A stretch of 34,408 bases of DNA from Bacteroidales bacterium (GTDB taxonomy: Bacteria > Bacteroidota > Bacteroidia > Bacteroidales > NBLH01): NCBI GenBank assembly GCA_016937695.1, contig JAFGWC010000021.1, forward strand, positions 1-34,408, given 5' to 3'. The notes beneath the pieces are model-generated. The model searched no databases, was not told the origin of the DNA, and saw only the letters and a program-made list of their open reading frames with translations. The translations under genes were made by a program, and so were the position numbers. Every line of letters starts with the position of its first letter. The first letter of the stretch is position 1. Below, in pieces: positions 1-34,408 of the stretch.

Positions 1-201
1 AAAACGTATATTTATTAAAGGAATTATATCTTTCTCCATAAATACGCCTGCATGAAAATTATTTAAGCTCACTTGATCTAAACCATCAATTTCAGCTCCA
101 CTCATTTTAGCAAAGTTCATTCCGGCTTTAACTCCAAATTGTGCCGTTGACAAAGCAGCTAAGGACAAGCTAAATACAACTAATAAAAATATCTTTTTCA
201 T
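1..201 (-). CDS. PorT-like outer-membrane beta-barrel protein, N-terminal part
   Basis: Partial gene: the reading frame is open to the window edge and only the first 67 residues are visible. The start is the ATG whose complement lies at 199-201. Residues 1-20 form a classic Sec signal peptide (MKK, then a hydrophobic core and STAQ as the likely cleavage region). The mature part begins FGVKAGMNFAKM, the opening beta strand typical of the Bacteroidota porin-family/PorT (OMP_b-brl) proteins. The protein is therefore probably exported and folded into the outer membrane; its cargo or role cannot be told. It lies downstream of nifJ on the same strand, but a strong hairpin separates the two, so it is likely its own transcription unit. 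Family is inferred from the short N-terminus only. Confidence 0.7.
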   Translation of the reverse strand, partial: MKKIFLLVVFSLSLAALSTAQFGVKAGMNFAKMSGAEIDGLDQVSLNNFHAGVFMEKDIIPLINIRF

Positions 202-253
202 CTTTAAAAATTTAGTTATTAATAAAGTAAATATAAATCAATTTTAATCAAAA

Positions 254-283
254 ACAAAAGCCCTTAAAATCAAGGGCTTTTGT
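254..283 (-). terminator. Rho-independent terminator after nifJ
   Basis: A perfect 12-base inverted repeat (254-265 with 272-283) encloses a 6-base loop, with a GGGC/GCCC core. On the minus strand it follows the nifJ stop codon by 17 bases and runs into an A/T-rich stretch with Ts. It separates nifJ from the outer-membrane gene downstream. Confidence 0.85.
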
Positions 284-300
284 AATATTATAAATTATAA

Positions 301-3300
301 TTATTCTTCATTGCTGAAATCCATTGCAACAAGTCGTTTGTAGTAATTATATTTCCATTTTGCATTTTCTTCTGCCGCATCAAATAATTCCTGTGCTTCT
401 TTTGGAAATGCTTTTATCAATGATGAATATCTAACTTCACCTTTAACAAAATCCTGGAATTTATCCCATTCTGGCTCTCTTGAATCAATAACTAGTGGGT
501 TTTTACCTTCCTCTGCTAATTCAGGATTATATCTGAATAATTGCCAGTATCCTGATTTTACAGCTTCTTTTTCTTCTTGCATCATCTTACCCATTCCTGC
601 TCTTAAGCCGTGCGCAATACATGGCGAATAAGCTATAACGATAGATGGGCCTGGATACGCTTCAGCTTCTTTTATCGCCTTAAATGTCTGATTCATATTT
701 GCACCCATAGATATTTGAGCTACATAAACATAACCATAAGTCATTGCCATCGCACCAAGGTCTTTCTTCCTGATTTTTTTACCGGAAGCAGCAAATTTAG
801 CTACTGCACCAACTGGTGTTGATTTTGAAGATTGACCACCAGTATTTGAATATACTTCTGTATCAAGAACTAAAATATTCACATTTTCTCCTGATGCAAT
901 TACATGATCTAAGCCTCCATATCCAATATCATAAGCCCAACCATCGCCACCAAATATCCAGTGAGATTTTTTAGTTAAATAACTCTTTATTCCAAGTATT
1001 TCTTTTGCAAAAGGCTCTTTACATTTTTCTAACAAAGGAACTACTTTATCACTTGCTTCTCTTGATTTTTCTCCATCATCTTTATTACCAATCCATTCTT
1101 GAATTGCTAATTTCAATTCTTCAGGAATATTAGTGCTTAAAGCTGTTGTAAATCTATCTAAGATTCTCTCTCTTAACTTATTAGAACCCAAAGCCATACC
1201 TAAACCATATTCTGCATTGTCTTCAAATAATGAATTTGCCCATGCCGGACCTCTGCCTTCACTATTTGTTGTGTATGGAGTTGCTGGTGCTGAACCGCCA
1301 TAAATTGAAGAACATCCTGTTGCATTGGCAATTGTCATTCTATCACCAAACAATTGAGTAGTCAATTTAACATAAGGAGTTTCACCACAACCTGCACATG
1401 CACCAGAAAATTCGAATAATGGCTGCGCAAACTGACTGTTTTTAAAAGTCTTTTCTTTAGGAACAATTGTATCTTTATATGTAACATTTTTTGTAATGTA
1501 ATCCCAATTATCAGCTTCAACCATCTGAGATTCAAGAGGTTTCATCACTAATGATTTTTCTTTTGAAGGACAAACATCAACACAAACACTACATCCGGTA
1601 CAATCAAGAGCACTTACTTGAATTCTAAATCCATAACCTTGTAATTCTTTCCCAATTGCTGGAATAGTATTTATTTCCTTAGGTGCCTTTGATTTATCAT
1701 TTTCATCAAATAAAAATGGTCTGATTACACCATGAGGACAAACATAAGCACACTGGTTGCATTGAATACAGTTTTCGGCAATCCATTCCGGAACTTCAGT
1801 TGCAATCCCCCTTTTTTCAAAAGCGGCAGTACCTGCAGGAAATGTTCCATCTTCTCTATCAAGGAAAGCACTAACAGGTAAATCATCTCCTTTTAATTCA
1901 TTTATTGGATTCATGATATTTTTGATAAAATCCGGATAAACTTTATCATCAACTTCATCTTGTCCTTTTAATTGCGCCCATTCTGCAGGAATTTTAATTT
2001 CAGAAACATCACCTCCTCTATCAACGGCATTGTAATTCATGTTTACAATTTTCTCTCCTTTCATTGAGAATGTTTTCACAATTGCTTTTTTCATTTCCTT
2101 CACAGCATCTTCGTAAGGAATAACATTAGCTATTTTGAAAAATGCTGATTGCATAATAGTATTTGTTCTTGAACCAAGTCCAATTTCAACTGCAATCTTT
2201 GTTGCATTTATGATATAAAATTTAATGTCATTTTCGGCTAAATGTTTTTTAAAACTATCAGGCAATTGATTTTTAGTCTCTTCTTCGTCCCAAATACTGT
2301 TTAAAAGGAAAGTTCCTCCTTTTTTCAAACCTTTAAGCATATCATATTTTTTAAGATATGCAGGAACATGACATGCAACAAAATCAGGTGTTGTAACAAG
2401 ATATGTTGATTTTATCTCTTTATCTCCAAATCTTAAATGAGAGACTGTAATACCGCCAGATTTTTTTGAATCATAAGCAAAATATGCCTGTACATATTTA
2501 TCAGTTGAATCACCAATAATTTTAATTGAATTTTTATTAGCACCAACTGTTCCGTCAGAACCTAAACCATAAAATTTAGCCTCAAATGTGCCAGCAGTAG
2601 ACAAACTAATTTCAGGTAATAATGGTAATGAAGTAAATGTTACATCATCAACAATACCAACAGTAAATCTATTTTTTGGTTCTCTTTGTTTTAGATTATC
2701 AAAAACAGAAATCATTTGAGCAGGAGTTGTATCTTTAGAACTTAATCCATAACGACCACCAACAATAATAGGAGCATTTTCTTTTCCGTAGAATAAATCT
2801 CTCACATCAAGATATAAAGGCTCGCCATTTGCACCTGGCTCTTTAGTTCTATCTAAAACAGAAATTCTTTTTACTGATTTAGGAAATACTTTCATAAAAT
2901 ATTTTTCAGAAAAAGGTCTGTATAAATGAACAGAGATAAGTCCTACTTTATCTCCTTTAGCAATCTGATAATCAACTACTTCTTTAATAGTTTCAGTAAC
3001 AGAACCCATTGCAATAATAATATTTTCTGCATCATCTGCTCCATAATAAGTAAATGGTGCATAATTACGTCCTGTTAATTTGTTAATTTCCTGCATATAT
3101 CCATCAACGATATCAGGAACGGCATCGTAAAAACGATTAGATGCTTCTCTAGCCTGAAAATATATATCAGGATTTTGAGCTGTACCCCTAGTTACAGGAT
3201 TTTCAGGACTTAATGCCCTGTTTCTAAACTCTTGTAATTCTTTTTGATCTATTAATTTAGCCAAATCGTCTTGCTCAATAGTTTCAACTTTTTGAATTTC

Positions 3301-3840
3301 ATGAGATGATCTAAATCCGTCAAAAAAATGAACAAATGGTATTCTTGACTTGATTGCTGCTAAATGAGCAACTCCAGCTAAATCCATTATTTGTTGTACA
3401 CTACCTGCTGCTAAAAAAGCAAAACCGGTTTGTCTAGCACTCATAACATCAGAATGATCTCCAAAAATCGAAAGTGCTTGAGCTGCAAGACTTCTAGCAC
3501 TTACATGAAATACGGCAGGCAATAATTCACCTGCTATTTTATACATGTTTGGAATCATTAATAATAATCCTTGTGAGGCAGTATAAGTACTTGTTAATGC
3601 ACCTGATTGCAATGAACCATGGACTGCTCCTGAAGCACCACCTTCTGATTGCATTTCTGTTACTAAAACTGTTTCTCCCCAAATATTCTTTCTGCCATTA
3701 GCTGCCCATCCATCAACATTTTCGGCCATGTTTGATGAAGGTGTAATAGGATATATTGCCGCAACCTCACTAAACATATAAGCTATATGCGAAGCAGCGT
3801 GGTTCCCGTCACAAGTAAGATACTTTTTAGTTTTAACCAT
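301..3840 (-). CDS. nifJ: Pyruvate:ferredoxin (flavodoxin) oxidoreductase
   Basis: Single-chain PFOR of 1179 residues, the usual size for the homodimeric enzyme. It oxidises pyruvate with CoA to acetyl-CoA and CO2 and passes electrons to ferredoxin or flavodoxin in the cytoplasm. Domain order is the family standard: N-terminal pyrimidine-binding/transketolase-like domain starting with YPITPSSNMAE, the gamma-like middle region, a 2[4Fe-4S] ferredoxin insert, and the C-terminal TPP domain. The ferredoxin cysteines are visible as C691-x2-C694-x2-C697-x3-C701 and C747-x2-C750-x2-C753-x3-C757. The proximal-cluster region reads CAGCGETPY, and the TPP/Mg motif is GDGWAYDIGYGG. The ATG at 3840 gives the expected N-terminus. 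It appears monocistronic, with a terminator at 254-283. No clear promoter was found upstream. The enzyme is oxygen-sensitive in most organisms and supports an anaerobic lifestyle. Confidence 0.97.
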   Translation of the reverse strand: MVKTKKYLTCDGNHAASHIAYMFSEVAAIYPITPSSNMAENVDGWAANGRKNIWGETVLVTEMQSEGGASGAVHGSLQSGALTSTYTASQGLLLMIPNMYKIAGELLPAVFHVSARSLAAQALSIFGDHSDVMSARQTGFAFLAAGSVQQIMDLAGVAHLAAIKSRIPFVHFFDGFRSSHEIQKVETIEQDDLAKLIDQKELQEFRNRALSPENPVTRGTAQNPDIYFQAREASNRFYDAVPDIVDGYMQEINKLTGRNYAPFTYYGADDAENIIIAMGSVTETIKEVVDYQIAKGDKVGLISVHLYRPFSEKYFMKVFPKSVKRISVLDRTKEPGANGEPLYLDVRDLFYGKENAPIIVGGRYGLSSKDTTPAQMISVFDNLKQREPKNRFTVGIVDDVTFTSLPLLPEISLSTAGTFEAKFYGLGSDGTVGANKNSIKIIGDSTDKYVQAYFAYDSKKSGGITVSHLRFGDKEIKSTYLVTTPDFVACHVPAYLKKYDMLKGLKKGGTFLLNSIWDEEETKNQLPDSFKKHLAENDIKFYIINATKIAVEIGLGSRTNTIMQSAFFKIANVIPYEDAVKEMKKAIVKTFSMKGEKIVNMNYNAVDRGGDVSEIKIPAEWAQLKGQDEVDDKVYPDFIKNIMNPINELKGDDLPVSAFLDREDGTFPAGTAAFEKRGIATEVPEWIAENCIQCNQCAYVCPHGVIRPFLFDENDKSKAPKEINTIPAIGKELQGYGFRIQVSALDCTGCSVCVDVCPSKEKSLVMKPLESQMVEADNWDYITKNVTYKDTIVPKEKTFKNSQFAQPLFEFSGACAGCGETPYVKLTTQLFGDRMTIANATGCSSIYGGSAPATPYTTNSEGRGPAWANSLFEDNAEYGLGMALGSNKLRERILDRFTTALSTNIPEELKLAIQEWIGNKDDGEKSREASDKVVPLLEKCKEPFAKEILGIKSYLTKKSHWIFGGDGWAYDIGYGGLDHVIASGENVNILVLDTEVYSNTGGQSSKSTPVGAVAKFAASGKKIRKKDLGAMAMTYGYVYVAQISMGANMNQTFKAIKEAEAYPGPSIVIAYSPCIAHGLRAGMGKMMQEEKEAVKSGYWQLFRYNPELAEEGKNPLVIDSREPEWDKFQDFVKGEVRYSSLIKAFPKEAQELFDAAEENAKWKYNYYKRLVAMDFSNEE

Positions 3841-4027
3841 AATTTAAATATTTAAAATTGATCTATATTAACCTTTATTAAAATTTACTGCATAACTATT
3901 ATTTTTTAGATACTATTTGCAGTTTTATTCAATATATATTCTTTCAAATTGCTCACAAAAATAAGCTTTTTTTTATTCTTTGCATATTCTTATTTTATAT
4001 TCTACAACAAGTTTATTAATTATTTTG

Positions 4028-4035
4028 TAAATTTG
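4028..4035 (+). promoter_or_regulatory. Possible -7 box for the lipoprotein/rSAM pair
   Basis: TAAATTTG matches the Bacteroidota -7 consensus TAnnTTTG, 76 bases before the lipoprotein ATG. No convincing TTTG -33 box sits at the expected 18-21 base spacing, so this is tentative. Confidence 0.3.
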
Positions 4036-4111
4036 TACAAAAGCGAGCTATTTAGATTCAATTTATATGTTTTAAAATATCATTTTAATTTTAATTTTAA
4101 TTTTTAAAGTC

Positions 4112-4474
4112 ATGCTTAGTTTTATAAATAAACATCTTCGTTTTTTCCTGACAGGCTCTTTTTCAATAGTTTTTGCTGCTTGTTATGGTGTTCCGGTTGA
4201 ACTAGAAAATCCAAAATTAATTAGCACTAAAAATTCTGATGATCAAGCAATTGCAGGCCTAAAAGTTCAACTTTTTGAAAACAGAAACCCTATTGATGAA
4301 TTTTATACTGATGAAAATGGTTTGGTCGAATTTTATCCTGTTCAAAAAGATAAATATCACTACAGTATTAAAATTGAAGATATTGATGGTGCTGATAATG
4401 GAGGTGAATTTGAAACTGCAAAAATTGATATTACTGATTCAAACTTTTTTGAAATTACTCTTAAAGGGAAATAA
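4112..4474 (+). CDS. Putative lipoprotein of a radical SAM/lipoprotein pair (TIGR04134-like)
   Basis: 120-residue secreted protein. Residues 1-23 are a lipoprotein signal peptide ending in the lipobox VFAAC, so Cys24 should be lipidated. Directly after it comes YGVP, then a small beta-sandwich-like segment (IAGLKVQLF, then TDENGLVEF) reminiscent of CarboxypepD_reg-like folds, and an acidic, glycine-rich stretch DIDGADNGGEF at residues 90-100. The Cys-x-YG-x-P start, the DxDGxxNGGEF block and the location just before a radical SAM/SPASM gene match my knowledge of the Bacteroidales 'radical SAM-associated putative lipoprotein' family (TIGR04134). The role is unknown; it is the natural candidate substrate or partner of the next gene. 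At 120 residues it seems short for the family, and its C-terminus stops soon after the acidic block. Confidence 0.7.
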   Translation: MLSFINKHLRFFLTGSFSIVFAACYGVPVELENPKLISTKNSDDQAIAGLKVQLFENRNPIDEFYTDENGLVEFYPVQKDKYHYSIKIEDIDGADNGGEFETAKIDITDSNFFEITLKGK

Positions 4475-4500
4475 TAAGTTTTACAATTTGCGATTCAATA

Positions 4501-4604
4501 TCGTTTAGTTAAGAATTTTTATTGAAATCACAACTAAAGTTGCAAGTTAAGTTGTAATTTGAAAATATAAATAACGCATAATATTATATCCTTTAACTAA
4601 ACGA
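4501..4604. repeat. 104-base element with 12-base inverted ends and a nested hairpin
   Basis: TCGTTTAGTTAA at 4501-4512 is repeated in perfect inverted form at 4593-4604. Inside, 4526-4559 folds into an imperfect 17-base-arm hairpin with three mismatches. The element fills most of the gap between the lipoprotein and radical SAM genes. It could be a small MITE-like insertion, or an mRNA structure setting the ratio of the two proteins; sequence alone does not decide. Neither end is followed by a T-run typical of a terminator. Confidence 0.55.
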
Positions 4605-4664
4605 CTTTAATTTTTACTTAGTTAATTTTTATTTTTCTTGAAATTAATCTGATATTTATAACTA

Positions 4665-5750
4665 TTGAAACTAAAATTCAAATTAAAAACCAAATTACAT
4701 TCAATTTATAAACAAATTGAGATAAAAGAGCATAAACTTTCTTATTTATTCCTTGAAATTACCAGAAAATGTAATTTAAACTGTTTGCATTGCGGTTCTG
4801 ATTGCAAAGCAGATTCTAAGTTCCCTGAATTAACAACTGAAAGCTGGTTTAAAATAATTGATTATTTTGAAAAAACATATTCTAAAAGTGTTGCTTTTAT
4901 TATAACTGGTGGCGAACCATTATTGCATCCTGATGTTTTTAAAATCGGCAAATATATTTCGGATAAAAAAATGCGCTGGGGAATGGTTACAAATGGTATT
5001 AAGCTGAACAGTAGCACATTACACAAACTAATCGAATCTGGAATTTATAGTATCACTTTAAGTTTAGATGGATTAGAAAACTCGCATAATTGGCTTAGAA
5101 ATAGCAAAATTGCTTATAAAAAAGTTTTAATTGCATTAAATGAAATCGGGAAATCAAATATCTATTTTAAAGATGTTGTTACTTGTGTGAATCCGAAAAA
5201 CATAAATGAACTAGATAAATTAGCAGAATTACTAATCAGAAATAAAATCGAAAACTGGCGATTATTTAGAATTTTTCCATCAGGAAGAGCAAAAAATAAT
5301 GACAAATTAAATTTATCATTTAAACAAACACAAGAAATGCTTGATTTTATTGCGAAAAATAAAAAAGCCTATTTTAAAAAAGGTTTAAATCTTAATCTTA
5401 GTTGCGAAGGTTGGATTAGTATGGAAAAAGACATTCAAGTAAGAGACAATCCATTTTTTTGCAGAGCGGGAATTAATATTGCTTCAATTTTATCTGATGG
5501 AACTATTACTGGATGCACAAATAATTCTGAGGCTTTTCATGTTGGTAATATTATAAAGGATAATTTTGCAAATTTATGGGAAAATAATTTTGATATTTTC
5601 AGAGATAGAGATTGGCTGAAAAATACAGAATGTATTAATTGTAAGTATTTTAATCAATGTAAAGGCAGCTCGATTCATTTGTGGGAAAATTTTGAAGATG
5701 AAAAGCCTAAGTTTTGTTATGCTGTTGATTTAGAAAAACTAAAAAGCTAA
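4665..5750 (+). CDS. Radical SAM/SPASM protein (TIGR04133-like), partner of the lipoprotein
   Basis: 361-residue cytoplasmic radical SAM enzyme. The [4Fe-4S]/SAM motif is C36-x3-C40-x2-C43, with the SAM-contacting TGGEP at 81-85. The C-terminal SPASM region carries C266, C284, C323, C326, C332 and C351, with Cys247 and the GTITGC turn nearby, enough to bind one or two auxiliary Fe-S clusters. SPASM enzymes usually modify peptides or proteins. Together with the preceding lipoprotein this matches the TIGR04133 radical SAM/lipoprotein system of Bacteroidales; what is modified is unknown. The start is a TTG at 4665: an in-frame stop lies at 4659-4661 and the first in-frame ATG is far inside the catalytic domain. 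The 3' end overlaps the convergent trmN6 gene by 12 bases. The 190-base gap to the lipoprotein holds the inverted-repeat element. Family assignment is from recall, not a search. Confidence 0.85.
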   Translation: MKLKFKLKTKLHSIYKQIEIKEHKLSYLFLEITRKCNLNCLHCGSDCKADSKFPELTTESWFKIIDYFEKTYSKSVAFIITGGEPLLHPDVFKIGKYISDKKMRWGMVTNGIKLNSSTLHKLIESGIYSITLSLDGLENSHNWLRNSKIAYKKVLIALNEIGKSNIYFKDVVTCVNPKNINELDKLAELLIRNKIENWRLFRIFPSGRAKNNDKLNLSFKQTQEMLDFIAKNKKAYFKKGLNLNLSCEGWISMEKDIQVRDNPFFCRAGINIASILSDGTITGCTNNSEAFHVGNIIKDNFANLWENNFDIFRDRDWLKNTECINCKYFNQCKGSSIHLWENFEDEKPKFCYAVDLEKLKS

Positions 5751-6452
5751 ATAATAATCTTTTGTGAGTTTTTTGTATTCATCAGTATATTCGCCTGACA
5801 ATGAATCTCTTATATAAATTTCGCTGTAAATTACCTCTGCTTTTTCATGACTAAATTTGACAAATATTCTGTTTGGCTTTTTATTTTCATTTCCGCTTAT
5901 TTTAGATATTTCTACTGGAAATAACTTTTTATTTTCAGCAGTTTTAATTAGCATTTCTTTTTGTTCAAAAGGATAAACCAAAGAAAATTTGCCTTTTTCA
6001 CAAAGTAATAGTTTTACTCCTTCAAATAAATCATTTAAACTTAGCTCTTCGTTATGTTTTGCTGTATTTTTGCTGTTTTCAGGCGATTTAAATGAATTTA
6101 CAAAATATGGAGGATTACAAATAATCAAATCAAATTTATCTTTACAAATTTCAACAAAATTTTGTAAAGATATATTTATTACACTTATTCTATTTTTCCA
6201 AATTGAATTATTTACATTTTCAATAGCTTGATTATAAGCATCTTCATTAATTTCAATAGAAGTAATTTTAGCATTCGATTTTTGAGCCAACATTAAACTT
6301 AATAAGCCTGTGCCAGTTCCAACATCAAGTATCAATTTCGAGTTTTCAACTTTTGTCCATGCGCCAAGCAAAACAGAATCAACTCCAACTTTCATAGCTG
6401 TTTTATCCTGATTAACATTAAACTGCTTGAATTTAAAATAACTATTTGACAT
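5739..6452 (-). CDS. trmN6: tRNA1(Val) (adenine(37)-N6)-methyltransferase
   Basis: 237-residue class I SAM-dependent methyltransferase of the YfiC/TrmN6 type, which methylates N6 of A37 in tRNA1(Val) in Escherichia coli. Motif I is DVGTGTG at residues 43-49; the catalytic adenine-methylating motif IV is NPPY at 113-116. The opening FKFKQFNVNQDKTAMKVGVD and the AKHNEELSL stretch after the NPPY motif are characteristic of this family rather than of HemK/PrmC. It is convergent with the radical SAM gene, overlapping its last 12 bases, and has its own likely promoter. Function is inferred by homology; the closely related rRNA methyltransferases are the main alternative. Confidence 0.88.
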   Translation of the reverse strand: MSNSYFKFKQFNVNQDKTAMKVGVDSVLLGAWTKVENSKLILDVGTGTGLLSLMLAQKSNAKITSIEINEDAYNQAIENVNNSIWKNRISVINISLQNFVEICKDKFDLIICNPPYFVNSFKSPENSKNTAKHNEELSLNDLFEGVKLLLCEKGKFSLVYPFEQKEMLIKTAENKKLFPVEISKISGNENKKPNRIFVKFSHEKAEVIYSEIYIRDSLSGEYTDEYKKLTKDYYLAF

Positions 6453-6471
6453 AAGGTTTCAAGATAAAAGA

Positions 6472-6479
6472 CAAATATA
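6472..6479 (-). promoter_or_regulatory. Possible -7 box for trmN6
   Basis: On the minus strand this reads TATATTTG, matching TAnnTTTG, 20 bases before the ATG. No clear -33 TTTG lies at the right distance, so support is limited. Confidence 0.3.
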
Positions 6480-6559
6480 TAAAGACAAAAAACAAAATTA
6501 AAGAATTAAAAATTAAAAGTGAAAAATTTGAACTTTAACAAGAAATATTTCTTTTGTGT

Positions 6560-7324
6560 TCAAAACTTCTCAAAAACTCCAAGTCCAAATAATGCAAAAT
6601 CATATTTCACAGGGTCTTTTTCATCAAACTTCCTAAGATTAGCAGTAATTTCATCAACGGCTTTCCAATCACTTTGCTTTCTTGTTAATAAACCAAGTTT
6701 TCTACTAACATTTCCTGTATGAACATCAAGTGGTAAAAACAAATCTGCCGATTTTATTTTATTCCACAGCCCAAAATGCACTCCTCTGTTATCATTTCTT
6801 ACCATCCACATCAAAAACATGTTAATCCGTTTTGCTGCAGAATTTTTTTCAACATTTGAAACATGTCTGCCTGTTCTTTCAGGATATTGAATTTCAAAAA
6901 ACACTTTCCTGAATTTAGCAATAGCGCTTTTCACATCTGTAAAATTATTGGAAAAAACATTTTCTAAACCATCGTGATTTTTATAAATATTTTTTAAGCT
7001 TTTAATAAAAAACTGAAAATCAACAACATTGAAAGTTCTGTGAACAAAATTATCAATTGCATTAATATCTTTAATTGTAGAATTTAGAATAAAATCGAAT
7101 GGTGAATTGTCAATCAAACTCATCATTTTTTTTGCATTTCGGATAATCATTTTTCTATTTCCCCAGGCAATTGTTGCCGATAAAAATGCTGAAATTTCAA
7201 TATCTTCTTTTAAAGTAAAAGAATGAGGTATTTGAATAGGATCTGTTTCAATAAAATCAACATTATTATACTGATAATATTTTTCATCAAGAAATTCTTT
7301 TAATTCTTTTTGAGATAACACCAT
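6560..7324 (-). CDS. TIGR02757/DUF2400 family protein
   Basis: 254-residue soluble protein with no signal peptide or membrane segment. The sequence fits the conserved TIGR02757 (DUF2400) family, common in Bacteroidota: an N-terminal helical half (AFLSATIAWGNRKMI), the conserved RINMFLMWMVRND stretch, and a C-terminal LPLDVHTGNVSRKLGLL block followed by a DFALFGLG end. The last third vaguely recalls helix-hairpin-helix DNA glycosylase folds, but I see no clear catalytic lysine/aspartate pair and claim no activity. It lies 41 bases after lolD in the same direction, so it is probably the last gene of the antiporter-lolD unit. Function unknown. Confidence 0.8.
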   Translation of the reverse strand: MVLSQKELKEFLDEKYYQYNNVDFIETDPIQIPHSFTLKEDIEISAFLSATIAWGNRKMIIRNAKKMMSLIDNSPFDFILNSTIKDINAIDNFVHRTFNVVDFQFFIKSLKNIYKNHDGLENVFSNNFTDVKSAIAKFRKVFFEIQYPERTGRHVSNVEKNSAAKRINMFLMWMVRNDNRGVHFGLWNKIKSADLFLPLDVHTGNVSRKLGLLTRKQSDWKAVDEITANLRKFDEKDPVKYDFALFGLGVFEKF

Positions 7325-7365
7325 TTAATAAAGATATAAGTATAAAAATATTAATTAAAAAATAT

Positions 7366-8016
7366 TCACTCGACTATTCCATCTTTAATATTCAATATTC
7401 TGTCAGACATTGTGGCTAATTCTTTATCATGAGTAACAATAATAAACGTTTGTTTAAAATTATCTCGCAATTTAAAAAACAATTCATGCAATTCTTTTTT
7501 ATTTTTCGAATCTAAATTACCTGAAGGTTCGTCAGCTAAAATAACAGAAGGCTGATTCATTAATGCTCTTGCTACAGCAACTCTTTGTTGCTCACCTCCA
7601 GACAATTCGCTTGGTTTATGCTGTATACGATTATCTAATTGAAGGAATGAAAGAAGCTCTTTTGCTCTTTCTTCAGATTTCTTTTTTGAAACACCTTTTA
7701 TAAATGCAGGAATGCACACATTTTCTAGTGCAGTAAATTCAGGTAATAAATGATGAAACTGAAAAACAAAACCTATTTGTTCATTTCTAAATTTAGATAA
7801 ATGGCTGTTTTTGAGATGATTAACATCAATATCATTAATTAAAATTTTACCGATATCAGCATTATTTAAAGTTCCGATTATTTGTAAAAGAGTGGTTTTA
7901 CCAGCTCCACTTGCTCCAACTATCGAAACGATTTCACCTTTGTTGATAAAAAAATTAATTCCCTTTAAAACTTCTAAGTTCCCAAACGTTTTTTTTATAT
8001 CAATTGCTTCAACCAT
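7366..8016 (-). CDS. lolD: ABC transporter ATP-binding protein, LolD-like
   Basis: 216-residue ATPase subunit of the MacB/LolD class. Walker A is GASGAGKT at 34-41, the Q-loop glutamine is in [12 protein letters not shown] near residue 86, the signature LSGGEQ is at 138-143, Walker B is VILADE ending at residue 163, and the switch histidine is H196. The [14 protein letters not shown] segment is characteristic of LolD, the motor that releases lipoproteins from the inner membrane for transport to the outer membrane. The LolC/E membrane partner is not next door, which is usual in Bacteroidota. The stop of the upstream antiporter gene is only 3 bases before its ATG, implying co-transcription. A general MacB-type export ATPase cannot be excluded. 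Confidence 0.88.
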
Positions 8017-8019
8017 AAA

Positions 8020-9012
8020 TTAAAATTTATTTAAAACTAATTGAGCAAAAGATTGTGTGAAAGATTCGAAATCGAAACCACCTAGTACTAAACTTATATA
8101 AATAATATATGATAATAATAAAAGCATTCCTTCAGCTCTGTTTAAATATATAGTTTTAAACGGGAAGATAAATAAGAAAAGCAGCACGGAAACAAATAAC
8201 ATCCAAATAATATCAAATGAAAATGCAATATGATCAATGGGGATTTCTTTTACCATACTAGTAATTCCGAGTACAGCCATAATATTAAATATATTTGAGC
8301 CTATAATATTTCCAATAGATATATCTGTTTCTTTATTAAATGCTGCAATTACTGAGGCTGTTAATTCAGGAACGCTTGTTCCAAAGGCAACAATAGTAAT
8401 AGAAATTACTCGTTTGCTTACACCCCAGCTTGTTGCAATACTTGATGCACCGTCAACTAAAAAATCTGCGCCAAAAGCTAAACCGAAAGAGGAAATTACT
8501 ATTATTATTACTGATAAAATCAATTTAAACTTTGGTTCATCAGTTTCATTAACCTTAGCTTCATCTTTTTTCACATTACCTTTTGAAACGGCAAAATATA
8601 TAAAAACAATAAGTATTAAAAAAAGTATCAAACCTTCATAAAAGCTAATTACATCATTAAATGTAAATACAAATAAAAGAATTGAAGCTAACATCATAAA
8701 CGGCCAATCAAACCTAAATGATATTCTATTTACAGGAATAGGAATTAAAATTGCAGTTATGGCAAGTACCAAACCAATATTTGCAATATTAGAACCAACT
8801 ATGTTTCCAAAAGCGATTTCCGGACTCCCACTTATTGCTGCATTAACACTAACAATAAGTTCTGGTGCAGATGTTCCGAAAGCAACAACTGTAACGCCAA
8901 TAACTAATGTTGAAATATTAAAATGTTTTGCAAGCGAAACTCCACCTTCTACTAGATATTTTCCGCTAAAAATTAAAATTATAAGACCGGATATAAATTT
9001 AACGTACTCCAT
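8020..9012 (-). CDS. Calcium/sodium antiporter, YrbG family
   Basis: 330-residue integral membrane protein of the Ca2+:cation antiporter superfamily with about ten hydrophobic segments. The two inverted alpha-repeats are plain: GVTVVAFGTSAPELIVS plus GNIVGSNIANIG near residues 39-80, and ITIVAFGTSVPELTAS plus GNIIGSNIFNIM near 204-242. The acidic residues in the PEL motifs and the SN pairs form the ion site. A charged cytoplasmic loop (KKDEAKVNETDEPK) separates the two halves. It should exchange Na+ or H+ for Ca2+ across the inner membrane. It is the first gene of a run with lolD and the DUF2400 gene. The ion specificity is inferred from the family. Confidence 0.92.
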   Translation of the reverse strand: MEYVKFISGLIILIFSGKYLVEGGVSLAKHFNISTLVIGVTVVAFGTSAPELIVSVNAAISGSPEIAFGNIVGSNIANIGLVLAITAILIPIPVNRISFRFDWPFMMLASILLFVFTFNDVISFYEGLILFLILIVFIYFAVSKGNVKKDEAKVNETDEPKFKLILSVIIIVISSFGLAFGADFLVDGASSIATSWGVSKRVISITIVAFGTSVPELTASVIAAFNKETDISIGNIIGSNIFNIMAVLGITSMVKEIPIDHIAFSFDIIWMLFVSVLLFLFIFPFKTIYLNRAEGMLLLLSYIIYISLVLGGFDFESFTQSFAQLVLNKF

Positions 9013-9150
9013 TATTACTTAATATGATATTATTTTTTTATTTTCTATTTATTTGATTTACAACTAATTAATTTACATATCCTAAATGTTTATTTTATGA
9101 TATGTAATAAATCGGTAAAAAAGGACAATAAAATTTTATAAATTATACAT

Positions 9151-9366
9151 TTACATTTTTTCTAAATTGTTCTTAATGTCTTTAATATCTTTAGTTATAT
9201 CAACATCTGAAATTTCTTTTTTTATTTCATCTGTAGCTTTCTTAAATTCCTTAACACCTTTTCCAAGACCTTTAGCTATTTCAGGTATTCTCTTCGATCC
9301 AAAAAGCAATAATACAACAAGCATTATAACAAAGATTTCGGATCCGCTTATAAATAAAATGCTCAT
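9151..9366 (-). CDS. tatA: Twin-arginine translocase subunit TatA/E
   Basis: 71-residue protein with the TatA plan: a short periplasmic N-terminus, one membrane helix (about residues 8-22), the [16 protein letters not shown] hinge and amphipathic helix, and a charged Lys/Asp/Glu-rich tail. TatA oligomers form the channel for folded proteins with RR signal peptides. TatC is not in the window; in Bacteroidota the subunits are often separated. It lies between secDF and the antiporter, with its own likely promoter and 138 bases before the next gene. A 9-base dyad (9073-9081 with 9099-9107) downstream might end the transcript but lacks a T-run. Confidence 0.93.
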
Positions 9367-9388
9367 ATCTTAATTATTAATTTAAAAA

Positions 9389-9422
9389 CAAAGATAAAAA
9401 AAAGAGCTTACTAAAAAAGCAA
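9389..9422 (-). promoter_or_regulatory. Possible tatA promoter
   Basis: The minus strand has TATCTTTG (9396-9389), a match to TAnnTTTG, 22 bases before the tatA ATG. A TTG at 9422-9420 lies 23 bases further up, slightly long for the -33 element. It overlaps the secDF terminator. Confidence 0.35.
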
Positions 9423-9428
9423 GCTCTT
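9402..9428 (-). terminator. Rho-independent terminator after secDF
   Basis: An 8-base perfect stem (9402-9409 with 9421-9428) is followed on the minus strand by a run of eight Ts, starting 21 bases past the secDF stop codon. Confidence 0.75.
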
Positions 9429-9449
9429 AATTTTTAAATTTATAATTAT

Positions 9450-12400
9450 TTAAACAGTTTTTTCTTTTTTCTTACTGCCTTTATAAACTTTCTTTTCATC
9501 AACTTCTTTCTTTTCAGTAACTTTGATTGAGTCAAATACTACCGGAGTTGCAATAAATAGGGATGAATATGTACCCACAACAACACCAATTAACATTGCA
9601 AAAATAAAGCCTCTGATTACTTCACCACCGAAAATAAATATTGCAAGTAATACAATAAATGTACTAAATGAAGTACTAAATGTTCTGCTCAAAGTACTAT
9701 TTAAAGCTGCGTTATAAAGTTCTGTTCGCTCACCTCTTTTTTTCTCTCTGATATATTCTCTTATACGGTCAAAAACAACAACTGTATCGTTAAGAGAGTA
9801 ACCAATAACTGTAAGTATAGCTGCTATAAATGCTTGATCTATCTCTAAAGAAAATGGAACAATACCTGAGAATAAAGAGAAAACACCTAGCACAATTAAA
9901 ACATCATGTGCTAATGCTGCAATAGCGCCTAAACCAAATTGCCATTTATTAAATCTTATAAAAATATATAAGAACATTATAAGCAATGAAAATAATATAG
10001 AATAAATAGCTGCAATTCTAATATCATCAGCAATTGTTGGCCCAACTTTTCTTGAACTTTGTCTGTAATCCTGAATAAATGTATCAAAATCAACCTTGTC
10101 GCCAATTACAGGTTTTAATCCAATAAATAATTTTGCTTCTACTATACTGTCAGCATTATCATCATTGCTATCAACCAGGTATTTAGTACTGATTTTTACC
10201 TGATTTAAATCTCCATATGTTTTAACTTCAGGCGCATCACCAAACTCTACTTTTAAAATTTTTGCAATTTCATCTGTTTTAACATCATTTTGGAATTTAA
10301 CAACATATGTTCTACCTCCTTTAAAATCAATACCTTGATTTAGTCCTCTTGTAAACAATGAGAATATTGATATTGCTATTAAAACACCTGAAATAACATA
10401 AAATATTTTTCTTTTTCCAATAAATTGGATATTTACATTTTTGAAAGCATTTTCGGTAAATCTAGTTGCAAAACTTATCGATTTTTTTCTATCTAGCATC
10501 CAAGTAAAAATCAATCTTGTAATAAAAATAGCTGAGAATAATGAAGTTAAAATACCGATAATTAAAGTTGTAGCAAAACCTTTAATTGGTCCATGCCCAA
10601 ATACAAATAAAACAATAGCTGTTAATAGAGTAGTTACGTTAGCATCAAGTATTGCTGAATAAGCGTTTTTATAACCATCTGATATTGCAAGTTTAAGCCC
10701 TTTTCCAAGACCTAATTCCTCTCTGATTCTATCGTAAATAAGTACGTTCGCATCAACCGACATACCTATTGTTAAAACGATACCGGCTAAACCAGGCAAT
10801 GTCAAAACTGCGCCTATTGAAGCCAAAACCCCAAATATAAAGAATACGTTTGTTATAAGTGCAATATTTGCTACATATCCAGCTTTGTTATAATAAAATA
10901 TCATATAAACTAGAACTATAATAAACGCTAAAATAAATGAAATTAATCCTGAGTTAATTGCTTCAAGACCTAATGACGGCCCCACAATCTCTTCTTCAAT
11001 TATTTTTGCAGGCGCAGGAAGTTTACCTGATTTTAATATGTTTGCTAAATCTTTTGCTTCAAGTACAGAAAAATGTCCTGTAATTTGAGAACGACCGCCT
11101 TTAATTTCACCGCTTACATTAGGAGCTGAATAAACATAATTGTCAAGAACAATAGCTATCTGTTTTCCAACATTATCCTTTGTTAACCTTGCCCAAATCT
11201 GAGAGCCTTCAGCATTCATACTCATAGAAACTTCTGCAGTAGCCTGATTTTGTCCAAATTCTGCTCTCGCATTTGTAACAACATCTCCACCAAGAGCTGG
11301 TTGACCATCTCTATTTGTGATTTTAATTGCTACTAATTGGAAATATTCTCCGGCAGCTTTATAGTCAACTGCTTTAACCTCCCATAATAATTTTAAATTT
11401 CTAGGCAATATTTCTTTAACTTGATTAAGTTTAAGAAGTTCGTTAACTTTTGCAGTATCTTTAACATGAGAAGTACCAACTGTTGCTCCTCTTAATAAGT
11501 TCCCTTCTCTGTCGGTGCTTGGTCTTAGTACAGCAAATAAAGGGTTTTCTTTTGCAAAAGCAGCATATGCATCATCATATTTTTTGTTTGCAATTACTGT
11601 TGAATCTTTATTTAATTCATCTAAAAGTGCAATTTCTTCTGTCGAATCTTTCTTAATTTGTTCATTTACGATTAAATCTTCAACAATATTTGAATCCTTT
11701 TTAATTTCAGTTTCATCTATTTCAACTTTATTATCTGAAGTGGAAATACCTTTAATTTTCTCATTTGCCAGTTTAAGATATTCAAAAACCTCTGTATTAT
11801 CATAAGTTTCCCAGAACTCAAGATTTGCAGTTCCTTGCAATAATTTCCTAACTCGTTCAGGGTCTTTTATGCCAGGAAGTTCAACTAAAATTCTGCCAGC
11901 AACTCCTAATTGTTGAATATTAGGTTGACTAACTCCAAAGCGGTCAATTCTAGTTCTTAAAATATTGAAAGAGTTATCGATAGCACTTTTAGTTTCCTCT
12001 CTTAAAATACTTAAAACTTCATCATTTGTTGAATTAAAATTAATTCTATCTCTTAGATCAATTGTGTTGAAAATTGAAGCTAAGCTTGAACCTTCAGGAG
12101 CAACTTCTTTAAAAGCTTGTCCGAAAAGAGTCAAAAAGTCATCCTGACTATTTCTTTGTCTTTCAATCGCTAGGTTTAAAACTTTTGTATAAGTTACATC
12201 TTTACTGTAATTTGAAAGAGATTGTATTAAGTCAATGACTGAAACTTCTAAAATAACATTCATCCCGCCTTTAAGGTCGAGACCAAGGTTAATTTCTCTA
12301 TCCTGACATTCTCTGAATGTATAATCTCTAATCCATAAGAAATCATAAACACCTTTACCTGAAATAGAATCAAGATAGGCCGTTTCTTTTAATGAATTAC

Positions 12401-12521
12401 CTTTTGCATATTCCGACGCATCATCTTTAACATTACTAACTATCCATGTAAATGATAATTGATAAATACTCACTAATGCTAATGCAATTGCTACTAATCT
12501 AATTGCTCCTTTATTCTGCAT
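9450..12521 (-). CDS. secDF: Fused protein translocase subunit SecDF
   Basis: 1023-residue fusion of SecD and SecF, the form normal in Bacteroidota. It uses the proton gradient to pull secreted proteins out of the SecYEG channel on the periplasmic side. The SecD half has an N-terminal membrane helix (about 8-28), the LGLDLKGGMN motif at 79-88, a large periplasmic P1 region containing a lysine/aspartate-rich insert around 250-320, and a membrane block with GIVLTIGMSVDANVLIYDR. The SecF half starts near residue 700 and repeats the plan with GIDFKGG (Asp732) and the membrane motif IGYSLNDTVVVFDR. The tail after the last helix is highly charged (KKEVDEKK...KKKEK). It is monocistronic, with a terminator at 9402-9428 and a likely -7 box upstream. 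All key acidic and GG motifs are intact. Confidence 0.96.
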   Translation of the reverse strand: MQNKGAIRLVAIALALVSIYQLSFTWIVSNVKDDASEYAKGNSLKETAYLDSISGKGVYDFLWIRDYTFRECQDREINLGLDLKGGMNVILEVSVIDLIQSLSNYSKDVTYTKVLNLAIERQRNSQDDFLTLFGQAFKEVAPEGSSLASIFNTIDLRDRINFNSTNDEVLSILREETKSAIDNSFNILRTRIDRFGVSQPNIQQLGVAGRILVELPGIKDPERVRKLLQGTANLEFWETYDNTEVFEYLKLANEKIKGISTSDNKVEIDETEIKKDSNIVEDLIVNEQIKKDSTEEIALLDELNKDSTVIANKKYDDAYAAFAKENPLFAVLRPSTDREGNLLRGATVGTSHVKDTAKVNELLKLNQVKEILPRNLKLLWEVKAVDYKAAGEYFQLVAIKITNRDGQPALGGDVVTNARAEFGQNQATAEVSMSMNAEGSQIWARLTKDNVGKQIAIVLDNYVYSAPNVSGEIKGGRSQITGHFSVLEAKDLANILKSGKLPAPAKIIEEEIVGPSLGLEAINSGLISFILAFIIVLVYMIFYYNKAGYVANIALITNVFFIFGVLASIGAVLTLPGLAGIVLTIGMSVDANVLIYDRIREELGLGKGLKLAISDGYKNAYSAILDANVTTLLTAIVLFVFGHGPIKGFATTLIIGILTSLFSAIFITRLIFTWMLDRKKSISFATRFTENAFKNVNIQFIGKRKIFYVISGVLIAISIFSLFTRGLNQGIDFKGGRTYVVKFQNDVKTDEIAKILKVEFGDAPEVKTYGDLNQVKISTKYLVDSNDDNADSIVEAKLFIGLKPVIGDKVDFDTFIQDYRQSSRKVGPTIADDIRIAAIYSILFSLLIMFLYIFIRFNKWQFGLGAIAALAHDVLIVLGVFSLFSGIVPFSLEIDQAFIAAILTVIGYSLNDTVVVFDRIREYIREKKRGERTELYNAALNSTLSRTFSTSFSTFIVLLAIFIFGGEVIRGFIFAMLIGVVVGTYSSLFIATPVVFDSIKVTEKKEVDEKKVYKGSKKKEKTV

Positions 12522-12582
12522 TTCTTACTGATTTATAATTAAATATACTCTATTTGTTTATAGTTTTTTTTATTCAAAAGCG

Positions 12583-12590
12583 CAAATATA
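12583..12590 (-). promoter_or_regulatory. Possible -7 box for secDF
   Basis: Reads TATATTTG on the minus strand, matching TAnnTTTG, 61 bases before the ATG. The -33 region is a long A/T run without a clean TTTG. Confidence 0.35.
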
Positions 12591-12783
12591 TAGATTTTTT
12601 TTTAAAAAAAGTAAAGTAATCATTTATTATCTGAAAAATAAAAAAACATATCACTATAATTTTCTTTTGTACTATCAAGTAAGCAACATCTTACTGTCAG
12701 CCATTTGTAAAAGACAATAGCTTATTTAATCAGATTTAACAATATTTAATTTGTATTTTCTTACTCTAATAAATCTAAAAAAA

Positions 12784-12813
12784 AACTACCTCAATGAAAT
12801 TGTTGAGGTAGTT
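12784..12813 (-). terminator. Rho-independent terminator after mdh
   Basis: An 11-base perfect stem (12784-12794 with 12803-12813) with an 8-base loop is followed on the minus strand by eight consecutive Ts. It lies 27 bases beyond the mdh stop codon. Confidence 0.88.
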
Positions 12814-12840
12814 AATTAATTATAAAATTAATATCTGAAA

Positions 12841-13773
12841 TTAAGCAACTTCGTCTAATAATGCATTTGTTTTACGAACAGCTTCGGCTGAAGAAACAAG
12901 TTTTTCTTTTTCTGCTGCTGATAATTCTATTTCAAGAATTTTTTCAATACCATTTTTGCCAATAACAGCAGGAACACCTATACATATGTCTTTTAAGCCA
13001 TATTCTCCATTAAGGAAACATGAAGATGGAAACATTTTTTTAGAGTCCAAAGCAATAGCTTTTACCATTTCAGAAATAGCTGCACCAGGTGCATACCAAG
13101 CACTTGTACCTAACAATTTAGTAAGAGTAGCACCACCAACTTTAGTAGCTTCTACTACTTCTTGCATTCTTTCTTCAGAAAGGAATTCGTTAACAGGAAC
13201 GCTATTACGTGATGCTTTCTCTATTAAAGGAACCATTCCTGTATCGCTATGTCCACCAATTACCATTCCTGAGATTTCAGAAGCCGGACAATCCATAGCT
13301 TCAGCTAAACGATATTTAAAACGTGCACTATCTAAAGCACCACCCATACCAATAACTCGGTTTTTAGGTAGCCCTGAACTTGTTGCAGCTAAGTAAGTTA
13401 AAGTATCCATAGGATTAGCAACAACTATAATAATTACATTTGGCGAATGTTTTATTAGGTTTTTTGTTACATCTTTTACAATTCCTGCATTAATGCCAAT
13501 AAGTTCTTCACGAGTCATTCCTGGTTTACGAGGAATACCACTTGTAATTACTGCTACATTACTATTTGCAGTTTTAGAATAATCACCGGTAGTTCCTATA
13601 ATATTAGAATCAAATCCATTCAAAGAAGAAGTTTGCATAAGGTCCATTGCTTTACCTTCGGCGAAACCTTCTTTTATATCCAATATCACTATTTCATCAG
13701 CGAAATCCTTAATTGCGATGTACTCAGCGGCACTTGCACCAACAGCACCTGCTCCAACGATTGTTACTTTCAT
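12841..13773 (-). CDS. mdh: Malate dehydrogenase (LDH-like type)
   Basis: 310-residue NAD-dependent malate dehydrogenase interconverting malate and oxaloacetate. The Rossmann glycine motif is GAGAVG at 7-12, and Asp32 at the end of beta-2 favours NAD over NADP. Substrate residues are in place: Arg82 and Arg88 in IPRKPGMTREE, Arg151, and the catalytic His175 in GGHSD. Arg82, where lactate dehydrogenase has Gln, marks malate specificity. The length is typical for the LDH-like MDH of Bacteroidota. It is monocistronic with a strong terminator and a likely promoter. Divergent to glmM. Confidence 0.96.
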   Translation of the reverse strand: MKVTIVGAGAVGASAAEYIAIKDFADEIVILDIKEGFAEGKAMDLMQTSSLNGFDSNIIGTTGDYSKTANSNVAVITSGIPRKPGMTREELIGINAGIVKDVTKNLIKHSPNVIIIVVANPMDTLTYLAATSSGLPKNRVIGMGGALDSARFKYRLAEAMDCPASEISGMVIGGHSDTGMVPLIEKASRNSVPVNEFLSEERMQEVVEATKVGGATLTKLLGTSAWYAPGAAISEMVKAIALDSKKMFPSSCFLNGEYGLKDICIGVPAVIGKNGIEKILEIELSAAEKEKLVSSAEAVRKTNALLDEVA

Positions 13774-13836
13774 AATTTATTTGTATTTAAAGTTTATTAT
13801 TTTCTAGTGCTAAATTACGGCAAATTTTCATCACAT

Positions 13837-13844
13837 CAAATATA
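13837..13844 (-). promoter_or_regulatory. Possible -7 box for mdh
   Basis: Reads TATATTTG on the minus strand, 63 bases before the mdh ATG. A TTTT lies about 18 bases upstream in place of a proper TTTG -33 element. Confidence 0.35.
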
Positions 13845-13919
13845 TTTAACAACATATAAAAATATCTCTATACATTTTTTCATATCATAAATTAGCTTTT
13901 ATCTATTGATACAAGTATA

Positions 13920-13949
13920 TTTGCGATATATTAATTGTATGTAAATTTG
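13920..13949 (+). promoter_or_regulatory. Likely promoter of the glmM operon
   Basis: TTTG (13920-13923), an 18-base spacer, and TAAATTTG (13942-13949) match the Bacteroidota sigma-ABfr consensus exactly at both boxes. It ends 39 bases before the glmM ATG. Confidence 0.6.
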
Positions 13950-13988
13950 ATTTTCTTAACAAAACATTCACAAAATAAAATATAAATT

Positions 13989-15377
13989 ATGACACTTATA
14001 AAATCTATTTCTGGAATTAGAGGCACAATAGGCGGCAAAGCCGGTGAAGGTTTGAGCCCTTTAGATGTTGTAAAATTTACTTCGGCTTTTGGATTTTGGA
14101 TAAAAAATAAAAACACAAATAAAAAAATAAAAATTGTTGTAGGAAGAGATGCAAGAATTTCGGGTTCAATGGTTAAACAGCTGGTTAATTCAACCCTTAT
14201 TGGTTTAGGTATTGATGTGATTGATATTGATTTAGCTACTACACCTACAACCGAAATGATTGTTACAAAAGAGAGTGCTGCCGGCGGAATTATTATAACT
14301 GCAAGCCATAATCCAAAACAATGGAATGCTCTTAAATTATTAAACTCATTAGGCGAGTTTATTACAGACAAAGATGGAAAAGAAGTTTTGGAAATAGCTG
14401 ATAATGAATCTTTTGTATTTGCTGAAGTTGACGATTTAGGCATTATCACAAAAAATGAGAATGCTCTTGATTATCATATTGAAGAAATATTGAAACTTAA
14501 ACTTGTTGATGTAAATGCAATTAAAAAAGCCAATTTTAAAGTTGCTGTTGATGCTGTTAATTCTGTTGGTGGAATTGCAATTCCTGAACTTCTTAAAAAA
14601 TTAGGAGTTGAAAATGTTGTTGAATTATATTGTGATGCAAACGGAATTTTTCCTCATAATCCTGAACCTTTACCTGAAAATTTAAGCGGATTATCTAAAC
14701 TTATTAAAAAAACTAAATGCGATTTAGGTTTTGTGGTTGATCCTGATGTTGATAGACTTGCAATTATAAATGAAGACGGAAGTATGTTTGGCGAAGAATA
14801 CACGCTTGTTGCAGTTTCAGATTATATTCTACAAAACAAGAAAGGAAATACTGTTTCAAATTTATCATCGACTCGTGCATTAAAGGATATAAGCGAAAAG
14901 CATGACGCAGAGTATTTTTCTTCGGCTGTGGGCGAAGTAAATGTTGTTACAAAAATGAAAGAAGTAAATGCGGTTATTGGTGGCGAAGGAAATGGCGGAA
15001 TTATTTATCCTGAATTGCATTACGGAAGAGATTCTTTAGTTGGTATTGCCTTGTTTTTGAGTCAGTTAGCTAAATTTAAAAACAAATGTTCTGATTTAAG
15101 AAATGAATATCCAAATTATTTTATTTCTAAAAATAAAATTCAATTACATGACGGAGTAAATGTTGACGAAATTATTTCAAAAATTACAAAATTGTATAAA
15201 AATGAAAATATCAGTACAATTGACGGATTAAAAATTGATTTTCAAAACGAATGGGTGCAACTCAGAAAATCTAATACAGAGCCGATTATACGGATTTATG
15301 CTGAGAGCGATACGGAAGAAAATGCGAATAAATTGGCAGAACGATTTATTAAAGAAATTGAAAATCAAATGATTTAA
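13989..15377 (+). CDS. glmM: Phosphoglucosamine mutase / phosphohexomutase
   Basis: 462-residue alpha-D-phosphohexomutase. The four family sites are intact: the phosphoserine loop TASHNP with Ser106, the Mg2+ loop DPDVDR (Asp251, Asp253, Asp255), the sugar-binding loop EGNGG at 333-337, and the phosphate-binding loop RKSNTEPIIRIY at 426-437. The start MTLIKSISGIRGT and the overall form fit the Bacteroidota GlmM type, which converts glucosamine-6-phosphate to glucosamine-1-phosphate for UDP-GlcNAc and cell-wall synthesis. Phosphomannomutase/phosphoglucomutase activity is possible, as these share all motifs. It is the first gene of a plus-strand run with the next two genes (gaps of 25 and 21 bases). 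Confidence 0.9.
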   Translation: MTLIKSISGIRGTIGGKAGEGLSPLDVVKFTSAFGFWIKNKNTNKKIKIVVGRDARISGSMVKQLVNSTLIGLGIDVIDIDLATTPTTEMIVTKESAAGGIIITASHNPKQWNALKLLNSLGEFITDKDGKEVLEIADNESFVFAEVDDLGIITKNENALDYHIEEILKLKLVDVNAIKKANFKVAVDAVNSVGGIAIPELLKKLGVENVVELYCDANGIFPHNPEPLPENLSGLSKLIKKTKCDLGFVVDPDVDRLAIINEDGSMFGEEYTLVAVSDYILQNKKGNTVSNLSSTRALKDISEKHDAEYFSSAVGEVNVVTKMKEVNAVIGGEGNGGIIYPELHYGRDSLVGIALFLSQLAKFKNKCSDLRNEYPNYFISKNKIQLHDGVNVDEIISKITKLYKNENISTIDGLKIDFQNEWVQLRKSNTEPIIRIYAESDTEENANKLAERFIKEIENQMI

Positions 15378-15402
15378 TTTGTCCTGAAACAGAAATTTTT
15401 AA

Positions 15403-16506
15403 GTGAATAGAATATTTTTAGATAATATAAATTCTTCTATAAACATCAATGAATCTGATATTTATAGAAGTTGTAATGAATTAAATTCTGATTTTATTGA
15501 TTATTTTGGCAGAAAATCGAAAGCTAAAATCGATGAAATAAGAAATTATTATTCAAAGATATTAAAAACAGAGAATAATAAGATTTTCTTTGCAAAAAAT
15601 AGTCTTTCGTCTTTTAAATCTATAATAAATTATTCTTTGTTATTTCTTGATATCCAACAAATTATAACTTCTGAGTTTGAAAACAATAATGTTCTTGATT
15701 ATTTAAAATCTGTTGAAAATGCAAGAAAAATAAAGCTGATATTTATTGAAACAGACAATTTGGGTAAAATATCTACTGCTGATTTAGAACAAAAAATATC
15801 CAAGAATAATAATTCGCTGGTTTTTTTATTGCATGCAAATGAATATAACGGAATTTTATTGCCTGTTAAAGAAGTTTCACAAATTTGCATAAAAAACAAA
15901 TCGATTTTTTATTTGAATTTAGATTTAACTATTTGTAAATATGATATTGATTTTCAGACTATTAATCCTGATTTTGCTAGTTTCGATTTTAAAAACTTAT
16001 CGAGAAATACAAATTCCGGAATTATTTTTTATAATCAACAAATAAATATCAGTAATAAAAAATATATTGAAATTAGAAATAATTTTATTGCTGATGAAAA
16101 TATTAATCCTGAAATTTTAGTAAAAGATGTCGAAATTTTTAATCGGGCATTAAGAAATATGGAAAAAAATAAAATTTATATTGTTAATCTGAAAAAATAT
16201 CTGATTTCTAAAATGAAAGAAAATTTTAATATCGAAAATACTTTATCATTATATAATAATGAAGGTTTGTATTTTATGGTTTCATATTTTTTACCGACAA
16301 GCATTTTCGGAAAATATATTTTACAAAAATTAGATATTGAAGGAATAACAGTTGGAAATGCTGATTATCCTAATAACAATAAAATTGCTGATAATGAGTT
16401 TATTAGAATAGGAATTAATGAATTTAATACAGAAAAAGACATTAATTTTTTTATCAGCAAATTAATTAATTTGAAAAATAATTTTATTGAACAACAAAAA
16501 AATTAG
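15403..16506 (+). CDS. Degenerate NifS/class V aminotransferase-like protein
   Basis: 367-residue protein starting at a GTG. Segments align in order with cysteine desulfurases: IFLDNINSS (residues 4-12) for the N-terminal YLDNxATT; HANEYNG (144-150) for VNNExG; FYLNLDL (169-175) for FHVDAVQ; FDFKNL (194-199) for SAHKxxGPKG; and a C-terminal IRIGINEFNTEKDI for the family's IRISxGxxNTxxEI. The likely PLP lysine remains as K197, but the PLP-nitrogen aspartate is asparagine (N172), the histidine before the lysine is phenylalanine, the glutamine after the aspartate is lost, and no catalytic cysteine loop is seen. The frame is intact with normal codon use, so it is a diverged protein rather than a broken gene. 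It sits 25 bases after glmM. It may have a non-catalytic or altered role; function unknown. Confidence 0.6.
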   Translation: MNRIFLDNINSSININESDIYRSCNELNSDFIDYFGRKSKAKIDEIRNYYSKILKTENNKIFFAKNSLSSFKSIINYSLLFLDIQQIITSEFENNNVLDYLKSVENARKIKLIFIETDNLGKISTADLEQKISKNNNSLVFLLHANEYNGILLPVKEVSQICIKNKSIFYLNLDLTICKYDIDFQTINPDFASFDFKNLSRNTNSGIIFYNQQINISNKKYIEIRNNFIADENINPEILVKDVEIFNRALRNMEKNKIYIVNLKKYLISKMKENFNIENTLSLYNNEGLYFMVSYFLPTSIFGKYILQKLDIEGITVGNADYPNNNKIADNEFIRIGINEFNTEKDINFFISKLINLKNNFIEQQKN

Positions 16507-16527
16507 AGTAAAAAAAGATTACTTTTT

Positions 16528-17283
16528 ATGAATATATTAAAATACAGCGCAATCTTAATTTTGATTTCTGCAACATCTATAATAAGTTGTAAAAGTCAGC
16601 CTACGCCTTACAATCCTAATGAAAGCGTAATTGTTAAAAGAATAAATACTGATAAAATTTCTTTATCCGAATTTATCGACACAACTTTATTGCAACGCTC
16701 TGAAAATGAAATAATTAACTTCAAAAAAGATGATTCTGTAAATATCAATAGAAAAACAGATATTGTTTTTGTTGGCAGCTCCAGCATTAGAAAATGGACG
16801 AGTTTAAAAGAAGATCTGAAAGGGCTAAATGCTATAAACAGAGGTTTTGGCGGTTCTACTGTTGCTGAAGCAATTTATTATTCAAACACATTGATTTTAA
16901 AACACAAACCAAAAAAAATAGTTTTTTATTCGGGCGATAACGACGTAGCAATATTAAATTCAAGCAGCAAAAAAATATTAAAATCATATAAACTATTTTA
17001 TGAATTAATAGCAAATAAACTACCTGATACTAAGCTATTTATACTTTCAATTAAACCTTCTCCTGATAGAATTAAATTTTGGCCACAAATGAATGAAATT
17101 AATAAAATGCTGAAAAATTATTGTACAAAAACTAAAAATTGTGAGTTTATAGATGTTAGCACGTGTATATTTGATGAAAACAAGAAAATAAAAAGTGATG
17201 TTTTTTTAAAAGATGGTATTCACTTAAATGAAAAAGGTTATGAAATATGGACTTCGATAATTTATCCAATAATTTTGAATTAA
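16528..17283 (+). CDS. SGNH/GDSL-family hydrolase lipoprotein
   Basis: 251-residue exported protein. Residues 1-20 are a lipoprotein signal peptide with Cys21 as the lipidation site. The SGNH blocks are visible in order: I, VGSSSIRKW with the nucleophile Ser85; II, NRGFGGST with Gly108 or Gly109; III, YSGDNDV with Asn138; V, DGIHLNEKGY with Asp229 and His232. The GSSSIR and GxGGST forms place it with the GDSL-like lipase/acylhydrolase group related to platelet-activating-factor acetylhydrolase, common in Bacteroidota. It probably removes acyl groups from lipids or glycans at the envelope; the substrate is unknown. It lies 21 bases after the NifS-like gene, at the end of the glmM run. No clear hairpin terminator follows, only T-rich sequence. 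Confidence 0.87.
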   Translation: MNILKYSAILILISATSIISCKSQPTPYNPNESVIVKRINTDKISLSEFIDTTLLQRSENEIINFKKDDSVNINRKTDIVFVGSSSIRKWTSLKEDLKGLNAINRGFGGSTVAEAIYYSNTLILKHKPKKIVFYSGDNDVAILNSSSKKILKSYKLFYELIANKLPDTKLFILSIKPSPDRIKFWPQMNEINKMLKNYCTKTKNCEFIDVSTCIFDENKKIKSDVFLKDGIHLNEKGYEIWTSIIYPIILN

Positions 17284-17285
17284 TT

Positions 17286-17317
17286 TTTGTTTTTTCAAAT
17301 AAATATATTTTACTTTG
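17286..17317 (+). promoter_or_regulatory. Likely promoter of the trp leader
   Basis: TTTG (17286-17289), a 20-base spacer, then TTACTTTG (17310-17317), one base off TAnnTTTG. Transcription from it would begin about 10-15 bases before the leader-peptide ATG, as expected of an attenuated operon. Confidence 0.5.
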
Positions 17318-17335
17318 GAACAAATAAAAAACTAA

Positions 17336-17398
17336 ATGAGAAATTTTATATTAAATAATTGGTGGTGGCAAATTTTTCTTTCTAAACAGGAGAGTTAA
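17336..17398 (+). CDS. trpL: Tryptophan operon leader peptide
   Basis: A 20-codon ORF (ATG to TAA) that begins MRNFILNN and then has three consecutive tryptophan codons at 17360-17368. Trp-Trp-Trp in so short an ORF, a promoter right before it, a strong terminator 33 bases after its stop, and trpB as the next gene make it a ribosome-stalling sensor of charged tRNA-Trp. When tryptophan is scarce the ribosome should stall on the three UGG codons and allow read-through into trpB. Confidence 0.85.
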   Translation: MRNFILNNWWWQIFLSKQES

Positions 17399-17430
17399 AA
17401 TTGCTATATTAATTATTTTCAAATAATTGT

Positions 17431-17461
17431 AAGCCGTGGGAACTATCCCACGGCTTTTTTT
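17431..17461 (+). terminator. Attenuator (Rho-independent terminator) of the trp leader
   Basis: An 11-base perfect GC-rich stem (17431-17441 with 17446-17456) with loop ACTA is followed by seven Ts (17455-17461). It lies 32 bases past the leader stop codon and 539 bases before trpB. A second, AT-only hairpin at 17411-17428 lies just upstream; I could not find an obvious GC-rich antiterminator pairing. Confidence 0.88.
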
Positions 17462-17480
17462 GTATCAAAATTTTAAGAAA

Positions 17481-17585
17481 ATGAATAATCTTTATATTAA
17501 ATGGTGGCGTAAAATAATGTTTTTGTGGCAATTTAGTTTACAAAAATCAGACTCTGGTTTAAATACTCTGCGATGCGCAAAATAA
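17481..17585 (+). CDS. Second Trp-rich small ORF, possible second leader peptide
   Basis: A 34-codon ORF beginning MNNLYIKWWRKIMFLWQF, with a Trp pair at 17502-17507 and a third Trp codon at 17526. It starts 20 bases after the attenuator's T-run. The opening (M, N, a few hydrophobics, then a Trp cluster at codon 8-9) resembles the first leader peptide. Its 3' half runs into the intergenic repeat, so the present stop may not be the ancestral one. No GC-rich terminator follows. It could be a duplicated, decaying leader or a functional second stall site; translation is unproven. Confidence 0.4.
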   Translation: MNNLYIKWWRKIMFLWQFSLQKSDSGLNTLRCAK

Positions 17586-17614
17586 TTTGTATTGCTCTAA
17601 TTAACAGGTAATTA
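17551..17614 (+). repeat. Intergenic repeat, copy A, left part
   Basis: Shares TGGTTTAAATACTCT and AATTAACAGGTAATTA with copy B at 23894-24053. Contains a small hairpin with arms TAATTA around loop ACAGG. Interrupted at its right end by a 223-base insertion; the rest of the repeat resumes at 17838. Confidence 0.7.
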
Positions 17615-17837
17615 GTCATTAGAAATTAGCTTCGCTGAGCCCTTTTGGTAATACCATTTACTTAAGATTTATTTGGAAAATTTTTGGAAATCATTTATGA
17701 TTTATTTCCGCAAACTTATAATAACGAACACCTAATTTCAATATTAGAATGATGAAGTGGCTTCGTTCTTCATTTGACATTCCTTGTTCATTATTCGATA
17801 TTTATTCTTAATTCAATGGCATTAGCCCTTTGTGGTT
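17615..17837. mobile_element. Small non-coding insertion interrupting repeat copy A
   Basis: These 223 bases are absent from the otherwise parallel copy B and are flanked by the 8-base direct repeat GGTAATTA (17607-17614 and 17838-17845), like a target-site duplication. It has no ORF. A 10-base inverted repeat straddles the borders (17611-17620 and 17851-17860). The piece GAAGTGGCTTCGTTCTTC and the following CATT/TTCGATATT text look like common Bacteroidota intergenic filler repeats. A MITE-like origin is inference. Confidence 0.4.
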
Positions 17838-17952
17838 GGTAATTAAAACAAATGACTAATATTCTTAATTACTAATTGTCAGTATACTAATTACTTGCAA
17901 AAAATAAATAATGATGATATTTAAAATATCTCAGAAAATCTAAACTAGAGCC
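17838..17952 (+). repeat. Intergenic repeat, copy A, right part
   Basis: Continues the match to copy B: GGTAATTAAAA, ATTCTTAATTACTA, AGTATACTAAT-ACTTGCA (one base differs), TTAAAATATC and ATCTAAACTA occur in the same order. Ends 47 bases before trpB. Confidence 0.7.
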
Positions 17953-17999
17953 AAAATTATCATAAGTAAATGAAATTATAACAAAATAAAATACATAAT

Positions 18000-19196
18000 A
18001 TGGAAACTTTAGAATATATAGAAACAAAAAACACAGATTTCGAATCAATAAATGGGAATTATGGAAAATACGGCGGAATGTATGTTCCGCCTGTTTTGGA
18101 ATCGATATTAAAAGAGCTTTATGAAAAGTTTAAAATAATAATTCAAACAAGTTCGTTTCAAGAAGAATACATTCGTTTGCTAAAAACTTATGTTGGGCGA
18201 CCTTCTCCTCTTTATTATTCCAAAAGGCTTTCAGAGCATATCGGAAGTAAAATTTATCTGAAAAGAGAAGATTTGAATCACACGGGCTCACATAAAATAA
18301 ATAATGCAATTGGACAGATTTTATTAGCCAAACATATTGGTGCTGAGGAGATTATAGCTGAAACAGGCGCCGGTCAACATGGAGTTGCAACAGCTACAGT
18401 AGCAGCACTTTTTGGAATAAAATGTAAAGTTTTTATGGGAAAAGTAGATTCTGAAAGGCAAAAAATGAATGTTGACAGAATGAAAATGCTTGGTGCAGAA
18501 GTAATTTTAACAAAAAACGGCACTGCTACATTAAAAGATGCTGTTGATGCTGCTCTTGAATATTACATTCAGAATCCAAATTCGTATTATTTGCTTGGTT
18601 CACAAGTTGGACCTCATCCATATCCAACAATTGTAGGATATTTTCAATCGGTAATTGGAAAAGAAGCGAAAAAGCAAATTTTAGAAGCCGAAGGTAAATT
18701 GCCTGATAATTTAATTGCTTGTATTGGCGGCGGTTCAAATGCAATAGGCTTATTTTCAGAGTTTTTGTATGACGAAAACATACAAATTTATGCTGCTGAA
18801 GGCGGCGGTGAAGGTTTAATTATTGGAAAAACAGCGGCTACTTTAAATATGGGAAAACCAACAATTTTTCAAGGAACTTTCTCTTATGCTTTAGTTGATG
18901 AAAATAATGAGCCTGTTGAAGCATATTCTATTGCTGCCGGATTAGATTATCCGGGAGTTAGTCCTCAACATTCGTTGCTTAAAGATGAGCAAAGAGTTAA
19001 ATATCATGCTGTTACAGATAAAGAAGCTATTGAAGCATTTAAGCTATTATCTGTTATTGAAGGAATAATTCCGGCAATAGAATCGGCTCATGCAGTAGCT
19101 TTGGCAATTAAATTACTTAAAGACAAAAAAAATGAAATCAGCATTATAAATTTGTCCGGAAGAGGCGATAAAGATTTAGACAGAGAGTTTTTTTAG
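18000..19196 (+). CDS. trpB: Tryptophan synthase beta chain
   Basis: 398-residue PLP enzyme of the TrpB1 type that joins indole and serine to make tryptophan. It begins with the NGNYGKYGGMYVPP segment typical of TrpB; the PLP lysine is K99 in HTGSHKINNA, the catalytic glutamate lies in ETGAGQHG, the phosphate loop is GGGSNA, and the C-terminus ends SGRGDKDLD. All are intact. It is preceded by a Trp leader and attenuator, but no other trp gene follows: a strong hairpin and an opposing gene come directly after. In Bacteroides trpB heads the trp operon, so this may be a rump of that arrangement, able to salvage indole, with TrpA and the rest encoded elsewhere or absent. The ATG at 18000 is the first plausible start. 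Confidence 0.96.
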   Translation: METLEYIETKNTDFESINGNYGKYGGMYVPPVLESILKELYEKFKIIIQTSSFQEEYIRLLKTYVGRPSPLYYSKRLSEHIGSKIYLKREDLNHTGSHKINNAIGQILLAKHIGAEEIIAETGAGQHGVATATVAALFGIKCKVFMGKVDSERQKMNVDRMKMLGAEVILTKNGTATLKDAVDAALEYYIQNPNSYYLLGSQVGPHPYPTIVGYFQSVIGKEAKKQILEAEGKLPDNLIACIGGGSNAIGLFSEFLYDENIQIYAAEGGGEGLIIGKTAATLNMGKPTIFQGTFSYALVDENNEPVEAYSIAAGLDYPGVSPQHSLLKDEQRVKYHAVTDKEAIEAFKLLSVIEGIIPAIESAHAVALAIKLLKDKKNEISIINLSGRGDKDLDREFF

Positions 19197-19215
19197 TTTT
19201 TAAAACACACGATTG

Positions 19216-19252
19216 AATTGTTAAACTGCTGATAATAGGCAGTTTAACAATT
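19216..19252. terminator. Hairpin between trpB and the convergent 112-residue gene
   Basis: A 14-base perfect stem (19216-19229 with 19239-19252) with a 9-base loop lies 20 bases past the trpB stop and touches the stop codon of the opposing gene. T-runs are short on both sides, so it probably acts as a two-way terminator of moderate strength. Confidence 0.65.
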
Positions 19253-19590
19253 TAACTTATAAAACCATCTATAAAATTTACAGTAGCAATTAATTGTTTG
19301 TCGTCCATTTTTTTTATAATTTGCTTTGCAGTAGCTTGAACAGCAGTTTTAAAAGGCGACACAACAACAGTTATTGCTTTTCTTACAAGCATATTTAAAC
19401 CAATTACTTTTAAGGAGTACAAAAAGTAATAATCTAAAGATTCAGAAATTAAACTATTAACAACATCAGCAAGCATATTTCTTGATTTATCGCCTTCAGG
19501 GTTTTCTTTTATAAGCTTAACCGAACTTTTTGTTTTCTTGTGCAAAGAAGAAGAAATTGGAAAGCTTGCTTGATATTTAAATACTGTCAT
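19252..19590 (-). CDS. Uncharacterised 112-residue protein
   Basis: I do not recognise a family. The protein has no signal peptide or clear membrane helix, is lysine-rich, and is predicted mostly helical: MLADVVNSLISESLDYYFLYSLKVIGL in the middle, then a basic AVQATAKQIIKKMDDK stretch and a hydrophobic end FIDGFIS. The start ATG at 19590 is clear and the frame is open with codon use like its neighbours. It stands alone between the trpB hairpin and the sensor kinase, 87 bases from the latter on the same strand, so co-transcription with the kinase is possible but unproven. Confidence 0.6.
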   Translation of the reverse strand: MTVFKYQASFPISSSLHKKTKSSVKLIKENPEGDKSRNMLADVVNSLISESLDYYFLYSLKVIGLNMLVRKAITVVVSPFKTAVQATAKQIIKKMDDKQLIATVNFIDGFIS

Positions 19591-19677
19591 GATTACAAAT
19601 TTTATGTAAAAAAAGTAAATTTACAAATAAAACACGACAAAATATTAATAATTAATTACAATTTTGAAATTTAATAC

Positions 19678-22600
19678 TTAAAGATATTTCTTTAAGATTT
19701 CTAATAATTTATTCTCGTCAATTGGTTTTGTAATATAATCATCGCATCCTGCTTGAATAGCTTTAGAAGAATCGCCAACCAAGGCTAATGCCGTTTGAGC
19801 AATAATAGGTATTTTAGGATTTATTTTTTTTATAATTTTGGTAGCTTCATAACCATCCATTACTGGCATTTTAATATCCATTAAAACTAGGTCAATATGG
19901 TCATTTTTAAACCTTTCAACAGCTTCTTTACCATCACTTACATGTATTATTGTAGTATTTGAATTTTCCAGTAATTCATTCAAATACAGGAAGTTGTCCT
20001 CTTCATCTTCAGCTATTAAAATTGTTTTATTTCCAATTATTTTATCATTTTCTTCGTAAGTAAATTTTTCTACAACATTTTCTTGTATTTGAAAATATTC
20101 AGGAATTGGAATCGAAAAATAAAAAGTGCTCCCTTTTTCTATTTCAGAATCTAACCATATTTCTCCTCCCATTTTTTTAACAAAAGCTTTTGTTATCGAT
20201 AATCCAAGACCTGTTCCGCCATATCTTCTTGAAGAAGTTAAATCTAATTGTCTAAACCGCTCAAATATAACGCTTTGCTGATCTTTTGAAATGCCAATGC
20301 CAGTATCTTTCACATAGAACTCAATAAAATAATCTTTTGCTTTAAAACCTATTTCAATAAATCCTTTATGTGTAAATTTAATAGCGTTGTTAAGTAAATT
20401 AGTAATTATTTGTTTCAATTTAGTTTCATCTGCTTTTATAACAATATCACTTTCTGCAATATTTTTAATAAAGCTAATTCCTTTTTGCTTTACTTGTGGT
20501 AAAAACAAATTATACAAAGCTTTAATTAATTTATTCAAATCAAATTCGCTTTCGTATAAATCAATTTGCCCTGCTTCAATTTTAGAAATATCTAAAATAT
20601 CATCTATTATTGTTAATAATTGCTCAGAATTAGATTGAATAATATCAGTATATTGCACTCTCTTTTCTTCAGATAAGCCTTCTCTACTTAGCAAACCGGA
20701 AAATCCCAATATTCCATTCATCGGTGTTCTAATTTCATGAGACATGTTTGCAAGAAAGGCGGTTTTTAGTTTGTCGCTTAATTCAGCTTTTTCTTTAGCT
20801 ACAATTAATTCTTTTTCGTAATCCTTTAATTTTTGAATATCTTTTGTTACTGATAATATATATTTTTCATTATTAATGCTAATTACTCTTGCAGACATGA
20901 GCGCAGTAGTTAAGGTTCCGTCTTTTCGCCTGAATTTTGCTTCCAGATTATTAATAAATCCACTTTTTTTTAGTGCTTCTATTAATTTTTTTCTTTCATT
21001 ATTATTATACCATATGTTGATTTCGTATGATGTTTTATTTTTCACATCTTCTTCGGAATATCCTGTAAGTCTTGTAAAACCTTCATTTACTTCAAAATAT
21101 AATCCATCGCTAATTCTGTTAATGTTTACAGAATCGGGGCTGGTTTTAAAAGCCGCTTTGTATTTTTCTTCACTTTCAGCTAATGCCGATTCAATTTTTT
21201 TCTTTTCTGTAATATCTTCTTTTATAGCAAGGTAACTTTGTATCTGACCTTTCTCGTTTTTAAGCGGCGATATTATTGCTGATTCCCAAAACAAACTTCC
21301 ATCTTTTCTTTTATTATGAAAAATACCTTGCCATGTTCTGCCTGAAGATATTACTTTCCATAAATCTTTATAATATTCGTCTGGCTGCTCTCCTGATTTT
21401 AGTCTTCTTGGATTTTCACCTAATGCTTCTTCTTTAGTATAACCGGTAGTTTTTGCAAACATTGGGTTTACATATTCAATATTGCCTTCTATATCTGTAA
21501 TAACTATTGTAGCCGGACTTTGTTCTATTGCTGTTGTTAACTTTTTAATTTCTTGTTCGTCGTTTTTTTGTTTAGTAATATCTCTTATAGTACCTATCAT
21601 TCTTAATAGATTATCATTTTCATCAAGATTTAGTTCGCCAATACAGTGAACCCATCTTGTTTCTTTAGTATTAAATCGAGTTACTCTAAATTCTTTATTA
21701 AAAAACTCATGATTTTCTATAACGTTCTTAGAAAAATATCTAAGCATCATTTCTTTATCCTCTTCATGTACTAATTCAATTATATTTTCAGCATTTTTAT
21801 CGTAATTAGACGGAATTCCTAATATTTCATTAAGCACATTTGAACTTGTCCATTTATTTGACTCAAAATCAAATGTATAAGAACCAATTCCTCCAACTCG
21901 TTGCGATTCGCTAAGAATAAATTTACTTTCAACCAATTCGTCCTGCATTTCTTTTTGCTCTGTAATATCTTGAACTAAAGAAGCAATGCCTATTAAATTC
22001 CCTGATGAATCGATAAGTGGAGTATTATACCATTCGCAAACAATAAGCCTTCCACTTTTTGTGCTGTTTTCATTAACATAATAATTTCCGGAACTCCTAT
22101 GTGATAATTCGACCCATAATTTTTCAATTTCTTCATTAATTTTATTTTGGAATACTAATTCAGATGCATGTTTGCCAATTGCTTCTTCATAAGTAAAACC
22201 AAATATTTTTTCAGCGGCTTTATTCCATGAGTTAACTGTAAAATCCAGATTCCAATCGATAACTCCAAGCGGAGTTTGTTCTACATGCAATGCAAGCTTT
22301 TGCTGCGATTTTGATAATTCAGATTCTATAATTTTTTGTTTTGAAATATCTCGAATAGAAGTAACTCTTATATTTTCACCATTATAAAACAAATTTTTTG
22401 ATTCTACTTCTGAATATATTATGCTTCCGTCTTTTCTGTGTCCTTCAATTGTATATGGTTGTGCATATTCTTTTTTCATCATTTCATATGCTTTTTCAAG
22501 ATATTTATCGGGCACAACTATTTCAATGAAATTTTTGCCTGTAATTTCGTCTTTTTCGTAGCCGAACATTTTAAGCAAAGCTTCATTCATATCTAATACT

Positions 22601-23820
22601 ATTCCGTTTTTATGAATTAAAATGCCTTCAAAACTTAAATCAGACAGCATTTTAAATCGTTCTTCACTTTCTTCTACTGCTTGTTTTGCTATATAAAGCT
22701 CTTCGTTTTGAGCTTTATATTCCTCATACAATGATTCATACTCTTCTTTTTGTGCTTTTATTTCATCAATGTTTTCTGAAATTTGTTTTAAATAATCAGC
22801 TTCTTTTATAAGCTTTAAATGTTTTTTTTGATTACGTAATATTATTGTGAAAATCAAAATTAATAATGCCAAAAAAAGAAACAATATGCCAAATATCTTT
22901 TTAGAATAATCAATTGAGGGTTGAATAACTTTATCGTATTTTTCAAGTATCGTAATTGAATATTGTTTGTCATCTATTTTAAAAGATTTAAAGGCGACAA
23001 TCATTTTTTCTTGTACATTCATAAATTGATTCCTCACTAAAACAATGGCATGACCTTCATCTTCTGTTAATCTTTTTTTTAAAAACTTTTCTCTTTCGGT
23101 AAAATCAATATTAGGAAAAGCTTTTTTATCATTGTTAATTATATCAAAAGAATTTTCACCAACAACCTCCCAGTTTTTCGACCAATAAAAATCGCCGTAA
23201 CTATCAACTATATGTGAATATAAATTCTTGTTTTCCAGAGACTTATTATAAATTGCGCCTAATGTTTTTGTCCATATTTTAAAACAAATCAAACCAATTA
23301 CTTTATTGTCTTTTAATACAGGCTGATACATTGAAATTGCATATTCGTTATCAGAATCTTTAAAAATTCTGCTTACGCCGGATTTTCCTGTTTTTAATAT
23401 CGAAAATATTTCTTGTTTTTTTGCAGAATCTAGTATGATACCATGATTTAATGGATGAGAATGAAAGATAATGCCATCTGTATCTATTAAACCTATTGTA
23501 TTAATGTCGTTTTTATGATTTTCGTAGAAACTTTGAACTGGACAATAATTTTTAAAATCATGTTTCTCGCCTTTTAAAAAAGTTTCTAGAATAATTGAAT
23601 CTTCTGATAATGTCAATAATTTATGTGTGTGCTCTATAAATATTTTCTCTATTCCGGAAGCTATTAATTCAGCTCTTATAAGTAATTGATTTTGAACATT
23701 CTCAATATAATCTTGCTTGTATTTTGAATTTATTAAATATGCCGAAAAAACAGTTAACGCAAAAATAATTGCAAACAAAAAATTCATTATAGTTATGCTG
23801 TTTATCTTTTTAAATTTCAT
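19678..23820 (-). CDS. Hybrid sensor histidine kinase with Cache sensor and five PAS domains
   Basis: 1380-residue membrane kinase. Membrane helix 1 is at about 10-30, followed by a periplasmic Cache-like sensor (to about 310) with the DTDGIIFHSHP strand, membrane helix 2 (about 311-330), and a coiled coil (340-380). Five PAS domains then follow at roughly 384-500, 505-625, 632-752, 760-880 and 885-1000. HisKA has the phospho-acceptor His1028 in NMSHEIRTPMNG; HATPase_c has the N-box LLNNAIKFTH, DTGIGIS and GTGLGLS; the C-terminal receiver (about 1265-1380) has Asp1315 in LVLMDIKMP and the KPID lysine. It should autophosphorylate and pass phosphate to its own receiver, then to an unidentified partner. 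The nearby CheY-like protein (31785) or Crp/Fnr gene are neighbours, not proven partners. Confidence 0.94.
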   Translation of the reverse strand: MKFKKINSITIMNFLFAIIFALTVFSAYLINSKYKQDYIENVQNQLLIRAELIASGIEKIFIEHTHKLLTLSEDSIILETFLKGEKHDFKNYCPVQSFYENHKNDINTIGLIDTDGIIFHSHPLNHGIILDSAKKQEIFSILKTGKSGVSRIFKDSDNEYAISMYQPVLKDNKVIGLICFKIWTKTLGAIYNKSLENKNLYSHIVDSYGDFYWSKNWEVVGENSFDIINNDKKAFPNIDFTEREKFLKKRLTEDEGHAIVLVRNQFMNVQEKMIVAFKSFKIDDKQYSITILEKYDKVIQPSIDYSKKIFGILFLFLALLILIFTIILRNQKKHLKLIKEADYLKQISENIDEIKAQKEEYESLYEEYKAQNEELYIAKQAVEESEERFKMLSDLSFEGILIHKNGIVLDMNEALLKMFGYEKDEITGKNFIEIVVPDKYLEKAYEMMKKEYAQPYTIEGHRKDGSIIYSEVESKNLFYNGENIRVTSIRDISKQKIIESELSKSQQKLALHVEQTPLGVIDWNLDFTVNSWNKAAEKIFGFTYEEAIGKHASELVFQNKINEEIEKLWVELSHRSSGNYYVNENSTKSGRLIVCEWYNTPLIDSSGNLIGIASLVQDITEQKEMQDELVESKFILSESQRVGGIGSYTFDFESNKWTSSNVLNEILGIPSNYDKNAENIIELVHEEDKEMMLRYFSKNVIENHEFFNKEFRVTRFNTKETRWVHCIGELNLDENDNLLRMIGTIRDITKQKNDEQEIKKLTTAIEQSPATIVITDIEGNIEYVNPMFAKTTGYTKEEALGENPRRLKSGEQPDEYYKDLWKVISSGRTWQGIFHNKRKDGSLFWESAIISPLKNEKGQIQSYLAIKEDITEKKKIESALAESEEKYKAAFKTSPDSVNINRISDGLYFEVNEGFTRLTGYSEEDVKNKTSYEINIWYNNNERKKLIEALKKSGFINNLEAKFRRKDGTLTTALMSARVISINNEKYILSVTKDIQKLKDYEKELIVAKEKAELSDKLKTAFLANMSHEIRTPMNGILGFSGLLSREGLSEEKRVQYTDIIQSNSEQLLTIIDDILDISKIEAGQIDLYESEFDLNKLIKALYNLFLPQVKQKGISFIKNIAESDIVIKADETKLKQIITNLLNNAIKFTHKGFIEIGFKAKDYFIEFYVKDTGIGISKDQQSVIFERFRQLDLTSSRRYGGTGLGLSITKAFVKKMGGEIWLDSEIEKGSTFYFSIPIPEYFQIQENVVEKFTYEENDKIIGNKTILIAEDEEDNFLYLNELLENSNTTIIHVSDGKEAVERFKNDHIDLVLMDIKMPVMDGYEATKIIKKINPKIPIIAQTALALVGDSSKAIQAGCDDYITKPIDENKLLEILKKYL

Positions 23821-23893
23821 TTTATTAACTATTTTTAATTTTCTTGTTCTTTTATAACTAATTCATAATAAGGCGTATGCACGATACATTAGC

Positions 23894-24053
23894 TGTGGTT
23901 TAAATACTCTATGATAATAATAATTATTTGTTTTTCGTTAATTAACAGGTAATTAAAAATGAACTGCTTATATTCTTAATTACTAGTATACTAATCACTT
24001 GCATGAAATAAGCAATACAGACTTTTAAAATATCCCACATCTAAACTAAAGCT
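23894..24053 (+). repeat. Intergenic repeat, copy B
   Basis: Uninterrupted 160-base copy of the repeat also found before trpB. Shared blocks, in the same order, are TGGTTTAAATACTCT, AATTAACAGGTAATTA, ATATTCTTAATTACTA, AGTATACTAAT, TTAAAATATC and ATCTAAACTA. The TAATTA-ACAGG-TAATTA hairpin lies within 23938-23956. It fills the gap between the Crp/Fnr stop and the sensor-kinase start. No ORF. Confidence 0.75.
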
Positions 24054-24061
24054 TAAACATT

Positions 24062-24757
24062 TTATCCTACCAAACTTAATTTTTCAAGTAAATTATAATC
24101 GTTTATTATTATTTCTTTGCCTTTTTGTATTATTATTTTGTCTGATTTTAACTCGCTCAAAAGTCTCATTAAACTTTCTACAGACATTCCTGCATATTCA
24201 GCCAGCTCTCTTTTTGTTAAATGCGAAAATATATTTTCGTCTCTAAAATCTCCTTTTGATAAATTTAATATTGCTGATGCTAAACGGCCATGTAACTGCT
24301 TAGTTCCCAAACTACTAACTTTGTCACATAAAATTCCGGCATCGTTTGAGATTAGTTTTAAAATATATTTTTCCAAAACCAAATTATTAAGTATCAGTTT
24401 TGAAAATTCATTTTTTTCTATTAAGCAAAGCTCTGTGTTTGTTAATGCTGTGGCCGTATAATACGAATAATTATCATTAAAAATAAAAGGAAGACCAATA
24501 AAATTATTTTTTGCAATAAATTGTATAATAATATTTTTATCGTTAAAGCCTTCAGTAAAAATTTTAACTAAGCCCGAACGAATAAATGCTACATGCGATA
24601 CAAATGTTGATTGTTTAAATATTGTTTCTGACTTTTTATAGCAAATTGTTCTTTTTGAACTTAACAGTAAATCCAATTCACTTTCAGAAGGTTTCATAAA
24701 ATTAACACATCCTAATTTACAATGATGACAATCAATATTGTCAATGAATTTATTCAT
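24062..24757 (-). CDS. Crp/Fnr-family transcriptional regulator with N-terminal Cys cluster
   Basis: 231-residue regulator. The N-terminus carries C10-x2-C13-x3-C17, like the iron-sulfur ligands of FNR, with further Cys in RTICYKK and ELCLIEK. An effector-binding beta-roll follows (about 25-145), then the dimer helix and a winged helix (about 160-225) whose recognition helix reads SVESLMRLLSEL. The Val-Glu-x3-Arg spacing resembles FNR's VETISR, but the serine is methionine, so the DNA site probably differs. It may sense oxygen or redox state through a cluster; cyclic-nucleotide binding is not supported by a clear phosphate-binding arginine. It is transcribed divergently from the chemoreceptor operon, sharing 241 bases with a palindrome. 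No gene shares its transcript for certain. Confidence 0.9.
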   Translation of the reverse strand: MNKFIDNIDCHHCKLGCVNFMKPSESELDLLLSSKRTICYKKSETIFKQSTFVSHVAFIRSGLVKIFTEGFNDKNIIIQFIAKNNFIGLPFIFNDNYSYYTATALTNTELCLIEKNEFSKLILNNLVLEKYILKLISNDAGILCDKVSSLGTKQLHGRLASAILNLSKGDFRDENIFSHLTKRELAEYAGMSVESLMRLLSELKSDKIIIQKGKEIIINDYNLLEKLSLVG

Positions 24758-24795
24758 ACAAATTATTTAATATCTTAATTGAATTTTTCTCTTTT

Positions 24796-24824
24796 CAAAT
24801 TTAACAAAAAAAAAGAATATCCAA
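24796..24824 (-). promoter_or_regulatory. Likely promoter of the Crp/Fnr gene
   Basis: On the minus strand, TTG (24824-24822), an 18-base spacer and TAAATTTG (24803-24796) fit the Bacteroidota consensus. The -7 box ends 38 bases before the ATG. Confidence 0.5.
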
Positions 24825-24847
24825 CAAGCAAATTAAATTATTGTTAT

Positions 24848-24869
24848 CTGACATTTTTTTTTATGTCAG
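24848..24869. promoter_or_regulatory. 22-base palindrome, candidate operator
   Basis: CTGACAT, eight Ts, ATGTCAG: a perfect dyad centred between the divergent Crp/Fnr and chemoreceptor genes. The half-site spacing suits a dimeric winged-helix regulator, though it matches neither the E. coli CRP nor FNR consensus. It lies 24 bases upstream of the Crp/Fnr -33 box. Binding by the adjacent regulator is inference. Confidence 0.45.
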
Positions 24870-24998
24870 CAGACAATTTTTAACAAATTTTAATACTATT
24901 AAAAACAAATCTTATAAACCATCTGATAATTAGCTTTTTACTAAAATGTGTCGGAACTTTGAATAAAAAAAATTATTAAACTATTAAACTATAAAATT

Positions 24999-26855
24999 AT
25001 GTTTAGAAAAAGAATTTCGCTACAAATTTCAATCCCTCTTATTCTTCTAACAGCTATTATTCTAATTATCATTCTTTGGGTTGTAGTATTTAATTATAGT
25101 AAAAACTCTGAAAACTATATTTCTGACAGAATAAGAAAACAACTGTCAAACTACGATAGCAATCTTGAGAGAATACAATCAAAAGCTTTAATGACAGCAT
25201 CATGTTTTGCCGATTTAGCATCTACAAAAGAAGCTTATAGAATTTTAGCGGAAACCAATGATCGAGAATTGGCAATTAAACCACTTATTAAACAAGTTTC
25301 TCAAATCAATAACAAAATAAAAAGGAACATGGATATGGATTTAAAAATCCACTTTCATACTTCTGATACAAGGTCTTTATATCGATCATGGTCAGATAAA
25401 AGAGGTGATGACATTTCTGGTTTTAGAAACACAATTAAAGAAGCCGTTAAAACAAACGATGCTGTTAAAGGAATTGAAGTTGGACGAGGCGGTTTGGTTA
25501 TTAGAGGAATAGCAACAATATCTGACAGTCTTGATAATGTAGTTGGAACTGTTGAGAACTTCTTTCCTATTGGAGAGCTTTTAAACCAACTAAAAACAGG
25601 AAACCAGAACGACCAATTTGCAGTTTTTTTAAACAACGAACAATTTGAAATTACTGATGCCAGCACAACGATCAATTCTTCTTCAAAAGGCAGTAAAATA
25701 GGCAGCTTTGCATTAGTCAACACAAGCTCAGAGTTATTTAATGCAGAATTACTTACAAAAGAAGATATTGATAAAGGATCCTTAGGCGAAAACATATTTC
25801 AAAGAGAAAATTTCAAATATGCAATAATTCCTTTAAAAGATTATAATAATATAAATATTGGCGTTTATGTTTATCAATTTGACGTTTCAGAATCAGAAGC
25901 TTTACTTAGTAATCTCAAAATCAGCATATTAACAATAGCAATCGTAATGCTTATTATATTAGCTCTACTAATTTATTTTTTGAGCAAACGAATTATTTCA
26001 AATCCTTTAGATGTAACTGAAAAAATACTTAAAAATCTGGAAGACGGATTTTTAAACGAGAATATAGAAGTTACAAGAGAAGATGAAATTGGCAAATTGC
26101 AATCTCATACAAAAAAAATGCTTTTAAAAATAAGAGAAGTAATTCAAACAATTTTAGAAGCAAGCGAAAAAATAACTGAAGCATCTGCAAATATGCATGA
26201 ATCAGCAAATAATATTTCAAGTTCAACAGATCAACAGTCAAGCACAATTGAAGAGCTTTCGGCATCGGTTGAAGAAATGACAGCAACAATAGAAAAAAAC
26301 ACAGAAATTACTCAAACAAATAAAAAAATGGCAATAGAATCAGCCGAAAAAGCAGATTTAGGTGGTAAATCTATTGAACAAACAATTGACTTAATGAAAA
26401 CAGTTGCCGAAAAAATCACAATAATTAGTGCAATTGCAAATCAAACTAACATGCTGGCTTTAAACGCAGCAGTTGAAGCAGCAAGAGCAGGCGAAAAAGG
26501 TAAAGGTTTTGCCGTTGTTGCCGCAGAAGTAAAAAGTCTAGCTGAAAGAAGTCAAAATGCAGCTAAAGAAATTATTGAATTATCTGAAAAGAGCTTTAAA
26601 ATTGCTGAACAATCACGCGGATTATTTTCAGAAATATTACCTGCAATTAAAAAAACAGCTATACAAATGGAAGAAGTTGCAACTGCCAGCATGCAACAAA
26701 CTGCTAATGCTCACCAAATTAACGAAGCAATTGCGCAATTTAGTTCAACTGTTCAACACAACACTTCAACTGTTGATAATTTAGTTAAAAATGCAGAGCT
26801 TTTAGCGGAACAATCAATAGAAATGAATAAAACAGTAAAATATTTTACTTTATAA
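24999..26855 (+). CDS. Methyl-accepting chemotaxis protein with double-Cache sensor
   Basis: 618-residue chemoreceptor, first gene of the signalling run. Membrane helix 1 is at about 10-30. The periplasmic part (to about 306) has [15 protein letters not shown], a [11 protein letters not shown] stretch and [15 protein letters not shown], the pattern of dCache_3-type sensors. Membrane helix 2 (about 308-330) leads into a HAMP domain and the signalling helices; the CheA/CheW-binding tip [20 protein letters not shown] is near 478-500. There is no C-terminal CheR-tethering pentapeptide. The ligand is unknown. cheW follows after 7 bases. Likely regulated through the intergenic region shared with the Crp/Fnr gene; no clean -33/-7 pair was seen on this strand (closest is GAACTTTG about 40 bases upstream). 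Confidence 0.93.
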
Positions 26856-26862
26856 ATTAGAG

Positions 26863-27372
26863 ATGAATAAAAAAAGAAAAATAAATTCGTTTCTGGTTTT
26901 CACTTTAGAAAATGAACTATATGCAATCCATGTGAAAAAGGTTTTAACAATTGTTGAAATGCATGATATAACTAGAGTTCCCAAATCAGAAAATTATCTA
27001 AAAGGAGTTATAAACCTTAGAGGAGAAATAATTCCGGTAATAGACAGCCATATAAAATTCAAATTGCCGCCGGCTTCTATAACAATGAAAACCAGCATTT
27101 TGATTTTAGAATTGATTTGGAGCGATTTCGAAAAAATAAAAATCGGTTTAATGATTGATAAAGTTGAAGAAGTTATCAGAATTACAAAAAAAGAAATCTT
27201 GCCGCCTCCTAAAATCGAAAACTCTCAGCAATCTGATTATATAACCGGAATGTTTGAAAAAAGCAACGAAAAATTTATTATGATTTTAGATATTGAAAAA
27301 GCTTTATCATTAAATAGCATTTCTACTTATAAACGAAAAAAAGAAGTGAAAATATTTACAGAAGTTGCTTAA
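26863..27372 (+). CDS. cheW: Chemotaxis coupling protein CheW (first copy)
   Basis: 169-residue CheW, a two-lobed beta-barrel adaptor linking receptors to CheA. Core landmarks are SFLVFTLENELYAIHVKKV, the conserved GVINLRGEIIPVID hallmark, and GLMIDKVEEVIRI near the end of the second lobe. The tail after residue 155 is short and basic. Its stop overlaps or abuts the next gene depending on the start chosen there. It is closely similar to the second copy throughout the core (both share the ITMKTSI and KKEILPPP blocks), so the pair arose by tandem duplication. Confidence 0.94.
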   Translation: MNKKRKINSFLVFTLENELYAIHVKKVLTIVEMHDITRVPKSENYLKGVINLRGEIIPVIDSHIKFKLPPASITMKTSILILELIWSDFEKIKIGLMIDKVEEVIRITKKEILPPPKIENSQQSDYITGMFEKSNEKFIMILDIEKALSLNSISTYKRKKEVKIFTEVA

Positions 27373-27412
27373 TTATTCATATAAAAATAAAAAACAGCCT
27401 AAAATTACAGTT

Positions 27413-28057
27413 ATGAACAAGAAAAATAAAAAAACCAAGATAAATTCATATTTAGTATTTTGCCTTGATACTGAATTATTTGCAATTCATGTGGATAAAA
27501 TTTTGAGTATTCTTGAGATGAAAAAAATTACAAAAATTCCGGAATCTCCGGAATACATGAAAGGAGTCATAAATTTAAGAGGCGAAGTTTTACCAATTAT
27601 CGACAGCCATTTAAAATTCAGTTTACCGCCAATAGACATAACAATGAAAACAAGCATTATTGTTTTAGAAATAGAAACTGCTGAAAACAAAATAAAACTT
27701 GGTTTAATGGTTGATAAAGTTGAAGAAGTTATTCAAATCGTAAAAAAAGAAATTCTTCCTCCACCAAATATTGGAACAGCTTTCGAATCAAAATTTATAA
27801 ACGGAATGTATAAAAAAGACGACAAAACTTTTATTATGATAATTGATATTGATAAAGTACTGTCAATTAAAGAAATTATTGATTTAGGCGATTTGAAAAT
27901 TAATGAAATTATTGAGTCTGAAAAAACAAAAAAAGAAGAGAAAACTGAAGAATTTATTGAAAATGAGAAAACAAAAAAGGGAGATAAATTAAAAAAACAA
28001 AAAAAAGAAGAGAAAATAAAAAAAGATACTGAATTAAATAAAACTGATTCTGAATAA
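27413..28057 (+). CDS. cheW: Chemotaxis coupling protein CheW (second copy) with charged tail
   Basis: 214-residue CheW paralogue. I chose the ATG at 27413 because it gives MNKKNKKTKINSYLVF, matching the first copy's MNKKRKINSFLVF; an in-frame ATG at 27365 would add 16 residues and overlap the first copy by 8 bases. The core keeps GVINLRGEVLPIID and GLMVDKVEEVIQI. Unlike the first copy it ends in about 50 residues made mostly of Lys and Glu (for example EKTKKEEKTEE), likely disordered. Two different CheWs in one operon could serve different receptors or array types. Confidence 0.92.
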   Translation: MNKKNKKTKINSYLVFCLDTELFAIHVDKILSILEMKKITKIPESPEYMKGVINLRGEVLPIIDSHLKFSLPPIDITMKTSIIVLEIETAENKIKLGLMVDKVEEVIQIVKKEILPPPNIGTAFESKFINGMYKKDDKTFIMIIDIDKVLSIKEIIDLGDLKINEIIESEKTKKEEKTEEFIENEKTKKGDKLKKQKKEEKIKKDTELNKTDSE

Positions 28058-28100
28058 ATGATTATTTACAGTGAATAACAGAATTTTAAAATTTAAACAA

Positions 28101-29801
28101 ATGAAAAATTTAAAAATAAGTTACAAATTAATAATAAGTTTTGCAGTAATTCTTCTATTATTTGCTATTTCAATGATTTATATAATTGTTAATGTAAATA
28201 AAATGGCAAATTTGCAACATCATGGTTTTAAAAGTGGTTTAGATGTAATTGAAGCAGAAAAAGCTAGTTCATTTTATTTAGATATGTCTTTAATTATTGC
28301 CGACACTGAAATACATCGAAACTTTAATCTATCTGAACAAAAATGGGACAAAGAAATAAATAATATTGATAAAATCATAAATAACATTGAAAATCAAGCA
28401 GATACAGACCAAGAAATAGCTTGGATTGAAGAATCAAAAAAAATAAAAAAAGAAATTTCAACTATCTATAAAGATGATTTAATTCCGTCATTAAAAAAAG
28501 ACACATCAGGAACTATTAACAATCAGATACACAAAATAGATGCTAAATTAGAGAAACTTTTAACAGATTTTGCAATTCCTTTTACAAATATGGAAGCTTC
28601 TTTTTTACAAGAATATAACGAAGCTAATGAAATATTTGACACAACTGCCGAAAGCATTTTTAAAGCAGCAATTATTCTAAGTGTTATAGTACTAACATTT
28701 GCAATATTAATAATAATTTCATTAGTTAATTCTATTGTTCCTCCAATACTAAAATCACTAGATTTTGCAAATAAAATTGCAGAAGGCGATTTATCTGCTA
28801 CAATCGAAATAATCCAAAATGATGAAATTGGTAAAATGACTTATGCATTAAATGATATGATTAAAAAACTTAAATCTATCGTTACCGATATTATAGTTGG
28901 TGCTGACCATGTAGCAAGTGCAAGTTTACAAATAAGTTCAACAGCACAACAAATGTCTCAGGGTTCTAACGAGCAAGCCTCATCAATTGAAGAAGTATCA
29001 TCGACTATGGAAGAAATAAATGCCAATATTCAACAAAGTACTTCTAACTCAAAAGAAACTGAAAATATTGCAAATAAAGCAGCAGCTGATATTAAAGACA
29101 CAAGTAAATCAGTTCTAAACACAGTTGAATCAATGAAAATTATTGCTGATAAAATTTCAATAATAAGCGAAATTGCAAATCAAACAAATATGCTTGCTTT
29201 AAATGCAGCAGTTGAAGCTGCCAGAGCAGGTAAGCGTGGAAAAGGATTTGCTGTTGTAGCCTCAGAAGTAAAGAGTTTAGCTGAAAGAAGTAGCTTAGCT
29301 GCAGAAGAAATTGATAAAGTTGCAGCAGAAAGTGTTATGATTGCCGAAAATTCAGGAGAAATGCTTTCTGAAATTGTTCCTAGCATTGAAAAAACAGCAA
29401 CTTTAGTACAAGAAATCTCAACTGCTTCAATGGAACAAAGTTCTAGTACAGACCAAATTAGCAATGCCATAAACCAACTAAACAATGTTACTCAGCAAAA
29501 TTCAGCTATTTCCGAAGAATTAGCTTCCAGCTCTGAAGAGCTTTCAAGTCAAGCAGAACAACTTAAGCATACAATTTCTTTTTTCAAACTTGACGCGTCG
29601 AATCTTCATAAAAAGACTTTTGTAAAAAAAAGTAGTTCAATAAAAAGAGTAGTTGATACAAATTTTCAAAAAAAAGAAAAAACAAATGTCACAAAAGCAA
29701 AAATAGAGCAACCTAAAAATTCAATTGCAGAAAATCCAAAAGGTTATAAACTTGATTTAGATAGCAATAGATTTAGAGATGATGATTTTGAACGATATTA
29801 A
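28101..29801 (+). CDS. Methyl-accepting chemotaxis protein with helical-bundle sensor
   Basis: 566-residue chemoreceptor. The ATG at 28101 gives [14 protein letters not shown], the usual receptor N-terminus; an in-frame GTG at 28071 would add ten residues. Membrane helix 1 is at about 9-30, then an all-helical periplasmic region (31 to about 186) resembling a four-helix-bundle (4HB) sensor, membrane helix 2 (about 187-208), HAMP ([15 protein letters not shown]), and the signalling domain with the tip [20 protein letters not shown] near 358-377. A polar 60-residue C-terminal tail rich in Lys follows. No CheR pentapeptide. It lies 43 bases after the second cheW. Ligand unknown. Confidence 0.93.
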
Positions 29802-29847
29802 AAAATATTATTAAACGTATACAAAAAAACCCTTAAAAACAATAATT

Positions 29848-31731
29848 ATGAAATGGAAAGACTTAAAATTACGAAATAAATTTTTTATTGCTTTTGGTTC
29901 AATAATAGCAATATTAATAATAATATCAGCTTTTTCAATTAACGGAATAAACGAAATAATAACTAATGGAAATGAAGTTATTGGCGGAAATAGAATAAAA
30001 AGCAATATCATTCAAAAAGATTTAGACCATTTAAAATGGGTAAATCAAGTAAGTCAATTTTTAAATGATGATAATGTAAGCATATTAGATGTTGAAATGG
30101 ATTCGCATAAATGCAAATTTGGCCAGTTTTATTATGGAGAAGAAAGAAAACTTGCTGAAAAATTAGTTCCTGAACTAAAACCAATTTTCGAAAAAATAGA
30201 AGACCCTCATTCTCAGCTACATAAATCAGCTAAAGACATTTCTGATATATTTGAACAAGCCGATAAAAAAATCAGCATTAGATTAATGCAAGTAAAAGCA
30301 GAACATTTAAATTGGCTAAATAAAGTTAACAAAGCAATTACCTTAAACAATTCAAATATTGATGTTGAAGCAGATGCTACAAAATGTAATTTTGCTTTAT
30401 GGTTAAATGATATTGAAACAGTGTATTTTTTAAACAAAAATCCAGAATATGCACAAAAAATTAACAGCATTTTGGAACCACATAGAAAATTACATGAAAG
30501 CGTAATTGAAATTGAAAAATTATTAGCAAATAATAACAGAAATGCAGCTATCTACTATTATGAGAATAATACAACAAAATATGCAGACGAAGTTTTTTCT
30601 AAATTAGAAGAAATAATTGCAATAAATAATTCCAAACTTGAGAAGATGAATATGGCAAATAAAATTTTTGTAGAAAAAACATTGCCTAGTTTAGAAAAAG
30701 TTTCGAGTTTATTTAACGAATTGCATAGTACTGTAAATCAAAAAATTATGTCGGAGGACGTAATGATAAATGAAGCTCAATTAACAAAAAAAGAATTATT
30801 TTTATTCGTAATAATTGCAGCTTTAATTGCGTTTGCAATAGCATATTATTTAACAAATAATATTGTTAAACCAATAAACGAAAGTGTAGCATTTGCAAAA
30901 AAAATATCTGCAGGCGATTTAACTAATAAGCTTAACATTAATCAAAAAGATGAAATTGGCGAGTTAAGCTCTGCATTAAACGAAATGGTTGCAAACTTAA
31001 AAGAAATGATTACAAACGTTGTAAACGGCTCAAAAACAATAGCACAGTTAAGCAACGAAATGAGTGATACTTCTCAAAATATGGCTCAAGGAAATCATGA
31101 ACAATCATCATCAACCGAAGAAATTTCTGCTACAATTGAAGAATTGTCTGCAAATACTCAACAAAATGCTGATAATGCGATAGAAACTAAAGCAATTGCA
31201 TTAAAATCAACAACTGAAATAGAAGAAGGCGGAAAAGCTGTAATTGAAACAGTAAATGCGATGAAAATTATTGCTGATAAAATTGCAGTAATTAATGAAA
31301 TTGCAAACAGAACAAATATGCTAGCACTAAATGCCGCCGTTGAAGCTGCAAGAGCAGGGAAATACGGAGATGGTTTTTCTGTTGTTGCATCAGAAGTTAA
31401 ACAACTAGCAGACAAAAGCTTAATTGCGGCAGAAGAAATTGACAGAGTTGCTGCTAAAAGCGTAGGAATTGCAGAAAACACTTTAAATATTTTTAAAGCA
31501 ATTGTTCCAAACATTAAAAAAACAGCTACTCTTGTCCAAGAAATTGCTGCTGCAAGTATGGAACAAAATTCGGGAACAGCTCAAATTTCTAATGCAATAG
31601 ATCAATTAAATCAAATCACACAACAAAATGCTGCAACATCAGAAGAAATGGCAACAAGCTCTGAAGAGCTTGCCAGTCAAGCTGATTATTTAAATGATGT
31701 TGTTTCATTTTTTAATGTTGGTGATATTTAA
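29848..31731 (+). CDS. Chemoreceptor with two periplasmic CZB zinc-binding modules
   Basis: 627-residue receptor. Membrane helix 1 (12-32) and helix 2 (317-336) bracket a sensor with two tandem CZB (chemoreceptor zinc-binding) modules. Module 1 has His61 (DHLKW), Cys89 (HKCKFG), His121 and His125 (PHSQLH). Module 2 has His153 (EHLNW), Cys180 (TKCNFA), His212 and His216 (PHRKLH). Each keeps the full three-His/one-Cys ligand set. CZB is best known as a cytoplasmic C-terminal domain; here both lie between the membrane helices and so should be periplasmic. HAMP and signalling domains follow. The tip reads IANRTNML, with Arg488 where most receptors have Gln. Likely cue: zinc, or an oxidant acting on the Cys-Zn site (inference). 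Confidence 0.93.
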
Positions 31732-31784
31732 TAAATATACTTTTTTTGCAAAATATTTATTTTAATTAAAAAAAAACAAATTAC

Positions 31785-32171
31785 ATGAAAAGTAATGTTC
31801 ACATAATAATTGTAGATGATTCTTCTACAAACAATTTGCTTTGTAAAATTCTATTTGAAGAGCAAGATTATAAAGTTACTATTATTGATAATGGCAAACA
31901 GGCAATTAGCACAATTAAATCTACAATTCCGGATATGGTTTTACTGGATTTAATGATGCCGGGAATTGATGGATTAGCAGTTTTAAGAGAATTAAAAACG
32001 GATGAAAAAACAAAAAACATTCCAATAATTATTGTTAGTGCTGCTGACACTCAGGCTTATATAAACGAAGTAATGAAGTTAAAACCTTTAGATTATGTAA
32101 AAAAGCCTATCGGATTAAATGATTTATTAGGAAAAGTAGAGTATTATTTAAAATCTATGAATAAAATTTAA
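31785..32171 (+). CDS. CheY-like single-domain response regulator
   Basis: 128-residue receiver domain with no output domain. The acidic pocket is Asp11/Asp12 (VDDS), the phospho-acceptor is Asp55 in MVLLDLMMPG, the switch Ser is S85 in VSAAD, and the lysine is K107 in YVKKPIG. It lies 54 bases after the third receptor and probably ends the operon, before the hairpin at 32182-32215. It could be the CheY of this receptor array, or a phosphate carrier for the hybrid kinase on the other strand. Some receivers with VSAADTQAYI-type ends act with adenylate/diguanylate cyclases, so the CheY role is only likely. Confidence 0.92.
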   Translation: MKSNVHIIIVDDSSTNNLLCKILFEEQDYKVTIIDNGKQAISTIKSTIPDMVLLDLMMPGIDGLAVLRELKTDEKTKNIPIIIVSAADTQAYINEVMKLKPLDYVKKPIGLNDLLGKVEYYLKSMNKI

Positions 32172-32181
32172 CTTAAAAATG

Positions 32182-32215
32182 AAGGATTGCAAATTGTCAT
32201 AAATTCGTAATCCTT
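32182..32215. terminator. Bidirectional terminator between the receiver gene and def
   Basis: A 14-base stem (32182-32195 with 32202-32215) with one G-U pair and one mismatch and a 6-base loop. It sits in the 56-base gap between two converging genes and can serve both. Confidence 0.65.
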
Positions 32216-32227
32216 TATTAATCAAGT

Positions 32228-32794
32228 TCATGTTCTTTTCTTTTCTTGAAGTTTAAATTTATATTTTGCTTCAAATTTTCCTTTCGAAATTGCTAAAAGT
32301 TTTCCTTTGATTAATTTTTTTCTTAAAGGCGAAATTCTATCTGTAAATAAAACCCCATCTAAATGGTCATATTCGTGTTGAATAACTCTTGCTGCAAGTC
32401 CTTCATACTCATCTCTGTGAAACTCGAAGTTTTCATCAACATATTCAATAACAATTTTAGTTTCACGCTTAACCTCTTCCGATATTCCCGGAATACTTAA
32501 ACAACCTTCCTCCATTATATCAAAATCGCCGGTACGTTCAATAATTCTAGCATTTATAAACACTTTTCTAAAGTTTATCAAACTTGGATCGTCTTCTGAC
32601 ATCGGACTTGTATCAATAACGAATAACCTTATCGACTTTCCAATTTGTGGAGCTGCTAAACCAACACCATCAGATTTATCCATCGTTTCAAACATATTTT
32701 CAATAAACTTATCAAGTTCAGGATAATTTTTATCAATATCTTTTGCAACTTGCCTTAAAACACTTGACCCAATTATTGACACAGGAAACACCAT
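32228..32794 (-). CDS. def: Peptide deformylase
   Basis: 188-residue metalloenzyme that removes the formyl group from the N-terminal Met of new proteins. The three motifs are intact: GVGLAAPQIG (from residue 43), EEGCLSIPG with Cys98, and QHEYDHLDG with His140, Glu141 and His144, which bind the metal. I chose the ATG at 32794 because MVFPVSIIGSSVLRQ matches the usual Def N-terminus (M-x-x-P-I-x-x-x-G-x-x-x-L-R); a start at 32833 would add 13 lysine-rich residues and overlap ruvX. It is the second gene of a ruvX-def unit, 22 bases apart. Confidence 0.95.
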   Translation of the reverse strand: MVFPVSIIGSSVLRQVAKDIDKNYPELDKFIENMFETMDKSDGVGLAAPQIGKSIRLFVIDTSPMSEDDPSLINFRKVFINARIIERTGDFDIMEEGCLSIPGISEEVKRETKIVIEYVDENFEFHRDEYEGLAARVIQHEYDHLDGVLFTDRISPLRKKLIKGKLLAISKGKFEAKYKFKLQEKKRT

Positions 32795-32816
32795 ATTTTT
32801 ACTAATTTTTATCTTT

Positions 32817-33233
32817 TTAACTATTTTTTTCAATATAAGATTGAAGAATTAAAGCTGCGCTTATTTTATCAACCAAGGCCTTATCTCTTCTTTTCATTTT
32901 TTTTACTCCGCCTTCAATCATAGCATTAACGGCCATTTTTGAAGTAAAATGCTCATTCTCTTTTTCTATTGGCAAATTAGGATAAATTTTTTTAAACTTT
33001 TTTATAAAATTTTTTATTAATGGAACAGAATCTGAAGTTTTTGAATTATCCATTTTTTCAGGATAACCAATTACAATCATTTCAACCTTTTCCTTTGTAA
33101 AATAATCACCTAAAAAATCGAGCAGATTTTGTGTTTCCACAGTTATTAAGCCTGATGCAATTATCTGTAAAGAATCTGTAACAGCTATTCCGCACCGTTT
33201 TTTGCCGTAATCTATTGCTAATATTCTTGCCAA
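32817..33233 (-). CDS. ruvX: Putative Holliday junction resolvase YqgF/RuvX
   Basis: 138-residue protein of the RNase H-like YqgF family, linked to Holliday-junction resolution and to pre-16S rRNA processing. The start is a TTG at 33233, giving MARILAIDYGKKRCG, the canonical family N-terminus with catalytic Asp8. A longer in-frame TTG at 33275 is rejected because it lies at the -7 box of the likely promoter. The IVIGYPEKMDN segment stands for the GxPxxMDG motif, ENEHFTSKMA for the D/E-E/R-TT region, and DKISAALILQSYI carries the C-terminal Asp122. It is the first gene of a unit with def. Confidence 0.93.
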   Translation of the reverse strand: MARILAIDYGKKRCGIAVTDSLQIIASGLITVETQNLLDFLGDYFTKEKVEMIVIGYPEKMDNSKTSDSVPLIKNFIKKFKKIYPNLPIEKENEHFTSKMAVNAMIEGGVKKMKRRDKALVDKISAALILQSYIEKNS

Positions 33234-33261
33234 AATTATTATTAAGAATGATTTTAAATTA

Positions 33262-33292
33262 CAAAGATAAATCAAAGTTTTATTTTTGCAAT
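33262..33292 (-). promoter_or_regulatory. Likely promoter of ruvX-def
   Basis: On the minus strand, ATTG (33292-33289), a 19-base spacer and TATCTTTG (33269-33262) fit the TTTG/TAnnTTTG pattern, with the -7 box 28 bases before the chosen TTG start. Confidence 0.5.
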
Positions 33293-33493
33293 AATCTTTT
33301 TTGTTAAGCTTTATTAAAATTGCTATTTTTATAAATAAACATATTGATTTATAAATGTTTTTTTAAGCTTCAAGTTACATAACACATTAATATTAAGACG
33401 CTTATCGATAAAAAAACCTCTTGTAATATTTAGCATAAGAGAAATAATTATTTTTTTGATTTCAATAAAAATTTCAATAAAAAAATCAATAAA

Positions 33494-34408
33494 TTAGTCT
33501 TTATTTTTTCGTTTTAAGCTGAAATTAAATCTTTTTCCTACAAAAAACTTTATATTTCCTGTTGATGATGAAATCTCCATTGTTTCGTGCTGATATGAAT
33601 CGATTGATGTTATTGCATTAAAACCCCAATAAAACCGCTTTCCTTCGTAACCCATTGCTAATCTTATTGTTACAGAGCTAGACAACGAAGGATCGAGATT
33701 ATATTCTGAATTATCTGCCCACAATTTAACAACTCTAACTCCCAAACCTGGAACTAATGATGCATTTGCAAAAAAGTTTTTAAAAAGGACTAAAGTATAT
33801 GTGTATCCAATCGAAACTCCAATTATACCGGAACTATATGCAGAAATATCAAAATATGGCTTTAATGTGTCATTTAACTCAACAGGCACAAAACCACTAG
33901 GCGCAACAACAATATTAAGTTTATAAAAACCGCCTAAAATAAAAGCTCCTGCACTTTTTTTCTGTATTTGATTTCGAATAAAAGCTGCTTTATATGAGAA
34001 ATTTCTATTATTGAAAAAATAATATGTTGATATTCCCAGCGACATAGATTCTATATCGTTTATTTGAGGGTAATATTCCTCTTCCCATTCCTGAAAATCA
34101 TCAGGATTGCTAAGATAAAATCCTTTATAGTATTGTAAATGAGCATCTACACCAAACCATTTCGAAAAAATATTCAGCTGAGTGTCAAATCTGCTTGTTT
34201 CGCCATATTTTTCGTCATCTTTATTCATAAAAGGCATACTAAACGATGCGCCTAAACCAAGCCATTTATAATTAAACCCAAATCCAATATTTGTTTGGCC
34301 GTTTGGTTGTATCTTTAGCTTATCTTTTGTTTCTAGATTCGTTAAATTTATATTATGATATTTTGTAATTGTATTTATATGAAGACCCAATTTTTGAGTT
34401 AAATCAAG
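33494..34408 (-). CDS. DUF4421 family protein, 5' end beyond the window
   Basis: At least 304 residues; the frame is open through the window edge, so the N-terminus and any signal peptide are missing. The sequence is full of alternating amphipathic strands ending in aromatic residues (FGFNYKWLGLGASFSMPF, YYKGFYLSN, SLGISTYYFFNN, SVTIRLAMGYEG, FFVGKRFNFSLK), as in an outer-membrane beta barrel. The PNGQTNIGFGFNYKWLGLG block and the RFDTQLNIFSKWFGVD...YKGFYL region match the Bacteroidota DUF4421 family. It ends in a basic tail KRKNKD. Function unknown. It lies 218 bases upstream of ruvX, whose promoter is separate. Confidence 0.8.
   Translation of the reverse strand, partial: LDLTQKLGLHINTITKYHNINLTNLETKDKLKIQPNGQTNIGFGFNYKWLGLGASFSMPFMNKDDEKYGETSRFDTQLNIFSKWFGVDAHLQYYKGFYLSNPDDFQEWEEEYYPQINDIESMSLGISTYYFFNNRNFSYKAAFIRNQIQKKSAGAFILGGFYKLNIVVAPSGFVPVELNDTLKPYFDISAYSSGIIGVSIGYTYTLVLFKNFFANASLVPGLGVRVVKLWADNSEYNLDPSLSSSVTIRLAMGYEGKRFYWGFNAITSIDSYQHETMEISSSTGNIKFFVGKRFNFSLKRKNKD

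Follow-up and report, generated by a model that had tools for sequence, protein, structure and literature searches.

Backbone splicing by excision of tyramine is a chemistry so far described for cyanobacterial peptides, and the splicease survey of Scott in 2022 reportedly counted 939 predicted systems. The SPASM motif comprises seven cysteines, and other enzymes that carry it form C-C and C-S bonds or epimerise. Among the families that matter here, TIGR04103 (nif11-class peptide radical SAM maturase 3) is presumably the same as IPR026482. PlpX is assigned to the latter in PMC11002830. According to PMC10533398, PlpXY excises tyramine at XYG and needs no leader; it modified two FtsZ fusions bearing GYGLPI tags, and did not accept the majority of the listed FtsZ tags that share this YGLP core. 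The gene of a Nostoc maturase 3 adjoins a Nif11 precursor ending in ALYGLPPELF, together with a 71-aa ORF. Next to this documented chemistry, NCBIfam carries TIGR04133 (rSAM_w_lipo) and TIGR04134 (lipo_with_rSAM) as a hypothetical equivalog pair without function. Both are also present in a Parabacteroides distasonis record; no mention of either was found in the literature searched, and a narrow literature search for the YGxP motif discussed below gave no match.

The window (the whole stretch of 34,408 nucleotides analysed here, from a Bacteroidales bacterium) was described in an earlier note as holding a minimal two-gene unit of this kind, made up of a SPASM enzyme of the cytoplasm and, next to it, a 97-residue lipoprotein that is exported. 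Both ORFs were located (Table 1), and the description is borne out: Pfam recognizes Radical_SAM (E 3.4e-21) and SPASM (E 2.2e-7, above the Pfam cut-off) in the enzyme, the lipobox FAAC with Cys24, read by eye, leaves 97 mature residues, and neither a transporter nor a protease nor another enzyme of such kind directly adjoins the pair. The lipoprotein gene is 190 bp upstream of the enzyme gene, on the same strand. The pair is flanked upstream by a large minus-strand ORF, which we take to be NifJ-like, and downstream by another minus-strand ORF, presumably methyltransferase-like. An RNA element between the two genes was considered and rejected, as the fold is not better than that of shuffles (z -0.47) and the stretch is a dispersed repeat with 13 more copies or fragments elsewhere in the genome. 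Relatives of the enzyme have TTG, ATG or GTG near the position matching its TTG start. Its structural model has a mean pLDDT of 94.8, and the closest solved folds are SkfB, BlsE, SuiB and anSME.

Table 1. Features of the two-gene locus in the window.
Feature	Position	Strand	Detail or basis
Lipoprotein gene	4112..4474	+	120 aa; predicted substrate of the radical SAM enzyme
Lipoprotein signal peptide, residues 1-23, ahead of lipobox Cys (FAAC)	4112..4180	+	sequence, by eye
C24-Y25-G26-V27-P28: lipobox Cys, then YGxP	4181..4195	+	predicted X-Tyr-Gly modification site
Transthyretin/CnaB-like beta-sandwich, residues 35-116	4214..4459	+	AlphaFold2 model and Foldseek
Acidic block DIDGADNGGEF, residues 90-100	4379..4411	+	scaffold feature
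Dispersed repeat with near-terminal inverted repeat (by eye), intergenic	4480..4625		genome copies
Radical SAM/SPASM enzyme, TTG start	4665..5750	+	361 aa; Pfam, NCBIfam, model
CxxxCxxCGSDC (C36, C40, C43, G44, S45, C47): SAM cluster motif with CGS signature	4770..4805	+	
Auxiliary-cluster region: C247; SPASM C266, C284, C323, C326, C332, C351; Cx3C cysteine absent	5403..5717	+	

Of the NCBIfam models, TIGR04133 fits the enzyme best by a wide margin, aligning over nearly the full length of the model with 369.3 bits (E 1.6e-110), against 132.3 bits for the family that follows. The lipoprotein matches TIGR04134 best, at 26.8 bits (E 4.3e-6) across residues 42-110. TIGR04103 comes only as the tenth family for the enzyme, at 105.5 bits, below its 725-bit cut-off. 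Gene order, the lipoprotein partner, YGxP in that partner and the place in the tree are all shared with the TIGR04133/TIGR04134 pair. Where the window differs is in score, both proteins falling under the curated cut-offs (425 and 39.8 bits, respectively). The earlier note, which proposed this assignment, took scores of that sort as speaking against it, and formally they do for both genes; but the enzyme cut-off excludes the sampled part of a whole subclade. The five subclade enzymes sampled all score 333-372 bits, below the cut-off, and the six others all exceed it, at 466-603 bits. The window enzyme belongs to this divergent subclade within the TIGR04133 lineage, and lies inside the lineage in three trees (supports 100/100, 100/99 and 100/99); the position of the subclade differs between the two larger ones. 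On the lipoprotein side, the window protein and 10 relatives from 9 loci were aligned, and all 11 match TIGR04134 at E up to 0.01 (best 7.6e-13). That the lipoprotein is shorter than the family norm holds with respect to the 150-position model, but not among these 11, which all measure 119-122 aa with starts chosen by the analyst.

As the modified site, the earlier note pointed to the acidic DxDGxxNGGEF block, which lies in the mature domain and whose residues are indeed conserved, D90, D92, N96, G98 and F100 being invariant in the 11 aligned proteins. So are C, Y, G and P of CYGVP, placed with the lipobox near the mature N-terminus (FAAC-YGVP); TGYTAYGGNNNNCC has one match only in the genome, at the C24-P28 site. 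The AlphaFold2 model gives the signal peptide a low-confidence N-terminus with a helix at residues 5-14, and the beta-sandwich a block pLDDT of 78-94. The acidic block sits within the folded domain (pLDDT 78), the YGxP stretch in a low-confidence linker (pLDDT 57). Foldseek matches in the PDB are transthyretin-like, CnaB and carboxypeptidase D folds, and Pfam SpaA, SdrD_B and CarboxypepD_reg give weak, sub-cut-off matches. The mature lipoprotein thus shares its predicted fold with transthyretin, CnaB and carboxypeptidase-regulatory domains, the difference being that in the window it is presumably a scaffold only. A single PDB sequence-search match to carbamate kinase (E 0.013) is regarded as chance. 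Among YGxP partners at large, at least 24 of 92 lack such a domain when examined by eye, including stalk-like and coiled-coil lipoproteins whose neighbour is an enzyme of the same type, and lipoproteins with multiple VYGPP lack it as well; a crude pattern for the block is absent in 43 of the 92, which include those 24. The block is a scaffold feature of one class of partners, and its modification by the enzyme appears extremely improbable.

By contrast, YGxP follows the enzyme. It occurs in a neighbouring same-strand ORF at 72 of 81 radical SAM loci by script, and at 73 if a partner cut at a contig edge is counted; the remaining eight comprise three with a YG partner, two cut by contig ends and three without a YG partner. 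Enzyme genes that routinely stand alone, which the earlier note would have held against the pairing, are therefore not what is seen. The 81 loci are 80 of 81 search rows plus the genome entry G001, a row at 30% identity (G278) being left out; set A1 retains 79 of them, since for L116 and L120 the script picked a neighbouring frame. Within the same loci, YGxP is found in 75 of 103 adjacent upstream ORFs versus 3 of 364 other ORFs (60-300 aa). A set of named genomes, overlapping the former, was split after the motif output had been seen (tblastn E <=3e-51 versus >=3e-39): 51 of 59 TIGR04133-like loci have YGxP by script, or 49 once two chance ORFs are discounted by eye, and four have no YG partner by eye, versus none of 21 more distant loci, four of which have short flanks. 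In a tree built afterwards, 10 of those 59 fell within the lineage, and 19 of the more distant 21 fell beyond it. The association of the enzyme gene with a lipoprotein exceeds chance.

The motif is also independent of the fold that carries it. For a grouping of partners by similarity, one chance ORF was removed and five partners taken from further loci were included, giving 96 entries, of which 90 could be masked; with motif and signal peptide masked, the 90 fall into 19 groups, the largest of 63 (blastp E 1e-3). YGxP is thus kept in partners that are unrelated outside it and is sometimes repeated, with five VYGPP in one Lachnospiraceae protein and three KYGxP at locus L136. The position of YG relative to the anchor shifts, even between tandem copies (locus L072), and the preceding residue X varies (C31, E21, K17, M11, V11, L5, A4 and Q3 of 106 sites). 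A sorting signal beside the lipobox was rejected, since YGxP is likewise found close to the C-terminus and following AQ signal ends. YGxP is a mark of the TIGR04134 family found in the present analysis and absent from the curators' definition. We consider it very likely that this motif is the target of the enzyme, and the lipoprotein is probably its substrate.

It might be argued that the lipoproteins are not substrates, but envelope partners, sensors or sorting factors of an enzyme that acts elsewhere. The genes of some TIGR04134 proteins lie apart from any radical SAM gene, and the G231 genome has a TIGR04134 protein with no radical SAM enzyme detected. Yet an enzyme match exists in 37 of the 39 genomes with a TIGR04134 protein over the cut-off (a 38th was seen by eye), versus 66 of 295 genomes overall, in searches that miss weak members such as the window's own lipoprotein and the enzyme of G249. 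Moreover, unrelated partners share only a short motif, at times repeated, as in RiPP cores, and a pre-lipoprotein is within reach of a cytoplasmic enzyme, which its exported form is not. A non-substrate role is, on these counts, very improbable.

What the enzyme would do to YGxP is best approached through its relatives. A rooted tree of 47 rows, from which near-duplicates, long branches and a Rhizobium row were removed, suggests a sister relation, with support 99/95.6, between the TIGR04133 lineage and the nif11-class maturase 3/GDL group; alternative pairings have p-AU values of about 0.026. When the very long Rhizobium branch is kept, that row falls beside the PlpX group, so that a joint clade of TIGR04133 with PlpX/GDL is absent from the best tree, and it is not rejected (p-AU 0.21). 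Two AU tests favouring the sister reading (p 1.7e-5 and 7e-5) were set aside because a Paenibacillus row lay inside the group constrained without it. The CGS signature goes with the sister relation: G44 is present in 35/35 TIGR04133-type, 6/6 PlpX/GDL and 0/19 outgroup rows, S45 in 35/35, 6/6 and 1/19. One column stands against it, C247, common to the lineage (35/35) and the outgroup (17/19) and found in 1/6 PlpX/GDL rows. The SPASM Cx3C cysteine is missing throughout the lineage (0/35) versus 6/6 PlpX/GDL rows, and an extra C47 is present in 34/35; the window enzyme accordingly has six of the seven SPASM cysteines. TIGR04103 gave one sub-cut-off match in 148 genomes of the phylum, L148, which was in the first tree only and later omitted as a long branch.

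The window enzyme thus shares with PlpX its SPASM radical SAM type, the sister clade of the 47-row tree, the CGS signature and X-Y-G-x-P in the substrate (PMC10533398 and PMC11002830 for PlpX): CYGVP has the X-Tyr-Gly form of a splice site, and its YGxP is that of the PlpA2-derived tag (PMC10533398). Differences are clear, too. PlpX acts together with PlpY, on precursors with leaders of the Nif11/NHLP type, whereas the predicted substrate in the window, a lipoprotein for export, carries a signal peptide and shows no leader, and no PlpY was found for it. Searches with the Nostoc 71-aa ORF, run with no positive control and able to miss a divergent PlpY, found none in the window's own genome (E up to 0.1) and, in the fetched loci (E up to 1), matched only the query's own locus. 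Unlike PlpX, the window enzyme lacks one SPASM cysteine, has C247, and possesses an N-terminal helix but not the C-terminal extension. TIGR03913 (GDL motif peptide-associated radical SAM/SPASM maturase) shares the larger clade with the TIGR04133 lineage, and X-Y-G occurs in four of eight DUF1843 peptides read, but these are short, with no lipobox and without the fixed Pro.

These auxiliary-cysteine differences mean that the chemistry may differ. A crosslink starting from Tyr, Gly or Pro, an oxidised or decarboxylated Tyr, or an epimerised residue would fit the locus counts, the same-locus control and the fold-independent motif, and would agree with the lack of a detected PlpY and with the closest solved folds. 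Sister group and common X-Y-G-x-P target indicate instead the same reaction as PlpX, and a Cys-Tyr or Cys-Gly thioether is rejected as a reaction for the family as a whole, Cys being the X residue in only 31 of the 106 sites. Such other reactions seem rather unlikely, and, by analogy with PlpX, tyramine excision is the outcome we lean towards.

The scheme that we favour, with some reserve, is a lipoprotein-directed splicease making membrane-anchored alpha-keto-beta-amino-acid proteins; in a weaker form, a YG-directed modifier at least is the best explanation. The cytoplasmic enzyme, which probably rewrites the Tyr-Gly-x-Pro motif beside the lipoprotein anchor, would act on X-Tyr-Gly-x-Pro of the pre-lipoprotein (C24-Y25-G26-V27-P28) prior to export, excising tyramine at X-Tyr-Gly. 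Modification would precede lipidation, and the product would then be exported, lipidated and displayed at the envelope; as an electrophilic ketoamide it could plausibly inhibit or trap proteases while anchored in the membrane, a role to be regarded as tentative. Because X is the lipobox cysteine in the window protein, splicing would turn its anchored N-terminal residue into a beta-amino acid. We know of no lipoprotein with its lipid anchor on a beta-amino acid. For a member such as this, with X a lipidated Cys, a protease-inhibitor role is hard to envisage.

With chances slightly below even, envelope lipoproteins of Bacteroidota, Spirochaetes, Fibrobacter and Firmicutes would form a large family whose backbone is spliced at YGxP, X setting the specificity of the electrophile and the window class bearing its lipid anchor on a beta-amino acid. 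For the pair, X-Tyr-Gly-x-Pro is the predicted target and -135.08 Da the mass change to be expected; a mass spectrum was found for none of the members. If true, backbone splicing would put ketoamide electrophiles on bacterial surfaces, besides small peptides, and the lineage would be a source of leader-free enzymes for protein labelling. The novelty of this lipoprotein-directed splicease is provisional. A phage collection yielded 11 records, the five matches listed among them being remote radical SAM proteins at 21-27% identity.

The motif Tyr-Gly-x-Pro (YGxP), carried by most of the proteins encoded beside radical SAM (rSAM) enzymes of the TIGR04133 lineage, looks like the substrate site of these enzymes. 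In the window (contig C159; genome size 3.95 Mb), the earlier note had given the gene content and coordinates of such a pair correctly. It had also named scores below the HMM cut-offs as grounds against a TIGR04133/TIGR04134 reading, and formally this is the situation of both genes, the enzyme scoring 369.3 bits with TIGR04133 (cut-off 425) and the lipoprotein 26.8 bits with TIGR04134 (cut-off 39.8; NCBIfam).

The gene pair of the window
Feature	Position	Strand	Basis
Lipoprotein gene, 120 aa	4112-4474	+	ORF reading
Radical SAM/SPASM gene, 361 aa	4665-5750	+	ORF reading

There is one such rSAM in the window's genome, the remaining matches staying at or below 44.4 bits, and the enzyme was found in five of the seven genomes of the genus. 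A TIGR04134 search of the two others returned no match; the same search overlooked a lipoprotein visible on reading the locus of genome G005, so that absence of the lipoprotein from the enzyme-free genomes is weak evidence. Upstream, a large ORF that by eye is NifJ-like has relatives at four loci of the genus and in a single genome from another family; downstream, a methyltransferase-like ORF has counterparts in two relatives. This suggests that the pair was inherited by vertical descent at its site. The space between the two genes holds a dispersed repeat (4480-4625, about 146 bp). By eye it has 12-bp inverted repeats near its ends, and 13 further copies or fragments are present in the genome (68-86% identity); it resembles a small mobile or palindromic element. 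Further along (24999-32171), a cluster comprises, by eye, three methyl-accepting chemotaxis-like proteins, two CheW-like genes and a response regulator.

With the enzyme as query, 295 genomes of the order yielded 81 matches in 66 genomes; our set of 81 loci is made of 80 of these, the window's own included, and of G001, a genus relative. Ten matches, at 52-72% identity, form with G001 a group set off from the remainder (at most 45%); five of the genomes in this group also have a second enzyme, one of the other kind. Six of the 12 enzymes of this subclade, including that of the window, entered a first tree, where they form a single clade (support 100/100). The window enzyme and four sampled subclade members reach 333-372 bits with TIGR04133, against 466-603 for all six other enzymes sampled. 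In the first tree the neighbour of the subclade, among the Bacteroidota members, is a clade whose lipoproteins have CYGTP; in a second tree it is all other Bacteroidota members together. Both trees keep the subclade within the TIGR04133 lineage. Because of this position and of the sub-cut-off scores, the window enzyme is a divergent branch of that lineage and not a TIGR04133 member as curated.

YGxP was noticed in most partners on reading the neighbouring ORFs. A script recovered it in a same-strand neighbouring ORF at 72 of the 81 loci, and one of its nine misses, a partner cut at a contig edge, begins CYGTP, giving 73. Contig ends interrupt two of the missed loci, the partners at three more carry YG without the proline at that place (QYGSW, CYGVD, AYGTFP), and at three of the 81 loci no YG partner was found. 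Across these loci, 75 of 103 adjacent upstream ORFs carry the motif versus 3 of 364 other ORFs (60-300 aa). In a second set of named genomes, which overlaps the first, was scanned with looser length limits and includes Spirochaetaceae, Fibrobacter, Clostridia, Erysipelotrichaceae and Coriobacteriaceae, the motif was marked at 51 of 59 TIGR04133-like loci and at none of 21 more distant rSAM loci, four of them with a short flank, the division having been set by tblastn E-value after seeing the output. Two of the 51 (L160, L178) were judged by eye to be chance ORFs and rejected; of the ten loci that this leaves without the motif, six have a YG partner of another form and four none (by eye). As a DNA pattern, CYGxP matches the window's genome once, in this lipoprotein, against ten matches for the reversed control.

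Once signal peptide and motif were masked, blastp at E 1e-3 (of low power for the shortest) sorted 90 partners into 19 groups by similarity, so that they belong to more than one family. The largest group (63 of 90) is of the TIGR04134 type; others are stalks of Lys/Asp/Ser repeats with KYGVP at the end, coiled-coil-like proteins in which the motif reads VYGSPE, Firmicutes lipoproteins in which VYGPP occurs up to five times, and proteins whose end weakly resembles a carrier protein. The motif adjoins the lipobox cysteine in some partners and lies tens of residues off in others; a few have it behind an AQ signal end, and within a tandem pair (L072) it is shifted by three residues. The residue X before the tyrosine is variable. 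In the predicted model of the window's lipoprotein it sits in a low-confidence stretch (pLDDT ~57) ahead of a confident beta-sandwich. Seventeen TIGR04134 matches chosen away from a known rSAM match were also read: nine stretches have a TIGR04134-like ORF with YGxP (one of them, in G249, with an rSAM of its own after all), four have one with YG but without proline at that place and four one with no YG, three of the last being sub-cut-off matches in genomes without an rSAM match and the fourth a protein above the cut-off, from a genome that does have an rSAM.

In rumen Prevotellaceae and Bacteroidales, partners encoded downstream of the rSAM gene (L185 3577-4239, similar ORFs in L189 and L182) combine YG motifs with a C-terminal domain, which in L185 is weakly like acyl carrier protein (E 0.0045). 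In Firmicutes and Coriobacteriaceae (L198, L204, L206, L217), TIGR04133-like enzymes have beside them short acidic proteins in which a lipobox was seen by eye and VYGPP or a similar motif occurs one to five times; an NCBIfam scan of those of L206 and L217 gave no match. At L240 (3882-4742, G157:C112), away from the rSAM, a YGxP protein is encoded whose signal end is of the AQ type and which by eye has an apparent type IX secretion C-terminal domain.

The acidic block of the lipoprotein (residues 90-100) had been proposed as a possible modification site. Its conservation is real in the subclade, where D90, D92, N96, G98 and F100 are invariant across the aligned lipoproteins. A crude pattern missed the block in 43 of 92 YGxP partners, by eye 17 with a diverged sandwich, a chance ORF, a truncated ORF and 24 without such a domain, and it matched three coiled-coil-like partners by chance. 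Because those 24 lack the domain, the block belongs to the scaffold of a single partner class, and a role as the site is unlikely.

Beyond TIGR04133, the best families for 79 of the 81 enzymes are AhbD, TIGR04053, TIGR04103 (which we take to be IPR026482) and NirJ; for the window enzyme alone TIGR04103 ranks tenth, with 105.5 bits. A Nostoc nif11-class maturase 3 (plasmid collection) scores 853 bits with TIGR04103, 414 with TIGR03913 and 152 with TIGR04133, and has as neighbours a 71-aa ORF and a Nif11 precursor with GGRGSIALYGLPPELF at its end. Excision of tyramine at X-Tyr-Gly is reported for PlpX, a SPASM rSAM assigned to IPR026482 that acts with PlpY (PMC11002830; PMC10373908). A further paper describes a loss of 135.0757 Da, a splice tag that is a minimal PlpA2 core (PIRPLYGLPI and PIRPGYGLPI among the tags), no need of a leader for PlpXY, FtsZ tag insertions of which two listed are modified and most are not, and other splicease systems, 27 characterised and 939 predicted (PMC10533398). 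A tree of 47 rows, with MftC and PqqE as root, makes a group of maturase 3 and GDL enzymes (TIGR03913 maturases with DUF1843 peptides) the sister of the TIGR04133 lineage, with support 99/95.6; both alternative pairings have p-AU ~0.026. When a very long Rhizobium row was included it fell with the maturase 3/GDL group; the joint clade is absent from the best such tree, yet not rejected (p 0.21). G44-S45 of the SAM-cluster motif is shared by the lineage (35/35) and the maturase 3/GDL group (6/6), versus 0/19 and 1/19 in the outgroup, while C247 counts against the sister relation (lineage 35/35, outgroup 17/19, maturase 3/GDL 1/6).

The reaction may differ from PlpX splicing because of several differences. 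No leader was seen in the pair studied here, and no PlpY-like partner was found in the genome or other fetched loci with the Nostoc 71-aa ORF as query, a search run without positive control. Compared with maturase 3/GDL enzymes, the window enzyme has an added N-terminal helix in its predicted model (residues 3-22), and the lineage lacks the SPASM Cx3C cysteine (35/35) and has C47 in 34 of 35 rows. The fold matches of the model include SkfB, BlsE, SuiB and anSME, and no splicease was recognised among the 50 listed. The enzyme would act on the YGxP motif of the lipoprotein, which would then be exported, lipidated and freed of its signal peptide; X is here Cys24, the lipidated residue, so that the anchor residue itself would be altered. 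Since a review, citing Scott 2022, reports protease inhibition by spliced residues (PMC10373908), the likeliest role, put forward with low confidence, is that of an inhibitor or trap anchored at the surface. The splicing reaction class is already known. No account of the TIGR04133 lineage applying it to lipoproteins turned up in the literature searched, a scope that leaves out the main splicease survey, so that this use is only provisionally new.

In the sister group, no YG neighbour was noted beside the Tropicibacter enzyme, and four of eight DUF1843 peptides have YG. At three GDL/DUF1843 loci (L251, L252, L255) the peptides alternate XYG with XYM or XYA at the same place, as if some copies were left unmodified. 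On an Agathobacter rectalis plasmid (L254 2210-2416), an unannotated 68-aa ORF with the end VMYGTGVRM, a possible peptide precursor, lies directly upstream of an rSAM gene, behind which comes an MFS transporter gene.
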